Made by a program: the position numbers and the translations under genes
Notes under the pieces: generated by a model
Databases searched by the model: none
What the model was told of the DNA's origin: nothing
Seen by the model: only the letters and a program-made list of their open reading frames with translations
Assembly: GCA_945865885.1 (NCBI GenBank)
Contig: CAMBEZ010000006.1
Location: 1-64,000 of the forward strand
Direction: 5' to 3'
DNA length: 64,000 bases
Origin: Owenweeksia hongkongensis DSM 17368
GTDB lineage: Bacteria > Bacteroidota > Bacteroidia > Flavobacteriales > Schleiferiaceae
In this document: one piece after another, positions 1 through 64,000 of the stretch
How the letters are laid out: every line of letters begins with the position of its first letter
How positions within the stretch are numbered: position 1 is the first letter of the stretch

Positions 1-1115
1 GCATAATTGTATTCACGTAATCCAGCAATTGAAACCGCCCACTTATCGATTAGTCCAGAAGTAGAAACCTCATTCAGCTCCTTGTAGAAAGTATCGGGGG
101 TACTTGCCGTAAAACCTTTTCCGATCAAATCGTAATTGGGCGAAGCCACGGCATCAGTGGGCCAGACGGCATCGTGATAGTCTCCGCTGTAGGCAATAGC
201 AGGATCTTTAGAACTGGAGCAAGCCGGTTGTAAATTAATAATAGCGACACCCTGCATTCCATGACGAATGCTATCATGAACTTCATAGGTTACTGAATAC
301 GCGTAAGTTAACCCATTCTGATCTACTACACCGTCAATTCTGGGGTGTGTAATAACGTTTGACGGTAGATTGTTGCCCGATGTGAAGCCACTTAGGACTG
401 TGTTATAATCAAATAAATCAATACAGTCATTGCCCGTAATTGAATCAATTCCCTGAGCTACGAACAGGTATTTTTGATCGTCGTACACCTGTACATCCGG
501 CCGGAAGCGGTCAATAATTTTTCCGCCTTGGGTAAGTCCAATGTTTAGAACCGGCAAGGACGTCCCAAAGCCACCCGTTAGGGTTCCTTCGGCATATTTC
601 AAATCGCTGCTGCCAACCGAAGTTTCAAAAACGATCACTTCGGGATCGCGACTGATGGAATCGGTTGGGTTATCGATGTTTGGATGATGGGCATTGGCGT
701 GCACCAATTTTGGAGTGCTCAAAGTCAAAACGCCCGGGGAGTACGTAAACGTTCGGAATTCAATGCCTGTTCCTTTTTCGTTAACCACTACGCCGGAAGT
801 TCCATCCAGGCCAAAGACAATGTCCGGATCCCACGAACCAGAGGGCAAGGGCTGGATGAAAACGCCCATCCCGGGCTCATAAACGGCGATGCCCGGACTG
901 TCTCCATCCCAAGTATACGCGTGCGCAACCCCCTGGGCACAGCCGCTGCATTCACTGATGGCGGCTCCTGTATTTTCTACATTTGCATAAGGCCCGCCTG
1001 GCAGGATAAAGTCGTTGGTTTTAGCGGGATAAATTTGTCCTGATACGGGTAGAACGGCCCCAAACAGGACAATAAGTACCGTCAGCCTTTTTAGGAAATG
1101 CGTATTGTTTTTCAT
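1..1115 (-). CDS. Secreted protein of unknown function (3' end beyond window)
   Basis: The frame is open from the ATG to the window edge, giving 371 visible residues. Residues 1-27 look like a Sec signal peptide (basic start, hydrophobic core LTVLIVLFGAVLP, then SGQ), so the product should be exported. After it comes a Cys pair at about C56/C59 (ECSGC) and a region rich in Gly, Asp and Thr with beta-type patterning. I do not recognise a catalytic motif. The C-terminus, where a type IX sorting domain would lie, is outside the window. The gene lies in the AT-rich block at the start of the window and has one of three near-identical 20-bp inverted repeats upstream (1233-1252), so it may be co-regulated with the kinase operon. 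The coding call is firm because there are no stops and a clear signal peptide. The function is unknown. Confidence 0.75.
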   Translation of the reverse strand, partial: MKNNTHFLKRLTVLIVLFGAVLPVSGQIYPAKTNDFILPGGPYANVENTGAAISECSGCAQGVAHAYTWDGDSPGIAVYEPGMGVFIQPLPSGSWDPDIVFGLDGTSGVVVNEKGTGIEFRTFTYSPGVLTLSTPKLVHANAHHPNIDNPTDSISRDPEVIVFETSVGSSDLKYAEGTLTGGFGTSLPVLNIGLTQGGKIIDRFRPDVQVYDDQKYLFVAQGIDSITGNDCIDLFDYNTVLSGFTSGNNLPSNVITHPRIDGVVDQNGLTYAYSVTYEVHDSIRHGMQGVAIINLQPACSSSKDPAIAYSGDYHDAVWPTDAVASPNYDLIGKGFTASTPDTFYKELNEVSTSGLIDKWAVSIAGLREYNY

Positions 1116-1232
1116 TTGTTTCTGATTCAGAATTGATTTTTTATTGGAACGAGTGTACCAAAACAGGAGTGAATTCGGTCCAAAAATTCACCCTATTTGA
1201 TGATACAATGTTATCGGTTATTCCGAAAAGAA

Positions 1233-1252
1233 ACGTGATAGAAAAATATCAT
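1233..1252. promoter_or_regulatory. Inverted-repeat operator-like site, copy 1
   Basis: Reads ACGTGATAGAAAAATATCAT, with arms TGATA/TATCA. It lies between the Cys-rich gene and the secreted-protein gene, about 118 bases upstream of the latter's ATG. It matches copies at 1699-1718 and 4020-4039. A possible -7-like element for the secreted gene (minus strand, 1181-1188, AATTTTTG) would put the site near -65. Binding by the adjacent LuxR-type regulator is inference. Confidence 0.55.
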
Positions 1253-1346
1253 GCTGGAGCGATTTAAGTCAATAAATCGGGAATTTGGTCTTTGTAGGAA
1301 GGTTTGGGTTGAAAAAAGGGGAGTCCATCAAAATGCATTTGCTGGT

Positions 1347-1649
1347 TCATTTTTTCCGGCACGACTTCTCCGCGTTGGCCGAGACCGGGTTCCGACGAAC
1401 CGATGCTTTTACATCAAAGCAATCCGTAAAATGGGATGCGTTGTGCGCGCTGCAGAGCGGCACAATGAGCCAAGGGCTGTGTTCGTCGTCGCAGGCTTTA
1501 ACGCGGCCACCCACAACCGCCTTGGTGGTGCATTGAATGACGGAACATTGGGGCGTGCTGTGGCTGCCGTTGTTTTTCATCCAGTGGTCCAACCAGCTGG
1601 TGCAGTTGCAGGTCAATCCTGTTGTATTCGGAGTGTTTTTAAATTGCAT
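1347..1649 (-). CDS. Small Cys-rich treble-clef/HNH-like protein
   Basis: Encodes 100 residues with C14, C16, C35, C40, C53, C66, H69 and C77. The core WLIVPLCSAHN resembles the IVPLC.xHN motif of small proteins found in Bacteroidota and elsewhere, in which paired Cys and a His-Asn couple suggest a zinc-binding treble-clef fold related to HNH modules. I know this type of protein by pattern only; no function is established to my knowledge, and a complete nuclease active site is not evident. There is no signal peptide, so it is probably cytoplasmic. A 20-bp inverted repeat shared with the neighbouring operon lies upstream at 1699-1718, and a -7-like element (TAAAATTG) at 1672-1679. A weaker plus-strand open frame covers the same bases but lacks this conserved pattern. 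Confidence 0.7.
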   Translation of the reverse strand: MQFKNTPNTTGLTCNCTSWLDHWMKNNGSHSTPQCSVIQCTTKAVVGGRVKACDDEHSPWLIVPLCSAHNASHFTDCFDVKASVRRNPVSANAEKSCRKK

Positions 1650-1698
1650 GGGAATTTCTAATAATGCCCTGCAATTTTATCAAGTATTATGGAGAAAT

Positions 1699-1718
1699 AC
1701 GTGATAGAAATCTATCGT
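1699..1718. promoter_or_regulatory. Inverted-repeat operator-like site, copy 2
   Basis: Reads ACGTGATAGAAATCTATCGT, with arms GATAG/CTATC around AAAT. It lies between the response-regulator stop and the Cys-rich gene, centred about 60 bases upstream of that gene's ATG. It shares at least 16 of 20 positions with the other two copies. Confidence 0.6.
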
Positions 1719-1730
1719 TTATGAGCGATT

Positions 1731-2345
1731 TTAGTTTTCCCAAAAACGAAACCGCCTCATTAATTCCTCTTGGCTATCGCATTCGTTGATGTCGCGGGCT
1801 TTTGCGATGTGGTTGTCAACCGTGGTGGCGGATATTTTTAAGATTTCAGCGGCTGACTTTCGGTTGTGTCCTTGCTTGATGACGTTCAATACCTTGATTT
1901 GGCCTTTGGTCAACTTCAAAGGGGCCGTTTCTTTGTACGTACTTGTGGAAAGCTTGGTTTGAATGACTAAGGGGCAGAAGTAGGATTCTCCGTGCAGCAG
2001 TGCTTGAATGCCCCGTTTCAAGGCCTCAATTCCAGAGGTCTTTGAAACGTAGCACGGCACTTCGTAGCGCTCAAAAAGTTCGATGAGCATTTTATTGACG
2101 TGTGAACTGAAAATGAGCACCGGCTTGGCGTTGGTGCGCGCCGTTTCCATAAGGCTCGGGTTGCAACCCTCCGTCAATTCCAGGTCGCTTATCACACAAT
2201 CCACGGGAAGACGTTGTGAAAAATGTTCCAGGGCTTCTGGGATTGTGGCATACTCAAATATTTCGGCATTGGGCAGTACGTCCAACACGTACTGCTTGAC
2301 AACAAACCGAATGGCTTCGTGGTCGTCAAGAATCAGAATTTTCAT
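1731..2345 (-). CDS. LuxR-family two-component response regulator
   Basis: Contains an N-terminal receiver domain beginning MKILILDDH, with the acidic pair near the start and the phospho-acceptor Asp in CVISDLEL (about residue 54 from this start), a Ser-Ser switch in LIFSSH and the Lys in YVSKTSG. A C-terminal GerE/LuxR helix-turn-helix follows (LTKGQIKVL ... ISATTVDNHI). It should be phosphorylated by the kinase encoded immediately upstream and bind DNA through the HTH. An ATG nine bases further upstream is also possible; either start overlaps the kinase stop, so the two are translationally coupled. The shared inverted repeats upstream of its own operon, the Cys-rich gene and the secreted gene are the obvious candidate targets, but that is inference. 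Confidence 0.93.
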   Translation of the reverse strand: MKILILDDHEAIRFVVKQYVLDVLPNAEIFEYATIPEALEHFSQRLPVDCVISDLELTEGCNPSLMETARTNAKPVLIFSSHVNKMLIELFERYEVPCYVSKTSGIEALKRGIQALLHGESYFCPLVIQTKLSTSTYKETAPLKLTKGQIKVLNVIKQGHNRKSAAEILKISATTVDNHIAKARDINECDSQEELMRRFRFWEN

Positions 2346-3093
2346 AGGGTACACTAATCGTATGCGTTACAACTTGATCTTGAACGGTGATCTTTTGTTT
2401 TGCACCGATGATGCGCAAACGGTCTCCAATGATCAACGTGCCAAAACCACTTTTAGCATTCCTTTTCCCCGTGATCCATTTCACAGCTTCGGGAGTGGCC
2501 CGGTAAACCACCATAATATTCAATACATCCTCTTCGTCGACGGTTGATATTTGAATTCGCGATACGTGAGCGTGCTTAATGGCGTTGGTGAGTATTTCTT
2601 GAACAGCCCAATAGGCGTGGTGGAGAAATTTTTCTGAAGGATACCGTACGGCATGGGACTCAAAAAAAACCCGTACGTTGCCCATGGACATTTGGAGCGC
2701 CATGGACTTAAAGCTCGTTTTCCAATTCGGTGTCGCAAGACCCTTGGGGTACATGAATTCTACGATTTGATGTGTTTTGTCTTTGAACAATTGATAGTCC
2801 ACCTCCAATTGGTTCAATGCAATGAGTTGTTCGGCGTTCAATTCAGTCTTGAGCCGCTCAAAATTGTGGGACATCCTCACCCAGTGTGCGCCCAATTGAT
2901 CGTGAAGTTCACTGGCGATTCGTTTCCGTTCCGTGTCAACGCCTTTAAAGCTTAGGTTATAAAGCCGGTGCACCACCGCGGAATACCTACGCAGTACGAT
3001 TCTACTGAAGGTGAAGGTGCCTATCAGTATGATCGCAGCCGTTGAGGTAATTGCGAATAAACTAATGATTAAAGAATCTCCTGAGTTGGACAT
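2326..3093 (-). CDS. Sensor histidine kinase, HisKA_3 type (NarL/LuxR partner)
   Basis: Has one N-terminal transmembrane helix (hydrophobic run ISLFAITSTAAIILIGTF), then a HisKA_3 dimerisation box with the phospho-acceptor His in ERKRIASELHDQLGA, and a HATPase domain with N-box (EILTNAIKHAH) and a glycine-rich G-box (SGFGTLIIGDRL). No periplasmic sensing domain is present, so the signal may come from the membrane protein encoded upstream. The start chosen is the ATG 32 bases inside the preceding gene's end; another ATG lies 30 bases further upstream. It overlaps the response regulator at its 3' end. The catalytic elements are all visible, so the class is certain; the stimulus is unknown. Confidence 0.92.
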   Translation of the reverse strand: MSNSGDSLIISLFAITSTAAIILIGTFTFSRIVLRRYSAVVHRLYNLSFKGVDTERKRIASELHDQLGAHWVRMSHNFERLKTELNAEQLIALNQLEVDYQLFKDKTHQIVEFMYPKGLATPNWKTSFKSMALQMSMGNVRVFFESHAVRYPSEKFLHHAYWAVQEILTNAIKHAHVSRIQISTVDEEDVLNIMVVYRATPEAVKWITGKRNAKSGFGTLIIGDRLRIIGAKQKITVQDQVVTHTISVPYENSDS

Positions 3094-3655
3094 GTAGTGC
3101 AACAATAGTTGTGGTGAATACAATTAAATTCCCGGCACCCATGTAAAGAATGAGTTGAGCTGCTTGCCAATCAAAGTTAAATTTCCGTAGAATTAAGATG
3201 GACATGGAGAACATCAAGTCTATGGCTAAAATAATATAGATCACGGATTTTTGAATATTATGACTGCTCAATTTAGCCAATTTATTGGCTTTATTTATAA
3301 GAAGATAAATCGCTGTAATGTATAAAATCAAGTAGATTAAATAATGATATAAAATCAAATTAATCAAAGACAGCAATAGTGTCAAAGGCGCCAAATAGAT
3401 TAATTTCAGCTTCTTGGCAAAACTTACGGCTACGACTATTCCGAGTGGAGAAAAAGCATGGTAAAATCGAAAAAGGGGATCACTTTGATTTAAAAAAATG
3501 TGCCCCAAGTTGTTCAGTAATAATATAAAAATGTAATAAATTACTTCGACGTGATTTACGATTGATTTACGCCTTATAAAGAGATTGAATAATACTCTAC
3601 AAAAAAGTATGGTTATTGCAATGAATTCCAGGATTGGATACCATTTTTGAATCAT
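3062..3655 (-). CDS. Polytopic membrane protein of unknown function
   Basis: About 197 residues with roughly six hydrophobic segments (for example AITILFCRVLFNLF, VIYYIFILLLNNLG, LTLLLSLINLILYHYL and IVFTTTIVALHV), very rich in Leu, Ile and Tyr. No family motif is recognised. The chosen ATG overlaps the previous stop as TGATG, a classical coupling arrangement; an in-frame upstream ATG would overlap more deeply and is less likely. The gene is visibly more AT-rich than the rest of the window, which suggests recent acquisition. Its position between a small CPTTC protein and a kinase lacking an input domain suggests a membrane-embedded sensor or transducer, but this rests on context alone. Confidence 0.8.
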   Translation of the reverse strand: MIQKWYPILEFIAITILFCRVLFNLFIRRKSIVNHVEVIYYIFILLLNNLGHIFLNQSDPLFRFYHAFSPLGIVVAVSFAKKLKLIYLAPLTLLLSLINLILYHYLIYLILYITAIYLLINKANKLAKLSSHNIQKSVIYIILAIDLMFSMSILILRKFNFDWQAAQLILYMGAGNLIVFTTTIVALHVQLRRFFNH

Positions 3656-3963
3656 CAAATCATCAATTCCGAATTTGTAAAACAGGTAGTGGGGCAATTC
3701 AGTGCACGATTGAGGAGCACTCCATCCGTCATGTCCGCGCCATTGGCGTCAACACCCACCACAACAATGGTCAGTTTGTCGTCATCGTTCAAGGCGAAAT
3801 ACGTGCGAATGTTCACACAGTCGGATTGATCCATGATCAGTTGGTACGCTTCTTTATCGATCATACTGGCAACCGTTAACCCTTGGAATTGTGTTGCATT
3901 CTGGAACGCATGGGTCATGGTTTGCGCTTGATCTAAGGTAATTACGTGGCTGTTGGTTGACAT
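3655..3963 (-). CDS. Small conserved-type protein with C-terminal CPTTC motif
   Basis: A 102-residue protein beginning MSTNSHVITL, chosen because it is the first ATG downstream of a good -7 element at 4002-4009; the upstream alternative is a TTG. The middle half predicts a beta-alpha-beta unit (LTIVVVGVDANGADM) followed by NCPTTC. In my recollection short Bacteroidota proteins with a V.VGVD.NG.DM core ending in CP..C occur next to small membrane proteins, but no function is assigned. There is no signal peptide. It is the first gene of a four-gene operon with a membrane protein, kinase and regulator. The two close Cys could bind metal, form a disulfide or be modified; the sequence does not decide this. 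Confidence 0.75.
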   Translation of the reverse strand: MSTNSHVITLDQAQTMTHAFQNATQFQGLTVASMIDKEAYQLIMDQSDCVNIRTYFALNDDDKLTIVVVGVDANGADMTDGVLLNRALNCPTTCFTNSELMI

Positions 3964-4001
3964 GCTTGTAGTTTTTTTTGGTTTCAACAGCGAATTACGT
4001 T

Positions 4002-4009
4002 CAAATGTA
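4002..4009 (-). promoter_or_regulatory. -7 element of the signalling operon
   Basis: TACATTTG on the minus strand matches TAnnTTTG. It would start transcription near 3998, about 35 bases before the ATG of the first operon gene, and the inverted repeat at 4020-4039 would cover the -33 region. Confidence 0.6.
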
Positions 4010-4019
4010 TTTAGCGGAG

Positions 4020-4039
4020 ATGATAGAAATCTATCACGT
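4020..4039. promoter_or_regulatory. Inverted-repeat operator-like site, copy 3
   Basis: Minus strand reads ACGTGATAGATTTCTATCAT, with perfect TGATAG/CTATCA arms. It is centred about 32 bases upstream of the inferred start of the four-gene operon, so a bound regulator would either contact or block RNA polymerase. Matching sites lie at 1233-1252 and 1699-1718. Confidence 0.65.
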
Positions 4040-4153
4040 AGATGAAAAAAGTTCGTTTGAACTTGACCGGCTGGTTCAAAGTCAAGGCCAAATCGTTGAC
4101 CTGATTACCAAATGCGGGAGGGGGCCTAAAACGGGCCTAAAACGGCCCCGGGA

Positions 4154-5314
4154 TCAATACAGAAAGGTGTCGTACGGAAAGCGAACGGCGTGCAGGGTGC
4201 TTACCAAGCCGTAGAGGGCGTCTTTGAGGCCGTCGAAGTTGTCTTTTTGGGTGGCGGAAATGAAGACGGCTTGGCCCTGTGCCCGGTCTTCCCAGGCGCG
4301 TTTCACCGCGTCCAAGGCGCCGGGCTCAGCTGTTTCCAGAAAGGCGTCCACCTTGTTGAATACCATCAAGATGGGCTTGTCCCGGGTGTCCAGTTCGGCC
4401 AAAATCAAGTTTACGGAAGCGATTTGGTCCTCGTAGGTAGGGTGCGCCAGATCCACTACGTGCACCAAAACGTCGGCCTCGCGCACTTCGTCCAACGTAG
4501 ACTTGAAAGATTCCACCAGCTGGGTGGGGAGCTTGCGGATGAACCCGACGGTGTCGGACAGCAAAAAGGGCAGGTTGCCAATGACCACTTTGCGCACGGT
4601 GGTGTCCAAGGTGGCAAACAGCTTGTTTTCCGCCAGCACCTCGCTCTTGCTGAGCGCGTTCATCAAGGTGGACTTCCCCACGTTGGTGTAGCCCACCAAA
4701 GCCACGCGGATCAAGGCGCCGCGGTTGCCGCGTTGGGTGGCCATTTGGCGGTCAATCTTCTCCAATTTTTCCTTCAGCCACGCAATCCGCTGTTGGATGA
4801 TCCGACGGTCCGTTTCGATTTGGGTTTCTCCCGGTCCGCGCATCCCAATTCCGCCTTTTTGGCGTTCCAAGTGCGTCCACATGCGGCTCAAACGCGGCAG
4901 CAGGTATTGGTACTGCGCCAACTCCACCTGCGTCCGGGCGTAGGAGGTTTGGGCGCGGGCCGCAAAAATGTCCAAAATCAAGTTGGTGCGGTCCATCACC
5001 TTGATTTCAAACAGGCGCTCAATATTCTTCAGCTGCGACGGCGTCAATTCGTCGTCAAACAGCGCCAAATCAATGTTGTGTTCTTGGATGTAGGCGTGGA
5101 TTTCCTCCATTTTACCGGACCCCAGAAAGGTGTAGGAGTCCGGCTTGTCCATTTTTTGGGTGAACCTGGCCACGGTGGTGGCACCGGCCGTTCGCGCCAA
5201 AAAGTCCATTTCGTCCAAGTACTCCTCAACCTTTTCTTCCGGTTGCAGGCGGGTAATGGCTCCGATCAGGATGCACCGCTCTTCGCGGTCTTCCCGGGTT
5301 TGGCGTTCAATCAT
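4154..5314 (-). CDS. hflX: GTPase HflX
   Basis: A 386-residue HflX-family GTPase. The N-terminal half carries the family glycine-rich segment (GGIGMRGPGETQIE, about residues 155-168) followed by a coiled region. The G domain starts with P-loop GYTNVGKST (208-216), then DTVGF and NKVD. HflX proteins bind the 50S subunit and split stalled or stressed 70S ribosomes. It is the last gene of a run with a cytochrome-b-like protein, methyltransferase and radical SAM protein, starting 15 bases after the preceding stop. Length and motifs are normal. Confidence 0.97.
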   Translation of the reverse strand: MIERQTREDREERCILIGAITRLQPEEKVEEYLDEMDFLARTAGATTVARFTQKMDKPDSYTFLGSGKMEEIHAYIQEHNIDLALFDDELTPSQLKNIERLFEIKVMDRTNLILDIFAARAQTSYARTQVELAQYQYLLPRLSRMWTHLERQKGGIGMRGPGETQIETDRRIIQQRIAWLKEKLEKIDRQMATQRGNRGALIRVALVGYTNVGKSTLMNALSKSEVLAENKLFATLDTTVRKVVIGNLPFLLSDTVGFIRKLPTQLVESFKSTLDEVREADVLVHVVDLAHPTYEDQIASVNLILAELDTRDKPILMVFNKVDAFLETAEPGALDAVKRAWEDRAQGQAVFISATQKDNFDGLKDALYGLVSTLHAVRFPYDTFLY

Positions 5315-5329
5315 GTAGGACGGTCGGTA

Positions 5330-5764
5330 TCAAAAAAGGCGTTCCCAAGGAATGCGGGACAAAATAAGCAACAGACCAATGCCCATCCACGTCATGCGGG
5401 TGGAGAATGCACCGGCGGGGTCTTGCTTTTTGGACTTGGAATAGCCCACCGTCAGGAGGACAATTCCGATGATGTTCACGGCGATGTGTTCTACGGCAAA
5501 CCAGCGCAAATCTGCATTTTTCATGACTTCCGCGGTGTTGGTGGTCAATTGGTTGAACCAGGGGCCCACAAAGTACAGCGCCAAGCCAAAAAGGAGTTGC
5601 AGGTGGCCAAAGATCAACGCAAAAAGAGCGGTCCGACGGTCCCAAGCGTTTTGTGCAGGGCGTTTGGATATCCATCCTTGCAGGGCCATTCCAACAGCTG
5701 CCACGGCGGCAATCAGGAACAAATAAGCGAAGAGTCTGTGGGAGTGAAGCAGTCCGGTGTACAT
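5330..5764 (-). CDS. Cytochrome-b-like small membrane protein
   Basis: 144 residues with four hydrophobic helices. It matches the short Bacteroidota proteins often labelled cytochrome B: HSHRLFAYLFL near the N-terminus, GHLQLLFGLALYF in the second segment and a conserved H..VN.IGI in the third. The His in helices 1, 2 and 3 could ligate heme or serve structure; no CXXCH is present. The role is not established. It follows the methyltransferase gene by 47 bases and precedes hflX by 15, so it is co-transcribed. The family resemblance is good; the function is open. Confidence 0.8.
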   Translation of the reverse strand: MYTGLLHSHRLFAYLFLIAAVAAVGMALQGWISKRPAQNAWDRRTALFALIFGHLQLLFGLALYFVGPWFNQLTTNTAEVMKNADLRWFAVEHIAVNIIGIVLLTVGYSKSKKQDPAGAFSTRMTWMGIGLLLILSRIPWERLF

Positions 5765-5811
5765 GAGGAAAAAACGTTACAGCCTTGCGGCTTGGGTTTG
5801 ACGGTATGAAG

Positions 5812-6723
5812 TTACGGCAAAGGTGCGATGCGCGCTACCGTACCGAAGGGAAGTCTTTTTCCGTGGGGGTCTTCTGCGTAGTGTTCCACCAAGGCGGCGC
5901 TGCGTCCAAAATGCAAGTTCAGCAAGGTGTGCGCCACCACGGCGCTCAACCCCATGGAATACAGGTTCAAAACCACAAAGCCGTTGGGTTCCATCAGTTG
6001 TGCGCAGTCCCGCAGCAACCCGTCCAGGTGGTCTTCCAAAATCCACTTTTCGCCGTCCGGGCCGCGGCCGTAGGCCGGAGGATCCAACACAATGCCGGCG
6101 TAGCGGTTGCCGCGTTTGGCTTCGCGCCGCACAAAGGCTGCGGCGTCTTCCACCACCCAGCGGATGGCGCTCAATCCGGAGGCGTCTTGGTTTTGACGTC
6201 CCCAGTCCACCACCTTGCGCACGGAGTCCACGTGGGTAACTTCTGCGCCGGCCGCGCGCGCCGCCAAGGAAGCGCCGCCGGTGTAGGCAAATAAATTCAG
6301 CACCTTGGGAGCGCTTGCGGCCCCGCCCAGGCTGCGCACCGCGCTGTAAATCCATTCCCAATTCTCGGCTTGCTCCGGAAAGAGCCCAATGTGCTTGAAG
6401 CCGGTTCGCTGAAGGGAAAACCGCAGTTTGTGGTCCTGCAAGGCGTAGCTCACTTCCCACCGTTCCGGGGTTCCGTTTGCCACCGTCCACAAACCTTTGT
6501 CCGGGCTGTCTTTGGATCGGGAAAACGTGGCTTGAGCGCGTTTTTTCCATTCCGACGCCTCCAAAGAGGGCGCCCAAACGGCTTGCGGTTCCGGCCGCGC
6601 CAAGACCAACGGCCCAAAGCGCTCCAGTTTGTACTCGTTTCCGCAGTCCAACAGGGCGTAGTCTTTCCAGCGATCGGCCGTTGCCAGGCCAATGTTTACG
6701 GGGGCAGCCGATGCGTGCTTCAT
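5812..6723 (-). CDS. Class I SAM-dependent methyltransferase (RlmI/RlmK-like)
   Basis: 303 residues with the SAM-binding motif VLNLFAYTGGASLAAR, the acidic loop VTHVDSVRKVVDWGRQN, and the post-motif IV VLDPPAYGRG, as in rRNA cytosine-C5/guanine methyltransferases of the RlmI/RlmK type (Methyltrans_SAM). The N-terminal 100 residues hold a small beta domain (YKLERFGPLVLARP). There is no PUA domain, unlike E. coli RlmI, so the exact RNA target cannot be assigned. It starts five bases after the stop of the radical SAM gene, so the two are co-expressed. Confidence 0.88.
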   Translation of the reverse strand: MKHASAAPVNIGLATADRWKDYALLDCGNEYKLERFGPLVLARPEPQAVWAPSLEASEWKKRAQATFSRSKDSPDKGLWTVANGTPERWEVSYALQDHKLRFSLQRTGFKHIGLFPEQAENWEWIYSAVRSLGGAASAPKVLNLFAYTGGASLAARAAGAEVTHVDSVRKVVDWGRQNQDASGLSAIRWVVEDAAAFVRREAKRGNRYAGIVLDPPAYGRGPDGEKWILEDHLDGLLRDCAQLMEPNGFVVLNLYSMGLSAVVAHTLLNLHFGRSAALVEHYAEDPHGKRLPFGTVARIAPLP

Positions 6724-6728
6724 GCCGC

Positions 6729-8066
6729 TCAGCGGGTACGGCGTTCGTTGTAGTACGCCTGCGTTTCTTCCGACGGATTGAAGTACCCAAAGGCCACGTT
6801 TGGGTAGTGCGTGCGCACCAATTCCTGCAACTTCAATACCCCCAAAGGTTCGGGATCCGGTTCCAGCCGTACTTTTTTGAAGTACCAGTCCGGGTCAATG
6901 GTGAAGTTCCGCCACTGAATCATGTTCAGGTCCGTCGATTCAATCAACCGCTGCAGGGCCTCCCATTCCGCGCGGGCGTCCGTCACCCCCGGGAACACAA
7001 AGTAGTTGATGCTGGCCCAACCGCCGTGCTTGCGCACCACTTTCAGGCTTTCCACAATGTCTTCAAACGCGTAGTTGCGCGGAAGGTAGTAGTTGGTGTA
7101 CCAGTCCTTCCGGGCTGAGTTCATGCTCACGCGGATGCTCTGCAACCCCGCTTGGCACAAGGCTTCCACGGCGTCGGGCTTGGACCCGTTGGTGTTCATG
7201 TTGATGATGCCCTTGGGGGTTTGGGCGCGAATTTTTTGGATGGCCTGCACCAAGGTTTCCCAAACAAGCAGGGGTTCGCCTTCGCAGCCCTGACCAAAAG
7301 AAACAATGGGGTAGGGGGCGGACTCAATGTGGTACAACGCCATCTCCGCAATTTCGTTGGGGTCCGGGATGAACTTCAACCGAAAGTGGGCGCTGTGTAC
7401 GTCCTCGTCCTCCTGCAGGGAGATGCACCCCAAGCAGGTGGCGTTGCACGCGGGCGACGCCGGCACGGGGCATTCCCAGCGGTTCAAAAAGAAATTTTGG
7501 GCGGCACGGCAGCTGTAATCGCTGGCGCAGTTTTCCGCCAGGTGCTCCACCACGCGGTTGGCGGGGAAGCGCTTCCGCATTTGGTCTATGGACCGATCCA
7601 CCAGGGGCTGGTGAAACTGGCTGACGTCTTGGCGTAGGTCCGGATCTACCCGAACGGCTGCGGTCCAAAAGCGGTCGTTGAACCAACCCACGGCAGTGTA
7701 GGCGTAGAGCGGCAAGATGGGCGCCGTTCCGCGCTTTTCGTAGGCCGCCAAATACGTTTGGCTGTGCGCCGGGCTGATGAATGCCGCCACGGCCTCGGTT
7801 CCTTCGTACGGCTCAATTTTGCCGGACTTGGGATTCCAGCCCAAGGGTACGCGTCCGGGCAAAAAGAAGAATTCACTTCCTTCCGGCAGCGGGATGAAGT
7901 CTTCCGGTTGCAAAACCACGGAGGTTTTGCCCGTCCGGCCCACGCAGCGCCAGGTTTCGTGTTCTACAATTTCACCTTCCGCATCCGCAAAGAGCATGAA
8001 CGGAACTTCCGCCGGGTGTTCCACCGGTCGGGCTTGAAAAAGGGGTGAGGTTGCCAATTCCGCCAT
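6729..8066 (-). CDS. Radical SAM protein
   Basis: 445 residues from the chosen ATG. The 4Fe-4S-binding CX3CX2C motif (CNATCLGC) falls at about C207, C211 and C214, unusually late, after a 200-residue N-terminal domain of unknown type. A TIM-barrel core follows with SFGQGCEGEPL and INMNTNGS strands. The substrate is unknown. The start is fixed by a TACCTTTG element at 8071-8078, exactly four bases upstream of the ATG; a longer frame would run into the upstream helicase gene. It heads a four-gene run with the methyltransferase, cytochrome-b-like and hflX genes. Confidence 0.9.
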   Translation of the reverse strand: MAELATSPLFQARPVEHPAEVPFMLFADAEGEIVEHETWRCVGRTGKTSVVLQPEDFIPLPEGSEFFFLPGRVPLGWNPKSGKIEPYEGTEAVAAFISPAHSQTYLAAYEKRGTAPILPLYAYTAVGWFNDRFWTAAVRVDPDLRQDVSQFHQPLVDRSIDQMRKRFPANRVVEHLAENCASDYSCRAAQNFFLNRWECPVPASPACNATCLGCISLQEDEDVHSAHFRLKFIPDPNEIAEMALYHIESAPYPIVSFGQGCEGEPLLVWETLVQAIQKIRAQTPKGIINMNTNGSKPDAVEALCQAGLQSIRVSMNSARKDWYTNYYLPRNYAFEDIVESLKVVRKHGGWASINYFVFPGVTDARAEWEALQRLIESTDLNMIQWRNFTIDPDWYFKKVRLEPDPEPLGVLKLQELVRTHYPNVAFGYFNPSEETQAYYNERRTR

Positions 8067-8070
8067 GCAG

Positions 8071-8078
8071 CAAAGGTA
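8071..8078 (-). promoter_or_regulatory. -7 promoter element, radical SAM operon
   Basis: TACCTTTG ending four bases before the ATG, in the 19-base gap after the helicase stop. It implies a leaderless transcript. Confidence 0.65.
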
Positions 8079-8085
8079 GTTGGCC

Positions 8086-9573
8086 TCAGCGATTTCGCTT
8101 CCACCAAGGGGCGGAACTCTTGTTCGCGTCTGCACCCGCTGCATTGCTGCCGCCGTCGGCCCGGTTGGGGCGATCGGAAGATCCCCCCGTGCGGCCGTCG
8201 GCCCGCCCTACGGGCCGGCCTCCTCCGCGCGATTCACCTCCGCGCGCTTCGCCACCGCGGTATCCGCCGCCGGCGTTGCCGGCCGCGCTACCGCCACGGT
8301 TGGACGATCCGCCAGACGCAGATTTCGTGCGGTTGCCGCCGCCGCCGTTGCTTCCGCCCTTGCCCTTTCCGGGGCCGCGCGGTTCGCGCGGCGGACGTGG
8401 GGGCTCAGGTGCCTCCTGGGGCAATACCGCACCGGGCTGGTACGGATGCGTAGCGTCCACCGGAATGTCCTGGCGGATCAACTTTTGGATGTCTTTCAAG
8501 AAGGGAAGCTCCTCGCGGTCCACCAAAGACCAAGCAATTCCGCTGTTGCCCGCACGTCCGGTACGTCCAATGCGGTGCACGTACGTTTCCGGAATGTTGG
8601 GAATTTCAAAATTGATCACGTGCGTCAGCTCGTCAATGTCGATGCCGCGTGCCGCAATGTCTGTGGCCACCAGAACGCGCGTGGTGCGGTTCTTGAAGTT
8701 GCCCAACGCATTTTGGCGGGCAGACTGGCTCTTGTTGCCGTGAATGGCCTGGGCGGTGATGCCGTTGTTCGCCAAATCCTTAACCACCTTGTCCGCGCCG
8801 TGCTTGGTGCGGGTAAATACCAATATGGACGGCACTTCGGGCGCCACATCTTTCAGCAAATGGCGCAGCAAGAAGCGCTTGCCTTTTTGGTCCACCTTGT
8901 AAACCACTTGGCTCACTTTTTCTGCGGTAGAAGACACGGGAGCCACGGAAACGCGCACCGGCTGGTGCAGCAGGTTGTCCGACAACTTCACAACTTCCGA
9001 CGGCATGGTGGCCGAGAAGAACATCGTTTGGCGCTTGGAGGGCAATTTGGCAATGACTTTTTTCACGTCGTGAATGAAGCCCATGTCCAGCATGCGGTCT
9101 GCCTCATCCAAGACAAAATGGGTCAAATGACGCAAATCAACGTGCCCTTGGCTCATCAAGTCCAGCAATCGGCCGGGGGTGGCGGTGACCAAATCCGCGC
9201 CTTGGCGCAAAGCATTTACCTGGGGTTGTTGGCCGACGCCGCCAAAAATTACCGAATGGCGCAGCGCGAGGTTGCGTCCGTACGAGGCAATGCTTTCGTC
9301 AATTTGCAAGGCCAATTCCCGTGTGGGGGTGAGGATCAAGACCCGGATGGGCCGCGGTCCGCGCGCTTCAGGAACGTGCATCAGGTGCTGCAAGATGGGC
9401 AGCGTGAAGGCTGCTGTTTTGCCGGTTCCAGTTTGTGCGGTTCCCAAAAGGTCGCGACCTTCTAGGGCCGGGGGAATGCTTTGGGCTTGAATGGGAGTGG
9501 GGGTGGTGTACCCCTCGTGGGCCAGGGCCTCCAACAGGGGAGCGGCCAGGCCGAGTTCAGAAAATGAATTCAA
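8086..9573 (-). CDS. DEAD-box RNA helicase, RhlE type, with Gly/Arg-rich tail
   Basis: 495 residues. Motifs seen in order: Q motif (TPTPIQ), Walker [19 protein letters not shown] in [16 protein letters not shown], and the helicase C motifs with ARGIDI and HRIGRTGR. After about residue 390 comes a low-complexity Gly/Arg/Ser-rich tail typical of RhlE-like proteins and likely to bind RNA. The start is an unusual TTG; no ATG or GTG is available in this frame before a stop. The TTG overlaps the TGA of a short upstream reading frame as TTGA. A second RhlE-like helicase occurs at 36339. Confidence 0.95.
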
Positions 9574-9677
9574 AAGATGATGGTGAAGACAGGCCGGTCA
9601 ATCGGCGGAATATCGGGGTTATTGAGTTCCTTTTTGGTGCTGCGCGGCCCTTCGGGTTTATTGACACCGCCAGCAGG
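9570..9677 (-). other. Possible short upstream reading frame in helicase leader
   Basis: The leader from the inferred start near 9684 is open in one frame ending [17 protein letters not shown]-stop, and its TGA overlaps the helicase TTG (TTGA). No ATG, GTG or TTG lies in frame after the promoter at 9688-9695; a longer frame begins upstream at 9755 in sequence that this promoter would not transcribe. It may be a coupled leader peptide or chance. Confidence 0.25.
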
Positions 9678-9687
9678 ATCGAAAGTA

Positions 9688-9695
9688 CAAAGGTA
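9688..9695 (-). promoter_or_regulatory. -7 promoter element, helicase
   Basis: TACCTTTG on the minus strand. Transcription would start near 9684, giving the helicase a leader of about 110 bases, far longer than the other promoters here. Confidence 0.55.
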
Positions 9696-9702
9696 CAGCA
9701 AA

Positions 9703-11007
9703 TTATTTTGAGGCCTTTCCGGAACGCGCAGCGCTGTGGCTGGGGGGTCTAACAATCAGCCGGATGATGTTTTTGTGGGAGAAGTATTTCATGGCCCAGT
9801 TGAACAAAACCACCAGTCGGTTTTTGAACCCAATCAAGGAAACCAGGTGCACCGCCATCCAGAGGTACCAGGCCACAAGGCCCTGAAAGCGCAGTTTGCC
9901 CACTTCCACCACAGCCTTATTGCGGCCAATGGTGGCCAGGTTGCCCTGATCACGGTACCGGAACGGATGCGCGGGCGCCGCGTTGGACGCCAACAGCAGC
10001 AGATTCTTCGCCAACACCTCCGCTTGCTGAATGGCAACCGGGGCCACCATGGGGTGGCCGTTGGCCCCCACAAAGGCAACGTCGCCCACGGCAAAAACAT
10101 TGGAAACGCCGTCAACCTGCAGGAAGTCGTTGACGGACAAGCGGTTCGCGCGGGTGTAAACGTTTGCGGGCAGTCCGGAGACCGCGGCGCCCATGACTCC
10201 GGCAGACCAGATGACGGTGCGCGACCGCAAGGATTCGCCGGTGGACAGCGTCAGCATTTCGCCGTCGTAGTCCAGCACGCGTTGCCCCAAACGCAATTGA
10301 ACCCCCATGGAGCGGAGGTAGTCTTGCGCCACGTGGGATGATTTTTCCGAAAAACTGGCCAGTACGCGGGGGCCCGCCTCAATCAAGGTGATTTGCATGG
10401 TTTCCGCGTCCACCTCTTTGTACTCTTCGGCCAAAATGTTCTTGCGAATTTCCGCCAGGGCACCTGCAACTTCCACCCCCGTAGGCCCGCCGCCCACGAT
10501 CACAAAATTAAGCGCAGACCGACGGTCGTCGTCCTGCAAATACAAGGCGTCTTCAAATTCCTGCAGGAAGTCCGAGCGAATGTCCAAGGCCTGAGCGATG
10601 GATTTAAGCTGCAGCGAATTGCGCTCCAGGGCTTCGTTTCCAAAGAAATTGGTCTTGGAACCGGTGGCAACCACCAAGTAGTCGTAGGCAAAAATGCCTT
10701 GATCCGTGTGGATGTGTTGTTCTTGGGTGTCTACGGAATGAACCACCGCTTTCCGGAAGGCCACGTTGGGAATCTTGGCGATTTTCCGGCGGTAGGGGAA
10801 GCCGATGTTGTCCGGCGCCAAAGAGCCGGTAGCTACTTGGTACAGGAGCGGTTGAAACGTGTGGAAGTTGTTTTGGTCGATCAAGAGAACTTTGACCGGT
10901 TGCTTCGCCAATTTTTGGATCAAGGTAATGCCGGCGAAACCGCCGCCCAATACCACCACGGTGGGTCCGGGGAGGGCGTCTAAGCCGGTTGAAACAAGAT
11001 GTGTCAT
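9703..11007 (-). CDS. Type II NADH dehydrogenase (NAD(P)/FAD-dependent oxidoreductase)
   Basis: 434 residues from the ATG reading MTHLVSTGLD. FAD-binding GxGxxG in VVVLGGGFAG (about residues 17-26), NAD-binding Rossmann motif in FVIVGGGPTGVEVAGALAE, and the second FAD motif in VFAVGDVA. A C-terminal amphipathic/hydrophobic segment (YLWMAVHLVSLIGF) fits membrane association. This is the non-proton-pumping NDH-2 that passes electrons from NADH to quinone. An ATG 25 codons upstream is possible but adds a charged extension unlike the family. Single gene, divergent from the TonB receptor at 11147. Confidence 0.93.
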   Translation of the reverse strand: MTHLVSTGLDALPGPTVVVLGGGFAGITLIQKLAKQPVKVLLIDQNNFHTFQPLLYQVATGSLAPDNIGFPYRRKIAKIPNVAFRKAVVHSVDTQEQHIHTDQGIFAYDYLVVATGSKTNFFGNEALERNSLQLKSIAQALDIRSDFLQEFEDALYLQDDDRRSALNFVIVGGGPTGVEVAGALAEIRKNILAEEYKEVDAETMQITLIEAGPRVLASFSEKSSHVAQDYLRSMGVQLRLGQRVLDYDGEMLTLSTGESLRSRTVIWSAGVMGAAVSGLPANVYTRANRLSVNDFLQVDGVSNVFAVGDVAFVGANGHPMVAPVAIQQAEVLAKNLLLLASNAAPAHPFRYRDQGNLATIGRNKAVVEVGKLRFQGLVAWYLWMAVHLVSLIGFKNRLVVLFNWAMKYFSHKNIIRLIVRPPSHSAARSGKASK

Positions 11008-11024
11008 GCGTTTAATTAATGCAG

Positions 11025-11032
11025 CAAAGGTC
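11025..11032 (-). promoter_or_regulatory. -7-like element, NDH-2
   Basis: GACCTTTG, one mismatch to TAnnTTTG, 17 bases upstream of the chosen ATG. Confidence 0.4.
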
Positions 11033-11146
11033 GCCTTTTGTGGCGAGCACCTGCGACGCTCCTCATGCAAAAAGTACACCACACGGTCTTTTTAATTCTA
11101 TTTTAGCACGGTTGTTGCTGCAATGCACCACCCGATCTGCCCCTCC

Positions 11147-13372
11147 ATGAGATTTATCCACCTCCGCGCTTTGCCTTTTTGGGCTCTACTCTTGGGAGTT
11201 GCCACAACAACGCTTGCACAAAAGAGCAGTGGGTCGCCTCAATTGGATACCGCGCAGTCTCAGGACTTGGATGAGGTTGTGGTGGCAGGCTCGCGTTGGA
11301 GCCAAGCCATGAATCACGTGCCGTCGCAAGTGGACGTGGTCAGCAAAAAAAACATTGCGCAGTTTCAGCCGCAAACGGCGGCGGATCTGCTGGGATTGTC
11401 CGGCAAGGTGTTCATTCAGAAAAGCCAGCAGGGCGGGGGCAGCCCCATGATTCGGGGGTTTGCCACCAATCGATTGATTTATACGGTGGACGGAGTGCGC
11501 ATGAACACGGCAATTTTTCGCAGCGGAAACATCCAGAACGTCATCAATTTGGACCCCTTCGCCACGGAACGTGCGGAGGTGGTTTTTGGCCCGGCCAGTG
11601 TGGTGTACGGCAGCGATGCGGTGGGCGGTGTGATGGCGTTCAGCACGTTGCAACCGCATTTTGGCAGCGCCGTTCGTGGAAACGTAGATTTTCGCTTTAC
11701 GTCCGCAAATAAAGAACAGACGGCCCACGCAGACGTGTCCTACGGCGGCAAGCGCTGGGCGGCGGTGACCAGCTTGAGCCGGTGGGATTTTGATCACCTC
11801 CGCCAAGGATCCAGGGGACCGTCGGACTACGTAAAACCCTACTACGTGTTGCCGGGTTTGGAGGGGGATTCGGTGGTGCTGCAAAGAGATTCGCTCCTGC
11901 AAATTCCAACGGCCTATCGGCAGTGGAATTTCATGCAGAAGGTGGCGTTTAGGCCGTCGGCTCAGTGGAAAATAGAGTACGCCCTGCACCATTCGCAGAC
12001 GTCCGCTTACGGTCGGTACGACCGCCACAACCGGATTCGGAACGGGTTGCCGCGCTACGCGGAGTGGGATTACGGCCCGCAGCTTTGGACCATGAACCTG
12101 CTGAGCGCCCAGCATTTGAAAAAAACGCGCTGGTACGACCAAGCTTCGTACCGTGCTGCCGTTCAAACGTTTGCAGAGTCGCGCATCGACCGCAGCCTGA
12201 ACAAACCGGACCGCACCGTGCAGTCCGAATACGTTACGGCTTATTCTTTTAATGCGGATTATACCCGGGCTTTGGGCAATCGGCACCGGATCTTTTATGG
12301 ATTGGAGGGCGTGCTGGACGACGTTCGATCCGCAGGCGAGGTGGTTCATTTGGATACGGACTTGAGCGAACCTACTTTTTCCCGGTACCCGCAGGCCACG
12401 TGGCACTCCGTGGGTCTTTATGCAAGCGACGAATGGAACGCATCCCCAAAAACCACGGTCACTTCCGGTTTGCGCCTCAACGCCGTGGGCTTGGACGCGG
12501 ACTTTACCTCGCAATTGGCCTATTTCCCGCTGCCGTTTGCGTCGGCTCAGGTTCGCGACGAAGCACTCACGGGCAGTTTTGGGGTGGCCCACCGCCCCAA
12601 TGCGCGTTGGACGTTTAAGGCCAACGCCGGCACGGCGTTTCGTGCGCCGAACGTGGACGACATGGGCAAGATTTTTGACTCTTCCCCCGGTATGGTGGTG
12701 GTTCCCAACGATCAACTGAAGTCCGAGTACGCCTACAACGCAGACGTGGACATCGCGTGGAAGTCTTCCGCCGGTGTAAAGGTTGATTTTGCGGCCTACG
12801 CTACGCTGCTGGAGGGTGCGTTGGTTCGTCGGCCCACCACCTTGAATGGGGAAGACAGCATTCTGTACGACGGTGAGCTGAGCCGGGTGGAGTCCATCCA
12901 AAACGCGGCCGTTGCTCGTGTGGCGGGGGTGCATTTGGCGGCCGAGGTGCCGCTGGCTCCCGCATGGTTGGCCTACGCATCGGTCAACGTGCAGAACGGC
13001 ACGGAGGTGATGGACGACGGGACGGTTTCTGCCGCGCGCCACGCCGCCCCTGTGTTTGGCACGTCGCGGTTGACGTACCGCAAAAACCGGCTGCGTGCGG
13101 ACGCCTACGTGAACTTTCAAGGGGCTCGCGCGCACGATCGCTTGGCGGTAGAAGAGCAAGCCAAGACGGAGATTTACGCGAAGGACGCCAACGGCCAAAC
13201 CTACAGCCCGGCCTGGTATACAGCGAACGTACGGGCCACCTACACCACCAAATTTGGTTTGCGTGCCCAGGTGGGCTTGGAAAACCTAACCGACGTTCGC
13301 TACCGTCCCTACAGCTCCGGGGTTTCCGGTGCGGGTAGAAGCGTGGTGGTAGCGGTTCACGTGCAGTTTTAA
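11147..13372 (+). CDS. TonB-dependent receptor, hemoglobin/heme-type
   Basis: 741 residues: signal peptide (RFIHLRALPFWALLLGVATT..AQ), TonB-box-like segment DEVVVAGSRW, plug domain with PMIRGFATNRLIYTVDGVRM and the ERAEVVFGPASVVYGSDAVGG segment, and a 22-strand barrel ending in an aromatic residue (VVVAVHVQF). The plug pattern, especially RGF..NR....DGVR, is that of the hemoglobin/transferrin/lactoferrin receptor family, so iron or heme uptake is likely though the ligand is not proved. Upstream ATG at 11123 would add eight residues before the signal peptide. No SusD partner is adjacent. Single transcription unit. Confidence 0.9.
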   Translation: MRFIHLRALPFWALLLGVATTTLAQKSSGSPQLDTAQSQDLDEVVVAGSRWSQAMNHVPSQVDVVSKKNIAQFQPQTAADLLGLSGKVFIQKSQQGGGSPMIRGFATNRLIYTVDGVRMNTAIFRSGNIQNVINLDPFATERAEVVFGPASVVYGSDAVGGVMAFSTLQPHFGSAVRGNVDFRFTSANKEQTAHADVSYGGKRWAAVTSLSRWDFDHLRQGSRGPSDYVKPYYVLPGLEGDSVVLQRDSLLQIPTAYRQWNFMQKVAFRPSAQWKIEYALHHSQTSAYGRYDRHNRIRNGLPRYAEWDYGPQLWTMNLLSAQHLKKTRWYDQASYRAAVQTFAESRIDRSLNKPDRTVQSEYVTAYSFNADYTRALGNRHRIFYGLEGVLDDVRSAGEVVHLDTDLSEPTFSRYPQATWHSVGLYASDEWNASPKTTVTSGLRLNAVGLDADFTSQLAYFPLPFASAQVRDEALTGSFGVAHRPNARWTFKANAGTAFRAPNVDDMGKIFDSSPGMVVVPNDQLKSEYAYNADVDIAWKSSAGVKVDFAAYATLLEGALVRRPTTLNGEDSILYDGELSRVESIQNAAVARVAGVHLAAEVPLAPAWLAYASVNVQNGTEVMDDGTVSAARHAAPVFGTSRLTYRKNRLRADAYVNFQGARAHDRLAVEEQAKTEIYAKDANGQTYSPAWYTANVRATYTTKFGLRAQVGLENLTDVRYRPYSSGVSGAGRSVVVAVHVQF

Positions 13373-13401
13373 CGACGTTCTCGTCTCGTACTTTGTTGAC
13401 G

Positions 13402-13427
13402 GCAGCGGCTCCTTGGGGAGCCGCTGC
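13402..13427. terminator. Hairpin between convergent genes
   Basis: Eleven-base-pair perfect stem (GCAGCGGCTCC/GGAGCCGCTGC) with a TTGG loop between the receptor and the porin-like gene. No T-run follows on either strand, so it may act as a Rho-independent-like block or an RNA end protector. Confidence 0.5.
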
Positions 13428-13430
13428 TCG

Positions 13431-14504
13431 TTACAACCAGACCGTCCAGCCGGCCACGGCCCATTGGGCGTATTTGCCCAGGCCTTGAGCGGGGAAGCTG
13501 TCGTTGAAGGCCAAAAATTGCCGCGTTTCCAAGCGCAGGAGGGCGCGGGCGTGGGGTTGGTAGTTGAGGGTTAGGCCTCCGGACGCGGTGCGGAATCCCG
13601 GATAACCTTGGAGGTACGGCGTCACCACTTGATTGGGGTCGTGGAAGTACTCCAGCCGGCCGGACAGGCTCCAGTTTTTGGCCAAAGGGGCCTGCACTTG
13701 GGCGTTCGCCTGGCCCCAGTAGCCTTGACCGGCTTGGTGGCCCAGGTAGGCGTCTGCCGTTGCTTTCCATCCTTTGGGGCCCTGGTAAATGGCATAGAAG
13801 TCCGCAAACAGCCGACGCGTGGCGCTGCTGGGGAACAACTGTTGCTGTTCTTTTCCGGCAAAGGCCACTGCGTTCAACAACCAGCGTGCGTTGGGGCGGT
13901 ATTCCCAGTGAACCACCCCGGCCATACCGGGCGTTTGGTCCTGCATCTGTTGCCATCCGTTTACGGCATAAACCGCGACGGTGGATTTCTCGCCCAAACC
14001 GGCAGTCAATTTCATGCCCTGCAGGTAGTAGGGAACGTATTCCGCGGAAAAGGACCGCAGGTACATCAGGTGGTCTTTAGACAGCGCACTCTCGTTGGTG
14101 AATGGGGAGCCCAAAATTCCCCCGTCCAACCACAGGTTGGCCTTGGGGTGGAGTTTGATGCCGGCGTTGCCTTCCAGCAAGGGAAGCTCGCCGGGGGCGT
14201 AGTTGGATTGCACGTACGTGCCCCAAGCAGGCATGAGTCGGGCCCGCACGGTTCCGTCGTTGTACCGTACGTCAATGGCCGCCACGTTGAGCGCAAACTG
14301 GTTGAGTCGATTGGACGATACAAAGTAGGGGAATGCGGCACCCCCTGAGAGGTTTGACGTTCCGGAGTAGGCGTCCAAGTAGGCCCCTACCGTCAGTTTT
14401 CCCAGTTTGACGCCGCTGGTGGTGTCCGCAAATCCGGGGTTGGCTACTTGGGCGGCGGCGCTGGTTGCAGCAAGAATGGCCACAAGGGGAAGTAGGTTTT
14501 TCAT
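13431..14504 (-). CDS. Porin-like outer-membrane beta-barrel protein
   Basis: 357 residues beginning with a signal peptide (MKNLLPLVAILAATSAAAQ). The rest alternates hydrophobic and polar residues in many strands (for example LTVGAYLDAYSG, VRARLMPAWGTYVQ, GLTLNYQPHARALLRLETRQF) and ends VAGWTVWL, a typical barrel terminus with aromatic and hydrophobic residues. It resembles the Bacteroidota outer-membrane porins of the BBP2/OprB-like type. The ATG lies four bases after the stop of the upstream GyrI-like gene, so the two are one operon. The solute is unknown. Confidence 0.85.
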   Translation of the reverse strand: MKNLLPLVAILAATSAAAQVANPGFADTTSGVKLGKLTVGAYLDAYSGTSNLSGGAAFPYFVSSNRLNQFALNVAAIDVRYNDGTVRARLMPAWGTYVQSNYAPGELPLLEGNAGIKLHPKANLWLDGGILGSPFTNESALSKDHLMYLRSFSAEYVPYYLQGMKLTAGLGEKSTVAVYAVNGWQQMQDQTPGMAGVVHWEYRPNARWLLNAVAFAGKEQQQLFPSSATRRLFADFYAIYQGPKGWKATADAYLGHQAGQGYWGQANAQVQAPLAKNWSLSGRLEYFHDPNQVVTPYLQGYPGFRTASGGLTLNYQPHARALLRLETRQFLAFNDSFPAQGLGKYAQWAVAGWTVWL

Positions 14505-14508
14505 GGGG

Positions 14509-15087
14509 CTACTGTGGGGTTTGATCCGGTCCAAACACAAAAGTGTAGTAGGTGGTGCCCTGGTCGTATTTCTCGTACACGGCGATGGGGGCGGCCCGAC
14601 GGCTCGTTTGGTAGGCTTCCGTCAGCAAAGGATAGGCCCGCAGGGCGCCTAGGGCGAAGGCGAGCTTGTTTTTGGCTTGGTAGGCCACCACCAAGGCAGT
14701 TCCGCCGGGGAGGGTGTCTGTGCGCAGTCCGGCCAGGAGAAGCGCGGCCGTGCGTGCGGAATCCGGGGAGTTTTGCAGAATGCGTCCGTAGAGTCCGCGG
14801 CATTGTTCGGGAGCTACCGCGCTGGGGTCGTCAAAATACCAACTGAATCCGGGACCGCTGGGGCCGTTCAGGGAATCCAGCAGCACGTTAGCTTTTTCAA
14901 GGGTTGGAAAAACGGTTTCGTAGGGTCCGGTGTAGTCCAAGCCGGCCACGGTTTGCGGCAAAACGTCAACCGTCTCTACGCGCAGGGTTTGAAACCCGCC
15001 TCCGTAGGCGTAGGCACCTAAAACCAAAGCCGTTACGACACTGGCCACAACCGCAACGCCGACGACCCATTTTTTAACCGTTTTCAT
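14509..15087 (-). CDS. Membrane-anchored GyrI-like/effector-binding domain protein
   Basis: 192 residues: an N-terminal transmembrane helix (VVGVAVVASVVTALVLGAYAYGG) then a GyrI-like small-molecule-binding domain (DYTGPYETVFPTLEKANVLL, FSWYFDDP, CRGLYGRIL, TYYTFVFG). The same layout, one helix plus a GyrI-like domain, is known in the eukaryotic TEX264 protein. In bacteria such domains bind drugs or cyclic peptides or inhibit gyrase. It is followed four bases later by a porin-like gene, so a role in envelope transport or detoxification is possible but inferred. The start is supported by a CACCTTTG element exactly four bases upstream. Confidence 0.82.
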   Translation of the reverse strand: MKTVKKWVVGVAVVASVVTALVLGAYAYGGGFQTLRVETVDVLPQTVAGLDYTGPYETVFPTLEKANVLLDSLNGPSGPGFSWYFDDPSAVAPEQCRGLYGRILQNSPDSARTAALLLAGLRTDTLPGGTALVVAYQAKNKLAFALGALRAYPLLTEAYQTSRRAAPIAVYEKYDQGTTYYTFVFGPDQTPQ

Positions 15088-15091
15088 GAAT

Positions 15092-15099
15092 CAAAGGTG
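15092..15099 (-). promoter_or_regulatory. -7-like element, GyrI-like/porin operon
   Basis: CACCTTTG, one mismatch to the consensus, ending four bases before the ATG at 15087. Confidence 0.5.
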
Positions 15100-15167
15100 G
15101 GCAAATTTTCCGCTCCACGCTTCGTTCTTGCGCGGGTTTCGCTTTATTTTTTGCCGTACTTCGCACC

Positions 15168-15737
15168 ATGAAGCAATCGGTTGTTTTGGGTTTGGCCTTG
15201 GGGGCCTTCAGCTACGGCTGGCTCTTGTTGGAAAAAGCATTTGGGCTGCACGGCCCGCGGTTGCCGCTGTACGTTTATTTTGTTTTGATCTCTGTGGTTC
15301 CCACGCTCTTGCTGTGGCAGTGGGGGATGCGCCGCATTCGTTTGGGGCTGCCGGAGGCGCCCAGTTTTGTTCGACTTTTTCAATCCGGCCTGGTGGCGGT
15401 TGGTGTTTGGGCCTTGGCAACGGCGTTGGGTCAGTGGCTGTTCCACACTGCGGTGAGCCCTCGTTTTTTGGAGGAGGCTGCAGCACGGGCGGTGAGCGTT
15501 GGATTGGACGCGTCGACGGCGGCCTCCACCTACAGCTTGGGTTCGTACGTGCTGCAAAACGTGGCGAGCACCTTGTCCCAAGGCGTGGTTTTGGCCGCTG
15601 GATTTGCCTATTTTGGAAGTCGTCGGGCGGAGGCACACCGGAAAACTACGGAGGCGGTGCGCGGAATGATGAACGGCTCCGGCAAAGCGGGTTCCTCGTC
15701 CGCCAAAGGCGGCCCCAAAAGCGGGAAGCGTGCTTGA
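15168..15737 (+). CDS. DUF4199 membrane protein
   Basis: 189 residues, matching DUF4199 in size and layout: four hydrophobic helices with a cytoplasmic, basic, Gly/Ser/Lys-rich tail (SGKAGSSSAKGGPKSGKRA). These proteins are common in Bacteroidota and have no known function. It overlaps the cutC start by eight bases, so translation is coupled. A TACTTCG stretch four bases before the ATG is a degenerate -7 element. Confidence 0.82.
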   Translation: MKQSVVLGLALGAFSYGWLLLEKAFGLHGPRLPLYVYFVLISVVPTLLLWQWGMRRIRLGLPEAPSFVRLFQSGLVAVGVWALATALGQWLFHTAVSPRFLEEAAARAVSVGLDASTAASTYSLGSYVLQNVASTLSQGVVLAAGFAYFGSRRAEAHRKTTEAVRGMMNGSGKAGSSSAKGGPKSGKRA

Positions 15738-16380
15738 GTTGGCGTGTTTTCACCCCCGCGCCGTGGAACGAGCGGCGGAGTGGGGCGTGCCCCGGGTGGA
15801 GTTTTGTGCTGATGCTTTAGCCGGTGGAACCACGCCGGATCCCGCCGATGTGCGCGCGATTCGGGCGGGCTACGACGGAATTTTGGGGGCCATGGCCCGG
15901 CCGGTGGCGGGGTCGTTTGCGTACGATCGGGCCGCTTGGCTGCAACTGCAACGAGACGCGGTGGCCGTGGTGGAAGCCGGGGCTGATTTTGTGGTTTTTG
16001 GCGCGTTCAACGAGCACGGAAACTGGGACGCTGAGCGTTTGCGCCAAGTGGTGCAGGCGCTACCGGTCCCCTGTGTTTTGCACCGGATGTTCGACGACCT
16101 TTCCGATCCGTTGGCGGCGTTGGAAGACGCAATCGACGCGGGTTTTCAACGCATACTCACCGGCTGGGGGGCACGCGATCTGGAAGTGCTGAAGTTTTTG
16201 CGCGAACGTGCGAACGGTCGGATTGAGCTTTTGCCGGGCGGAGGCATTCGTTCCGCCAACGCGCAGCGCTACCGCGCCGCGGGTTTTGATTGGATTCACT
16301 CGGCGGCTTTGTCCCCGGAGGCCTACCGTGCGGCGGTGCCCCTACCGGACGAGGCCGAGGTTAAAGCCATGATGGTGTGA
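15730..16380 (+). CDS. cutC: CutC family protein
   Basis: 216 residues with the CutC TIM-barrel pattern: start LELACFHPRAVERA, GVPRVEFCADALAGGTTPDP, FVVFGAFNEHGNWD, CVLHRMFDDLSDP, RILTGWGARD and LLPGGGIRSANA. CutC was linked to copper handling in E. coli, though its enzymatic activity is unresolved. It uses a GTG start within the DUF4199 end and its TGA overlaps the ATG of the beta-mannosidase as TGATG, so three genes are translationally chained. In many relatives cutC also sits beside glycoside hydrolases, which suggests a sugar-related role, by inference. Confidence 0.93.
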   Translation: MLELACFHPRAVERAAEWGVPRVEFCADALAGGTTPDPADVRAIRAGYDGILGAMARPVAGSFAYDRAAWLQLQRDAVAVVEAGADFVVFGAFNEHGNWDAERLRQVVQALPVPCVLHRMFDDLSDPLAALEDAIDAGFQRILTGWGARDLEVLKFLRERANGRIELLPGGGIRSANAQRYRAAGFDWIHSAALSPEAYRAAVPLPDEAEVKAMMV

Positions 16381-18233
16381 TGCTGGATACCGCTTTGGTG
16401 GTCTGGGCCTTGGCGTCCCTTCCTGGGGCACCGGAAATTTGGCCAGAACCGCAAGCAACCGTAGTGGTTTGGGAGCTGGAAGAAGTAGACGGTCCGGCGT
16501 TGGCCTTCTACGAGCCCGGTACACCGTCCTCGTTCGGAACTTCCAGCCGATGGATTCCGGGTCCGCTGGAGCCGGCTTCGTGGGTGTTGCCGCGCGGCAC
16601 CCGTTCCACCGATCGCGTGGGCATGGCTTTTCCGGATGCCGACGAACTGGCCCATGTACGGCGCGCGGCGGACGGCAAACCCTACCCCACGGACAACGAT
16701 CCCGCCGGACGAACGCCCCACCTGCGGCGTCCGGGCGTGGAATACGGTTGGGATTTTTCCCGGCCGCAACCGCGAACCGGGCCGGGAACGCACCGCATTC
16801 GGGTGCGGAGTGAGGCGGCCTTGGTAGATGCTCGGTTCCACCCAGAAGATTCGCTGGCGCGCTCAGGCGCTTGGTCCGTGCACGTAGCGGTGGCCGTACC
16901 CGGGACCTACCGCACCGCCGTAACTGCGGAATGGAAAGATGCTGCTGGGCACCGGGTGGTGCAAACGGTGTCGAACCAAGTTCACCTAATTGCGGACGAG
17001 CGAGAACTTTCCGGCTCCGTTGCGCTCCAGGATTGGCCCCTGTGGCAACCCCGGCAGGCGGGCGGCCGATTGCGCACGTTGCCGCAGCGGGTCCACGTGA
17101 AGTGGCAGCTCTGGGCCGTAGACGGGCCAGCGGGCGCCGAGCATCTGGTGGATTCTGCATCGATTTGGACCGGAAAACGCACGGTGGCTCTGGAGCAAAC
17201 GCCGGAACATCCGTTTGCGTTGGTGGTCAACGGCGAGCGTCGGTTTTGTGCGGGCGTTAATGCCGTCCGCGCTCAGAACCGGACGGCCTACCCGGCGGAG
17301 AGCCCCACCCTGCGCGAGGAGGATGCCATCTTGCAGCAGCGCCTGGAAGAACTGGCGCGCTCCGGCGCCAACACCGTTCGCTTTTGGGGCGGAGGGCGCT
17401 ATCCGTCGGAGCGGTTGCTGCGCTGTGCCGATTCTCTGGGCCTGATGCTGTGGGTGGATTTTTCCTTTGCCGGAACCGTTTACCCAATGGGTGGTCCTGT
17501 TTTTGAGGAGATGAAGCAGGAGGTGGAGCGCCAAGCGGCGCGGCTGTCCGCGCATCCCTCCGTGGTGCTTTTGTGCGGCAACAACGAACTGGAAGTGGCC
17601 TGGAACAACTGGGGCTGGCAAAAAAAGTACGGCATACACGGCACGGACTCCGTTCTGTTGGCCCAGGGGATGCAGTCGTTTTTCCGCGAGTTTGTGCCGA
17701 CGGCCCTCGCCCGCCAAGCACCGGGAACCCTATACCTGCCTACATCGCCCTTGAGCAACTGGGGAAAACCGTCGGATTTTCAGACCGGGAACAACCACGA
17801 TTGGCGCGTATGGCACGGCGAACAGCCTACCGCGGTACTGGCCGAGCGGATTGCGCCTTTTGTGACGGAATGGGGTGTTCCTTCCCATCCGGGCCCCTCG
17901 GTGCGCCGGCGCTGGGTGGGGACCGACGACCACTACCTGTTCAGCTACAAGGGCATGTCCCTCCTGAATCGCTACTTGGAAAACGAAACGCGCGCTTCCC
18001 AACGCTCCTTGTCCACCGAGCGCGGTCGTGCAGGGTGGAGCCGACGCTGGCAGGCCCGGGTGATTTCGCGCACCATTACCGCTCAAGCAGCCGACCCCCG
18101 ATGCGGCGGATCCTTGGTGTGGCAATTAAACGACGTGGACGACGCCATTTCCTGGAGTTTATTGGACGCCGACAACCGGCCGAAACCGGCGTGGCGCGCG
18201 GCCAAGCGCGCCTGGCTCCGCATCCGTCGCTAG
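16380..18233 (+). CDS. GH2-type beta-mannosidase (shortened N-terminus)
   Basis: 617 residues. The catalytic barrel has the GH2 beta-mannosidase signatures: SGANTVRFWGGGRYPSE, acid/base Glu in LLCGNNELE (E403), nucleophile Glu in FVTEWGVPS (E497), and SLVWQLND...SWSLLD near the end. Beta-mannosidases release the Man-beta-1,4 residue from oligosaccharides. Family members are usually 820-890 residues; here the N-terminal jelly-roll is reduced to about 120 residues before the RRPGVEYGWDF segment, so binding of the terminal sugar may differ. A weak signal peptide is possible (LVVWALASLPGA). The start overlaps the cutC stop as TGATG. Its stop overlaps that of the convergent glycosylasparaginase gene by three bases. 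Confidence 0.9.
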   Translation: MLDTALVVWALASLPGAPEIWPEPQATVVVWELEEVDGPALAFYEPGTPSSFGTSSRWIPGPLEPASWVLPRGTRSTDRVGMAFPDADELAHVRRAADGKPYPTDNDPAGRTPHLRRPGVEYGWDFSRPQPRTGPGTHRIRVRSEAALVDARFHPEDSLARSGAWSVHVAVAVPGTYRTAVTAEWKDAAGHRVVQTVSNQVHLIADERELSGSVALQDWPLWQPRQAGGRLRTLPQRVHVKWQLWAVDGPAGAEHLVDSASIWTGKRTVALEQTPEHPFALVVNGERRFCAGVNAVRAQNRTAYPAESPTLREEDAILQQRLEELARSGANTVRFWGGGRYPSERLLRCADSLGLMLWVDFSFAGTVYPMGGPVFEEMKQEVERQAARLSAHPSVVLLCGNNELEVAWNNWGWQKKYGIHGTDSVLLAQGMQSFFREFVPTALARQAPGTLYLPTSPLSNWGKPSDFQTGNNHDWRVWHGEQPTAVLAERIAPFVTEWGVPSHPGPSVRRRWVGTDDHYLFSYKGMSLLNRYLENETRASQRSLSTERGRAGWSRRWQARVISRTITAQAADPRCGGSLVWQLNDVDDAISWSLLDADNRPKPAWRAAKRAWLRIRR

Positions 18234-19264
18234 GCTTCCAACAACGAAGGCACGCGGATCAGTTCGTCTTGTTCCGGGGTGCGCACGGCGTAGCTGAATC
18301 CCGGGCGCAAAGCGTAGGCGCCGGTCTCGCCGCGCAGGTTGACGGCAATGAACCCAATTTGGGTGTCGCCCCAGTCCACGCCCCGACGAACAAAAAATCG
18401 GTGAATTTCTTCAACCGCCTGTTTGCACGCCGCTTGCGGGGATTTGCCCGCCGTCATGGCGGCCACCACCCGGAAGGAACCCACCGTGCGGATCACCTCT
18501 TCGCCGTGGCCGGTGGCCGTGGCTCCGCCCACGCTGCCGTCCACGTACAGGCCGGCCCCAATGATGGGGGAATCGCCCACGCGTCCGTGCATTTTAAAGG
18601 CCATGCCGCTGGTGGTGCACAGGCCGGCCAGATGGCCCGCTCCGTCCAGCGCCAACAACCCAATGGTGTCGTGGTTTTCGATGTTGGGAATGGGCTTGTA
18701 TTCGGATTTGATTTTCCACTGCTCCCATTCTTTTTTGGAGTCCGGAACCATCAGGTCTTCTAGGGGAAACCCCATCTCCCGAGCGAATTGGCGAGCGCCG
18801 TCGCCCACCAGCATCACGTGCGGCGTGTGCTCCATGACGGCGCGGGCCAAGCTGCTGACGTGCACCACGTTTTCCACGGCGGCCACGGACCCGATGTTGC
18901 CCAAATGGTCCATGACGCAGGCGTCCAAGGTCACAATTCCGTCCCGGTCCGGACGTCCGCCCAAGCCTACGGAGCGTTCGTTGGGGTCCGCCTCGGTGCG
19001 CCGCGCAGCGGCCTCCACCGCGTCCAGCGCAGTGCCGTCGGGTTGCGTCAACCCGTCCCAAGCGGCGCCAATGGCGGTTTGGGCAAAGGGCCACGTGCCC
19101 AGCATGACGGGGCCGCGGGCTTTTTTGCCGTTCCGTTCGTCAGCAGGGCGCGCGTCGGTTTCGCTGGAATGACTCAGAAAGTTTGCGCCTTTCAGCCCCG
19201 TCCAACCGAACATACCGCCGGCCAAGGCCAGTCCGGCCGACTTCAAAAAATCAATGCGTTTCAC
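18230..19264 (-). CDS. Glycosylasparaginase (N4-(beta-GlcNAc)-L-asparaginase)
   Basis: 344 residues from a GTG start ten bases after the GH20 stop. The N-terminus (KRIDFLKSAGLALAGGMFG) is a Tat-like/Sec signal, so the enzyme is exported, as in Elizabethkingia. It is an Ntn hydrolase: autocleavage would occur before the Thr in ENHDTIGLLALD (about T200), which becomes the nucleophile; GRVGDSPIIGAGLYVD and TGHGE are also conserved. The enzyme cleaves the GlcNAc-Asn bond left after N-glycan digestion. The adjacent GH20 hexosaminidase and convergent beta-mannosidase complete a core-dismantling set. Confidence 0.93.
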   Translation of the reverse strand: MKRIDFLKSAGLALAGGMFGWTGLKGANFLSHSSETDARPADERNGKKARGPVMLGTWPFAQTAIGAAWDGLTQPDGTALDAVEAAARRTEADPNERSVGLGGRPDRDGIVTLDACVMDHLGNIGSVAAVENVVHVSSLARAVMEHTPHVMLVGDGARQFAREMGFPLEDLMVPDSKKEWEQWKIKSEYKPIPNIENHDTIGLLALDGAGHLAGLCTTSGMAFKMHGRVGDSPIIGAGLYVDGSVGGATATGHGEEVIRTVGSFRVVAAMTAGKSPQAACKQAVEEIHRFFVRRGVDWGDTQIGFIAVNLRGETGAYALRPGFSYAVRTPEQDELIRVPSLLEA

Positions 19265-19274
19265 GCCGTGTGGG

Positions 19275-20909
19275 TTATTTGGAGTTGAGAAAATGGGGAG
19301 CAACCCGATAGCCGCTGCGCTCCAAGTCGCGAGCATAGAGGCGCATCCGCCGCTGAAAATCCGGAAGGTGTTCCGGTTTGCGCGGTCCGGTCCACAGGAC
19401 TTCCGCCAAGGCCTCCATCCGCGGGTGCATCATGTATTCCACGTGGTCCGGGGTGAGCATGTATTCGGTCCAAACGTTTCCCTGGCTGCCCAAAATGCGC
19501 TTTTGCTCCTCTGGGGAGAGGCCGTCGGGCACCACCGAATAGAGGTACACCGCTTCCACCGGGTTGTACCCGCCGATGGCGTGCGGCTCGCCGTCTACCT
19601 TCGCTTGGTAGTGGTCAAAATAACAGGGTTTTCCGGGGGTCATGATGGCGTTGTGGCCGCTCTTCGCCGCCGCTTTGCCGCCTTCTTCCCCGCGCCAACT
19701 CATGACGGTGGCGTTGGGGGCCAGTCCGCCCTCCAAAATTTCGTCCCAGCCAATGATTTTTTTGCCGCGGTTGTTGGCAAAGCGTTCCATGCGCTGAATG
19801 AAATAGGACTGCAGTTCGTGGGCGTCCTTCAAGCCCTCTGCCCGCATGCGGGCGGTGCAACGGGCGCACTCGTTCCATCGGGTTTTGGGGCATTCGTCGC
19901 CCCCGATGTGGACGTATTCGCCCGGAAATAGGGCAAAGACCTCTGCCAAAACATTTTCCAGGAAGGCAAAAGTGGAGTCGTTTCCGGCGCAGAAGACGTC
20001 ATCAAACACGCCCCAGCCACGAGCAACTTCCAAAGGTTTTTGGCGGCAGCTCAGTTCCGGATAAGCGGCCAGTGCCGCCAACGCGTGCCCAGGCATCTCC
20101 AGTTCCGGGATGACGCGGATGTGCCGTTCGGCCGCGTAGGCCACCACCTCGCGAATCTCTTCTTGGGTGTAGAAGCCCCCGTAGCGGAGGGTGTCGAAGT
20201 ACTGCAAGGAGTAGGGGCCCTGCTGGGAGCCGCTGCGCCATCCGCCAACCTGGGTAAGCAGTGGATACTTTTTGATTTCAATGCGCCAGCCTTGGTCGTC
20301 CGTCAGGTGCCAATGAAACGTGTTCATTTTGGCGCGCGCCAAGGCGTCGAGGTGTTTTTTAAGGAACTCTACACCGAAAAAATGGCGGGAAACGTCTAAG
20401 TGCATGCCGCGGTAGGCAAAGGCCGGACGATCTTCTACTTCCAATTTCGGCAGACGGTAAACCGCCGCCGCGGTGTCTTCCACAGCACACAGAAATAGAG
20501 TTTGCAGGCCGTAAAAGACGCCCGCATCGCTGCCGCCTTCCAGCATGATTTTGCCGGACTGAACCCGCAGTTTGTACCCCTCCGCAGGCAGCGAGACGTC
20601 CACGCTCAGTTGCGCGCTCCATTCCTCGGGCTGTTGCAGGGCGGTGCGCGGTGCCGGCAGGCTGCACCGGCTCCACCACGAACGGAGCAGTTGCGCCTCT
20701 CGTTCCAAGGCGGCGGGCGCTTTAAGATTCAGCGTTCCCTGGAGCACAGCACTTCCATTCCCCACGTTCCAGGAGGCAGGAGCGGGAATCACCGGCAACC
20801 CGGGGGGTACCGCATTGTTTTGGCTCCAAAGCGACGCCGGTCCGCACAGAATGGCCCAAGCCAGCAATGCGTGCCCAACAAATTTCAATGAAGTAAATCG
20901 ACATGCCAT
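19275..20909 (-). CDS. GH20 beta-N-acetylhexosaminidase
   Basis: 544 residues with signal peptide (CRFTSLKFVGHALLAWAILCGPAS). GH20 N-terminal domain, then the barrel: YRGMHLDVSRHFF, MNTFHWHLTDDQGWRIEI, PELEMPGH and the catalytic Asp-Glu pair in HIGGDECPK (about D338/E339), plus GWDEILEGG and WRGEEGG. It removes terminal GlcNAc or GalNAc. The start is set by TATCTTGG at 20914-20921, four bases before the ATG. Co-transcribed with the glycosylasparaginase. Confidence 0.95.
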   Translation of the reverse strand: MACRFTSLKFVGHALLAWAILCGPASLWSQNNAVPPGLPVIPAPASWNVGNGSAVLQGTLNLKAPAALEREAQLLRSWWSRCSLPAPRTALQQPEEWSAQLSVDVSLPAEGYKLRVQSGKIMLEGGSDAGVFYGLQTLFLCAVEDTAAAVYRLPKLEVEDRPAFAYRGMHLDVSRHFFGVEFLKKHLDALARAKMNTFHWHLTDDQGWRIEIKKYPLLTQVGGWRSGSQQGPYSLQYFDTLRYGGFYTQEEIREVVAYAAERHIRVIPELEMPGHALAALAAYPELSCRQKPLEVARGWGVFDDVFCAGNDSTFAFLENVLAEVFALFPGEYVHIGGDECPKTRWNECARCTARMRAEGLKDAHELQSYFIQRMERFANNRGKKIIGWDEILEGGLAPNATVMSWRGEEGGKAAAKSGHNAIMTPGKPCYFDHYQAKVDGEPHAIGGYNPVEAVYLYSVVPDGLSPEEQKRILGSQGNVWTEYMLTPDHVEYMMHPRMEALAEVLWTGPRKPEHLPDFQRRMRLYARDLERSGYRVAPHFLNSK

Positions 20910-20913
20910 GCGT

Positions 20914-20921
20914 CCAAGATA
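20914..20921 (-). promoter_or_regulatory. -7-like element, GH20/glycosylasparaginase operon
   Basis: TATCTTGG, four bases before the GH20 ATG. It lies only a few bases from the opposite-strand promoter of the LOG gene. Confidence 0.5.
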
Positions 20922-20927
20922 CGTACC

Positions 20928-20935
20928 TATTTTTG
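20928..20935 (+). promoter_or_regulatory. -7 element, LOG-family gene
   Basis: TATTTTTG ending four bases before the ATG at 20940. It implies a leaderless mRNA. Confidence 0.6.
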
Positions 20936-20939
20936 CACC

Positions 20940-21536
20940 ATGCACAATTTGGAAGGTCGTCGGGTTACCGTTTACTGCGCGGGTAGCGCAAAAGTTCAAC
21001 CCAAGTACTTGCGCGCTGCGGAGGTCCTAGCTGCGGACCTCGTGGACGCCGGCGCCACCTTGCTTTTTGGCGGCGGAAAAACCGGCCTGATGGGCCATTT
21101 GGCCACCTGCGTGCTGGATCGCGGCGGTAGAGTTCAAGGCGTGATGCCGTACCTCTTAAAGGATATTGAAATGAACCACCCCGGCGTGGACGATTTTACC
21201 TTTGTGAACAGCATGGCAGAGCGCAAGGCTCTTCTGCTCCAGGACACGGCCGGTTTGGTGGCAATGCCCGGCGGCACCGGCACGTTGGACGAGCTCATTG
21301 AAGCCGTTACCTTGAAGCGCTTGGGCCAGTACCTCCAGCCCATCGTCTTGCTGAATCAGGACGGTTTTTACGACCCCCTCATTGCCCTCATCGACCGCAT
21401 GGTGGACGAAGAATTTATGAACCCCGAACACCGCAACTTGTGGACGGTGGTAGCGCACCCGAACGAGGTGGTTCCTGCCCTGAAAAGCACGCCTTTGTGG
21501 GATTCTCAGGCGGTTCTTCGGGCTTCGGTGAAGTGA
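20940..21536 (+). CDS. LOG family (TIGR00730) nucleoside-5'-monophosphate phosphoribohydrolase
   Basis: 198 residues with the Rossmann-like start VTVYCAGSAKV, TLLFGGGKTGLMG, and the signature MPGGTGTLDEL with the conserved Arg and Lys of the LOG family (MAERKALLL). Enzymes of this group hydrolyse AMP or cytokinin riboside monophosphates to base and ribose 5-phosphate; the physiological bacterial substrate is often unclear. Monocistronic as seen here, divergent from the GH20 operon with only 30 bases between start codons. Confidence 0.93.
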   Translation: MHNLEGRRVTVYCAGSAKVQPKYLRAAEVLAADLVDAGATLLFGGGKTGLMGHLATCVLDRGGRVQGVMPYLLKDIEMNHPGVDDFTFVNSMAERKALLLQDTAGLVAMPGGTGTLDELIEAVTLKRLGQYLQPIVLLNQDGFYDPLIALIDRMVDEEFMNPEHRNLWTVVAHPNEVVPALKSTPLWDSQAVLRASVK

Positions 21537-21618
21537 ATTACCCGGGTGTTCTTTCTTAGGGCATGTAAATTTCGTGTGAAGTGTGCAACACGGGTATTGT
21601 GTTTCTCAACGTTTCCAT

Positions 21619-21626
21619 TACTTTTG
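21619..21626 (+). promoter_or_regulatory. -7 element, ExbB operon
   Basis: TACTTTTG, 38 bases before the exbB ATG, giving a normal short leader. Confidence 0.6.
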
Positions 21627-21664
21627 TCGACACTATTTAAAAAGTAACTCAACTAAAAACCCAC

Positions 21665-22483
21665 ATGAAAAAGGTTTTTGCTTCCGCGCTTTTGGTCGCC
21701 ATGGCACTCCAAGCGCCCGTTTTTGCCCAAGATGCAGCTGCACCTGCTGCAACGGAAACTGCTGCACCGGCTGAAGCGACGGACACCGCCGCCGCCGCTG
21801 CTGAGGAAACAACTGAGGCTGCTGCCGCTCCTGCAGAGGAGTCCAGCTACACTCAAGTGTTCAAAAAGAAATTCATCGAAGGTGACCCCATCTGGATGGC
21901 GCCGGTTTTGTTGGTATTGATCGTTGGATTGGCCGTAGTTATTGAGCGTTTGTTGTACTTGACCTTCGCTTCTTCCAACAACGCCAAGTTCTTGAGTGAA
22001 GTTGAAGCTGCCTTGAACAAAGGTGGTGTTGATGCCGCCATGAAAGTGGCTTACGAGCACCGCGGTCCGGTGGCTACTTTGGTATACCAAGGTTTGGCCC
22101 ACTACGGTGAAGGAATGGACATGGTGGACAAGTCCATCGTTGCGGTTGGTTCTGTTGAAAACGGAAAACTAGAGCGCAACATCACTTGGATTGCCCTGTT
22201 TATTGCCTTGGCTCCGATGTTGGGTTTCTTGGGAACAGTTGTTGGTATGATTCAGGCGTTCGACGCCATCGAAGCTGCTGGTGACATTTCTCCGACCTTG
22301 GTTGCCGGTGGTATTAAAGTGGCCTTGTTGACGACCGTATTCGGTCTGATTGCCGCCATGATCTTGCAGGTATTCTACAACTTGATCCTCTCCATGGTAG
22401 ACGGTATCGTCAACAAAATGGAAGACGCATCCATCTCCTTCTTGGACATGATGATTTCGTTCGACAAAAAGAACGGTAAATAA
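21665..22483 (+). CDS. exbB: MotA/TolQ/ExbB proton channel protein
   Basis: 272 residues. An N-terminal hydrophobic signal-like helix (SALLVAMALQAPVFAQ) is followed by an Ala/Glu/Pro-rich linker (about residues 22-58) and three transmembrane helices of the ExbB fold, including MLGFLGTVVGMIQAFD and a third helix with VALLTTVFGLIAAMI. It forms the proton-driven motor that energises TonB-dependent transport. The N-terminal signal plus Ala-rich linker is typical in Bacteroidota. First gene of a four-gene operon with a small membrane protein and two ExbD subunits, six bases apart. Confidence 0.95.
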   Translation: MKKVFASALLVAMALQAPVFAQDAAAPAATETAAPAEATDTAAAAAEETTEAAAAPAEESSYTQVFKKKFIEGDPIWMAPVLLVLIVGLAVVIERLLYLTFASSNNAKFLSEVEAALNKGGVDAAMKVAYEHRGPVATLVYQGLAHYGEGMDMVDKSIVAVGSVENGKLERNITWIALFIALAPMLGFLGTVVGMIQAFDAIEAAGDISPTLVAGGIKVALLTTVFGLIAAMILQVFYNLILSMVDGIVNKMEDASISFLDMMISFDKKNGK

Positions 22484-22489
22484 GGGATC

Positions 22490-22933
22490 ATGGAAGGGTT
22501 ATTGGCCAAATACGGCAAGTGGATCGCCATCGCCCTGGGGGTGATTGGTTTGATTCCTTCACTTGTTGTTTACTTCGTCGAAGGCGAACAACTGGATAAA
22601 ACCGTTGAGTACGGTTTGTACTTGACGTACATCATTTCTTTGGTGGCCATTGCAGCTGCTATTGGTGGTGCAGTACGTGGGATTTTAATCAACCCGAACG
22701 GAGTTCGCTCTACCGTGTTGGGTGTTGGATTTCTCTTTGCCATTTTGGTGGTTTCCTATCTTTTTGCAGACGGAAGCGATTACATGGAGTACCAGAAAAT
22801 GAAGATGACCGAATCCGGATCTCGCTGGGTGAGTGCAGGCTTGAATGCTTTGAACATCATCTTGGCCTTAGCCACGTTATCCGTGGTCTTCTCTGCTTTG
22901 TACCGTGCGGGCTTGATCCGATTGCGCAAATAA
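22490..22933 (+). CDS. Four-helix membrane protein in ExbB-ExbD operon
   Basis: 147 residues with four hydrophobic helices (WIAIALGVIGLIPSLVVYF, YGLYLTYIISLVAIAAAIGG, VLGVGFLFAILVVSYLF, LNIILALATLSVVFSALY) and short basic cytoplasmic ends. I do not recognise a named family, but its place between exbB and exbD, with gaps of six and seven bases, indicates a role in assembly or regulation of this proton-driven motor. It is not an ExbD itself: it has no periplasmic domain and no Asp in the first helix at the usual place. Confidence 0.8.
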   Translation: MEGLLAKYGKWIAIALGVIGLIPSLVVYFVEGEQLDKTVEYGLYLTYIISLVAIAAAIGGAVRGILINPNGVRSTVLGVGFLFAILVVSYLFADGSDYMEYQKMKMTESGSRWVSAGLNALNIILALATLSVVFSALYRAGLIRLRK

Positions 22934-22940
22934 CTGAGTT

Positions 22941-23510
22941 ATGGCCAAGCGTTCAGTACCTGAAATCAATGCGGGCTCGATGGCGGACATCGCCTTCCTG
23001 CTGTTGATTTTCTTTTTGGTAACCACCACGATGGACGTGGACAAGGGATTGAACCGTAAGTTGCCGCCGTGGGACGATAACCCCATTAAGGAAACATCCA
23101 CCATCAAAGAAAAGAACGTTTTCGTGGTGTTGGTTAACGGTCAGGACCAATTGTTGGTTGAAGATGAGTACATGGATGTGCGTGATTTGCGTCAGGCAGC
23201 CAAGGAATTCATCGACAACAATGGCGACGGTTCTTGCGACGTCTGCAAAGGAAGCCGCAGTCCGGAGTCATCAGACAATCCGGCAAAAGCAATCATTTCT
23301 CTTCAGAACGACCGGGGTACCTCCTACGAGACCTACATCAAAGTTCAGAACGAATTGGTAGCTGCCTACAATGATTTGCGCGATGAATTGGCTCAATCCC
23401 AGTTTGGCAAGCCTTTTGATTTATTGGGCGAAGATGCCAAGAAGTTTGTGCAAGACAAATATCCTCAGATCATTTCCGAGGCCGAACCCGTTAGTTTAGG
23501 AGGACGTTAA
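22941..23510 (+). CDS. exbD: ExbD/TolR family protein (first copy)
   Basis: 189 residues. A short cytoplasmic start, then one transmembrane helix containing the essential Asp (SMADIAFLLLIFFLVTTTM) and a periplasmic domain with the ExbD pattern VFVVLVNGQDQLLVEDE. A Cys-containing insert (GSCDVCKG, near residue 95) and a long C-terminal part distinguish it from the second copy. It couples proton flow through ExbB to force on TonB. It precedes the second exbD by one base. Confidence 0.94.
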   Translation: MAKRSVPEINAGSMADIAFLLLIFFLVTTTMDVDKGLNRKLPPWDDNPIKETSTIKEKNVFVVLVNGQDQLLVEDEYMDVRDLRQAAKEFIDNNGDGSCDVCKGSRSPESSDNPAKAIISLQNDRGTSYETYIKVQNELVAAYNDLRDELAQSQFGKPFDLLGEDAKKFVQDKYPQIISEAEPVSLGGR

Positions 23511-23511
23511 T

Positions 23512-23994
23512 ATGGGACGCATTCGTAAAAAGAAGTCCGGCGGGACGCCTGAGCTTTCAACCGCTTCGTTGCCGGATATCGTATTCATGTTGTTGTTTTT
23601 CTTCATGGTTACAACAACCATGCGTGAGGTGGATTTGAAGATTTCTTTGAAGAAACCGCGTGCTACTGAAATTCAAAAATTGGAGCGCAAAGATTTGGTA
23701 GCCTACATCTATGTGGGTACTCCCAAGAATGCTGCTACGTACGGTACTGAGCCTCGTGTGCAGTTGGACGATCAATTGGCCACAACCCAAGACATTGGTG
23801 GTTTCGTCGTGGTGAAACGCGAAGAGATCAACGAAAAGGAGCGTCCGTTGATGACCGTTTCGATTAAGTCGGACATCAAGGTGCGTATGGGTTTGATTGG
23901 AGACATCAAGCAAGAACTGCGCAAAGCACAGGCTTTGAAAATCAATTACTCAACCAATCCTACCACGTCAGAAGAATTGTTTAAGGTTTATTGA
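23512..23994 (+). CDS. exbD: ExbD/TolR family protein (second copy)
   Basis: 160 residues with a basic N-terminus, a transmembrane helix with conserved Asp (TASLPDIVFMLLFFFMVTTT) and a shorter periplasmic domain ending in a TolR-like part (IKVRMGLIGDIKQELRKA). Two unlike ExbD copies behind one ExbB are common in Bacteroidota. It is the last gene before a bidirectional terminator. Confidence 0.94.
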   Translation: MGRIRKKKSGGTPELSTASLPDIVFMLLFFFMVTTTMREVDLKISLKKPRATEIQKLERKDLVAYIYVGTPKNAATYGTEPRVQLDDQLATTQDIGGFVVVKREEINEKERPLMTVSIKSDIKVRMGLIGDIKQELRKAQALKINYSTNPTTSEELFKVY

Positions 23995-24010
23995 GGTTCT
24001 TTGTTGTTTA

Positions 24011-24038
24011 AAAAAACCCCGCCTTGGCGGGGTTTTTT
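24011..24038. terminator. Bidirectional terminator after the ExbB operon
   Basis: Stem CCCCGCC/GGCGGGG with A-run before and T-run after, so it works for both the exb operon and the convergent CPBP protease gene. Confidence 0.9.
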
Positions 24039-24064
24039 ATTGGTGCCTGTTGCTCTTTTGGGCG

Positions 24065-24943
24065 TTACTCAACCGTTGGTGGTTGCGCATCCAGTGTGGG
24101 GTGCAAGCGGTGCGCACGGTACAAGAAGATCCCCAAGGCGGCGCAGAGAAGTGCCGTACCAACAATCAGCGCGGCCGAATGCGGCGGTTGGTCTGCGAAT
24201 CCGTATTCCGCAGTTGGGCTGAGTTTGGCAACCAGCAAGGTCAGGCCGTTGTGTGCGAAGTGTGCAGCCATGGGAACCCAAAGTTGCCCCGTTTGAACGT
24301 ATGCCAGTCCCAAAAGAAAGCCGGCCCCCAGCAAAAAAGGCAGTTGGCTCAGACTCAAATGGGCCGCGGCAAAAAGCAGGGTGGATAGGAGGAGAGCCAT
24401 TCGTTTGCCGTAGGCCTGTCCCCACAACGGGAGCAAGGTTCCGCGGAAGAAGAATTCTTCGCCCAGGGCCGCCAGGGGGACCAAAACAAGGGCCACGCCC
24501 CATTGATCCACGAGGAGCGGCGCTTCCAACAAGGTTTGGATGCGGGTAGCTTGTTCGGCTTCGGCTGTCCACCAGTCTGCAAGCTCGGGCCATGCGCTGA
24601 GGCCTTCCCGCCAGTACCAAGAGATTTGTTCCAAACCAAAGGCGGCGAGGGGGGGGACTGCTGCCCAAGCAAGTAAAACGGACCAGGGAAGTGCGGGCGC
24701 TGGAGGGGTGAGTTGGGGCAGGCCTTGGATTTGGCGGCGGGTCCGAATCCACGCCGCGGGCAAAATAAAGAAGCCGACGGCAGCAAACAGTTGGAGCATC
24801 CAGTCCCGCCGGGGGGTGTCTCCGTACAGGCTGGTCAGGGGCTCCATCGCCAAAGCGGCCACGGTACTTCCCAGTGCAAAAGCCAGCAAAAGGGTCCACA
24901 ATGCTTCCAATGCGGGTTTTACCGGAGGATTTAGGGGGTTCAT
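24065..24943 (-). CDS. CPBP family intramembrane metalloprotease
   Basis: 292 residues from the ATG reading MNPLNPPVK. About eight hydrophobic segments. The diagnostic motif EEFFFRG with the pair of Glu and Arg, followed about 35 residues later by LLFAAAHLS and later MAAHFAHNG, gives the CPBP (CAAX-protease/bacteriocin-processing, Abi) metal-binding set. Substrates of such proteins in Bacteroidota are unknown; immunity or prenyl-protein processing have been proposed in other bacteria. Divergent from dusB. Confidence 0.93.
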   Translation of the reverse strand: MNPLNPPVKPALEALWTLLLAFALGSTVAALAMEPLTSLYGDTPRRDWMLQLFAAVGFFILPAAWIRTRRQIQGLPQLTPPAPALPWSVLLAWAAVPPLAAFGLEQISWYWREGLSAWPELADWWTAEAEQATRIQTLLEAPLLVDQWGVALVLVPLAALGEEFFFRGTLLPLWGQAYGKRMALLLSTLLFAAAHLSLSQLPFLLGAGFLLGLAYVQTGQLWVPMAAHFAHNGLTLLVAKLSPTAEYGFADQPPHSAALIVGTALLCAALGIFLYRAHRLHPTLDAQPPTVE

Positions 24944-24945
24944 TG

Positions 24946-24953
24946 TACCTTTG
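24946..24953 (+). promoter_or_regulatory. -7 element, dusB
   Basis: TACCTTTG ending 11 bases before the dusB ATG. Confidence 0.6.
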
Positions 24954-24964
24954 CGTTTGGATTC

Positions 24965-26011
24965 ATGGCGAAGATAGCACACATCGACCTTGGGGAATTT
25001 CCCCTGCTGCTGGCGCCCATGGAGGACGTTAGCGATCCGCCGTTCCGCAAACTCTGCAAGGAACAGGGCGCGGACATGATGTACACCGAGTTTATTTCCT
25101 CAGAAGGATTGATTCGGGACGCCGCCAAGAGTTTGATCAAGTTGGACGTTTTTGAATACGAACGCCCCATTGGCATTCAGCTTTTTGGCAGCGAGATCAG
25201 CAGCATGCGCGAGGCCGCGGAAATCGCCGAAAAAGCCAATCCGGATTTGATCGACATCAACTACGGGTGCCCGGTGAAGAACGTGGCGTGCAAAGGAGCG
25301 GGGTCGGCCCTGCTGCAGGACATTCCCAAAATGGTGGCCATGACGAAGGAAATCGTGGACGCCGTGGGGTTGCCGGTGACGGTGAAAACCCGTTTGGGGT
25401 GGGACGACAACACCAAGAATATTGTGGAGGTGGCGGAACGTTTGCAAGACATAGGGATTTCCGCGTTGAGCATACACGGACGCACCCGGCACCAGATGTA
25501 CAAGGGCGAGGCCGACTGGACCTTGATTGGCGAGGTAAAGAACAACCAGCGCATGCACATTCCCATTTTTGGAAACGGGGACGTGGACACGCCGGAGAAG
25601 GCGGTGGCCTTGCGCAACCGCTACGGGGTGGACGGCGTGATGATTGGGCGGGCCAGCATTGGGTATCCGTGGATCTTCAAGGAAATCAAACACTTTATGG
25701 CCACCGGAACCCACTTGGCACCCCCGGCCTTGGAAGAACGCGTTTCCGCGGCGCGCAAGCATTTGGAGTTTGCGGTGGAGTGGAAGGGCGAAGGCATGGC
25801 CATACGGGAGACGCGCAGGCACTACACCAATTACTTCAAGAATTTCCCGCACTTCAAGGACTACCGCTTGCGCTTGGTGACCGCGGAAACCGCGGCGGAG
25901 GTGTATGCCACCTTGGCAGAAATCACCCAGGTGTATAGCGCGGAAGGCGTTGTTTTGCCCGGAACCAACGTGCACGACGTGGACGTTTCCGCGGCGCCGT
26001 GTGACTTTTGA
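24965..26011 (+). CDS. dusB: tRNA-dihydrouridine synthase
   Basis: 348 residues. FMN-barrel with PLLLAPMEDVSDPPFRKLC, INYGCPVKNVACKGAGSALL (catalytic Cys), VTVKTRLGWDD, LSIHGRTRHQMYKG and VDGVMIGRASIGYPWIF, all typical of DusB. It reduces uridines in the D-loop of tRNA using NADPH. The C-terminal helical domain is present and length is normal. Convergent with the FtsX-like gene. Confidence 0.97.
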   Translation: MAKIAHIDLGEFPLLLAPMEDVSDPPFRKLCKEQGADMMYTEFISSEGLIRDAAKSLIKLDVFEYERPIGIQLFGSEISSMREAAEIAEKANPDLIDINYGCPVKNVACKGAGSALLQDIPKMVAMTKEIVDAVGLPVTVKTRLGWDDNTKNIVEVAERLQDIGISALSIHGRTRHQMYKGEADWTLIGEVKNNQRMHIPIFGNGDVDTPEKAVALRNRYGVDGVMIGRASIGYPWIFKEIKHFMATGTHLAPPALEERVSAARKHLEFAVEWKGEGMAIRETRRHYTNYFKNFPHFKDYRLRLVTAETAAEVYATLAEITQVYSAEGVVLPGTNVHDVDVSAAPCDF

Positions 26012-26059
26012 TACGTTTTGTGGGGTCCGCCCCCAGAGATTAAAAAATCCGGGATCGAT

Positions 26060-27277
26060 TTAGCCTACTTGCGGGCGGCTTTCGCGAGCGGCCCACGCAC
26101 TGGCAACCAAGCTCAAGCCCCAAGCAATGCCAAAAGACAGCAAGGCTCCAGACCACGTCCAGCGGACGGGGTAGGCGTCTAGCGCGAACCCGGTGCCCAG
26201 TTGAATCCAGCCAAACGTACTTTGCCCCCACACGAGCAAAGAACCCAGGGCCACGCCGGTTAGGGCGCCCAAAGCGCCCACGAGTAGGCCGTTAATGCGG
26301 TAAACGGCTGCAACCGTGTTCCAAGAGGCTCCCATGGCATGCAGGGAGGCGTTTTCCTGGGCCTTCTCCAGCGCAAGGAGTACGGTAGAGCCGTAAAGCC
26401 CCAACGAGGCCAGGAAGACCACCAGGCTCAAAATTCCCAGGGTGGCCAAGCGTTCTGTGCGCAGGACGCGGAACAAAGCAGATTGCTGTTCCTCCAACGG
26501 TACCCAACGCACGCCTTGGCTCCGTTCCGGATGACCGTCGGTCCACTGCTGGAGGTCCTGCGTGCGCACCAAGGGTCCGTCGGGCTGAATCCAGGCCAAA
26601 TGGGTGTAGGTGGAGTCCCATTCCAGGAATTGAGCCCATTCGGGGGACCACACCACCAGGGCGCTTTGGGCGTCCAGCTCCGGGTGAACGGTGAACGAGC
26701 CGTTGGGTTGAAAGAAACCGCTTTGCAGCTGCGGTTCCAAGTCCAACAAATTGTTTACCTCCAAATTGGCGTTGGAGGGCAACCAGATTTCTAGTGCGGG
26801 CCAGTCCCGACGGCCTTCCAAGCCCAGGGTGGTGGCCACGCTGGCGCCCAGCATGAAGGAGGTGGCTTTTGGGGTCCAGGGCCAGTGGGGGGTGTCTTCC
26901 GGATGCACCAACGTCAGCGTTACCACGCACTCGTTCAATCCGTTGCGCAGCAATACTTGGCGTTCCACCACGGGGATCAGGTGCGCGTTACCGGGCACGA
27001 CGGGGGACCAGGCGCGCCGCAGGCGCGCCACGGTTTTTTGGGTAAGGGAAGAGGAGGTGCTGTCCGGTTCCGCGGTAGCGGCGGGGTAGGCCGGACGGTA
27101 CACGTCCAAAACAGACTGCTCCAAGCCGTTGAAGGCGCTGAGGACCACCACCATGGCGGCCGTTCCCACGGCCAAGCCCAAGGCGGAGGCCCGGGTTACC
27201 CACTGCGCCATGCGCGCCTTTCGGCGTCCGCGCAAGTAGCGCCACGCCACCAACAAAGGGGTGTAGACGCGTCCCAT
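26060..27277 (-). CDS. FtsX-like ABC transporter permease (LolC/LolE type)
   Basis: 405 residues: N-terminal transmembrane helix after a basic start (ASALGLAVGTAAMVVVLSAFNGLE), a large periplasmic domain, then three helices (LGILSLVVFLASLGLYGSTVLLAL, INGLLVGALGALTGVALGSLLVWG, SGALLSFGIAWGLSLVAS). It resembles LolC/LolE components that release lipoproteins from the inner membrane. The ATPase partner is not adjacent. The start lies eight bases after rbfA, which is an arrangement common in Bacteroidota. Confidence 0.9.
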   Translation of the reverse strand: MGRVYTPLLVAWRYLRGRRKARMAQWVTRASALGLAVGTAAMVVVLSAFNGLEQSVLDVYRPAYPAATAEPDSTSSSLTQKTVARLRRAWSPVVPGNAHLIPVVERQVLLRNGLNECVVTLTLVHPEDTPHWPWTPKATSFMLGASVATTLGLEGRRDWPALEIWLPSNANLEVNNLLDLEPQLQSGFFQPNGSFTVHPELDAQSALVVWSPEWAQFLEWDSTYTHLAWIQPDGPLVRTQDLQQWTDGHPERSQGVRWVPLEEQQSALFRVLRTERLATLGILSLVVFLASLGLYGSTVLLALEKAQENASLHAMGASWNTVAAVYRINGLLVGALGALTGVALGSLLVWGQSTFGWIQLGTGFALDAYPVRWTWSGALLSFGIAWGLSLVASAWAARESRPQVG

Positions 27278-27285
27278 GGGTTGGG

Positions 27286-27645
27286 TTAAAGGATGGGGTT
27301 TTCGCCGCCCTCGCGCAGCAATCGGTCAATCGTTGCCTCGTAATCCAAGGAGTCGTCCGCGTGGTAGTGCAGTTCCGGAACAACGCGCATTTGGTGGCGA
27401 ACCAATTGACCCACTTGGTTGCGAATGGCGGATTTATGCTCCTCAATGTAGGCCATGGAATCCGCGGTGCGGTCCGCGGGGAAGACGCTCAGATAGATGC
27501 GCGCCATGCCCACGTCTGGAGTAACCCGAACTTTGGTGACGCTCCACAAGGTTCCCGGAAAATCCAAGGCTGCCCGTTGGCGCAAAATTTCCGCGACGTC
27601 GCGCTCCAACAGGCGCGCCATTTTCTTTTGGCGAGTACTTTCCAC
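27286..27645 (-). CDS. rbfA: Ribosome-binding factor A
   Basis: 119 residues of KH-like fold, with KKMARLLERDVAEILRQ, VTKVRVTPDVGMARIYLSVFP and AIRNQVGQLVRHQMRVVPELHYHADDSLDY. RbfA assists late 30S maturation and processing of the 16S 5' end, and matters in the cold. It starts with GTG; TACCTTTG at 27650-27657 ends exactly four bases before it, so the message should be leaderless. Co-transcribed with the downstream permease gene. Confidence 0.96.
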   Translation of the reverse strand: MESTRQKKMARLLERDVAEILRQRAALDFPGTLWSVTKVRVTPDVGMARIYLSVFPADRTADSMAYIEEHKSAIRNQVGQLVRHQMRVVPELHYHADDSLDYEATIDRLLREGGENPIL

Positions 27646-27649
27646 AGCG

Positions 27650-27657
27650 CAAAGGTA
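27650..27657 (-). promoter_or_regulatory. -7 element, rbfA operon
   Basis: TACCTTTG, four bases before the rbfA GTG. It lies close to the divergent ABC-exporter promoter. Confidence 0.65.
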
Positions 27658-27694
27658 CGGAATTGGCCGTCCGCGGCAGACCGGGAATTCCCCG

Positions 27695-27702
27695 TACCTT
27701 TA
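27695..27702 (+). promoter_or_regulatory. -7 element, ABC exporter
   Basis: TACCTTTA, six bases before the ABC exporter ATG. Confidence 0.5.
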
Positions 27703-27708
27703 AAGCCC

Positions 27709-29571
27709 ATGAAAGGCTACTGGCGCGTGCTCTCCTATGCGGCCCCTTACCGCAACCATGCGGCTTTGGCGGCCCTTTTCCAGGTCTTTTTCACCCTCTT
27801 CAGTTTAGCAGCGGCCGGCATCCTCATTCCGGTGCTGGACTTGCTCTTTCAGCAGACCCCAGGCGCGAACGTTCCGTATCCGGAAACCATTGGTTCGCTA
27901 ACCGACATCAAAGCCACCTTGTCCGCCTGGGTCAGTCAATTGGTGGCTACCCGCGGTCATTCCGGTGCATTGTTGTGGGTGTGCGGCGCCGGATCGTTGG
28001 CGTTTTTGTTCAAAAACCTATTTCACTACCTCTCTTTGGCCACCGTCGCACCGCTGCGAACGGGCGTGGCGCACCGGCTCCGCGTGGATTTGTACCGCAA
28101 ACTGCTGTCCATGCCCCCGGGAACCTACACCCACAAGCGAAAAGGAGATATGCTTTCCCGTGCCAGCACGGACATGACCGAAGTGGAGTGGTCCATGCTC
28201 AACACCTTGGAATTGGTGGTGCGCGAGCCGCTCCTCATTTTGGGCTCCCTCACCATTTTGCTCAGCATGAGTCCGCGCCTCACGCTCTTTTTACTGCTGG
28301 TGTTGCCGCTGTCCTTTACCCTCATTCAGACCGTCGGCAAGAGCTTGAAGCGATCCAGCGTTCAAGCCCAATCCCAGTTGGGACGCGCCTTGGCACTCCT
28401 GGACGAAACCCTCAGCGGCCTGCGTGTGGTGCAGGCATTTCGGGCCGAACGCCTCCTGACGGCCTCTTTTGAGCGCGCCAGCGAAGCAACCCGGGCCACA
28501 GCCACCCGCGTGCTGCGCAAAAAAGACGCCAGTTCCCCGCTGTCGGAATTTTTGGGCGCCTCCATCCTGCTCTTGGTCATTTGGTACGGCGGACGTCTGG
28601 TTTTGGATGAAAAAAGCCTTTCCGGATCCGCCCTCATGGGGTACGTGCTGTTTTTTTACCAGTTGATTCCCGCCTTCAAAGCATTAACCCACGCGTACTA
28701 CGCCATTCAGCGCGGCAACGCTGCTGCGGAACGCATTTTTGAGGTGTTGGATTGGCCCGACGAACTCCCGGATCCGGTTGCTGCGGTAGGCGCTCTACAC
28801 GAGGAGGCGGCCCGCGGTTCGGCCGCTCCGGTATTTGCCTCGGAATTGAAATGGAACAACGTTTGGGTGCGGTATCCGGAGTCCGATTCCCCGGCCGTGC
28901 AGGGCATTAGCGCAAGCGTTGGAAAAGGGCAAACCGTGGCTTTGGTAGGCCCCAGCGGCGGCGGAAAAACCACCTTGCTCAATTTACTTCCGCGTTTCTT
29001 GGATCCCTCCGAGGGAAGCGTCACCGTGGACGGGGTGGACGTTCGCCACTGGCCCAAGGAGCGCGTTCGCTCCCTTTTTGGATTGGTTTCGCAGGACTCC
29101 TTTTTGTTCCACGACACCGTTTGGGCCAACCTCACCTTGGGCAAGCCAAACGCCACCTTGGAGGAGGTAGAGGCTGCTGCGCGCGCCGCGCAAGCCCACG
29201 AATTCATCACGGCCCTGCCGGACGGTTACCAAACCTTGGTGGGCGAGGCAGGAACGCGTTTTTCCGGCGGCCAAAAGCAAAGGCTGGCCATTGCACGGGC
29301 CCTCTTGGCCAAACCCCAGATTTTGTTGCTGGACGAGGCCACGGCGGCCTTGGACGCGGAAAACGAGCGCGCCGTGCAAGCGGCCTTGGACGTCCTCTTG
29401 CAAGGAACCACGGCCGTCGTGGTGGCCCACCGGTTGGCCACCGTGCAGCACGCAGACTGCATTTTGGTGGTGGACGCAGGTCGGTTGGTGGAATCCGGAA
29501 CGCACGAGGAATTGATCCGTCGGGACGGATTGTACGCCCGGTTGGTTCGCTCGCAGGAGTTGCGCGCTTAA
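27709..29571 (+). CDS. ABC transporter, permease-ATPase fusion (MsbA-like exporter)
   Basis: 620 residues. Six transmembrane helices in the first 330 residues, then an ATP-binding domain with Walker A GPSGGGKTTL, signature FSGGQKQR, Walker B ILLLDEATAALD and the switch His in VVVAHRL. As a homodimer it would export lipids, lipid A precursors or drugs; MsbA-type is the most likely for a Gram-negative. The ATG at 27709 (MKGYWRVLSY) is favoured by its promoter and by alignment to such proteins. A frame extending far upstream overlaps rbfA and is rejected. The epimerase follows 25 bases later. Confidence 0.95.
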   Translation: MKGYWRVLSYAAPYRNHAALAALFQVFFTLFSLAAAGILIPVLDLLFQQTPGANVPYPETIGSLTDIKATLSAWVSQLVATRGHSGALLWVCGAGSLAFLFKNLFHYLSLATVAPLRTGVAHRLRVDLYRKLLSMPPGTYTHKRKGDMLSRASTDMTEVEWSMLNTLELVVREPLLILGSLTILLSMSPRLTLFLLLVLPLSFTLIQTVGKSLKRSSVQAQSQLGRALALLDETLSGLRVVQAFRAERLLTASFERASEATRATATRVLRKKDASSPLSEFLGASILLLVIWYGGRLVLDEKSLSGSALMGYVLFFYQLIPAFKALTHAYYAIQRGNAAAERIFEVLDWPDELPDPVAAVGALHEEAARGSAAPVFASELKWNNVWVRYPESDSPAVQGISASVGKGQTVALVGPSGGGKTTLLNLLPRFLDPSEGSVTVDGVDVRHWPKERVRSLFGLVSQDSFLFHDTVWANLTLGKPNATLEEVEAAARAAQAHEFITALPDGYQTLVGEAGTRFSGGQKQRLAIARALLAKPQILLLDEATAALDAENERAVQAALDVLLQGTTAVVVAHRLATVQHADCILVVDAGRLVESGTHEELIRRDGLYARLVRSQELRA

Positions 29572-29584
29572 TTCCGGAAGGAGG

Positions 29585-29592
29585 TACCTTTG
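29585..29592 (+). promoter_or_regulatory. -7 element, methylmalonyl-CoA epimerase
   Basis: TACCTTTG, four bases before the GTG start. A TTG at 29560-29562 could be the -33 element (22-base spacing). Confidence 0.65.
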
Positions 29593-29596
29593 CCCT

Positions 29597-29998
29597 GTGA
29601 ACAAGATTGAACACTTAGGAATCGCCGTAGCCAACCTGGAGGAAGCGGAGGCCCGATGGACCCAGTTGCTGGGCGTGGCCCCGTACCGTCGGGAGGAAGT
29701 GCCCACCGAAGGGGTGCGCACCGCCTTTTTCCAAGTGGGTCCCAACAAAGTGGAACTTTTGGAAGCCACCCATCCGGAAAGTCCCATCGCCAAGTTCATC
29801 GCCAAGCGCGGGGAGGGAATCCACCACACGGCTTTTTCCGTACCAGACATCAAATTGGAAATGAGTCGCCTGCAAGCACAGGGCTACCGTTTGCTCTCCG
29901 ACGAACCCCGCCCGGGGGCCGAGAACATGTGGGTGTGCTTTCTCCACCCCAAGGAAGCCAACGGCGTTCTGGTGGAGCTTTGCCAGCCGCGGGAGTAG
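29597..29998 (+). CDS. mce: Methylmalonyl-CoA epimerase
   Basis: 133 residues of the VOC (glyoxalase) fold. Metal ligands seen in IEHLGIAVANLEEA (His), the central HHTAFSV, and the C-terminal Glu in VLVELCQP. It interconverts (R)- and (S)-methylmalonyl-CoA in propionate/odd-chain and branched amino-acid catabolism. Length and motifs fit. It starts with GTG directly behind its own promoter, so the mRNA should be leaderless. The mutase is not in the window. Confidence 0.94.
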   Translation: MNKIEHLGIAVANLEEAEARWTQLLGVAPYRREEVPTEGVRTAFFQVGPNKVELLEATHPESPIAKFIAKRGEGIHHTAFSVPDIKLEMSRLQAQGYRLLSDEPRPGAENMWVCFLHPKEANGVLVELCQPRE

Positions 29999-30029
29999 CG
30001 CGGCGCACAATTGCAAGGCGCGCAAAAAC

Positions 30030-30065
30030 AAGGGGCCGATCCGTCAGGATCGGCCCCTTGTTTTT
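30030..30065. terminator. Bidirectional terminator
   Basis: Thirteen-pair stem AAGGGGCCGATCC/GGATCGGCCCCTT around GTCA, with A-rich and T-rich flanks. It sits between the epimerase and the convergent BNR-repeat gene. Confidence 0.92.
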
Positions 30066-30086
30066 AGGGGGAAGCTCAAAAACAGG

Positions 30087-33000
30087 CTACTTCACCGGCT
30101 CCAGAGCCTTTAACCAGGTAACCGATGCCTCGTTCCACTGCTTGGCCAGCGGCGCCCAGTCCGTCTCAATGAATTCGTTGATGGAGCGGACCCGTCGTTC
30201 CGTTTGTTCTTGGTACAACTTGAACTGATTCAGCGTGTTGGCAGACGGTGCTCCGCGCAGGCTCCACACGTAACCACCCATGGTTCCGGACTGGCTGGAC
30301 CACGTGTCCGGCTGCTCGTAGTATCCCTTTTGGTTTTCCTTGCCAAACAAGTCCAACCGACGCACTTCCAGGCTGTCTTTGACCGCTTTCACGGACTTTT
30401 TCAGCCCCTTAGTCGCTGTCGTGTCCGACGAAGCGCCCAACAGCGTCTCCATGCGGGCCATCTGCTCCTTGGCCAGGCGGAGTTGGTCCACCGCGGTGGT
30501 CAAGCGCTGCGTTTGGGCCATAACAGACTTTTGGAAGGCCGTGTAGGCTGCCCAGTCTGCCGCGGTAGAGGAGACCCGGGGGTCGTCTTCCACGCGAACC
30601 GTTGTGGAGTCTTTGTGGGAACCGTAGGTAAACACGATTTTGTACGTGCCGGGCTCCACCATGGGGCCGCCCCAAGGATCCGATCCGTCTTCGCGCTCGC
30701 GTTTCTCCAAGGAGGGAGATTCCACCCCAGCGCTGCGCAATTCCCAGTTCCAACGCATCAAGCCGGTTTCCTCCGGCACGCGGCGGGCCATTTTGCGCAC
30801 GGCGGTGCCGTTGCTGGCGTACACCGTGGCGCGCAGAAACTTCTCTTTTTTCAGCGCCTTGTCTGCCGTATCCCGTACCACGTACAGGCTCAAACGCGCG
30901 CCGCGGCTGCGGTTTTGGCCCTTGAACATGGCGTCTCCTTGGAAACGAATGCCGTCGGACTCCGCGTAAATGGCGTGGTAGGCGGTGGGGGCGGTAAAGG
31001 CCGTCAGTTTGCGTTGCGCGGGAGCTCCTTTTTGGCGCACCCAAGCGCGCAGTGGCTCCAAATCGTCCAGGATCCACGCGGCGCGTCCAAACGTACCCAA
31101 GATCAGGTCTTTTTCACGCGTTTGCAGTGCTAAATCCTGCACCGGCATGGTGGGCAAGCCCTTCCAGCGCTGCCAGCTCTGGCCCTTGTTGGCACTGACG
31201 TACAGGCCCGTTTCCGTGCCCAAGTACAGCAGGTTGTCCACCTCGTTGTCCTGAACCACGCTCAACGTGTGGCCGGTGATGCCGCAGCCGGTAGGGGTCA
31301 GGTTTTTCCAGGTTTTTCCGTAGTCGGACGTGTAGAAGAGGTAGGGGGTGAAGTCGTTTTGGCGGTAGTTGTTCACCACGGCCCAGGCTTCTCCAGCTTG
31401 GTGCGTACCCGCGTGGAGGTGGGGAACCCAGGCGCCGGCGGGCATGCCTTTGATGCGCGGGGTGCAGAGGGTCCAGGTTTTGCCGCCGTCGCGCGTGATG
31501 TGAATCTGGCCGTCGTCGGACCCGGTCCATACCAGGCCGCGCTCCAAGGAGGAGGGCGCAATGGCCAGCAAACAGGTGTGGTTTTCGGCACCCGTGACGT
31601 CCCAGGTAAGGCCGCCGCTCTCCAGGGCCTTTTGCTTGTCTGGGTTGTTGGTGGTCAGGTCCGGGGAGATGATTTGCCAGCTTTGGCCGCGGTCCGTGCT
31701 GAAATGCACGTACTGCGAACCGTAGTAGAGGGCGTCGGCCTGGAAGGGGTCTTGGGCAATTGCGGCGTTCCAGTGGAAGCGCAGCTTTTGGCCCTCCGGA
31801 TGCACCGGCTTGATGAAATCCGCCTGACCGGTTTGGGTGTTTACGCGTCCCAAATAACCTTCTTGAGCCATGGCGTACGCGGTGTGGGGGTCGGTGGGGT
31901 GGGGCACCACGTCAAAACCGTCGCCAAAATAAAGTTCTTGCCACTCCGTGTTGCCGATGCCGGCATCCTTGAAGGTGTAGGCCGGGCCTTTCCACGATCC
32001 GTTGTCCTGCATGCCGCCGTACACGTTGTAGGGCAGGGCGTTGTCCACGCGGATGTGGTAGAACTGCGCTAAGGGGAGGTTTTCCACAAAGCGCCAGGTG
32101 TTGCCGCCGTCGTGCGAAATGTTCAAACCGCCGTCGTTTCCTTCAATGAGGTAGCCCGGAACGGTGGGGCTGGCCCAGAAGGCGTGGTGGTCCGGGTGGA
32201 TGTTGTTGTACGGCGCAATGGTCTTCCACGTGCGGCCGCCGTCCTCGGATTTGGTCACCAGCGTCCACAAGGAATACACGGTGTTTTCGCGGAACGGGTC
32301 CACGTAGATTTCCGAGTAGTAAAACGGGCGGTTGCCGATTTCTTCTTCGTCCGAGATGCGCGTCCACTTCACGCCGCCGTCTTGGCTGCGGTACAGGGCG
32401 TTTTTTTCTTTGTTTTCCACCAAGGCGTACACCACGTTGGGGTGCGTGCGGGAGACGGCCAAGCCCATGCGGCCCAGATCGCCGGCCGGCAGGCCGTCTT
32501 TGTCCGTGCGTTTCACCCAAGTGTCCCCGCCGTCGTGGGTAACGTACATGCCGCTGCCGGGACCGCCGCTTTTGAACACCCACGGCCAGCGTCGGTATTC
32601 CCACATTGCCGCGAATAATTTGTTGGGGTTTTGCGGATCCAGGATCAAGTCCGCTGCGCCGCTTCGGTTGTTGGTGTACAAAACCTTCTTCCACGTTTTT
32701 CCGCCGTCCTGCGTGCGGTATACGCCCCGATCTTCCGTATCTCCATAGGCCAAGCCGATGGCCGCCACGTACACGTTGTTGGAGTTGCGCGGATCCACCA
32801 CAATGCGGTGGATGCCCTTGGTTTTTTCCAGTCCCATGCGCTGCCAGGTGCGCCCGCCGTCCAAACTGCGAAACAGACCGTCGCCAATGCTTTGGGAATT
32901 GCGCGGGTTGCCCTCACCGGTGCCCACCCAGATCACGTCTGGGTTGGACGGATCCACCTTCACGGCGCCAATGGACGCATTCGGTTGGTCGTCCCAGATG

Positions 33001-33281
33001 GAGTTCCAGCTCTGCCCGGCGTTGCTGCTCTTCCAAAGTCCGCCGGAGGCAGAACCCACGTAGATCACTTCCGGGTGCACCGGATCTGCGTCGATGGCCG
33101 TTACGCGGCCGCTCATCCCCGCCGGGCCGATGTTCCGAAATTTCAAGTTTTCCATCAAGGGATCCGGCAGCGATTCGCTTCCAGAAGTGCGCTTCTCCGC
33201 GCCCGTCTGGGCATTTGCGAACAGCGTGGTTCCCAATCCAATGGCCAGTGCTAAGGCCCGTACGGCAGTGCTTTTGATCAT
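30087..33281 (-). CDS. Secreted BNR/Asp-box repeat beta-propeller protein
   Basis: 1064 residues. Signal peptide (STAVRALALAIGLGTTLFANAQ) and then about eleven Asp-box repeats of the form SxDxGxTW across roughly residues 60-720 (for example SLDGGRTW, TQDGGKTW, THDGGDTW, SHDGGNTW, STDRGQSW, TSDYGKTW), giving one or two beta-propellers similar to sortilin/VPS10 and exo-sialidase folds. The C-terminal 350 residues hold a beta-sandwich-like part (PGTYKIVFTYG) and a helical region. Such proteins are often labelled glycosyl hydrolases, but I see no sialidase Arg triad or catalytic Asp, so activity is unproved. No type IX sorting domain is evident. Confidence 0.88.
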   Translation of the reverse strand: MIKSTAVRALALAIGLGTTLFANAQTGAEKRTSGSESLPDPLMENLKFRNIGPAGMSGRVTAIDADPVHPEVIYVGSASGGLWKSSNAGQSWNSIWDDQPNASIGAVKVDPSNPDVIWVGTGEGNPRNSQSIGDGLFRSLDGGRTWQRMGLEKTKGIHRIVVDPRNSNNVYVAAIGLAYGDTEDRGVYRTQDGGKTWKKVLYTNNRSGAADLILDPQNPNKLFAAMWEYRRWPWVFKSGGPGSGMYVTHDGGDTWVKRTDKDGLPAGDLGRMGLAVSRTHPNVVYALVENKEKNALYRSQDGGVKWTRISDEEEIGNRPFYYSEIYVDPFRENTVYSLWTLVTKSEDGGRTWKTIAPYNNIHPDHHAFWASPTVPGYLIEGNDGGLNISHDGGNTWRFVENLPLAQFYHIRVDNALPYNVYGGMQDNGSWKGPAYTFKDAGIGNTEWQELYFGDGFDVVPHPTDPHTAYAMAQEGYLGRVNTQTGQADFIKPVHPEGQKLRFHWNAAIAQDPFQADALYYGSQYVHFSTDRGQSWQIISPDLTTNNPDKQKALESGGLTWDVTGAENHTCLLAIAPSSLERGLVWTGSDDGQIHITRDGGKTWTLCTPRIKGMPAGAWVPHLHAGTHQAGEAWAVVNNYRQNDFTPYLFYTSDYGKTWKNLTPTGCGITGHTLSVVQDNEVDNLLYLGTETGLYVSANKGQSWQRWKGLPTMPVQDLALQTREKDLILGTFGRAAWILDDLEPLRAWVRQKGAPAQRKLTAFTAPTAYHAIYAESDGIRFQGDAMFKGQNRSRGARLSLYVVRDTADKALKKEKFLRATVYASNGTAVRKMARRVPEETGLMRWNWELRSAGVESPSLEKREREDGSDPWGGPMVEPGTYKIVFTYGSHKDSTTVRVEDDPRVSSTAADWAAYTAFQKSVMAQTQRLTTAVDQLRLAKEQMARMETLLGASSDTTATKGLKKSVKAVKDSLEVRRLDLFGKENQKGYYEQPDTWSSQSGTMGGYVWSLRGAPSANTLNQFKLYQEQTERRVRSINEFIETDWAPLAKQWNEASVTWLKALEPVK

Positions 33282-33331
33282 AAAACAGCAGATTTAACGG
33301 TGCAAGGTAAACGAACTCCGCCTTCGTTCCG

Positions 33332-33339
33332 TAACTTGG
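33332..33339 (+). promoter_or_regulatory. -7-like element, secreted 227-residue protein
   Basis: TAACTTGG ends four bases before the ATG at 33344. Confidence 0.5.
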
Positions 33340-33343
33340 GGTG

Positions 33344-34027
33344 ATGAAAAAAATGGCCCGCGCACTCGGGGGAGTGCTTGCATTCGTGCTGACTTTGAGT
33401 GCCTCTGCCCAAGAAGCTGTAGTGTTTCAAGGGACCCTTTCCTACGCCTTAGTGCCTGATTCCACGCTTCCCGCGGCCTTATTGAAAGCCTTCCCGGAGT
33501 CCATGCGCCTCACTTTTTCCGGGGACGACGTCCGCACGGAGTTTTACTACAACGGTCGTTTGGGCTCTACCCTGATCTATCTGGCCAAAGAGAAGCGCGC
33601 CTTTGCGTATGCTCCGGAATCCACCAACGGCATCTCCTTGACGGAACAGGAGAACTGGCTCCTGGCCGGCGGGTTGAAAAAGGTTGAACTGTCGGAGGTA
33701 GAAAACGGCACGCCCTGTATCCCCTTGAGCGGCTTGGTGGAGCTGCAGAACGGTGCACGCGTGGAATCAGTGGGATGTACGGACCCTGCTTGGCACCTTC
33801 CCGCCAAAGCCAACTACCGCACCGGAAACCAAATTTTGAACGGGTTGCCTTCTGGGGTGGTGCACCTGCCCATCGGCGTAGATTTTGTGCAGAAATTGCC
33901 CGACGGTTCTTCAGCGTTCCGCATTCACGTGGAACGCACTTCCCTAGAGCCCGGCCAACCGGAGGAGCTGACCTTGCCGGAGGGGGTGGAATTTTCGCCC
34001 ATGAAGGCCCCCGGAAAAGGGCGCTAA
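33344..34027 (+). CDS. Secreted protein of unknown function
   Basis: 227 residues with a clear signal peptide (KKMARALGGVLAFVLTLSASAQ). The mature part is beta-rich: FQGTLSYALVP, MRLTFSGDDVRTEFYYNG, STLIYLAKEKRAFAY and a closing VEFSPMKAPGKGR. The layout, a threshold of short strands with an early MRLTFSGDDVR, resembles lipoprotein-like DUF4412-type carriers or GLPGLI-like Bacteroidota proteins, but I cannot assign it. Two Cys (GTPCIPLSG, VGCTDP) could form a disulfide. Start set by the promoter four bases before ATG; a GTG one codon earlier is less likely. Confidence 0.75.
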   Translation: MKKMARALGGVLAFVLTLSASAQEAVVFQGTLSYALVPDSTLPAALLKAFPESMRLTFSGDDVRTEFYYNGRLGSTLIYLAKEKRAFAYAPESTNGISLTEQENWLLAGGLKKVELSEVENGTPCIPLSGLVELQNGARVESVGCTDPAWHLPAKANYRTGNQILNGLPSGVVHLPIGVDFVQKLPDGSSAFRIHVERTSLEPGQPEELTLPEGVEFSPMKAPGKGR

Positions 34028-34123
34028 GCCTTCCCGCTCGAACCTCGTTCGGATTACTTGCTGCCGTATCGGTTTTCTAGAAATCACAAGCGCTTTACTG
34101 CCTACAGCTAGGCTGTGGGTGTT

Positions 34124-35014
34124 TTACGCCCCCCGAGCAGCGGTGTATTTTTTGGGAGTGGTCCCAAACTTCTTTTTGAAAGCGGCAATGTAGTGGCTGG
34201 GGTTTTGGTACCCAACTTGAAACGCCACCTCATTCACGGAATACCGGCCAGAGTCTAGAAGCAGTCTGGATTTCTGCAGTTTGGCATCCATGACGTAGCC
34301 GTACACCGTGGTGCCGTAGATTTCCTTAAAACCCACCTTGAGCTGGTACTCGTTCAAGCCGTGTTGTTTGGACAATACCCGCAAGGTGGGCGGGTTGAAC
34401 ACGTCGCGCAGGAGGTGTTCTTTTGCGTCTTTGAGCTTGCGTACGGTTTCTTGATCCCGCAAGAAGGGGCAAGCCGCTGTATTGGGCGCGGTCCGGTCAA
34501 AGTACAAACCTAAAAGCTGCAGAATCAGGCCGTGCCGTAGGACGTGGAGCGCTCCTTGGGCGTGGTCTGCACCCAGCAGGGATTTCAATACCACGTTCCA
34601 CGTGGGTTCGCACGCCCGCTGCTCGTACACCGGTTTGTCCGTGCCCGGATTTTGCAAAAAGGGGATGTCCAGGTCGTTTTCCGAGCTGGTCATGAACAAA
34701 CGGTGGAGTTTGTCAAACGTCAAGGAGAGTCCAACGCCCTCGCCGCCCGCTGCAAACTGCAGTTGAACCGGTTGGTCCGTTTTGGGGTTGAAGAGAAAGA
34801 ACGACTGTCCTTCCGGAAGTTCGCGCCCGTAGTGTGGGGAGAACTGAAAATACTGCGGACCCGTGAGCGCCCAGAACAAGTGTACCTGCATGGCGGGAAG
34901 GGTCAGGTCCACGCTGCCGGCAGTGGCGTCTGCGGGAAACAGTCCAACCGTAACTCCTTCGTCAATTGCCGTTATTACGGCTTTTCGTTTTGCGGTATTT
35001 TTATCAGGCAGCAT
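34124..35014 (-). CDS. AraC family transcriptional regulator
   Basis: 296 residues. The C-terminal AraC HTH is clear: LKDAKEHLLRDVFNPPTLRVLSKQHGLNEYQLKVGFKEIYG for the first helix pair and SVNEVAFQVGYQNPSHYIAAFKKKFGTTPKKY for the second. The N-terminal 180 residues are a ligand-binding beta domain of unknown specificity (FWALTGPQYFQFSPHYG). The ATG reading MLPDKNTAK is favoured because TATTTTTG lies five bases upstream; another ATG 11 codons earlier would add a hydrophobic extension. It neighbours a 58-residue membrane protein on the other strand. Confidence 0.92.
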   Translation of the reverse strand: MLPDKNTAKRKAVITAIDEGVTVGLFPADATAGSVDLTLPAMQVHLFWALTGPQYFQFSPHYGRELPEGQSFFLFNPKTDQPVQLQFAAGGEGVGLSLTFDKLHRLFMTSSENDLDIPFLQNPGTDKPVYEQRACEPTWNVVLKSLLGADHAQGALHVLRHGLILQLLGLYFDRTAPNTAACPFLRDQETVRKLKDAKEHLLRDVFNPPTLRVLSKQHGLNEYQLKVGFKEIYGTTVYGYVMDAKLQKSRLLLDSGRYSVNEVAFQVGYQNPSHYIAAFKKKFGTTPKKYTAARGA

Positions 35015-35019
35015 GGCCA

Positions 35020-35027
35020 CAAAAATA
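35020..35027 (-). promoter_or_regulatory. -7 element, AraC regulator
   Basis: TATTTTTG five bases before the ATG at 35014. Confidence 0.55.
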
Positions 35028-35107
35028 GCTAAAATCCAATAAATCATACACTTTTTATAGAGGTATAGATTTTACGGATTGGGGCATTGACACTTTTGGT
35101 TTTGGGG

Positions 35108-35115
35108 TATTTTAG
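35108..35115 (+). promoter_or_regulatory. -7-like element, 58-residue membrane protein
   Basis: TATTTTAG ends four bases before the GTG at 35120, which supports that start. Confidence 0.45.
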
Positions 35116-35119
35116 CAGC

Positions 35120-35296
35120 GTGAAAAATCCAATTTCGCTCCTCAAAACCTACCAAGGGGTCTATCGATCCGAAGGCTGGTCTGGCTTGGTTCGCACCATG
35201 GGCCGCCCCGCTGCTGTGGTGCTTTTTCTTTTCTTTTTGGGAAAGGGCTTGATTTGGCTGGCGGTGCTGTACGGCGGTGTCAAGTGGTTTAGCTGA
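35120..35296 (+). CDS. Small single-pass membrane protein
   Basis: 58 residues from GTG: a polar N-terminal half (KNPISLLKTYQGVYRSEGWSG) and one hydrophobic helix (AVVLFLFFLGKGLIWLAVLYGG). I do not recognise a named family. Support for coding is the promoter spacing, the codon pattern and a rho-independent terminator directly after the stop. An upstream in-frame ATG at 35087 lies before the inferred transcription start. Confidence 0.55.
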   Translation: MKNPISLLKTYQGVYRSEGWSGLVRTMGRPAAVVLFLFFLGKGLIWLAVLYGGVKWFS

Positions 35297-35331
35297 CCCC
35301 GGTAGGCCCGCGCGGGGATCGGGGGCTTTTT
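35297..35331 (+). terminator. Rho-independent terminator
   Basis: Long GC stem CCCCGGT/ATCGGGG with an inner CCCGCGCGGG hairpin, followed by five T. It lies directly after the 58-residue gene. Confidence 0.65.
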
Positions 35332-35373
35332 GAGTGCCGTACAACGTTGGTGCACCCCGTTAATTGAAGATTC

Positions 35374-36018
35374 TTATTGATTTTCGTCCGAGTGTGCCGA
35401 CGTCGTCAACCACTCCGGATCTTCGTTGAGCGGCAAGATTCTTATCAAGGTTTTGCGTAAACGCGGATCTTTTTTGGCGCGAGCTTCTCCTACAATGCCG
35501 GTTGCTACGTCCGCGACGGGGCCAACGGGGAGCAAGAAGATAAACCAATCTGGCGGTTGTGTTCCGCTAAAAAGTGAATAGTATTGAATTAATCCTAATC
35601 CAACGGTTCCAATAGGGTAGTAGGCATATTGTTCCCCCGGAGACACGCGCCCCCAACGGAACGGTGTGGCTCTTTTTAAAAACCGACGGTCCGCCAATAG
35701 GAAGCGGTGCCCGCGGACTAAGTTTTGTTCTTGGTCCCAAACCAACAGGGTCATTCGGTTTTCCGATTTTTCAAATACTAAGTTTCTGCCGGCCCAACGG
35801 TGGTTGAGGGTGTCGCCTTCTTCGTTGTGCAACGTGGTGTGCCAACGGCCGCTTGCTACGTTCTCAGCCAGGTCCGGACGCAAAGCCGTGGGCCCCTTCA
35901 GCCGAGGGGGTACTTTTTGTTCCGGAGTCCAAAAGAGGTTGCTGCAACCGGTGGTGCTCAAGACCAGGAGTGCCCCGGCAATCAAGGCGATCCATCTTGG
36001 GTGAAGGGTGTTTTTCAT
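35374..36018 (-). CDS. Putative lipoprotein
   Basis: 214 residues. A lipoprotein signal with lipobox LSTTGC (Cys at about residue 25) anchors the protein; the N-terminus is MKNTLHPRWIALIAGALLVL. The mature region has a beta-rich first half (HTTLHNEEGDTLNHRWAGRNLVFEK) and a hydrophobic stretch (WFIFLLPVGPVADVATGIVGEA) near residue 165. No family recognised. It lies tail-to-tail with the small membrane protein and head-to-head with the tRNA. Confidence 0.72.
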   Translation of the reverse strand: MKNTLHPRWIALIAGALLVLSTTGCSNLFWTPEQKVPPRLKGPTALRPDLAENVASGRWHTTLHNEEGDTLNHRWAGRNLVFEKSENRMTLLVWDQEQNLVRGHRFLLADRRFLKRATPFRWGRVSPGEQYAYYPIGTVGLGLIQYYSLFSGTQPPDWFIFLLPVGPVADVATGIVGEARAKKDPRLRKTLIRILPLNEDPEWLTTSAHSDENQ

Positions 36019-36025
36019 ACCTTTG
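36018..36025 (+). promoter_or_regulatory. -7 element, tRNA(CAU)
   Basis: TACCTTTG 15 bases before the tRNA 5' end. Confidence 0.6.
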
Positions 36026-36040
36026 CGCTCTTTGATTTTA

Positions 36041-36113
<73 letters not shown>

Positions 36114-36128
36114 CACCATTCGTATTAA

Positions 36129-36157
36129 CCCCAGGCATTTCTGCTTGGGGTTTTTTT
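36129..36157 (+). terminator. Terminator of tRNA(CAU)
   Basis: Stem CCCCAGGCA/TGCTTGGGG (one G-T pair) followed by seven T. Confidence 0.85.
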
Positions 36158-36325
36158 GAGCTCGGTAAATTTAAAAGCAACCCACGGCCCGGCCAAACGT
36201 TTGCGGGCACTTTACGGATTTGAGCGATAAAAGTTCCTGTACGTTCCAAACTTCATTGAATTTTCCAACTGATCAGTCATATTCTCTTCTAATTCCGCAG
36301 GTCCACATACCCCCTCTGAAACACC

Positions 36326-36333
36326 TACCTTTG
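36326..36333 (+). promoter_or_regulatory. -7 element, second DEAD-box helicase
   Basis: TACCTTTG five bases before the ATG at 36339. Confidence 0.65.
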
Positions 36334-36338
36334 CGCCC

Positions 36339-37607
36339 ATGAGATTTGACGACTTTGACCTGAACGACACCTTATTGGACGCGGTGTACTACATGAACTA
36401 CACCGAAGCCACCGAGATCCAGGCCAAAGCCATTCCGCTCATCTTGGAAGGCAACGACCTCATCGGTTGCGCCCAAACCGGCACCGGAAAAACTGCCGCC
36501 TTCCTGCTGCCGCTCCTCAACCACCTGTCGGAGATCGACGGTGCAGGGGTGAAAGCCTTGATCTTGTGCCCCACGCGGGAGCTGGCCATTCAAATTGCCC
36601 AACAAGCCGAAGGCCTTTCGTACTTCACCCACGCCAGCGTCAAAGCCGTCTACGGCGGCGGCGACGGCGTTGCCTGGGACCAAGAAAAGGCCGCCCTCAC
36701 CGGCAAGGCAGACCTCATCATCGCCACCCCCGGCCGCCTAATGGCCCACATGGAACAAGGCTACGTGAAATTCGACCGCGTGGAGTTCCTTGTTCTGGAC
36801 GAGGCGGACCGCATGCTGGACATTGGATTCTACGACGACATCCTCAAAATCATCGACAAGCTTCCCAAAAAGCGCCAAAGCCTCATGTTCAGTGCCACCA
36901 TGGCATCGCGCATCCGCCAGCTGGCCGTGCAGATCCTCCAAGACCCCCAAGAAGTCAGCGTGGCCATTGCCAAGCCGGCCGAGGGAGTTACGCAGAAAGT
37001 CTACCTCGCCTTCGACGAGCAAAAAGTGGCCCTGGCGCGCCACCTCCTCGCAGACAAAGACGAGTACAAACAAATCATCGTCTTCTGTTCCACCAAGAAA
37101 AAAGTGGAGCAATTGTACCGCAAACTCCGGGACCGCAACTTCGCTTGCGCTCCCATTTCCTCCGACTACACTCAAGAAGAACGCGAGCAGGCACTGTCGG
37201 ACTTCAAAAACGGCCGCACCCGCATTTTGGTGGCCACGGACGTCATGAGCCGCGGCATCGACGTCAAGGGCATTGATTTGGTCATGAATTTTGACGTCCC
37301 CCACGACGCCGAGGACTACGTGCACCGCATTGGTCGAACGGCCCGTGCCAAAACCACTGGCATGGCCATCACCTTGGTGAGCCCGGAGGACATGTATCGT
37401 TTTTCCAAGATTGAACGCCTCATTGAGCGCGAGTTGGAGAAACTTCAGCCGCCCACAGAACTGGGGGAGGGCCCGCAATGGGAGGCACGCTCCAAGGGTT
37501 CCGGTCGCCCCGGTGGCGGACGTCCAGGCGGCAATGGCGGTGCCAACAAGCGCTTTGGCAAGCCCAAAGGGCCGCGCCCGCAGGGCGGCGGCGGAGCAAC
37601 GGCCTGA
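36339..37607 (+). CDS. DEAD-box RNA helicase (second copy)
   Basis: 422 residues with Q motif (EATEIQAKAIP), Walker [19 protein letters not shown] in [17 protein letters not shown], and the C-domain ATDVMSRGIDVKG and HRIGRTARA. The tail after about residue 375 is short, Gly/Arg/Lys-rich (SGRPGGGRPGGNGGANKR). Compared with the helicase at 8086 it lacks the long repetitive RG tail, so the two probably act on different RNAs. Monocistronic with its own near-leaderless promoter. Confidence 0.95.
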   Translation: MRFDDFDLNDTLLDAVYYMNYTEATEIQAKAIPLILEGNDLIGCAQTGTGKTAAFLLPLLNHLSEIDGAGVKALILCPTRELAIQIAQQAEGLSYFTHASVKAVYGGGDGVAWDQEKAALTGKADLIIATPGRLMAHMEQGYVKFDRVEFLVLDEADRMLDIGFYDDILKIIDKLPKKRQSLMFSATMASRIRQLAVQILQDPQEVSVAIAKPAEGVTQKVYLAFDEQKVALARHLLADKDEYKQIIVFCSTKKKVEQLYRKLRDRNFACAPISSDYTQEEREQALSDFKNGRTRILVATDVMSRGIDVKGIDLVMNFDVPHDAEDYVHRIGRTARAKTTGMAITLVSPEDMYRFSKIERLIERELEKLQPPTELGEGPQWEARSKGSGRPGGGRPGGNGGANKRFGKPKGPRPQGGGGATA

Positions 37608-37750
37608 TCGCTCAGCAACCAAGGTCGGATCACTCAGTAACCTTTCCCGCAAACCCAAGCAGGAGCGTAAATACCCTCCGTGAACGACGCATTTGGGATT
37701 TAGGAAAACCTAGAATTTGTTTACCTTTCGGTGAATAAATCCGTTCGTTT

Positions 37751-39622
37751 GTGGCCAATTTCCCCGCCTCTTTTTGGGCTCGTTTAAACCCCGTCAACCT
37801 CTTGCGCCAAGCTCAAGGCGTCGTGAAAACCTTTCCAGGAACGGTGGGGGTGGCCTTCCTTTTGGCGCTGCACCTCACCGGCATGATCTACGAGTGGGAA
37901 TGGCTCCAGTCCTTTTGGGCCAGCCCGGAATTGGACGAGAACACGGAAGCCTGGTTGGGCGAGGCCGGACGTTGGAGCCTCTACCTGGCCTTGGGACTGC
38001 CGCTCTACGTCGCCGCTGAATTCGGTGCCAAACGTTTGCCCTGGGGCAAACTCAACCGCAGCGCCGCGCACGAAATTGCCCTGGGCATCCACGCCGCACT
38101 CGTCATCGTGGCGCCCGGTCGGGACGAAATCTTCACCGGAGCGTTCCTGTTGTGGTTCTTTCCAACAGTCCTCTTCACCCACTTGTTGGTGGCTCTGGTG
38201 CCGTTTGTCTTCCGCAAAGACCGCCCGCAGGCCTTTTGGTTCACCAACCAGGCCCTCTTTTTGGGTTTTGCCCAAAGTGCGGTCTTCTCCTTCATTCTCT
38301 ACGCCGGTATTGCGGGCATTTTGGGCGCCTTGGTAGCGCTGTTCGACGTCTCCCTGGACGAGAAGGTGTTTTTGACCGTCTTGGCCTGGGTGGCGATTCC
38401 CGTCCAGACCTTCATCTTCCTGGCCAACGCCCCGGATCCCTACCAGTCGGAGGAAAGCTGGCCGGAGCCGCCCCGCGTCTTGTGGAACTTGCTTCGCTTC
38501 ATCGTGTGGCCGCTGATGGCCATTTACGCCGCCATCCTGTTGGCCTACGGCGTCAAAATCATCCTGGAGGGTACCCTGCCGCGCGGCGTGGTCACCGGAT
38601 TGGTGGGCGCCTTCGGCAGCGTGGGGTATTTGGTGGTTTCCCTCTCCCGGGCCTACCAACCCGCGCGCTCGTGGTCCACGTGGTTCCAGCGCATTTTGGC
38701 GGTGCTGTTGATCCTTTTGTGGGTTGCTTTGGGCCAGCGCATTGCGGACTACGGCTTCACCGAACTGCGCGTTCTGGGCTTCTACCTCGGTCTCTTCCTT
38801 ACCGTGGTGACAGTCTATTTTCTGGTGCGCCCCAACGCCGGAATCCGGGTGGTCCCGGCGGTTTTGGCCCTGTTGGCCCTGTCCATCACCGTGGGCCCCT
38901 TCAAGGCCTCGTCTTGGGCATTCCGCTCCCAGTACGCCCGTTTTGAGCGCATTGCCGCCGCCAACGGATTCGTGAAAGACGGTAAAATTTTGGCCGTACC
39001 CATGGGCGCCGACACCACCGCCGTGAACGAGTTCCTGGAAACGGCCGTCTACTTGGCGCAGTACCACACCCCGGCCTTGCAAGGCACCCCATTGGAAATT
39101 ATCGACGTGCAAGACCAGGAAGTGCGGGAGTGGCAGGCGCGGTCGGAGATGGCAACGTCATTGAATGAGTTGGGTTACGTGCAAATCAGCACGACAACGG
39201 GGGAGGTGGCAGCCGAAATGACGCCGCAGTACCAATGGGAATCCCAGCAAAAGTCCATCGATCCATCCACCTACATCCGTGTGCAGCACTACGAGGCGTT
39301 CAACCTCTGGGAAGAGAACCGAGCTTTTGCAGAAACCGGAGCCCTGTGGCGGACGGATTTCTCGATGGCAGGCCCCAAGGGGAACCAAACCGTCAACGTT
39401 CAATTTCCGGTGCCGGATTGGATGAAGCGCCAAGAGTGGAAATTGACCCGCAGCTTCAATGAGCGCACCGGCAAGGAACCCGTCGTTTTGCCTACCTCGC
39501 GTTCGGACGTGTTTTTTGTTTTAACCGACATTAAAATATCCAGCTCAAGCTCAGAGCCAGATTCTAAGGAACCCATTGAGTTGGATCGATTGGAAGGATA
39601 CTTGGTTCAAAAAAAGAAGTAA
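37751..39622 (+). CDS. DUF4153 membrane protein
   Basis: 623 residues from a GTG; about twelve hydrophobic helices occupy residues 30-400 (for example VGVAFLLALHLTGMIYEW, YLALGLPLYVAAEF, ILAVLLILLWVALGQRIADYGF) followed by a soluble C-terminal part of about 200 residues. It matches Bacteroidota proteins with DUF4153 in size and layout; their function is unknown. TACCTTTC at 37722-37729 is a likely -7 element. It sits alone between the helicase and a TonB receptor. Confidence 0.85.
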   Translation: MANFPASFWARLNPVNLLRQAQGVVKTFPGTVGVAFLLALHLTGMIYEWEWLQSFWASPELDENTEAWLGEAGRWSLYLALGLPLYVAAEFGAKRLPWGKLNRSAAHEIALGIHAALVIVAPGRDEIFTGAFLLWFFPTVLFTHLLVALVPFVFRKDRPQAFWFTNQALFLGFAQSAVFSFILYAGIAGILGALVALFDVSLDEKVFLTVLAWVAIPVQTFIFLANAPDPYQSEESWPEPPRVLWNLLRFIVWPLMAIYAAILLAYGVKIILEGTLPRGVVTGLVGAFGSVGYLVVSLSRAYQPARSWSTWFQRILAVLLILLWVALGQRIADYGFTELRVLGFYLGLFLTVVTVYFLVRPNAGIRVVPAVLALLALSITVGPFKASSWAFRSQYARFERIAAANGFVKDGKILAVPMGADTTAVNEFLETAVYLAQYHTPALQGTPLEIIDVQDQEVREWQARSEMATSLNELGYVQISTTTGEVAAEMTPQYQWESQQKSIDPSTYIRVQHYEAFNLWEENRAFAETGALWRTDFSMAGPKGNQTVNVQFPVPDWMKRQEWKLTRSFNERTGKEPVVLPTSRSDVFFVLTDIKISSSSSEPDSKEPIELDRLEGYLVQKKK

Positions 39623-39668
39623 TCTCGGAGGCGCAAAACCCCACTGAGACCAGCGCGCTTGGTTGCGG

Positions 39669-39706
39669 GGCGGAAATACTCCGGATTGGGGTATTTCCGC
39701 CTTTTT
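39669..39706 (+). terminator. Rho-independent terminator
   Basis: Eleven-pair stem GGCGGAAATAC/GTATTTCCGCC with T5 follows the DUF4153 gene. Confidence 0.9.
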
Positions 39707-39714
39707 GTTGCCCG

Positions 39715-39722
39715 TAATTTTG
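39715..39722 (+). promoter_or_regulatory. -7 element, TonB-dependent receptor
   Basis: TAATTTTG, four bases before the ATG at 39727, starting 9 bases after the preceding terminator's T-run. Confidence 0.6.
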
Positions 39723-39726
39723 CGGC

Positions 39727-42117
39727 ATGAAATTTACTTTTTACGGGTATTTCCGCGCGATCGTTGTTGCAACTGCAATCGGCACAACACTGAGCGCACA
39801 AGCGCAAGCCTCCTTTGAGGGCCGCATCCAAGGAACCGTGGTAGACGCCGTCTCCGGCAAGCCCATTGCCAAGGCAGAGGTATTCGTATTGCCGGGCACC
39901 GCGGAACTCAGCACCAACCAATTGGGGTATTTTGAAGCCAAAGGACTGAAGCCCGGAGCGTACAACATTCGCATAGAAGCCGTTGACCACCGCACCACCT
40001 TGCTGTTCGACGTCGCTGTATCCCAACACAAGCCGGCCGTCGTGCGGATCTCCCTCACGCCGGAAAAGTCCGTCGTGATGAAAGAGGCCCAGGTTACCTC
40101 CGACGCCTTCATCCGCACCACGGAATCCCCCTTGTGCGTCAAAAACATGGGCTGGGCGGAAATGGCCCGCATGCCCGGCGCCACCCTGGACATCACCAAG
40201 GCCTTGCAGGCCTACCCGGGAATCCTCCCCAAAAGCTCCTTTGGCTACAGCCTTTCCATGCGCGGCGGCGCCAGCTCGGAGAACCTGTACACCTTGGACG
40301 GTATTGAAGTGCCCACCCTCAACCACTTCTCCATCCAAGGCGCCAGCGGCGGCCCCAATCCGCTCATCAACATGGATTTTGTGCAGGGTGTAGACGTCTA
40401 CACCGGAGCTTTTCCGGCCGCCCGGGGAAATGCCCTCAGCGGCATCATTGAGCTGCACCAAAAGGAAGCCCGCACGGACCGCTGGGGCGCGCGCATCACC
40501 GCCATGCCCACAGACTACGGCGTCACCGTGGACGGTCCGCTGAGCAAGAAAGCAGGAATGATGCTCTCCGTGCGCAACTCCCTCACCCAGCACTACTTCA
40601 AGTTGTTCAACATCCCCATTCTGCCTACCTACCAGGACGCCCAGTTTCGCGTGCGCATCCAGACCGGAGATCGGTCGGAGCTCATCCTGACCGGCGTGGG
40701 CGGCAACGATAAGTACCGACTCTTCACCGAGGGACGCGGTTCGGACGCCCTGCTGTACAACATCGGCTACATCCCGCAGGGGGAGCAGCAAGTGGGTGCC
40801 GTGGGCGCCGTGTACAAGAAGTATTTAGACAACGGCCATTGGACCTACGTGGCCAGTGCCGACGGTTTCATCAACAACGCAGACAAGTTTCTGGGCAACA
40901 CCAGCGTGGAGGCAGACCGCACCCTGCGCTACCGCTCGATGGAGCGCGCGCAGCGCTTGCGCGTGGAACGCCTGTGGGCCGGACGCACCTACGAAATCAA
41001 AGCGGGCGGTGGCTTGGCCTTCCGCCAGGTGCGCGTCAACAACTGGAACATCGTCCCCACCAAGTACGGCACGGACACCGTTTCCGGAGATGCTCAGTTT
41101 GGCTTCGTAAATGCGTCGGCTTTCTTCAACGCCAGCCGTCGCTTTTTGGACGGCAAGTTGTCTGTTTCCCCCGGCATCCGGGTAGACGCCTATACCTACG
41201 GCGGAACCAACGTCCGTCTTTCGCCGCGCCTGGCCGCCTCCTACAAACTCGGAACACACTGGACCCTGAACGCCTCAGCGGGTCAGTACAACCAGGCGGC
41301 GCCTTCGGTGGTGCTGGCCTACACCAAAATGGCAGGCCTGCAAAACGGCCTCAAACCCCTCCAAAACCGGCAAATCGCGCTGGGTACCGAATACCGCGCA
41401 GGGTCCTCCTACCGGTTGGGCGCGGAGGTCTTTGCCAAGCAGTACTTTGACTACCCCTTCCTGTTGGGCGATTCCGTTTCCTACGCAAATGCCCTTGCGG
41501 CCTACGTGGCCGTGGGCAATCAACCGGCCAACAGCACCAGCACCGGCCAAGCAGTGGGCTTTGAGTTCTTCGTGCAGCGCAAATTTGAGCGCGGTTACTT
41601 CTGGATGACCTCCTACACCTACAGCGAGTCCCGCTTTGGCGGTCCGGACGGCGAACTTCAGCCCTCCGTGTGGGATTCTCGCCACTACTTCTCCCTCAAC
41701 GTGGGCCGTACCTGGGGCAAGGGCTGGCAGTGGGGCCTTCGCTGGCGCTACAGCTCCGGCACCCCCTACACCCCATACGACACGGTCTTGTCTGCCCAGC
41801 GTGCGTATTGGGACGTGGCCCAGCGCGGGCAGTTTGATTACTCCCGCTTGAACGCTGCTCGTTTGGCGCCCTTCTCCCAAGTGGACCTCCGTTTGGACAA
41901 AACGTCACACTTCAAAAAATGGAGTCTCAACTGGTTCGTGGACATCGCCAACGTTCTGGAAAACTCCATCCCGTTGATGCCGTACCTCACGGTGGTGCGC
42001 GACGCCTCCGGTGCTCCTGTGGTGGACCCCAACAACACCAACGCCTACCTCATCCAAACCATCCAGTCGGATACGGGCCGACGGCTCCCCACCATCGGCG
42101 TCATTGTTGATTTTTAA
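39727..42117 (+). CDS. TonB-dependent receptor with carboxypeptidase-like N-terminal domain
   Basis: 796 residues: signal peptide (YFRAIVVATAIGTTLSAQAQ), a carboxypeptidase-regulatory-like beta domain (GRIQGTVVDAVSGKPIAKAEVF, GLKPGAYNIRIEA, about residues 30-120), the plug with LSMRGGASSENLYTLDGIEVP and FVQGVDVYTGAFPAARG, and a barrel ending in LPTIGVIVDF. This is the common Bacteroidota layout for receptors with an extra N-terminal domain. No SusD-like partner follows, and the ligand is unknown. Confidence 0.92.
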   Translation: MKFTFYGYFRAIVVATAIGTTLSAQAQASFEGRIQGTVVDAVSGKPIAKAEVFVLPGTAELSTNQLGYFEAKGLKPGAYNIRIEAVDHRTTLLFDVAVSQHKPAVVRISLTPEKSVVMKEAQVTSDAFIRTTESPLCVKNMGWAEMARMPGATLDITKALQAYPGILPKSSFGYSLSMRGGASSENLYTLDGIEVPTLNHFSIQGASGGPNPLINMDFVQGVDVYTGAFPAARGNALSGIIELHQKEARTDRWGARITAMPTDYGVTVDGPLSKKAGMMLSVRNSLTQHYFKLFNIPILPTYQDAQFRVRIQTGDRSELILTGVGGNDKYRLFTEGRGSDALLYNIGYIPQGEQQVGAVGAVYKKYLDNGHWTYVASADGFINNADKFLGNTSVEADRTLRYRSMERAQRLRVERLWAGRTYEIKAGGGLAFRQVRVNNWNIVPTKYGTDTVSGDAQFGFVNASAFFNASRRFLDGKLSVSPGIRVDAYTYGGTNVRLSPRLAASYKLGTHWTLNASAGQYNQAAPSVVLAYTKMAGLQNGLKPLQNRQIALGTEYRAGSSYRLGAEVFAKQYFDYPFLLGDSVSYANALAAYVAVGNQPANSTSTGQAVGFEFFVQRKFERGYFWMTSYTYSESRFGGPDGELQPSVWDSRHYFSLNVGRTWGKGWQWGLRWRYSSGTPYTPYDTVLSAQRAYWDVAQRGQFDYSRLNAARLAPFSQVDLRLDKTSHFKKWSLNWFVDIANVLENSIPLMPYLTVVRDASGAPVVDPNNTNAYLIQTIQSDTGRRLPTIGVIVDF

Positions 42118-42149
42118 GGAGCAAAACCAAAAGCACGCCGGAGTAGTTG

Positions 42150-42157
42150 TACCTTCG
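42150..42157 (+). promoter_or_regulatory. -7-like element, His-rich protein
   Basis: TACCTTCG six bases before the ATG at 42164; it would serve the His-rich gene and the receptor behind it. Confidence 0.5.
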
Positions 42158-42163
42158 ACTTAA

Positions 42164-42520
42164 ATGACTTCATTGCGTTCCATTAGGTCCTCCTGCACCG
42201 CATTAGCGGTGGCGATTGCCTTGTTGTGGACCAGTGCACAGGCAACCGCACACGCCGCCTACCACGCCTTTGAGGAGCACGCCCACGATTTCTGCCACGA
42301 AACGGGGGCCCACCTCCACAGCGGCGACGAAGCCCCGTGCTGGTTGGATCTGGACGCCGTGGCCACTCCGGCCTTGCAGCCGGAACGCCCGTCGCCATCC
42401 TTCCTTCAACGTGCCGTTTACCCCGTTCGGCAGCACCTCCCGCGCTATGCGGCGCCCCATTCCCAGTACCACTGGACTGCAGTCCCCCTGCGCGGTCCAC
42501 CTGCGTGCGCAAAAGCTTGA
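42164..42520 (+). CDS. Secreted His-rich small protein
   Basis: 118 residues. A signal peptide (SSCTALAVAIALLWTSAQATA) precedes a strikingly His-rich mature start: HAAYHAFEEHAHDFCHETGAH followed by LHSGDEAPC, with two Cys. The rest is Pro/Arg-rich and unstructured. His plus Cys in this order suggest binding of transition metals such as Zn, Cu or Ni in the periplasm. It is followed after 31 bases by a TonB-dependent receptor, so it may deliver or sense the metal imported by it. I know no named family. Confidence 0.7.
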   Translation: MTSLRSIRSSCTALAVAIALLWTSAQATAHAAYHAFEEHAHDFCHETGAHLHSGDEAPCWLDLDAVATPALQPERPSPSFLQRAVYPVRQHLPRYAAPHSQYHWTAVPLRGPPACAKA

Positions 42521-42551
42521 CTTCGCTTTTGTCTCACGCAAACCTTTATTC

Positions 42552-44564
42552 ATGAAACAATTTTTTAAATCCGCGGCCGCTACAGTCGCTGGAACCCTGT
42601 TGCTGCCTGCATCCCTGTGGGCCGCACCCCAAAACAACGACACCGCCGTCGTCCGCCTCGTGGACGTGTGGGTGGCATCCCCTATAACGTCCACCAGTCG
42701 CGTGGATTCCAAAGAATTGAAATCCTTGAGCCCCATGGCGCTGACGCAGTTGGCCACCGTGCAGCCGGGTTTCCAAATCCAAAGCATCGCCAACCACACC
42801 GTGAAACCCGTTTTTCGCGGGATGTCCGGCAACCGGATGCTCACGGTGTACCAAGGCATGCGCTACGACAACCAACAAGGCGGCGGAGACCACGGCTTGG
42901 ACCTCCCGCTGTTGGGCGTAGAACAAGTACGCGCCACCACCTCGCTCAACTGGGGCACCGAAGGTGCGGCAGGGACCCTGATTCTTCAAGACCTTCCCTT
43001 GTTTGCCGGGTTGAACCGATGGAAGGAGACCCGCGTCCAACTCGCCGGCCTCAACCAACCGTGGGGTCTGGAGGCCTGAGTTGAACACCAGGTCACGGGA
43101 ACCGGTGTGCGCAATCCGTACTACCTCGGCGGCCTATTCACCCAACAGGGGGAGTACCGAGACGCCCGTGGCGACACCGTGCACGGCACCCATGCGCGTA
43201 CCGCTTCGCTGCGCTATTTGCAAGGTTTTGCGGGCAAACGCTGGCTGACCACCGTCGGGCTCACCCACACGGACCGGTTCTTTGGCATTCCCACCACCGA
43301 AGAGAGCGCCTTACCGGGCTACGAAGCACACGACCACGAGCAAAACGTACAGAACACCCTCGCCACCGCGCAGTGGCAGCAACGCCAGCAAGAGCCCCCT
43401 TCGCCGCGCACGCGGTGGGGCCTTCCCCAAGTGCAGCACCAACTGGGTTACCTGCGCGCCAACCGCCTGGAATTGGGCGAAGATGGGCGTGATCACCCCG
43501 AATTGGCCTTCGCCATCCACTCCCTCCAGCACCAGTCGCAATGGGAGTGGTCGGCCACCGGAACGCAGTTGATCGTGCACAACCAATTCCGGGCCCTACA
43601 AAACAACCCGGAGGCCCACGAACAAACCTATCCCAACGCCTCCCTATGGAGTACCGCCGTGGTGGTCAACCAGCGCATTGTACATAAAAATCGATGGCTG
43701 CTGGATGCCGCAACCCGCTTGGAAACCGGAACGTTCACCTTGTTTGGGTCCCAGATCCGTGCGGAATACCAGATTTCGGATCGTTGGACCTTGTCCCTGG
43801 AGCTTCAGGAAGCTTCCCGCGCCCCCCAGATCGAAGAGCGTTTTGCCGACGGGCTCCACGTTGGGGTGGGTCGGTACGAGGTGGGAAACCCCAATCTGAA
43901 TGAGGAGAACGCATTGCACGCCACTGCGGGCATTCGCCAAACGTTTGCCTACACCCCAAAATTCAACGGGGGCTTCCAAGCCTACGCCTACGCCAAGTCT
44001 TTCCGCGGCTACATCCTCACCACGCCGTCGGATACTTCTGGCACTTTGAAATTCTACTACGGCCAGGACGACGCCCTGCTTTTGGGCGCAGACGCGCAGT
44101 TGTTTTTCAATTTAACGCAGTCCCGAACCCAATCCCGAACGGTGGACCACCGGCTCCAATTCAACGCCAGCGCCCTCCAAGGTTCCCGCGGCAGCGCCTG
44201 GTCCCCAACCAGCAACCCGCTGCCCGGAATGCCGCCCTACCGTCTCACCGGAACCTACTCCGGCACGCACCACCGCCACCGGGCCGCTTACGGTGCCTAC
44301 TGGAACGTGGAAGCCCAAGCCCATTCCGCCCAAAACCGCTTGAGTGCGGACGAAAAGCAGGTGTGGAACGCTACGCAAACACCCGGCTTTTTGCTGGTGA
44401 ATGCCGGCGCGGGTTGGAATTTTGCCAACAATCGGATGTCCTTGGAATTCCGCGTGTTGAACGCCACCAACGCCCGCTACGCGCACCATCTGTCCTACGT
44501 GCGGGCCCTGGGACTGTACGAGCCGGGCAGACAATACCGATTGCGCCTTACTTTTGCACTCTAA
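42552..44564 (+). pseudogene. TonB-dependent receptor interrupted by in-frame TGA
   Basis: The 671-codon frame encodes a signal peptide (KSAAATVAGTLLLPASLWA), a plug (PVFRGMSGNRMLTVYQGMRY, GVEQVRATTSLNWGTEGAAGTL) and a barrel ending YRLRLTFAL, but is cut after ..QPWGLEA by TGA at 43077-43079. The reading continues in the same frame (VEHQVTGTGVRNPYYLGG). The rest of the barrel, including the C-terminal Phe-x-Leu, is intact and keeps normal codon use, so the lesion looks recent. A sequencing error, a nonsense mutation or phase variation are all possible; recoding is unlikely. A GTG restart at 43107 would lack a signal peptide and plug, so could not function. It likely imported the metal bound by the His-rich neighbour. 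Confidence 0.85.
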
Positions 44565-44597
44565 TCCCTTGGGCGTCCTCGGACGACCAAGGCCTTC

Positions 44598-44672
44598 GGG
44601 CAATTAGCTCAGTTGGTTCAGAGCGCCGCCTTGACAGGGCGGAGGTCACTGGTTCGAGCCCAGTATTGCTCA
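44598..44672 (+). tRNA. tRNA-Val (GAC)
   Basis: A 75-base cloverleaf: acceptor GGGCAAT/ATTGCTC (one G-T pair), anticodon stem CCGCC/GGCGG with loop TTGACAG, T-arm CTGGTTCGAGCCCAG. CCA is not encoded. A TACTTTTG at 44549-44556, inside the end of the upstream gene, may be its promoter. Confidence 0.95.
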
Positions 44673-44679
44673 CAAAAAA

Positions 44680-44700
44680 GGCGCCGCGAGGCGCCTTTTT
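44680..44700 (+). terminator. Terminator of tRNA-Val
   Basis: GGCGCC-GCGA-GGCGCC hairpin followed by five T, with an A-run upstream. Confidence 0.85.
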
Positions 44701-44769
44701 GCATTTTTCCGTAAACCGGTAGGGGTGCTCCAGGAGTTGGGTAGTCCCACTACCCAACTGAATTTCCAC

Positions 44770-45786
44770 CTACAAAATCGTGTCCTCCGCTTCCACCACC
44801 AACCGACGGATGGCGTCCACCTGTTTGCGCAGTTTGCCCACGTATTTGTCCCGCTGGGCTTGGCCGGAGCCGGTGGCCAGGGTAGACTTGGTCAGCAGCT
44901 CGTCCATCCACTTTTTGGTTTGCTGCGTGAAATACGGGTGCGTCGTTTCCAGAAAGTTAAAGGAATTGTAGCTCAGAAACGTTTGATCGCCCGACGGTTT
45001 CTCCATGTAGGCCACGTTTTGGCCCACCTGCAAATCCGTGATGTACCAACCAAAAGAGCCGCCCACCGGTTGTCCCGTGGCGGGGTTGATTTTCCGACCG
45101 CATTCGGACTGCGCCACCAAGTAGTCCAACAGCCGGTCCAAGTCGTTCAGCACGGACAAGGCCTCGTCGGCCTGCGTGAAAACCCCAGTTTCCCAATACA
45201 ATTGGACTTGTTTCAGGGTGCTCAAGTAGCAGGTGCTGCTCCACAATTCCGTCGAGTTTAAGCCGATGTACGCCTTAACAATTTCTTCGGCCAAAGCACG
45301 GCGTTCTTCCGGAATCAGGAACTGTTGGTAGGTAATGGCCTTGAATTCCGGCAATCCCAAAATAGAGCGTCCCCAATAGTACGATTTCAGCCGGGCCACG
45401 TTGGGAAACATAAAAATGTAGAAGAGCGGAAAATCCAGTGCTGCATAGGTCATGTGCATTTCCTCCCGACTCTGCTGAAAGGCCAGCATTTGGTGCAAAA
45501 TTCGCGTGGTGTACTTCTGGTAATCGTCCGCGGAGGCAATCACCGGGCCGGCGTCAAAGTCCACCCGCTGGGCATCCATGTCCCGCAACGTGTCCAGCGA
45601 AATGTGGAATTTATTGGCCAATTGGATGGCTTCTTCCAAGGTGAGGGCCGTGTCCCCGCGCATGCGTCGGTAAACGGAGTCGGATCCGATGCCCAAAAGA
45701 TCGCCGATTTCGTCGACCATGTTCAGGTGCGGAGCAATGCGCATCTTGATGCGCTCAAAGAATTGGCGTTGGAGGTCCGGTTGCAT
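44770..45786 (-). CDS. XRE/Cro-type HTH regulator with large C-terminal domain
   Basis: 338 residues. The first 70 form a helix-turn-helix (IAPHLNMVDEIGDLLGIGSDSVYRRMRGDTALTLEEAIQLANKF, Cro/CI-like). The remaining 260 residues are alpha-helical with aromatic-rich stretches and match Bacteroidota regulators of unknown signal. Monocistronic, divergent from the CsgG-like gene. Confidence 0.82.
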   Translation of the reverse strand: MQPDLQRQFFERIKMRIAPHLNMVDEIGDLLGIGSDSVYRRMRGDTALTLEEAIQLANKFHISLDTLRDMDAQRVDFDAGPVIASADDYQKYTTRILHQMLAFQQSREEMHMTYAALDFPLFYIFMFPNVARLKSYYWGRSILGLPEFKAITYQQFLIPEERRALAEEIVKAYIGLNSTELWSSTCYLSTLKQVQLYWETGVFTQADEALSVLNDLDRLLDYLVAQSECGRKINPATGQPVGGSFGWYITDLQVGQNVAYMEKPSGDQTFLSYNSFNFLETTHPYFTQQTKKWMDELLTKSTLATGSGQAQRDKYVGKLRKQVDAIRRLVVEAEDTIL

Positions 45787-45931
45787 AACTGAAAATGAGA
45801 AATCTAGTGAAACGACGAGTTGCGATTTTTCCGTAAAAGTAGTTTTTCAAACCGCACCGCACCGTAATGTAATCTAAAAGTAAAACGACATCTTTGTAGT
45901 AGAACTTGCCTTCGGGCGCAAATAGTAACCC

Positions 45932-47119
45932 ATGAAAAAAATGTTTCTCCTGATCGCCGCGGTCCTCGTGAGCTTCACCGCCCGGGCGCAAGCCCCCAAG
46001 CAATCGGTGGCAATTTTGGATTTTGACACCCGTTCCTATCCTGTGGACGTTCAGCAGGTCCTCCAAAAGGCCACCATTGAAATGATGCGCATCAACCAGT
46101 ATGAGGTGATCGACAAGTACGACATTGAGTTCATCGCCAAGCGCGACAACGTGCAGCTCAAAGGTTGCTTCTCCAAAATTTGCCTCAAAGACATTGGCGA
46201 ACGCCTGCAGTGCGACTACATCATTACCGGCTCCTACGATTTGCTGGCGGACAAAGTGGCGCTGACCATCCGCATGTTTGAAGTGAAGACCGGCGCGTTT
46301 GTTAACTCCACGAGCCGAATCTACTTGAACATACCCGAGCAATCCCTGGCCATGATGGAGGTGTCCCTCAACGACCTCTACAAACTCCCGTCGGACGAGC
46401 AGTTGGTGCGCAAGTTGACGGTTTCTGAAGACTACGAAAGCGCCTTGAACAACCCCAATGCGTCCGTCATCAACAACAACGGTCCGCGCATTGGTTTGAC
46501 TGCGATCGCTGGCCCCAGCGCCAGCATCTTGACCCTGGACCGCAAGTACGGCGGTTTTGACTACGCCGTGCCCCTCCTTTCTTCCTTTGGCTATCAGTTC
46601 GAACAAGTATTTGTAAACTCCGGCAATTTCCAGGCCTTGGTGGAATTCATTCCCTTGGTGGCCGGTTTGGAATACGGACGCATCATCCCCAGTGCCTCCG
46701 TTTTGTTGGGCATGCGCAACTCACGCACCGGTTGGGAATTCGCCATCGGACCCAACATCACTTCCACCGTTACTGGAGAAGGATACTACACCCAGCCCAA
46801 CAAGGACTTGCCGGGCCATTACGAAAGCTGGCGATTGAACGGATTCTCCCCTGGATACAACCCAACCGGTTGGGAAGAAATCACCCGACTGGATTCGCGC
46901 GGCGACTTCGCTTTTGCCACCGGTTTGATCATTGGCGGCGGTAAAACGATCAAGTCTGGCCGCATGAACTTCCCCATCAACGTCTTTTTTGTGACGCCGG
47001 GCCGCGGTGATTCGTGGCGCATCGGTGCGTCGGTGGGCTTCAACATTGTGCGCAAAAAGACCCCGCGTCCCATGCGAACCTTTGGTTCGGATTTGCTGCC
47101 GGCGGGGGGAGGGTTCTAA
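45932..47119 (+). CDS. Secreted protein with CsgG-like N-terminal part and beta-barrel-like C-terminal part
   Basis: 395 residues: signal peptide (KKMFLLIAAVLVSFTARAQ), then SVAILDFDTRSYPVDVQQVLQKATIEMM with YEVIDKYDI, QCDYIITGSYDLLADKVALTIR, which resembles the CsgG/DUF2380-like domain seen in TolB-like and curli-type proteins. The last 200 residues alternate as in an outer-membrane barrel (IGLTAIAGPSASILTLD, FALVEFIPLVAGLEYG-like, GRMNFPINVFFVTPG, WRIGASVGFNIVRK). The C-terminus continues to FGSDLLPAGGGF and is not a typical barrel end, so anchoring is uncertain. Monocistronic, with a strong terminator behind. Confidence 0.72.
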   Translation: MKKMFLLIAAVLVSFTARAQAPKQSVAILDFDTRSYPVDVQQVLQKATIEMMRINQYEVIDKYDIEFIAKRDNVQLKGCFSKICLKDIGERLQCDYIITGSYDLLADKVALTIRMFEVKTGAFVNSTSRIYLNIPEQSLAMMEVSLNDLYKLPSDEQLVRKLTVSEDYESALNNPNASVINNNGPRIGLTAIAGPSASILTLDRKYGGFDYAVPLLSSFGYQFEQVFVNSGNFQALVEFIPLVAGLEYGRIIPSASVLLGMRNSRTGWEFAIGPNITSTVTGEGYYTQPNKDLPGHYESWRLNGFSPGYNPTGWEEITRLDSRGDFAFATGLIIGGGKTIKSGRMNFPINVFFVTPGRGDSWRIGASVGFNIVRKKTPRPMRTFGSDLLPAGGGF

Positions 47120-47196
47120 ACCGTCCCGGCGAGTTGGAAACGGCTTGCAGCCAATAGCTCCAGAGAACACCAGACCAACCCCCATTTGGGGAGCAA

Positions 47197-47221
47197 CCGC
47201 CCGGAAACGGGCGGTTTTTTT
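47197..47221 (+). terminator. Rho-independent terminator
   Basis: CCGCCCG-GAAA-CGGGCGG hairpin with seven T behind the CsgG-like gene. Confidence 0.93.
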
Positions 47222-47693
47222 ATGCCTTTTTGGGCGTGGCTTTGGGCTTGACCTTGCCTTGCGCCTGAGCGTTTTCGTACGGGGTTTGGGATGGCATTTC
47301 CCAAGCGGCGCGGAGCAATTCTTCCAACACAGCAGGGTCTGCGTCCGCGAGCTTTTTGAGGTAGAGGCAGCCCATGCCTGTGGTGTGCTTGCCCAGTCGG
47401 ATCAAATAGGAGGAAAAGCGCTCCATGCCTCCGTTGCAGAGGTAGACGGTTAGGGCGGATTTGCGGGCGGCGTAGCCCAAGCGCATCCAGGAGCCGGTGC
47501 GGCCGCTGGCATACGCGTAGTCGTAGGTACCGAAGCCCACCATGGAGGCGCCCCACATGCGGCCGGGTTCGCCGGAAACAGACTCCAGGAGCGCGTGCAG
47601 TGCGCGGGCGTCGGCTTGGCGTTGGGCAGGCTCGACGGTGTCCAAGTAGCTGGAAACGGGGACGTCGGTGGGTTGGATGGTGTTGGCGGCCAT
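47220..47693 (-). CDS. DUF1801 domain protein
   Basis: 157 residues with the YdhG/DUF1801 pattern: SSYLDTVEPAQRQADARALHALL, MWGASMVGFGTYDYAY, WMRLGYAARKSALTVYL and a Lys/Pro-rich tail (GKVKPKATPKKA). These small cytoplasmic proteins are widespread and of unknown function. It starts 24 bases after cysN, so it may be the last gene of the sulfate operon, though this is not proof of a related role. Confidence 0.83.
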   Translation of the reverse strand: MAANTIQPTDVPVSSYLDTVEPAQRQADARALHALLESVSGEPGRMWGASMVGFGTYDYAYASGRTGSWMRLGYAARKSALTVYLCNGGMERFSSYLIRLGKHTTGMGCLYLKKLADADPAVLEELLRAAWEMPSQTPYENAQAQGKVKPKATPKKA

Positions 47694-47717
47694 GGGTACC
47701 TAAGGGAATGAATGGAA

Positions 47718-49040
47718 TTAGGCAGATGCAATCATGCCCGCGGCAACGGTGGCGCCGGAAGCTTCGTCTACCAGAATGAAAGCGCCCGTGACGCGGTTGT
47801 TTGCATACGAGTCAAACGCCAGGGGTTTGGCCAGGCGCAGCCGGATGCGGCCGAGGTCGTTGGGGCGCAGGGGAGTGGCGCTGGGCGCGTAGGCCAGGGT
47901 GTGGAGGTCCAAAATACCGTCGACGGATTCGATCAGGCCGCGTACTTCGGCGGTGGCGCAGCGCACCGCGTACCTAGCGCCGGGCACTTGTGGGGAACGG
48001 TCCAGCCAGCACAAGGTGGCTTCCAGGTTTTGTGCCGCAACGGGCTGGGGTTCGCTGGAGTGGGCCAGAAGGGAGCCGCGCGCCACGTCCAAATCGTCTT
48101 CCAGTTCAATGGAGACGGACTGTCCGCGCTGGGCGCTGGTCAACGGTTGGCTGCCCAACCAGAGGGCACTGACGCGGGAGTTGAGGCCGCCGGGGTAGGC
48201 GGTGATGGGGTCGCCCACGGAGACGGAGCCGGAGGCGATGCGGCCGGCGTAGCCGCGGAAGTCGTGGTGCTCGGTGGTGTGGGGGCGCAGGACGGTTTGC
48301 ACGGCCATGCGGAAGGGTCCGTCGTTTTCCAAACGAGGAATCTCCAGCGATTCAAGGGTGCTCAAGAGGGGAACGCCGGTGTACCACGGCATGTGGGTGC
48401 TGGCGTCCACTACGTTGTCGCCCAAAATGGCAGACAGAGGCAAGAAGTGCACGGAACGCACGCCCGCCTCGCGCGCAACGCGCTCGGCGTCCGCACAAAT
48501 GGCGGTGTACACGGATTCGGACCAGTCCACCAAGTCCATTTTGTTGATGCACAGGACTGCCGTGGGCAAGCCCAGGAGGCCGGCCAGGAAGAGGTGCCGT
48601 CGGGTTTGTTCCACCACGCCGTTGCGGGCATCCACCAAAACAAGGGCAACGTCGGCCGTGGAGGCCCCGGTGACCATGTTGCGCGTGTACTGCACGTGGC
48701 CGGGGGTGTCCGCAATGATGAAGGTGCGCTTGGGGGTGGAAAAGTAGCGGTAGGCCACGTCGATGGTGATGCCCTGCTCGCGTTCGTCCTTGAGGCCGTC
48801 GGTCAGGAGGCTGAGGTCCACGTGGCTCAAGCCCTTGCGCAGGCTGGTGCGCTCCATGGCTTCCCACTGGTCCATCAAGACGCTTTTGGCGTCGTACAGC
48901 AGGCGGCCGATGAGGGTGGATTTGCCGTCGTCCACGGAGCCGGCGGTGGTGAAACGCAGGAGGTCCGCCGGTGCGCCGGTCGGGGCAGATGTGGGGGAAG
49001 GCGTTTGGGAGGTCACTAGGGAGGGGGTTGGGGTGCTCAT
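47718..49040 (-). CDS. cysN: Sulfate adenylyltransferase large subunit (GTPase)
   Basis: 440 residues of the EF-Tu-like fold: P-loop GSVDDGKSTLIGRLL, GITIDVAYRYF, DTPGHVQYTRNM and NKMDLVDW. Together with CysD it makes APS from sulfate and ATP, driven by GTP hydrolysis. The N-terminal Thr/Ser/Pro-rich extension before residue 26 is unusual but short. No fused APS-kinase domain; a separate cysC is upstream. It starts three bases after the cysD stop. Confidence 0.96.
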   Translation of the reverse strand: MSTPTPSLVTSQTPSPTSAPTGAPADLLRFTTAGSVDDGKSTLIGRLLYDAKSVLMDQWEAMERTSLRKGLSHVDLSLLTDGLKDEREQGITIDVAYRYFSTPKRTFIIADTPGHVQYTRNMVTGASTADVALVLVDARNGVVEQTRRHLFLAGLLGLPTAVLCINKMDLVDWSESVYTAICADAERVAREAGVRSVHFLPLSAILGDNVVDASTHMPWYTGVPLLSTLESLEIPRLENDGPFRMAVQTVLRPHTTEHHDFRGYAGRIASGSVSVGDPITAYPGGLNSRVSALWLGSQPLTSAQRGQSVSIELEDDLDVARGSLLAHSSEPQPVAAQNLEATLCWLDRSPQVPGARYAVRCATAEVRGLIESVDGILDLHTLAYAPSATPLRPNDLGRIRLRLAKPLAFDSYANNRVTGAFILVDEASGATVAAGMIASA

Positions 49041-49043
49041 CGG

Positions 49044-49946
49044 TTAAAAGTAGCCTTCGCGTTTGCGTTCTTCCATGCTGTTTTCGCTGCGTTTGTCGTC
49101 CTCGCGGTTGCCGCGCTCCGTTTGGCGCGACGACTCAATTTCGCGGATGACGTCGTCCAGGGTGCTGGCCTCAGAGGCAATGCCGCCGGTGATGGTGATG
49201 TCTCCCAGCGTGCGGAAGCGGATGGAACGGGTTTCCGGTTGGTCCGTGGGGCGGAGGGTGATGAATTCCGATACCGGAAGCCAAGCGTTGTTGCGCCATA
49301 CGACGTTGCGGGGTCGGGCAAAATAGAGTTCCGGCAGTTCAATGCCCTCGCGTCGGATGTAGTGCCACACGTCCAATTCCGTCCAGTTGGAGATGGGGAA
49401 CACGCGGAAATGCTCGCCCGGGCGCTTTTTCCCGTTGAAGAGGTTCCACAGTTCCGGGCGCTGGTTCTTGGGGTCCCATTGGCCAAAATCGTCGCGGTGG
49501 CTGAAAAAACGCTCTTTCGCGCGGGCCTTTTCTTCGTCCCGACGGGCGCCGCCCATCAAGCAGTCAAAGCGCTCGCGTTCAATGGTTTCCAGCAACGTAA
49601 CCGTTTGAATGCGGTTGCGGTTGGCCTGGTTTCCGGTTTCCTCTTGCGCGGAGCCGCGGTTGATGGACTCCTGCACGCTGCCCACCACCAGCCGAGCGCC
49701 CAAGCGCTCCACCAGGGCGTCGCGGTACGTCAGGGTCTCCGGGAAGTTGTGGCCGGTGTCTATGTGCACCAGGGGAAAGGGCAGTTTGGCGGGCGCAAAG
49801 GCCTTGGCGGCCAAATGCGTGACCACAATGGAGTCTTTTCCACCGGAAAACAGAATTCCGGGGTGTTCAAATTGGGCAAAGGCCTCGCGAATGACGTAGA
49901 TCGCTTCGGCTTCCAGTTCGTCCAGGTGGGCGTAGGTCAAGGGCAT
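49044..49946 (-). CDS. cysD: Sulfate adenylyltransferase small subunit
   Basis: 300 residues from the ATG reading MPLTYAHLDEL. PP-loop ATPase motif SGGKDSIVV near the N-terminus and the conserved MGGARRDEEKARAKERFFSHRD and VFPISNWTELDVWHYI of CysD. It adenylates sulfate to APS with CysN. The start is chosen over an upstream ATG because it lies two bases after the cysC stop and matches CysD length. Confidence 0.96.
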   Translation of the reverse strand: MPLTYAHLDELEAEAIYVIREAFAQFEHPGILFSGGKDSIVVTHLAAKAFAPAKLPFPLVHIDTGHNFPETLTYRDALVERLGARLVVGSVQESINRGSAQEETGNQANRNRIQTVTLLETIERERFDCLMGGARRDEEKARAKERFFSHRDDFGQWDPKNQRPELWNLFNGKKRPGEHFRVFPISNWTELDVWHYIRREGIELPELYFARPRNVVWRNNAWLPVSEFITLRPTDQPETRSIRFRTLGDITITGGIASEASTLDDVIREIESSRQTERGNREDDKRSENSMEERKREGYF

Positions 49947-49948
49947 AT

Positions 49949-50536
49949 TCAGAGGGGCAAGGAGCCAAGGATTTGGTAAACGCATTCCGCAACGCTGCGC
50001 TGCGCGGTCAGAAGGTGAATGTTGGGTGCTTCCGGGGCTTCAAAAGGCGCGCTGATTCCGGTAAAATCAAGAATTTGACCGGCGCGTGCCTTGGCGTACA
50101 GGCCTTTGGGGTCCCGACGCTCGCATTCCTCCAGCGGGGTGTCTACAAAGATTTCAACAAAGCGGTCTTCGCCAACCACCGCGCGCGCAGCGTCGCGGTC
50201 TGCCGCGTACGGAGAAACAAAGGCGGTGAGGACCACCAATCCCGCGTCCGCCATCAATTTGGCCACTTCGGCAATCCGACGGATGTTTTCCGTGCGGTCT
50301 TGGGCGGAAAATCCCAAATCGCGGTTCAAGCCCAGGCGCACGTTGTCTCCATCCAGCAGGAAGGTGGCGCGGCCGGCCGCGTGCAACGCGGCCTCCGTGG
50401 CATTGGCCAGGGTGCTCTTGCCGCTGCCGCTGAGCCCCGTAAACCACAAAACGCGGCCGGTTTGGCCCAGCAAGCGTTCGCGATCTGCCGAGGAGACGGT
50501 GGGAACGTGGAAGGTGAGGTTGGAAGCGGGGTTCAT
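49949..50536 (-). CDS. cysC: Adenylylsulfate kinase
   Basis: 195 residues: P-loop [30 protein letters not shown] and [17 protein letters not shown], then the lid with [22 protein letters not shown]. It phosphorylates APS to PAPS. Member of the operon SLC13 transporter-cysC-cysD-cysN. Confidence 0.96.
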
Positions 50537-50558
50537 GAGGAATAAAGGTCGGTCGGGT

Positions 50559-52340
50559 TTACAACAAAAAGAGAGCGGAAAATCCCAAAAATGCGGTGCT
50601 GTAGGCCGCAGTGGTTACCCAACCCATGCGGAGGTAATCTCGTCCGGTGTAGCCTCCAGGCCCCATCACCATGAGGTTGGTTTGGTAGCCAATGGGGGTG
50701 AGGAAGGCATTGCTGGCGCCAAAGGCAATGGCCAGAAAGGCCGGTACCGGCGGAATCAATCCGGCCACTACCACGGCCGCGGCCAAGGGAAACATCAAAG
50801 CGACGGCCGCGTTGTTCGTTACGGCGTTGGTCAGGGCGGTGGCCACCAAAAAGAGGACCGCCAAGAGCCCAAACGGCCCCAGTGCGTGCAGGGGCTCGTA
50901 CAGTGCCTCCACGGCTTTAGCGGGCCAAGGAGAGGCCACCAGCGCCTGGCCCAAGGCCAAGGAACTGCTCAAAACCAATAAAAGTTCCAAATCCAAATGT
51001 TTGCGCGCCGCGGAAAGGGTAACAAACCCCAGGAGGGAGCCCACAAAAAGAAGGCCCACGGCCACGCCCAGAAGGTCCGTCCAGCCGAGGTTGGCGGCCA
51101 AGATCAACAGGCCCAGGCTGGCCAGAAATAGGCGGATTTTCACCGGATCGCCCGGTGCGCTTTCCGCGGCCCGTTCGCCAATGGGGTAGAGGTCCGTTTG
51201 GTTTTCCAGCCGTTCGTCCAGTCGTTCGGAACCCACCAAAACCAGCAAGTCACCGGCTTGAAGCAGTTGATCGCCAATGCGTCCGCCCAAGCGCTGTCCG
51301 CGGCGGTGGATGGCTACAATGGCCGCGCCAAAGCGTTCCCGGAAATTGCTTTCCTTGACGGATTGGCCCACCAGGGAAGAGGCGTTGGGCACCAATACCT
51401 CCACCACCGGAGCATGGGCAGCGCGGTCCGTCAGGTCTGCCTGGGGCAGGGCCAAACCCGGACGTTCGGCAGTCAATTGGCGAATTTGGTCCAAATCCCC
51501 GGCGAAGAAAAGTCGGTCTCCCGCCACCAGCACCTCGTCCGGCCCCACCGGCGAAATGGTTTGCCCGCTCCGCATAATTTCCACCAGAAAGAGCCCATGG
51601 AGGTTGCGAAAACCGGCTTGGGCAACGGTTTTGCTCACGGCCTGAGCGTTGTCCAGCAGCAGTGTTTCCACCGTGTAGGAGCGTGCCGCAGGGTTTTCGG
51701 AGGTAGAACCGTCCGTTCGTCCGCGAAGCAATCTGGGAGCAAAAAAAATCAGCACAAGGCCGGTCAAAACAACCACCGCCAGGCCGGGACCCCAGTACTG
51801 TGCCGTTTGGAGGGTGTCTGGCATCGACGCGCCCAGCAAGCCGGGGGATTCTTCCAACAAGCCGTTTAAAACCAGGTTGGTGGAGGTTCCGAATACGGTC
51901 AACATGCCGCCGGCGGTAGCGGCAAAGACCATGGGCATCAGGAGCGGTTGTATGGGTTTTTTGTTTACTTCCGCCCATTTGCGCACAAAGGGGATGAGCA
52001 GCGCCACCAAGGGGGTGTTGTTGATGAATCCGCTCAAACCGGAGGTAGCGCCCACCAGTGCCGCCAAAAAGCGGTTGGGGCGGTTGCCGCTGGGCAAAAT
52101 ACGCAAAAGCGCAGCCGTGAGGCCCAGTCTTTGTTGCACGGTGCCTGCCAAGATGGTCAGGGCAAAGATGGTCAGCAAACTTCGGTTGCCCAGGGTTGCG
52201 GCCCAGTCTTCGAGGTCCAGGGCGCCAAATGCCCATGCGGTTACGGCAGCGCCGGCAAAGAGCACTCCCGGCCGCACCCCGCGTACGAACACCCCCAGAA
52301 CCAAGGCCCCGTACAGTAGTAATAGTGCGTAGTCTGCCAT
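50559..52340 (-). CDS. SLC13 family permease with two RCK-C (TrkA-C) domains
   Basis: 593 residues. About eleven to twelve hydrophobic helices in two blocks (for example [73 protein letters not shown]) with a central cytoplasmic part containing two TrkA-C-like modules. It is of the Na/sulfate (SLC13/DASS) type, and heads the cysC-cysD-cysN genes, so sulfate import is the likely job. The chosen ATG ([10 protein letters not shown]) follows TATCTTTG by nine bases; a TTG 12 bases upstream is less likely. Confidence 0.93.
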
Positions 52341-52349
52341 GCTTGGATG

Positions 52350-52357
52350 CAAAGATA
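52350..52357 (-). promoter_or_regulatory. -7 element, sulfate operon
   Basis: TATCTTTG nine bases before the SLC13 ATG. Confidence 0.6.
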
Positions 52358-52497
52358 CAAATTCCTACCTAAATGGTAGGTTAATAGGAAAATCGGTGCT
52401 GCCCACTGCGCTCAGGTCCCGTGCAAAACCTTAAATTCGCATCCTGCACCCGCTCTGCAGCCTTCCCGTGGAGCTTCAAGAATTCCCAAAGACGATC

Positions 52498-54060
52498 ATG
52501 AAGAAAAACCTGCCCCTCTACCTCCTCACCGGACTTTTTTTATTGGTTTATGCCGCTGTTTTCGATTCCAAAATAGACTTGGGCGGGGACAACGCCGGCT
52601 ACTACATCCTGGGAAAGGCGTTGAGCACCGGCGCCGGCTACACAGACATCCACCTTCCGGAGCAGACCCCTGCCAACCATTTCCCGCCGGGCTACCCCGC
52701 CTTAATGGCCCTGTTTATGTTTGTAAGCGACTCCTTTGTGTTCCTAAAACTCATGAATGGAGCGCTCTTCTTAGCTACCGTCCTGTTGCTGTACAAGCTG
52801 TTTGAACGGACCGTCGGCAACACCACCGTGGCCTTCCTGGCGGCGGCCTTTGCCCTCCTCAACGGCCACCTGCTGCGCAGCGCCACCATCATGATGAGCG
52901 AGGTTCCGTTTCTTTTCTTCTCCGTGCTCGTGCTCCACGCCTTGGTGCGCTGGGAGCGGGAAGAGAAGCCCTTTTGGAAATCGCCCGTATTTTGGTCCCT
53001 GGTGCTGCTCAGTGCCGTGAGTTACCACATCCGGACAGCCGGCATTGCACTGGTGGGGGCCGTGGGCCTGTACCTCTTGTTCCAAAAGCGTTGGGTGCCT
53101 GCCGTGGCCTACGGCGCCGGCTTTTTGGCACTTTGCCTGCCGTGGTACCTGCGCGGAAAAGCGTTGGGCGGCAACGGCTACCTGCAGCAACTCGTTCGGG
53201 TCAATCCCTACCGCCCGGAAGAAGGACTGCTGGACGGCAGTGGTTGGGTGGATCGCATTGTTGCCAACGCCTCCCGCTACCTAACCCAAGAGCTCCCCAA
53301 CGGATTCTTTCCCGCCTACGAGGTCTCCTACCAAGAAGAACAGCTGGTTTCCTATCCCCTGTTGGGCCTGTTGTTGCTCGGCCTCACCGTCTGGGGCGCC
53401 GTCCGCATGCCCAAACTGCGCACGCTCTACGCCGGTTACCTCGCCTCCAGTGCGGTGATTTTTCTCCTGTGGCCCGACGTCTGGTTTGGGGTCCGCTTTT
53501 TGCAACCGCTGCTTCCCCTGGTGGGCTTCGCCGCCCTCGTGGGGGCGTGGGACCTCCTGCAGCGCGCCGCACAAAAATCCTCCATCGGGCTGCTGGCACA
53601 CCCGGCCGTTCTGGCGCTCTTTCTGCTGCCCGCCTTCGGAAAAGCCACTACGGCAGAGGATCCCGTGAGCAACCACCCGTGTATTTTGGCGCAGGTGAAG
53701 TCCTCCAAAGAGCCGCACATCAGCAATTTCAACAACTACTTCAACCTGGGCAAGTACGTTCAGGAAAACACCCCCGCCGACGCCGTCATCTGCACCTACA
53801 AACCCGCACTTTTTTACCTCTACGCCAACCGAACGTGCACCAAATTTGACTCCAGTACCGATCCAGACACGGTTTTGGCCGGCATGGAACGATCCGGCGT
53901 CACCCACGTGGTCATCGATCAAATGGGGTACGCCAGCGTGGGCCGCTATTTGGTCCCGACGGTTCAGCAGCGCCCCGAACGGTTCCGCTTGGTGCTCACC
54001 TTGCCCAATCCGGACACGTACTTGCTGGAGCTTTTGCCGAGGTCCGCTGTTACTCCTTAA
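52498..54060 (+). CDS. Membrane glycosyltransferase, GT39/ArnT-like
   Basis: 520 residues with about eleven hydrophobic helices and an extracytoplasmic loop motif DLGGDNAGYYILGKAL after the first, the place of the Asp pair in polyprenyl-sugar-dependent GT-C enzymes, followed by PPGYPALMALFM. It likely transfers a sugar from a lipid-linked donor to an envelope polymer; the acceptor is unknown. The ATG (MKKNLPLYLL) is preferred to a GTG 30 bases upstream. TAAATTCG at 52432-52439 is a -7-like element. Confidence 0.83.
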   Translation: MKKNLPLYLLTGLFLLVYAAVFDSKIDLGGDNAGYYILGKALSTGAGYTDIHLPEQTPANHFPPGYPALMALFMFVSDSFVFLKLMNGALFLATVLLLYKLFERTVGNTTVAFLAAAFALLNGHLLRSATIMMSEVPFLFFSVLVLHALVRWEREEKPFWKSPVFWSLVLLSAVSYHIRTAGIALVGAVGLYLLFQKRWVPAVAYGAGFLALCLPWYLRGKALGGNGYLQQLVRVNPYRPEEGLLDGSGWVDRIVANASRYLTQELPNGFFPAYEVSYQEEQLVSYPLLGLLLLGLTVWGAVRMPKLRTLYAGYLASSAVIFLLWPDVWFGVRFLQPLLPLVGFAALVGAWDLLQRAAQKSSIGLLAHPAVLALFLLPAFGKATTAEDPVSNHPCILAQVKSSKEPHISNFNNYFNLGKYVQENTPADAVICTYKPALFYLYANRTCTKFDSSTDPDTVLAGMERSGVTHVVIDQMGYASVGRYLVPTVQQRPERFRLVLTLPNPDTYLLELLPRSAVTP

Positions 54061-56134
54061 TCCACCGAACTGCAGCGTCCCCGCGTCGGAAGATGTAGAG
54101 GCCGGCCGGCCAACCGAAGGTGGCAACGTCCACAAACTCTTCGCGGCCGGCGGGTGCCGTCCATACCGTGCGTCCGGTCCAATCCGTGGCCGTCCAAACG
54201 TTGGTGTCGCCCGCTGTGGAAGATGTGCTGAGGCGCACTCGGTCTGAGCCGGGGTTGGGGAAGGCGCGCAGCGCCTGCGCCTCGTCGGCTTCGTCCAATC
54301 CCACGGAGTAGGACAAACGAATGTCGTCCAGGTAGAGGTTGTTGCCGCCTCCGTTGATGCTTTCAAAGCGCACCATGATTTCGGGGGCGGTGGCGGCCGT
54401 CGCGGACAAAACCACAGACAGTTCCTTCCAGTCCGACGCCTGCGGGATGTAGCCCACGGTGGGGAAAAGGTTGGCGGTGGAGTTCAGTTGGAAGGTGGTG
54501 ATCAGGCGTTCCAAAGTCCAGGTTTTGCCGCAATCGCGGCTGGTGAAAATGCGCAATTGGTCCGTGTTGTTGGCCTGTTTCTTGGCGAAGGCCAACCAGA
54601 ACTTCAAGGTGAGGGTGCCGGTGCCGCCCGTGGCCACCGGGGCCGAGGTCAGGAAATCGCCACCGCCGGGGGCTTTTACGTCAAAATGCCGGATGCGCAC
54701 GGATTTGGAGCCGGTGTGCGCGGCGGCTGAGGTGCTTTCCCAACCGATGTTGTCGCCGCTTTCGTCCACGGTCCACTGCAGGTTGGGCAGGACGTTTTCC
54801 AGGGTCCAGCTGGGGGAGGCTACCGCGGGAGGGGTGGAAGGATGAACGGTGAGGTAGGCATCGCGGGTCACGGTGGAGGAACCGTCGGGATTGCTGACGT
54901 TCAATTCCACTTTGTAGCGGCCCGGTTGCGTGAATTTGATTTTGGGGTTGGGGGTCAGGAGGTGGAACTGATTGTTCTGGTAGGCGTCCATGATGGTCCA
55001 GTGGTAGAACAGGGGCTTGTAGCCAATGGCCAGTTGTGTGAACTGAACGGAGTCACCGGCGCACACGGTGCGCGTGTTGGAGGTCCAGTTGGAGACCGGG
55101 ATGCAGGTGGGCAGGGGAACGGTTGCGCCGGTGGCCACCAAGTTGGACGGTGCGGTGAGGGAGCCGCGCAGGTTGAAGGAGTTCAGAGCAGCCCAGGCGC
55201 GCGAACGTTGGTCCAACGTAAACGTGTTCATGCAGTTGTCGTCCGAGTAATCCATGTAGTTCTCCAGCATGTCCGGAAGGTCCGGAACGTCGTTGGTGCA
55301 GGTGTTTTGGGTCTTGTTGCAACCGTCGGAGGCGCTGATTACCGGGGGGGTGTCCGCGCACTGGTCCCCTTGGCCGCAACCGCCTTGAAAGGTGTGGTAT
55401 AAATTAAAGTAGTGCCCGGCCTCGTGGGTCAGCGTGCGTCCGTTGCTCACGGAGGTGCCCGTTCCGCCCACTTGATCGTGCCGAATGACGATGCCGTCTT
55501 GGGTTCCGGGAAGGCCGTTGTAGGGGAAGGCCGCGTAGCCCAGCACAATCACGTTCGGTTGGGTGCCGGCGAGGTCGATTTCCCGCACCACCCAAATGTT
55601 GAGGTACTTTTTGTTGTCCCAGCCCACAACGCTTTTTACGTTGTTGTTGGCCGCCAGGGTAAGGGGCGTCTGCGTGCGCGTGATGCCGTTGGTGCACTTG
55701 CCCGTGGGGTCCACCTTGGCCCGAACGAACTCAATGTTCAGGTCTGCAGCGCGGGCAGTAAAGATGGAGCGCAACTGGCCGGCGTCGCTGTTCAGGCGTC
55801 GGAAATCCTTATTCAAACGAATCAGGGCATCGTTGATTTGCGCCTCGGAAATGTTGTCCGTCTGGTCGTAGTACATCACGTGGAACACCACCGGAATGGT
55901 GTAGGTGGCCTCCGGGGTGTACTGGTCCAGTCCCGGGTTGTCCTGCATCCACTGCGCTAGTGTGGCGTCGGTACGGGCCCGACGGTCCTCAAAGCCCGCC
56001 AATCCGGCGTGGTACTCGTCCGTGCCGCACCGGTGGGTGGTTTGCGCCTGCACCTGCAGGGATCCCGCCAAGAGAATGAACAAGAGCGCAATCCGACGTA
56101 CGGACGCAAGAAGAAAGGAGTAGATTGGAACCAT
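54050..56134 (-). CDS. M43 (pappalysin-like) metalloprotease with T9SS type A sorting domain
   Basis: 694 residues from the ATG reading MVPIYSFLL: signal peptide (RRIALLFILLAGSLQVQAQ), then an M43 domain whose zinc motif is THEAGHYFNLYH (HExxHxxxxxH) followed by DCADTP-like Cys, Met-turn region, a PKD-like domain (VCAGDSVQFTQL ... KVELNVSNPDG, about residues 355-440), a jelly-roll-like domain and a C-terminal type A sorting domain (AFPNPGSDRVRLS, GLYIFRRGD). The sorting domain predicts export by the type IX secretion system. The overlap with the end of the glycosyltransferase gene is 11 bases, tail to tail. Confidence 0.93.
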   Translation of the reverse strand: MVPIYSFLLASVRRIALLFILLAGSLQVQAQTTHRCGTDEYHAGLAGFEDRRARTDATLAQWMQDNPGLDQYTPEATYTIPVVFHVMYYDQTDNISEAQINDALIRLNKDFRRLNSDAGQLRSIFTARAADLNIEFVRAKVDPTGKCTNGITRTQTPLTLAANNNVKSVVGWDNKKYLNIWVVREIDLAGTQPNVIVLGYAAFPYNGLPGTQDGIVIRHDQVGGTGTSVSNGRTLTHEAGHYFNLYHTFQGGCGQGDQCADTPPVISASDGCNKTQNTCTNDVPDLPDMLENYMDYSDDNCMNTFTLDQRSRAWAALNSFNLRGSLTAPSNLVATGATVPLPTCIPVSNWTSNTRTVCAGDSVQFTQLAIGYKPLFYHWTIMDAYQNNQFHLLTPNPKIKFTQPGRYKVELNVSNPDGSSTVTRDAYLTVHPSTPPAVASPSWTLENVLPNLQWTVDESGDNIGWESTSAAAHTGSKSVRIRHFDVKAPGGGDFLTSAPVATGGTGTLTLKFWLAFAKKQANNTDQLRIFTSRDCGKTWTLERLITTFQLNSTANLFPTVGYIPQASDWKELSVVLSATAATAPEIMVRFESINGGGNNLYLDDIRLSYSVGLDEADEAQALRAFPNPGSDRVRLSTSSTAGDTNVWTATDWTGRTVWTAPAGREEFVDVATFGWPAGLYIFRRGDAAVRWIKE

Positions 56135-56137
56135 TAT

Positions 56138-56145
56138 AGAAGATA
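56138..56145 (-). promoter_or_regulatory. -7-like element, M43 protease
   Basis: TATCTTCT, three bases before the ATG at 56134, which supports that start over the upstream alternative. Confidence 0.45.
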
Positions 56146-56375
56146 ATCGAGCAGGAGCGATCAAAGACAACGGATCAAGGATGGTGAATCATTAAAAAAG
56201 GAAACCGAAGGTAGTTATCAAAAGGCATACCGACGTCAGGAGCGCCTGGCTGCGCGCGCTTTTCACCCCCGGAAACCACCGAAAAACCGCTTTAAACGCA
56301 AATGCGGAACCGTCGACCCGTACCCTTTTGCATTTTTTGCACCATGCGGTGTTGGTAAATCCCAAAAAATCTCCG

Positions 56376-56383
56376 TATCTTCG
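56376..56383 (+). promoter_or_regulatory. -7-like element, rplM operon
   Basis: TATCTTCG 27 bases before the rplM GTG. The preceding 200 bases (56171-56375) hold no gene that I can support; several T-rich tracts and a TACCCTTTTGC at 56321-56331 could be a second promoter. Confidence 0.55.
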
Positions 56384-56410
56384 CAGCCCCATAAAAAGAC
56401 CCATAACACA

Positions 56411-56866
56411 GTGGACGCGTTAAGCTATAAGACTCTATCCGCCAATAAGGCGACGGTCACGAAAAATTGGCTCGTGGTGGATGCCGAAGGTCAAACCTTG
56501 GGACGCATGTCGTCGCAAGTGGCCAAACTCATCCGCGGCAAGCACAAGCCCTCCTACACTCCGCACGTAAATTGCGGCGATCACGTCATCATCATCAATG
56601 CCGATAAAATTGCTTTGTCTGGCGAGAAGATGGACGACAAGAAGTACGTTCGCTACACGGGATACCCCGGTGGTCAGCGTTTTTCTACGCCAGCAAGCGA
56701 AATGAAGCGCAGGCCCACGCGTGTTGTTGAGGAAGCGATTCGCGGTATGTTGCCGAAGAATCGTTTGGGACGTGCTATGTTCAACTGCTTGCATGTATAT
56801 GCAGGTGCTGAGCATTCCCACCAAGCACAAACGCCTGCTGTTGTCAACCTGAACGAAATTTTCTAA
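56411..56866 (+). CDS. rplM: 50S ribosomal protein L13
   Basis: 151 residues from GTG. Conserved L13 segments: WLVVDAEGQTLGRMSSQVAKLIRGKHKPSYTPHVNCGD, VRYTGYPGG, EEAIRGMLPKNRLGRAM and LHVYAGAEHSHQAQ. L13 is an early-assembling protein of the large subunit. Three bases separate it from rpsI, the universal order. Confidence 0.98.
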   Translation: MDALSYKTLSANKATVTKNWLVVDAEGQTLGRMSSQVAKLIRGKHKPSYTPHVNCGDHVIIINADKIALSGEKMDDKKYVRYTGYPGGQRFSTPASEMKRRPTRVVEEAIRGMLPKNRLGRAMFNCLHVYAGAEHSHQAQTPAVVNLNEIF

Positions 56867-56869
56867 GCG

Positions 56870-57256
56870 ATGTCTCAAACGCATGCCATCGGTCGCCGCA
56901 AGACCTCTGTTGCCCGAGTATACATTAAGCCCGGCACCGGAACAGTGATCATCAACCACCGCGACCTGAAGAACTACTTTGGAACGGCGGCTTTGCAGTA
57001 CAAAGTATTGCAGCCGTTCGCTTTGACCAATTTGGTGGACCAATACGACGTGAAGGTGAACGTTGAGGGCGGTGGCATCACCGGCCAAGCCGAAGCCATC
57101 CGCATGGCCATCAGCCGTTGCTTGGTTACCATCAACAGCGAGAATCGCCCGATGCTCAAGCCAGAAGGTTTGCTCACTCGCGATCCGCGCATGGTGGAAC
57201 GCAAGAAGTTCGGTCAGAAGAAAGCCCGCAAGCGCTTCCAGTTCTCCAAACGTTAA
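56870..57256 (+). CDS. rpsI: 30S ribosomal protein S9
   Basis: 128 residues: AIGRRKTSVARVYIKPGTG, NVEGGGITGQAEAIRMAISRCL, and the basic C-terminus FGQKKARKRFQFSKR, whose final Arg reaches the P-site tRNA. Co-transcribed with rplM. Confidence 0.98.
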   Translation: MSQTHAIGRRKTSVARVYIKPGTGTVIINHRDLKNYFGTAALQYKVLQPFALTNLVDQYDVKVNVEGGGITGQAEAIRMAISRCLVTINSENRPMLKPEGLLTRDPRMVERKKFGQKKARKRFQFSKR

Positions 57257-57360
57257 TCGACCTCTTTTTTTATCGGTTTGTTTAGTATCCAAACCGGTGC
57301 GACTCGGAGCTTACTCCGGCTACCCATCGGTTGTTTTTTGTGAATGTAAACCCAATCCCC

Positions 57361-58113
57361 ATGGCCCAAACGCCAGACATCCAAACGCTGCTTGACGCAG
57401 GCGTACACTTTGGTCACCAGACCCGCAAGTGGAATCCCCACATGGCTCCCTACATTTTTATGGAGCGCAATGGAATCCACATCCTGGACTTAAACAAGAC
57501 GCAGCGCAAATTGGCGGAAGCCACGGACGCCATGGCCAAAATAGCCGGCAGCGGTCGCAAAATTTTGTTTGTTGCCACCAAGAAGCAAGCTAAAGAGACT
57601 GTAGCAGAAACGGCTAAGGCCTTGAACATGCCGTACATCACGGAGCGCTGGCCCGGCGGTATGTTGACCAACTTCGTAACCATCCGCAAGGCCATCAAGA
57701 AGATGACCAACATCGACAAGATGAAAGTGGACGGTACATTCAACACCCTTTCCAAGCGCGAGCGCTTGCAAGTGGATCGTCAACGCGCCAAACTGGAGAA
57801 GAACTTGGGTTCCATCGCGGACATGAGCCGTCTTCCCGCCGCTTTGTTTATTGTGGACATCATGCGCGAGCACATCGCCGTTGCTGAAGCTCGCAACTTG
57901 GGCATTCCGGTTTTTGCCATGGTGGACACCAACAGCAACCCGCACTTGATTGATTTTGTGATCCCGTCCAACGACGACGCCACCAAGTCCATCGCTTTGA
58001 TCATGGATGCGGTAGGAACCGCCATTCGTGAGGCCCTATCCAACCGCAAGGAAGAAAAGGAAAAGTCTGGCAACGACAAGTTGGCCAAGAAGACCGCCCA
58101 ATCTGCGGAATAA
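57361..58113 (+). CDS. rpsB: 30S ribosomal protein S2
   Basis: 250 residues: TLLDAGVHFGHQTRKWNPHM, ITERWPGGMLTNFVTI, LPAALFIVDIMREHIAVAEA and PVFAMVDTNSNP. The ATG at 57361 is preferred; an upstream in-frame ATG adds ten residues unlike S2. A strong hairpin follows the stop, before tsf. The 104 bases after rpsI contain no gene. Confidence 0.98.
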   Translation: MAQTPDIQTLLDAGVHFGHQTRKWNPHMAPYIFMERNGIHILDLNKTQRKLAEATDAMAKIAGSGRKILFVATKKQAKETVAETAKALNMPYITERWPGGMLTNFVTIRKAIKKMTNIDKMKVDGTFNTLSKRERLQVDRQRAKLEKNLGSIADMSRLPAALFIVDIMREHIAVAEARNLGIPVFAMVDTNSNPHLIDFVIPSNDDATKSIALIMDAVGTAIREALSNRKEEKEKSGNDKLAKKTAQSAE

Positions 58114-58125
58114 CGCAAACTTAAT

Positions 58126-58154
58126 GGCGCGGCCCCAGGGCCGCGCCTATTTTT
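58126..58154 (+). terminator. Terminator/attenuator between rpsB and tsf
   Basis: GGCGCGGCC-CCAG-GGCCGCGCC hairpin followed by TATTTTTA. It could end the ribosomal message or attenuate read-through into tsf. Confidence 0.75.
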
Positions 58155-58231
58155 ACCGCCTGTACCGAAGGGACTCCCAAAACCGGTGCGGCACGCCACA
58201 AAAGTCAAATCCGAATTAAATTCAAAAAGCC

Positions 58232-59053
58232 ATGGCCATTACCGCTGCCGACGTAAACAAGCTGCGCCAAATCACGGGTGCAGGCATGATGGACTGCAAA
58301 AACGCATTGGTCGAAGCCAACGGAGACTTCGAGCAAGCCATTGATAACTTGCGCAAGAAGGGTCAGAAGATCGCTGCCAAGCGCGCCGATCGCGACGCCA
58401 CCGAAGGTGCTGTTATCGCCAAAGCCAACGGAGATTCTACCCGCGGTATTGTGATTTCCTTGAACTGCGAGACGGACTTCGTTGCCAAGAACGACACCTA
58501 CGTTGCCTTGGCCAACCAATTGGCAGACGCCACTTTAGCCGGTTTCCCAGCTACCAAAGAGGAATTGTTGGCGCTGCCGTTTGAAAACGGAACCATTGCC
58601 GATAAATTGACCGAGCAAACCGGTGTCATTGGTGAGAAGATTGAGATCGCTTTCTACGAGCGCGTAGAGGGAGCCTTCGTGGCCACCTACATCCACTCCA
58701 ACAACAAATTGGCTACGGCCGTTGTGTTGACCGCTGCTGCCTCAGAAGCCGGCCGCGACGTGGCGATGCAAGTTGCTGCCATGAATCCGGTATCCTTGAA
58801 CAAGGACAACGTGCCTGCTGAGGTTTTGGAGCGCGAGTTGGAGATTGCCCGCGATCAAATCCGTCAAGAGGGCAAGCCTGAGGAGATGGTAGAGAAAATT
58901 GCTCAAGGCAAACTGAACAAGTTCTTCAAGGAGAGCACTCTGGTGGAGCAAGAATTCATCAAAGACAACAAAATGACCGTTGCTCAGTACTTGGACAGCG
59001 TGCAGAAAGGCCTGGCCGTGGTGGATTTCCGCCGTGTAGGTTTGGGCATTTGA
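58232..59053 (+). CDS. tsf: Elongation factor Ts
   Basis: 273 residues. N-terminal UBA-like part (LRQITGAGMMDCKNALVEANGDFEQAIDNLRKKG), the TDFVAKN core that contacts EF-Tu, VGEKI-like segment (IGEKIEIAFYERV), and the C-terminal module. It regenerates EF-Tu-GTP. Normal length and spacing. Confidence 0.98.
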   Translation: MAITAADVNKLRQITGAGMMDCKNALVEANGDFEQAIDNLRKKGQKIAAKRADRDATEGAVIAKANGDSTRGIVISLNCETDFVAKNDTYVALANQLADATLAGFPATKEELLALPFENGTIADKLTEQTGVIGEKIEIAFYERVEGAFVATYIHSNNKLATAVVLTAAASEAGRDVAMQVAAMNPVSLNKDNVPAEVLERELEIARDQIRQEGKPEEMVEKIAQGKLNKFFKESTLVEQEFIKDNKMTVAQYLDSVQKGLAVVDFRRVGLGI

Positions 59054-59080
59054 TCCCGTTTAGAACCGAAAATGATTCAA

Positions 59081-59108
59081 GGGGGCCCCAGCGGGGCCCC
59101 CTTTTTTT
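59081..59108 (+). terminator. Terminator after tsf
   Basis: GGGGGCCCC-AGC-GGGGCCCCC hairpin followed by seven T. Confidence 0.93.
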
Positions 59109-59170
59109 GTGCCCGTGGTTTTTGTTTCTTTTGCGTTAACATTCCCCGCCCAGAAAACGTTGGGTAAACG

Positions 59171-59178
59171 TATCTTTG
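59171..59178 (+). promoter_or_regulatory. -7 element, pyrH
   Basis: TATCTTTG seven bases before the pyrH ATG, downstream of the tsf terminator. Confidence 0.65.
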
Positions 59179-59185
59179 ATCTTTG

Positions 59186-59899
59186 ATGAAGTACAAGCGA
59201 ATTCTCCTCAAGCTCAGCGGCGAAGCGCTGATGGGCACCCAGTCCTACGGTATTGAGCCGGCACAACTGCAAACGTATGCCCGCGAAATCAAGGCGGTAG
59301 TGGAACTGGGAGTGCAAGTTGGCATTGTCATTGGCGGCGGTAATATTTTCCGCGGCATGGAAGGTGCCGGAAAAGGCATGGACCGCGTACAAGCAGACTA
59401 CATGGGCATGTTGGCCACCATGATCAATGGTTTGGCGCTGCAAGGCGCCTTGGAAGCAGAAGGCGTGTTCACGCGACTGCAGTCGGCCATCGAGATGGAC
59501 AAAATTGCCGAGCCGTTTATTCGACGCAAGGCCATTCGCCATTTGGAGAAGGGTCGCGTGGTCATTTTTGGGGGCGGAACGGGCAACCCGTACTTCACCA
59601 CGGACACGGCAGCTACCTTGCGCGCCATTGAGATTGAAGCAGACGTTATTCTGAAGGGCACCCGGGTGGACGGAATTTACTCCGCAGATCCGGAAAAAGA
59701 CCATACCGCCACGAAGTACGACACGCTCACCTTCTCTGAGGTTTACGAAAAGGGGCTGAACGTGATGGACCTGACGGCCTTCACCCTGTCCAAAGAAAAC
59801 GAACTGCCCATTGTGGTGTTTGACATGAACGCTCCCGGAAACCTGACCCGCGTGGTGCGTGGCGAGGTAGTGGGAACCCTGGTGGATCCCCGCGGCTAA
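59186..59899 (+). CDS. pyrH: Uridylate kinase
   Basis: 237 residues of the amino-acid-kinase fold: [40 protein letters not shown] and [16 protein letters not shown]. It phosphorylates UMP to UDP for RNA and cell-wall precursor synthesis. The start is the ATG at 59186; the TTG just before it belongs to the leader. Its own promoter and terminator make it a separate unit inside the translation cluster. Confidence 0.97.
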
Positions 59900-59964
59900 G
59901 GAGCGACGCGGCACCCCGCCTCAAACCAAGGGGCTAGGTTTAGTTATCTATTTGATTTACTAAG

Positions 59965-59992
59965 AGCTGGAATGAATAATTCCGGCTTTTTT
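59965..59992 (+). terminator. Terminator after pyrH
   Basis: AGCTGGAAT-GAATA-ATTCCGGCT hairpin (one G-T pair) followed by T6. Confidence 0.85.
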
Positions 59993-60027
59993 ATTGTTTG
60001 TAGGCCGGAGGGGGTGGCGCGAATGCA

Positions 60028-60085
60028 CCAAAAAACCGGATAATTGGGGATTACAATCGCCAAAAACCTGGATAATTGGGGATTA
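60028..60085. repeat. 26-bp direct repeat upstream of frr (two copies)
   Basis: Copies at 60028-60053 and 60060-60085 share CGGATAATTGGGGATTA-type sequence with two or three differences and start 32 bases apart, three helical turns. They lie between the pyrH terminator and the frr promoter at 60137. The rest of 59993-60136 holds no gene that I can support. Confidence 0.85.
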
Positions 60086-60136
60086 GCAGCGCATGGAGTG
60101 GGCCGTGGAACCGTAGCGAGGGCAGCGAAAATCCCG

Positions 60137-60144
60137 TAAATTTG
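60137..60144 (+). promoter_or_regulatory. -7 element, frr
   Basis: TAAATTTG 17 bases before the frr ATG. Confidence 0.55.
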
Positions 60145-60161
60145 TACCAAAGTCAAACCCC

Positions 60162-60725
60162 ATGGAAGAAGACATTCAGCTCATCAAAGATTCGGTTAAG
60201 GAGGACATGAACAAGGCGATTTCGCACTTGGAGAAGGCCTTGTTGAAGATTCGGGCAGGTCGGGCCAATCCGGCCATGCTGGATGGAGTTCGGGTGGATT
60301 ACTACGGAGCCATGACGCCCTTGGCGCAGGTGGCCAACATCAATACGCCGGACGCGCGTACGCTGCTGGTGCAGCCGTGGGAGAAGAAGTTGATTCCGGA
60401 CATTGAGCGCGCCATCATCAACGGCAATTTGGGCTTCAACCCCATGAACAATGGGGAGGCCATCATCATCAACATCCCGCCGTTGACGGAGGAGCGTCGG
60501 AAGTCGCTGGTTAAAATGGCCCGCGAGGAAGGCGAGGAGGCCAAGGTGAGTATTCGTGCTGGCCGCAAAGAGGGCATGGACGAGACCAAGCGCTTGGAGA
60601 AGGACGGACTTGCGGAAGACATGGGCAAGGATTTGGAGAAGCAGATACAGGACCTGACCAACTCCTACGTGGCCAAGGTGGAGAACCTCATTACGGAGAA
60701 GGAAGCGGAAATCATGACCGTTTAA
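60162..60725 (+). CDS. frr: Ribosome recycling factor
   Basis: 187 residues with the RRF pattern: AISHLEKALLKIRAGRANPAMLDGV, VDYYGAMTPLAQVANINTPDARTLLVQPWEK, IPPLTEERRKSLVKMAREEGEEAKVSIRAGRK. It splits post-termination ribosomes with EF-G. Its stop is four bases before the marR-type gene. Confidence 0.98.
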   Translation: MEEDIQLIKDSVKEDMNKAISHLEKALLKIRAGRANPAMLDGVRVDYYGAMTPLAQVANINTPDARTLLVQPWEKKLIPDIERAIINGNLGFNPMNNGEAIIINIPPLTEERRKSLVKMAREEGEEAKVSIRAGRKEGMDETKRLEKDGLAEDMGKDLEKQIQDLTNSYVAKVENLITEKEAEIMTV

Positions 60726-60729
60726 ATCG

Positions 60730-61206
60730 GTGAAACCGTCGGTTCCCGTCAAAAGCCTTGCGGAGGAAATCAAGCAGTCCAGCTTTGAGAGCGATCACCA
60801 GCGCGTGGTCCTCAACATTTTGTTTACCAACGGGTGGCTCAAGGAGCAACTGGCGCAATGGTTGAAGCCGTACGGCTTGACGGCCCAGCAATTCAACGTT
60901 TTGCGCATCCTGCGCGGCCAGCACCCACAGCCCGTCACCACGTGGGAGATTCGGGACCGGATGCTGGACAAAATGAGCGACGCGTCCCGTTTGGTGGACC
61001 GTTTGGCCAAGTTGAAGTATGTGGAAAAGTGCGTCAGCCCCGGGGATCGTCGGCTGGTGGACGTGCGCATCAGTGCCGCAGGCCTGTCCCTTTTGGAGCA
61101 GATCGACGTGCGCACGACCGCGCCCCAAGAACGCATGAAGGAAGCGCTGACGCCGGAAGAAGCGCAGCTATTGAGCAGCTTGCTGGACAAGTTGCGGGCG
61201 TGTTGA
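60730..61206 (+). CDS. MarR family transcriptional regulator
   Basis: 158 residues from GTG. Winged HTH with PYGLTAQQFNVLRILRGQHPQPVTTWEIRDRM, MSDASRLVDRLAKLKYVEKCVSPGDRRLVDVRISAAGLSLLEQI. MarR proteins usually sense small molecules and repress nearby or distant genes. It is co-transcribed with frr, four bases after its stop, and meets pgi tail to tail six bases later. Target unknown. Confidence 0.93.
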   Translation: MKPSVPVKSLAEEIKQSSFESDHQRVVLNILFTNGWLKEQLAQWLKPYGLTAQQFNVLRILRGQHPQPVTTWEIRDRMLDKMSDASRLVDRLAKLKYVEKCVSPGDRRLVDVRISAAGLSLLEQIDVRTTAPQERMKEALTPEEAQLLSSLLDKLRAC

Positions 61207-61212
61207 GGGGGC

Positions 61213-62799
61213 TTAGCCTTGCTGCAAGCCCCGTACGTGCGCGATGAGCGCTGCGGTGGAGGCGTCGTGTGTGCCGATGGGGCCGTCGCCCTCCAGTTCC
61301 GGAAGCACGATGTTGGCCATTTCCTTGCCCAATTCCACGCCCCATTGGTCGTAGGGGTAGATGTTCCAAACGTGTCCCTGGAAGAAGATTTTGTGCTCGT
61401 AGAGGGCAATCAGCGCGCCCAGGGCGTAGGGGGTGAGGGCGTCAAACAGGAAGGTGGAGGTGGGTTTGTTGCCCTCGAATACCTTGTAGGGGGTGGGGGC
61501 GGTGGGCCGGCCCAGGGCGAGGGCCTCGGTTTGTGCCAAGAAATTGCTCAGGAGCTTGGCGTGGTGTGCGTGCAGCGGGTGCTGCGGATGCACGCTGGCA
61601 ATGAAATCCGACGGTATTAATTCCGTGCCTTGGTGGATCAATTGGTAAAAAGCATGTTGGCCGTTGGTGCCGGGTTCGCCCCAAACCACGGGTCCGGTGG
61701 CGTAGGTAACGCGGTTCCCGTCTCGGTCCACGGATTTGCCGTTGGACTCCATGTCTGCCTGCTGCAAGTAGGCCGCAAAGCGGTGCAGGTACTGGTCGTA
61801 CGGCAAAACGGCGTGGCTGCTGGCGCCTAAAAAATTTCGGTACCAGATGCCAAGAGCCGCCATGATTTGCGGGATGTTCTGGCGAAAAGGGGCCTCTGCG
61901 GCGTGGCGGTCGATTCGGTGCGCACCGTCCAAGAAGGATTGGAATTGCTCCGATCCTAGGGCAATGCACAGGGGCATGCCGATGGCGCTCCAAACGGAGT
62001 AGCGTCCGCCCACCCAGTCCCAAAAGCCGAAGGTGTGTTCCGGGGTGATGCCGAAGGCCGCAACTTTTTCCGCGTTGGTACTGAGGGCTACAAAGTGTTT
62101 TTCGGTGCAGGCGGGGTCGCCCAGTTGTTGGATGAGCCAGGCGCGCGCAGCCTCGGCGTTGGCCATGGTTTCCTGGGTGGTGAAGGTCTTGGAGGCCACC
62201 AGGAAGAGCGTGCGCTCGGGGTCCAGCTGCCGCAGGCATTCGTGGAGGTCTGCGCCGTCGACGTTGGAGACAAAATGGATTTGGAGATCGCGGTCTGAGA
62301 AGGGTTTGAGCGCTTCGTAGGCCATGCGGGGGCCCAGGTCGGATCCGCCAATGCCGATGTTGACGATGTGGTTGAAGCGCAGGCCGGTGTGGCCGCGTTT
62401 GCGGCCGGCGCGGACGGCGTCGGCGAAGGCGTACATGCGGTGTCGCTCGCCGGAGGCGAGCGCGCGAACGTCCACGCCGTCCACCAGAAGGGGCTCGGTG
62501 CGGGGGTCGCGGAGCGCCGTGTGCAACACGGCGCGACCTTCGGTGGCGTTGATTTTGTCGCCGCGAAGCATGGCTTGGAACCCTTCGGCGGCGCCGGTTT
62601 CTACAAAAAGCTGCTCCAAAAGGCCCAGGGTTTCTTCGGTGACGCGGTGCTTGGAGTAGTCGAAGAGGAGGAGGTCGTCCAGGCGGATGGTTTGCGCCGA
62701 AACGCGGGCAGGATCCGTGAGGAGGTCGCGCAAATGCAGGTTGAAGGAGGAGGAATGGGCCTCAAGGGCCTGCCAGGCGCGGGTTTTCGTCGGATTCAT
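61213..62799 (-). CDS. pgi: Glucose-6-phosphate isomerase
   Basis: 528 residues. Signature [20 protein letters not shown] and the second PGI pattern around [44 protein letters not shown] and the catalytic Glu/His region ([15 protein letters not shown]) are present. It interconverts glucose-6-phosphate and fructose-6-phosphate. It follows the NifU-like gene by 27 bases, so both probably share the promoter at 63440. Confidence 0.97.
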
Positions 62800-62826
62800 G
62801 GAATTCTTAAAAAGTAGGACCGTAGG

Positions 62827-63435
62827 TTAGGCCGCGACAACGTCGTCGACCAGGGTGGGGAGCATGCGCTGGAGGATGTTTTTGATGCCGGACTGCAGCG
62901 TGAGGGTGCTGGAAGGGCAGCCGGAGCAGGCGCCTTGGAGCTGGACGGTGACGATCTTGTTGGCGTAGCCGACGAAGGCGATGTTGCCGCCGTCTTGCGC
63001 CACGGCGGGTCGGACGAATTCGTCCAGGACTTCTACGATGCGTTGCTCGATCTCGCCCAGGTCGGTGGGGAGGGAGTCCAGGGTGATGGCTTGGCTGCCA
63101 GTTTCCTCGTCTTTGCGGGGCGCAACGGGGCCGGTGAGAATGGGTTGGCCGGAGGTGACCCAGTCGGTGAGGAATTGGCGGATTTCCTGGGCGACGTCGT
63201 CCCATTCCACGACGTTAAATTTGTGGAGGGCGACGAAGTTGCTGGAAATGAAGACTTCTTTGACGAAGGGAAAGTGGAAGAGTTTGACGGCCAGAGGGCT
63301 GGGTTGCGCTTCTTCAATGTTGCGGAATTCGACGTGGTCTTGGTCGATGAGCATTTTGTTGGCGACGAATTTCATGACCGAGGGGTTGGGGGTCGATTCG
63401 GCGTAGATGCTGACGGGGACGCGTTTGATTTCCAT
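62827..63435 (-). CDS. NifU-like Fe-S scaffold protein (Nfu-type)
   Basis: 202 residues: N-terminal Nfu_N-like domain (IYAESTPNPSVMKFVANKML) and C-terminal NifU domain with VRPAVAQDGGNIAFVGY and CXXC in GACSGCPSST, which binds a 4Fe-4S cluster between two subunits for delivery to target enzymes. It starts four bases after a TAATTTTG element. The order nfu-pgi is probably accidental but co-transcribed. Confidence 0.95.
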   Translation of the reverse strand: MEIKRVPVSIYAESTPNPSVMKFVANKMLIDQDHVEFRNIEEAQPSPLAVKLFHFPFVKEVFISSNFVALHKFNVVEWDDVAQEIRQFLTDWVTSGQPILTGPVAPRKDEETGSQAITLDSLPTDLGEIEQRIVEVLDEFVRPAVAQDGGNIAFVGYANKIVTVQLQGACSGCPSSTLTLQSGIKNILQRMLPTLVDDVVAA

Positions 63436-63439
63436 ACCC

Positions 63440-63447
63440 CAAAATTA
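63440..63447 (-). promoter_or_regulatory. -7 element, nfu-pgi
   Basis: TAATTTTG, four bases before the ATG at 63435. The rest of 63448-63613 has no gene. Confidence 0.6.
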
Positions 63448-63613
63448 GCGTATTCGGTGGATTGGCGACCGTGTCTTTTTTGGTGCTTTAGTGCAAACGT
63501 TTAGTAATGCACAGTTAGCTGATATTCAGTAAAGTACACTTTTAGTCGTTTGTATACGCTTCTATCCGTTTAAAACCGATTGTCGGGCCAAAAAAGGTCC
63601 AACTTGCACCCCG

Positions 63614-64000
63614 TTAGGGATGGGTAGGGGCGTCGAACCAGGAACTGTACATCAGGTAGTTTTGGGCAATGCGCTCAATTTCACCTTTTTGGAGCTCCGG
63701 GCTGATGGCTTTGATTTTGCGCGCGGGGATACCGCCCCAGATTTCGCCCGCGGGGATGTGGGTGTTCTGGGTGACGACGGAGCCGGCCGCTACGATGGAG
63801 TTGGACTCGACGGTGCAGCCGTCCATCACGATGGCGCCCATGCCGATGAGGACGTTGTCGTGGAGGGTGCAGCCGTGGACGATGGCGTTGTGGCCTACGG
63901 AAACGTTGTTTCCGAGGGTGGTGGCGAATTTTTGGTAGGTGCAGTGGATGACGGCGTTGTCTTGGATGTTGACGCGGTTACCGATGCGGATTTGGTTGAC
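63614..64000 (-). CDS. Gamma-carbonic-anhydrase-like hexapeptide protein (N-terminus beyond window)
   Basis: The frame is open from the window edge to a stop, giving 128 C-terminal residues. It shows left-handed beta-helix hexapeptide repeats (VNQIRIGNRVNIQDNAVIH, VGHNAIVHGCTLHDNVLIGMGAIVMDG, VAAGSVVTQNTHIPAGEIWGGIPARKI). His in VIHC, VGHN and IVHG are the metal ligands in the gamma-carbonic anhydrase family; enzymatic activity was not proved for many members. The first part of the protein is missing here. Confidence 0.92.
   Translation of the reverse strand, partial: VNQIRIGNRVNIQDNAVIHCTYQKFATTLGNNVSVGHNAIVHGCTLHDNVLIGMGAIVMDGCTVESNSIVAAGSVVTQNTHIPAGEIWGGIPARKIKAISPELQKGEIERIAQNYLMYSSWFDAPTHP

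What the first reader, a model, noticed from the sequence alone, without database searches (positions are those of the whole stretch)
1233..4039. Candidate self-contained signalling regulon with three copies of a 20-bp operator
Seen: three near-identical inverted repeats (ACGTGATAGA..., at 1233-1252, 1699-1718 and 4020-4039 in opposite orientation) lie upstream of, respectively, a secreted protein, a Cys-rich treble-clef-like protein, and a four-gene operon ending in a HisKA_3 kinase and a LuxR-type regulator. In the last case the site overlaps the -33 region of a clear promoter (TACATTTG at 4002-4009). Known: NarL/LuxR-type regulators bind inverted repeats about this size and often control their own operon. 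Inference: the regulator encoded here binds these sites and drives an autoregulated response with an exported effector. I know no described system with this set of genes.
Basis: partly seen in the sequence, partly recalled or inferred. Interest (0 to 1): 0.87.

Follow-up and report, generated by a model that had tools for sequence, protein, structure and literature searches.

The report
Operator-marked two-component regulon for secreted proteins
A small gene cluster in an uncultured Bacteroidetes bacterium encodes a sensor system, and a matching DNA switch, set at one fixed distance from the promoter, marks a changing set of exported proteins; the same switch recurs in related genomes that carry this regulator, and the core gene set is widespread in the class but apparently undescribed.

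Summary
The three sites are copies of one palindrome, TGATAKWWWWMTATCA; a fourth lies elsewhere in the genome, upstream of a GH16-like gene. Outside the operon's own site, each copy has a TAnnTTTG-type -7 box exactly 22 nt downstream, which centres it near -42, a class II activator position. Over 12 sites in five genomes offset 22 scores 57/72 (next 35; shuffle maximum 38), and three sites found later obey the rule. A site-plus-spacer pattern gives 16 hits in six regulator-bearing genomes, all at regulon loci, and only chance-level hits in 394 genomes without a close homologue. The operator therefore tracks this LuxR-type regulator. Targets vary: T9SS-type surface proteins, GH16-like proteins, SpvB/TcdB/RHS polymorphic-toxin-like genes. 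The core order (small protein, multi-span membrane protein, HisKA_3 kinase, response regulator) recurs across Bacteroidia; the small protein has no Pfam, NCBIfam, PHROG or PDB match. DNA binding, activation and the signal are untested. At the operon's own promoter the site is 11 nt from a strong -7 box, so the sign of autoregulation is open.

The parts
1236..1251 (-). operator S1, TGATATTTTTCTATCA read towards the secreted-protein gene
   Evidence: followed after exactly 22 nt by a -7 box
1206..1213 (-). -7 box TAACATTG at offset 22 from S1
   Evidence: a similar site and the same box lie upstream of a homologous gene in G410 (L160)
3..1115 (-). secreted protein with signal-peptide-like N-terminus, truncated by the contig end (371 aa seen, no Pfam or NCBIfam hit)
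1702..1717 (-). operator S2, CGATAGATTTCTATCA
1672..1679 (-). -7 box TAAAATTG at offset 22 from S2
1347..1649 (-). Cys-rich 100-aa protein (C-x4-C ... VGGxV ... PLCxxHN), scattered homologues in Bacteroidia
   Evidence: orthologue beside the regulator in G068 and G086
1731..2345 (-). LuxR/NarL-type response regulator (receiver + GerE HTH), presumed to bind the operators
   Evidence: (Response_reg 30.2 bits, GerE 25.8 bits)
2326..3093 (-). HisKA_3-type histidine kinase, one N-terminal membrane span, H-box ELHDQLG, no DxGxG box
3062..3652 (-). membrane protein of 196 aa with about 6-7 hydrophobic spans, fast evolving, candidate sensor
3655..3963 (-). small soluble protein (102 aa), first gene of the operon; family found in 44 of 395 sampled Bacteroidia genomes
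4021..4036 (-). operator S3 at the operon promoter, TGATAGATTTCTATCA
4002..4009 (-). consensus -7 box TACATTTG at offset 11 from S3 (a weak GTAATTCG lies at offset 22, 3991-3998)

Best explanation
This is a compact two-component regulon. A multi-span membrane protein and/or the small first-gene protein feed a signal to the HisKA_3 kinase, which controls the LuxR-type response regulator. The regulator binds TGATAKWWWWMTATCA as a dimer, centred near -42, and recruits RNA polymerase to promoters with a -7 box fixed 22 nt downstream. That switches on the exported-protein gene, the Cys-rich gene and, on contig C38, a GH16-like gene followed by a probable envelope protein. It also acts on its own operon, probably activating it in most relatives; in the window genome the site overlaps the -33 region of a stronger promoter and may repress it. 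Shown here by sequence and comparison: the sites, their fixed spacing, their association with this regulator clade, and exported targets. Inferred: binding, phosphorelay, the sign of regulation, and the roles of the membrane and small proteins.
For: Genome-wide specificity of the palindrome. Co-occurrence with the regulator: all 4 family genomes with a regulator homologue of 47% identity or more have perfect palindromes beside it, against stray copies in 9 of 84 others (P about 3e-4). Fixed 22-nt spacing to TAnnTTTG: 57/72, next best 35, maximum of 2000 shuffles 38; confirmed out of sample by three new sites at 5/6, 5/6 and 6/6 where the background rate of 5/6 or better is 1.3%. Composite pattern with up to 1 mismatch: 16 hits on 14 palindromes in six regulator-bearing genomes, all at regulon loci. 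In 394 order genomes without a close homologue, 7 hits against 12 for the reversed-pattern control, and 6 of the 7 lie inside open reading frames. The HTH region T[TIL]xxNxIAxARxxNxC is conserved in regulators with sites and differs in the next relatives, which lack sites. A second, paralogous module in G411 has its own sites at the same spacing. The sigma-A box lies at -12 to -5 in Flavobacterium psychrophilum (PMC9723704), which puts the palindrome centre near -42.
Against: No binding or expression data exist. S3 in the window genome does not fit the 22-nt rule with its best -7 box, and two sites in relatives (G086 operon 3/6, G068 T9SS/RHS promoter 4/6) have poor boxes at offset 22. The kinase lacks the DxGxG ATP-binding box, so its activity is uncertain. 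All sources are MAGs: the L066 contig is filed under Methylophilaceae and is probably misbinned, and G410 contains a contig (L160) closely similar to part of the window genome.
Confidence: 0.78

Rival explanations
1. The sites belong to another transcription factor, or are a general promoter feature of this lineage, and only happen to lie near this operon.
For: Binding by the encoded regulator has not been tested.
Against: Promoter-placed sites were found only in genomes with this regulator clade, always including its own operon, even where the rest of the neighbourhood is different. Genomes of the same genus or family without the regulator lack them (G006).
Confidence: 0.1
2. The regulator is a repressor, and the sites silence exported genes until the signal arrives.
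For: In the window genome S3 overlaps the -33 region of a consensus promoter.
Against: Target sites are centred near -42, mostly upstream of imperfect -7 boxes and at one fixed helical phase, the layout of class II activation. A repressor site would not need one exact spacing across most of 15 promoters.
Confidence: 0.12
3. The operon is a cell-cell signalling system of the ComQXPA or Agr kind: the small protein is the precursor of a secreted signal, the membrane protein its processing or export factor. The operators would then be quorum-controlled.
For: The gene layout (small protein, membrane protein, HisKA_3 kinase, LuxR regulator) resembles ComQXPA; the small protein ends in a conserved CPxxC...L tail.
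Against: The small protein is about 100 residues, conserved along its length and predicted as a folded domain (pLDDT 88), unlike a variable leader plus signal peptide. The membrane proteins share no conserved Cys/His catalytic pair. No signal peptide except in one homologue (L113).
Confidence: 0.15

Closest known systems
UhpABC (UhpC membrane sensor, UhpB HisKA_3 kinase, UhpA LuxR-type regulator)
   Same: Separate multi-span membrane protein, HisKA_3 kinase and LuxR-type regulator (general knowledge); the best NCBIfam hit of the kinase is UhpB (E 3.7e-8).
   Different: The kinase score is far below the UhpB cut-off (32.6 against 408 bits); the membrane protein is about 200 aa with no family match; there is an additional small first gene; targets are exported proteins.
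ComQXPA / AgrBDCA peptide signalling operons
   Same: Four-gene layout with a small gene, a membrane protein or enzyme, a kinase and a regulator, with autoregulation (general knowledge).
   Different: The small protein is a conserved folded domain and the membrane protein has no conserved catalytic Cys.
LiaRS / NarQ-NarL type HisKA_3-LuxR systems
   Same: Same kinase and regulator families; palindromic operators of about this size (general knowledge).
   Different: Extra conserved membrane and small proteins, degenerate ATP-binding box, Bacteroidetes -7 box, T9SS/RHS cargo.
Bacteroidetes polymorphic toxins (RHS/SpvB/TcdB; TANFOR class, PMC7073777)
   Same: Two relatives (G068, G086) place a roughly 3000-residue SpvB-TcdB-RHS gene downstream of this operator, with orphan C-terminal cassettes in G068.
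   Different: The window genome has no SpvB gene; the TANFOR paper mentions no two-component system.

Membership tests
NarL/LuxR-type response regulator | receiver domain with acidic pair, phospho-acceptor Asp and Lys, plus GerE HTH | tested here: met
   Response_reg 30.2 bits at its cut-off 30.2, GerE 25.8 over cut-off 23.5; D7, D8, D54 and K102 invariant in the clade
HisKA_3 histidine kinase | H-box with phospho-acceptor His | tested here: met
   ELHDQLGAH conserved; Pfam HisKA_3 21.5 bits, below the curated cut-off 24
HisKA_3 histidine kinase | ATP-binding G1 box DxGxG | tested here: not met
   replaced by YRAT or YKAT in this clade; full box in only 5 of 23 module kinases
class II activator promoter | site centred near -41.5 at fixed spacing from the sigma-A box | tested here: met
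   offset 22; box position from PMC9723704; S3 is an exception
class II activator promoter | activation by the bound regulator | not testable with these tools
   needs binding and transcription assays
RHS/SpvB polymorphic toxin regulon | RHS/SpvB gene under the operator | tested here: not met
   absent from the window genome, present in G068 and G086
T9SS cargo regulon | C-terminal sorting domain on targets | tested here: inconclusive
   Por_Secre_tail over cut-off in the G007 target, below cut-off in G086; the window protein is truncated
GH16 glycoside hydrolase (C38 target) | GH16 domain over the curated cut-off | tested here: inconclusive
   17.9 bits against 22; a GH16 protein at 37.4 bits lies in the target operon of the second G411 module
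AgrB-like or ComQ-like maturation enzyme | conserved catalytic residues in the membrane protein | tested here: not met
   only single L, W, S and Y positions reach 60% in 18 sequences

The most novel reading that the evidence does not exclude
The small-protein/membrane-protein/kinase/regulator set is an undescribed signalling module of Bacteroidia, in part carried by integrative phage-like elements, that acts as a plug-in switch for exchangeable exported weapons or surface proteins. Its small protein is a new class of signalling component.
Probability: 0.35. Interest if true: 0.78.

Novelty: new variant of a known kind. Interest (0 to 1): 0.63.

Why it matters
It gives a case in Bacteroidetes where an operator, its likely regulator and the promoter geometry can be read from sequence alone, so the regulon of an uncultured lineage becomes predictable. 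It links a widespread, apparently unstudied four-gene sensor module, with a protein family that has no known fold relative, to control of secreted and polymorphic-toxin-like genes.

Tried and rejected
Looked for the same operator, or a shared one, upstream of the wider module family (19 loci): none, so the palindrome is clade-specific. Fold search of the small protein and the Cys-rich protein against the PDB: no significant match, and no sequence match for the small protein. SpvB in the window genome: none. Regulator and small protein in viral contigs and phage records: no close relative. Pattern hits in G410 at C198, C21 and C122, and in G068 at C2:1757, lack a box at offset 22 and were set aside as chance. 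The intragenic site L065:4403 inside the regulator gene was left out. A suspected frameshift in the G007 small gene was checked and is not there. Paper searches found no description of the module or operator; the library holds only open-licence papers, so absence there is weak evidence.

Full report
What is there. The window is the first 64 kb of contig C6 of a 1.81-Mb genome in 51 contigs. On the minus strand, from the upstream end, lie a small protein (3655-3963), a multi-span membrane protein (3062-3652), a HisKA_3 kinase (2326-3093), a LuxR-type response regulator (1731-2345), a Cys-rich 100-aa protein (1347-1649) and a secreted protein that runs off the contig (3-1115). The three repeats are at the stated places and are best described as TGATAKWWWWMTATCA at 1236-1251, 1702-1717 and 4021-4036.

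Are the repeats more than chance? In the whole genome the pattern with up to one mismatch matches only these three and one further site, C38:3658-3673, upstream of a GH16-like gene (17.9 bits, below the Pfam cut-off of 22) that is followed by a probable envelope protein.

Geometry. Read towards the gene, S1, S2 and the C38 site each have a -7 box exactly 22 nt after the palindrome: TAACATTG, TAAAATTG, TACCTTTG. Across 12 sites in five genomes (G000, G007, G068, G086, G410) the match to TAnnTTTG peaks at offset 22 with 57 of 72, next best 35; in 2000 dinucleotide shuffles the best value over all offsets never passed 38. In Flavobacterium psychrophilum the sigma-A box occupies -12 to -5 (PMC9723704), so the palindrome centre lies near -42, a class II activator position. 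Three sites found afterwards by the palindrome alone obey the rule (5/6, 5/6, 6/6; background 1.3%), while pattern hits away from regulon-like genes do not.

The exception is S3, the operon's own site in the window genome and in G007: the consensus -7 box is at offset 11, one helical turn closer, and only a weak box is at 22. In G068 and in the Lake Erken MAG the operon site has a box at 22. Activation of the operon in most relatives and repression of a stronger promoter in the window genus is the reading offered; it is inference.

Which protein binds? In 88 genomes of the family only four have a regulator homologue of 47% identity or more, and all four carry perfect palindromes beside it; 9 of the other 84 have one or two perfect copies somewhere (P about 3e-4). 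Two more contigs, L065 (G410) and L066 (G411), hold the operon and sites, and G411 has a second, diverged module with its own sites at the same spacing. The combined pattern (palindrome, 22 nt, TAnnnTTG) with one mismatch allowed gives 16 hits on 14 palindromes in the six regulator-bearing genomes, all at regulon loci. Exact hits in 394 genomes of the order without a close homologue number 7, no more than the 12 of the reversed-pattern control, and 6 of the 7 lie inside open reading frames. The recognition-helix region is conserved among regulators with sites and differs in the next relatives without sites. That ties the operator to this regulator; binding itself is untested.

What is controlled. 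Targets differ between genomes. In G000: the truncated secreted protein, the Cys-rich protein and the GH16-like gene. In G007: a 554-aa protein with a T9SS sorting domain. In G086: a T9SS-type protein followed by an SpvB/TcdB/RHS gene, the Cys-rich gene and a membrane protein. In G068: a homologous T9SS-type protein followed by an SpvB/TcdB/RHS gene of about 3000 residues with orphan C-terminal cassettes. In G410/G411: a 547-aa secreted protein and a large surface protein; in the second G411 module a GH16 protein (37.4 bits) among others. No SpvB gene is in the window genome.

The wider module. The small first gene belongs to a family found in 44 of 395 sampled Bacteroidia genomes. In 20 loci examined at length, 19 have the membrane protein and a HisKA_3-type kinase next to it, and most a response regulator after that. 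The family has no Pfam, NCBIfam, PHROG or PDB match; its model is confident (pLDDT 88) and has no significant structural match. The membrane protein is fast evolving, with no conserved catalytic residues, which suits a receptor. Only 5 of 23 module kinases keep the full DxGxG box. The Cys-rich family is scattered elsewhere without the module.

Mobility. In G068, G667, G770 and G623 the module lies beside related integrative elements with a tyrosine integrase, Sak4-like ATPase, RadC, endolysin or other shared genes. Between G068 and G667 the element proteins are 67-94% identical while the module proteins are only 27-43% identical, so the module looks exchangeable. Two element proteins match Salisaeta icosahedral phage 1 records weakly. 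No such element borders the module in the window genome.

Limits. All evidence is sequence comparison of MAGs with possible binning errors. Activation, the signal, and the parts played by the small and membrane proteins are unknown. Statements about UhpABC, ComQXPA, Agr and class II activators rest on general knowledge.

Noticed in passing
L084 and L061 (G068:C2:1-30000), L121, L124, L120, L066: A family of integrative phage-like elements (tyrosine integrase, Sak4-like ATPase, RadC, endolysin, primase-helicase) sits beside divergent versions of the module; two of its proteins match Salisaeta icosahedral phage 1 weakly.
   Followed up: partly
L085:6002-11126 (G068): Downstream of the RHS gene lie a possible immunity lipoprotein, two orphan RHS C-terminal cassettes and an IS3-type transposase, a typical polymorphic-toxin locus layout.
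   Followed up: partly
L066 and L162 (G411:C7): The contig is filed under a Methylophilaceae bacterium but carries Bacteroidetes-type secreted genes and this module twice; probable misbinning.
   Followed up: no
L160 (G410:C51): A contig of the Lake Erken MAG carries a close homologue of the window's S1 promoter and secreted-protein gene, next to a HipA/HipB-like pair; either strain mixing in the bin or transfer.
   Followed up: no
L113:1483-2214: One homologue of the small protein has an N-terminal signal-peptide-like stretch and extra domain, so it may be extracytoplasmic there.
   Followed up: no
L111:76-1412: Here the small gene is followed by two tandem membrane-protein genes instead of one.
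   Followed up: no

Follow-up and report, generated by a model that had tools for sequence, protein, structure and literature searches.

In the Agr system, four adjacent genes encode a small precursor, a polytopic membrane protein, a kinase, and a regulator; there, the membrane protein is an enzyme that carries out the processing, and the polytopic sensor is built into the kinase. The sugar sensor UhpC resembles transporters and is of the MFS type, with about 12 transmembrane (TM) segments. In the UhpABC system, as presented in the excerpted account of PMC10352792, the separate polytopic sensor UhpC stimulates the kinase UhpB, and the set includes the regulator UhpA. QseG-QseE-QseF has an accessory lipoprotein whose gene lies with those of the pair and which activates the kinase, according to the excerpted account of PMC12691602.

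The window, by which we mean the whole 64,000-nucleotide stretch of DNA analyzed here, covers the opening 64 kb of a contig 75 kb long, from a genome of 1.8 Mb in 51 contigs. It contains four genes, designated S, M, K, and R, as follows.

3655..3963, minus strand: S, a 102-amino-acid CPxxC-family protein with an ATG start and no signal peptide (open reading frames, family profile, AF2 model)
3062..3655, minus strand: M, a 197-amino-acid polytopic protein and divergent member of a predicted seven-helix family, with its ATG at 3655-3653 (open reading frames, family profile)
2326..3093, minus strand: K, a 255-amino-acid histidine kinase with one TM segment, no input domain, and a missing G1 box (Pfam, NCBIfam, alignment)
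1731..2345, minus strand: R, a 204-amino-acid response regulator with a LuxR/NarL DNA-binding domain (Pfam, NCBIfam, sequence)

The S/M junction reads TGATG, with base 3655 common to the S stop codon TGA and the M start codon ATG, and M and K overlap by 32 bases (3062-3093); a sequence-only reading of this DNA had described both overlaps, and both are found. The S sequence includes VVVGVDANGADM and NCPTTC. Profile searches give no Pfam or NCBIfam family match for either S or M, in agreement with the earlier statement that the two have no recognized function. The order S-M-K-R, with genes close or overlapping, is found again in distant relatives, above chance.

Like UhpABC, the locus combines a kinase that lacks a sensor of its own with a LuxR-type regulator and a polytopic membrane protein encoded next to it, and K has UhpB as its best NCBIfam match. 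However, M has no match to UhpC/MFS or any other transporter family, and Uhp has no S protein. Because M lacks a family match to a UhpC-type protein, we do not place the module in the UhpABC family; its mode of action may resemble that of UhpABC, with one more partner and another type of receptor. The likeness to QseG lies in the lipoprotein-like forms of S seen in relatives, but QseG binds its kinase directly, the excerpted account of PMC12691602 contains no separate seven-helix protein, and no relation of QseG to S emerges. Agr shares the layout of four adjacent genes of comparable kinds, whereas the kinase here has one TM segment and no polytopic sensor domain, and S is a folded domain of about 100 amino acids. 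The titles and abstract openings of the open-licence literature searched hold no description of the module.

We favor, with a probability of roughly 0.6, the reading that the four genes encode one signaling module in which M, as a receptor, acts in trans on K, with S as its input partner and R as an activator. M would be a seven-helix receptor or transducer with its N terminus outside and its C terminus inside, and its control of K would run across the membrane, given that K itself has a single TM helix and lacks an input domain. As the input partner of M, S would bind or report the signal and so gate M; K would then hand the signal on to R. R would bind a 16-bp palindrome centered about 42 bases before the transcription start, activating secreted-protein genes plus its own operon. 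We infer the contacts of S with M and of M with K, as well as the direction of signaling, from the evidence set out below.

K matches HisKA_3 weakly (21.6 bits, under the 24-bit Pfam cut-off), and its nearest NCBIfam model, UhpB, is matched with an E value of 3.7e-8, far below the cut-off. It has one hydrophobic segment and no input domain, just as the sequence-only reading had it. The H box and N box are present, with H64/D65 and E166/N170 aligning with columns that are 99-100% conserved in an alignment of 157 rows, the window being counted twice. The G1 box (DxGxG) is absent: window K reads VVYRATPEAV at a place where 95.5% of rows have the G1 glycine. This glycine is also lost in the window relatives L018, L019, and L020, and the motif is gone too in L088 and L021/L087. 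Many kinases of the family have HDGxG instead of DxGxG, and window K has neither. The missing G1 motif makes a plain ATP-driven phosphorelay doubtful in the window subfamily. R is recognized at the Pfam cut-offs (Response_reg, 30.2 with a cut-off of 30.2; GerE, 25.8 with a cut-off of 23.5), and the DD, D, and K residues of the receiver are visible in its sequence.

A relative of S occurs in 9 of 88 genomes of the same family, and in all nine cases a membrane protein and a kinase come next, followed by a regulator in the larger stretches. A profile search found S in 82/395 genomes of the class, a broader profile found it in 48/395 genomes of a phylum sample, and a scan of named genomes added loci in Bacteroidota, Ignavibacteria, KSB1, Marinimicrobia, and Zixibacteria. 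Counting identical S sequences once reduced 221 hits to 209 distinct ones, and excluding 24 loci with less than 2.4 kb of contig downstream left 185. Among these, M lies within three genes at 168, K within four at 155, and R within six at 150, and all three are present at 142. For distinct short S proteins (up to 140 amino acids) with enough contig downstream (n = 143), the figures are 140 for M, 128 for K, and 125 for R; the complete set follows at 120 and is missing at 23. In the class sample only, 99 S genes with enough contig give 84, 79, and 74, with all three at 72; the loci without M are mostly long S variants, and 13/36 long variants lack M. Over all 221 survey loci (2615 open reading frames), 202 of 213 M matches fall within three genes after S. 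M and K genes overlap in 119/164 pairs (median, -22 nt), figures that are approximate since gene starts were set by script. The survey contained no S-M or M-K fusion, and at some loci, such as L170, L222, and L262, S and M stand without a recognized K. Several single cases were also seen: one open reading frame (L268) matches both the S and K profiles, two S domains occur in one chain in L139 (5914-6648) and L254 (4381-5133), and two M-like genes stand in a row in L198, L201, and L170.

A separate search for M alone, over an equally large sample of the class, gave hits in 119/395 genomes. For a reverse test, 20 M loci, mostly strong, were chosen by hand from genomes without a match in the class S search. 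K comes next at all 20 and R is present at 19. Upstream of M, 11 loci have an S-profile match, 8 have no match, and 1 meets the contig end; 6 of the 8 upstream proteins without a match look lipoprotein-like by eye, and in a search of nine sequences 4/9 upstream proteins match the S profile weakly (9e-5 to 4e-4). These counts point to M-K-R as the firm core and to the upstream S gene as the variable input part. Lipoprotein-like genes with weak or no S-profile similarity also lie upstream of M-K-R in L337 (1318-1953 and 2201-2749) and L334 (2158-2796), and these may belong with S to a larger Bacteroidota lipoprotein family. The sequence-only reading had proposed a four-component module whose first two families accompany kinase/regulator pairs, and had named their occurrence mostly apart from kinases as the observation that would speak against it. 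The co-occurrence is borne out, both for S (K at 155/185 loci) and for M (20/20), and the four genes are a real conserved gene set, recurring in many Bacteroidota and relatives.

Window M shows six hydrophobic segments in a simple hydropathy count and matches the family profile with E values of 2.2e-9 in a whole-genome search and 9.7e-6 in a second search. A structural model was made for the M protein of the relative L111, from an alignment with 69 other family members, window M included; it has seven long helices with pLDDT 95.1 and pTM 0.90, and window M is only 14% identical to it. The best PDB matches of this model are GPCRs and microbial rhodopsins, with a Foldseek E value of 0.09 at best and high match probability, and fold comparison gives Z scores of 12.2 to 14.0 over 193-213 residues among the best 50 rows. 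As Z scores of 12-14 are common among helical bundles, we claim a similar arrangement and not descent. Lys plus Arg residues per protein in the M family number 2.83 in loop 1, 2.59 in loop 3, and 2.41 at the C terminus, against 0.37-0.96 at the N terminus and loops 2, 4, and 6; this positive-inside pattern indicates an N-out/C-in topology, in which loop 5, which would be inside, is intermediate at 1.66.

The M family is thus predicted to form a bundle of seven helices, N-out/C-in, with a likeness to GPCRs and rhodopsins, a prediction that is confident for the L111 relative. The likeness is one of predicted architecture, and M differs in that it would couple to a histidine kinase. Comparison with GPCR families in Pfam and with PDB sequences found no sequence relation, and for the 70 family members Pfam gives stray single hits only, as does NCBIfam. 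Two known classes were considered and rejected. A microbial rhodopsin would have the retinal lysine in helix 7, which is absent (at most 8/70 at any position). CREST seven-TM hydrolases (PAQR/ceramidase) are defined by SxxxH and HxxxH motifs, as the excerpted text of PMC3146951 states, and here HxxxH is found in 3/70 and both motifs in 2/70. Sensing is most likely the role of M; the earlier view of M as the natural sensor holds to the extent that it fits the seven-helix prediction and the kinase without an input domain. It is a tentative idea that M represents a GPCR-like seven-helix receptor family, widespread in Bacteroidota and relatives, that signals in trans to a sensorless kinase and has S as the dedicated protein ligand by which it is gated, S being tethered or free depending on the species.

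In its AF2 model (pLDDT 87, pTM 0.73), S forms a small domain of the alpha/beta kind. Sequence search gives no credible PDB match, and no fold match is found in the PDB, the best Foldseek E value being 0.19, from which a new fold does not follow; the best fold comparison, with copG, has a Z score of 3.2 over 51 residues. Near-invariant residues, in window numbering, are R53, Y55, G70, C90-P91-x-x-C94, and L100, and the C-terminal tail CPPxCxxxNxLNS is conserved. CPxxC is carried by 139/163 leaderless S proteins (up to 140 amino acids) and by 30/33 anchored or lipoprotein-like ones. We rejected the idea that CPxxC is in general an indispensable redox or metal switch, because the motif is missing or incomplete in 24/163 leaderless proteins. 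In L261, L264, L265, and L266, relatives from the same order, the second Cys is replaced (CPPAS, CPPYG, CPPQG), with the S-x-L part that comes next kept.

Window S is leaderless, with no export signal. A hydrophobic or lipoprotein-like N terminus is seen in 33 of the 217 distinct proteins with an S domain and is lacking in 184, as classed by a simple rule and not by a signal-peptide program; L094 may have a wrong start. The anchored or lipoprotein-like forms place the same domain outside the membrane in those relatives, on the outer face of M. Over 108 quartets, S distances correlate with those of M (0.30) and K (0.27) more strongly than in any of 200 permutations; after correction the link to R disappears, the partial correlations being 0.21 for M, 0.16 for K, and -0.08 for R. 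The effects are small. S may be the ligand-binding or modified partner that the sequence-only reading had supposed.

The region upstream of the operon and of two neighboring genes contains the following elements.

4021..4036, no strand: operator palindrome TGATAGAAATCTATCA before the operon (palindrome searches)
4002..4009, minus strand: -7 box TACATTTG, at a distance of 11 nt from the operator at 4021..4036 (consensus as given in the excerpted PMC9723704)
1702..1717, no strand: operator palindrome with one mismatch, before the gene for a 100-amino-acid Cys-rich protein (palindrome searches)
1672..1679, minus strand: -7-like box TAAAATTG, 22 nt from the operator at 1702..1717
1347..1649, minus strand: 100-amino-acid Cys/His-rich protein, a probable R target (operator upstream)
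1236..1251, no strand: operator palindrome with one mismatch, before a secreted-protein gene (palindrome searches)
1206..1213, minus strand: -7-like box TAACATTG, 22 nt from the operator at 1236..1251
1..1115, minus strand: secreted protein with a signal peptide recognized by eye, cut by the contig end, a probable R target

The palindrome TGATAGAnnnCTATCA precedes the operon, and the genome has one more perfect copy, at contig C38. Twelve genomes chosen from the family contain perfect copies at seven places (G000, 2; G007, 1; G068, 2; G086, 2), six of them at the module locus; these four genomes all carry a close form of the module, and the eight others have no perfect copy. Class II activators sit near -42. 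Of 13 site/gene rows, 7 have a box of the TAnnTTTG type (at least 5 of 6 positions) at a distance of exactly 22 nt beyond the palindrome, 2 have one at 11 nt, and 4 have one at neither offset; the chance of a box is 0.0086 per offset, and the 13 rows are not independent. The principal promoter box of flavobacteria is TAnnTTTG, located at -12 to -5, according to the excerpted text of PMC9723704, and with the 22-nt gap this places the center of the palindrome near -42. From this position and from the co-occurrence with the module, we infer that R binds the palindrome. The operator and promoter sites tie the operon to secreted-protein genes, a point added to the first reading, as is the loss of the G1 box from the kinase. 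For S genes in general, a best palindrome score of at least 8 is found upstream in 29% of 157 cases versus 8% for base-shuffled DNA, which is suggestive only, since AT-rich DNA makes hairpins.

The same observations can be arranged differently. Because the operon itself bears the operator, R probably induces S and M, and the two could be outputs with an envelope or redox task of their own, co-regulated by the kinase/regulator pair downstream. The loci where S and M lack a recognized K would suit this, yet K follows M at every reverse-test locus, the two genes overlap in 119/164 pairs, and K, found at 155/185 S loci, has no other input domain; we regard this explanation as unlikely. S could also act from the cytosol, as an inhibitor or docking protein for K or for the cytoplasmic face of M, in the manner of small anti-kinases. 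The absence of a signal peptide from window S and from 184/217 S proteins is consistent with such a role, as is the finding that S distances track K as well as M. However, an anchor or lipobox-like start in 33/217 homologues places the same domain outside, and a cytosolic regulator seems rather doubtful.

The gene order ligand-receptor-kinase-regulator, the operon's own operator, and the conserved C-terminal tail of S also recall an Agr-type loop, in which leaderless S would leave the cell as a pheromone-like protein signal and be sensed outside by M through recognition of CPPxCxxxNxLNS. Relatives do have exported or anchored S, but the anchored forms would stay permanently bound, leaderless S has no export route, the module includes no processing enzyme, and CPxxC is missing or incomplete in 24/163 proteins, all of which makes this loop improbable. 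Under the preferred reading, in which M acts on K with S as input partner, M and S are a candidate receptor and partner, in many genomes, for kinases of which many have no sensor of their own. The M and S families are absent from the domain databases searched, and with the readable DNA target a simple reporter could address the question of the input. Should M be a true receptor, it would stand for a bacterial seven-helix receptor class acting via a separate kinase.

In G007, a putative target carries a T9SS sorting tail (PF18962; E value of 1.6e-6, above the cut-off); a type IX tail in the G086 target (5.4e-4) is below the cut-off, and at C38 glycosyl hydrolase 16 is matched weakly, again below its cut-off. 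Homologues of the 100-amino-acid Cys/His-rich protein come right after the module in L019 (7713-8024) and L020 (8467-8760). This protein has no credible Pfam match, and its Cys/His pattern looks zinc-binding. Large secreted proteins adjoin the module in relatives (L020, 8881-15001; L019, 1-5431), and one long open reading frame in L020 resembles, by eye, proteins of the SpvB/RHS type. Among 144 neighbor genes scanned (145 drawn at random from 228, the window row excluded), no Pfam family dominates as a common output and T9SS tails number at most 8, so we restrict the claim of a secreted-protein output to the window subfamily. Module neighbors also include phage tail collar domain proteins (4/144) and four phage integrases.
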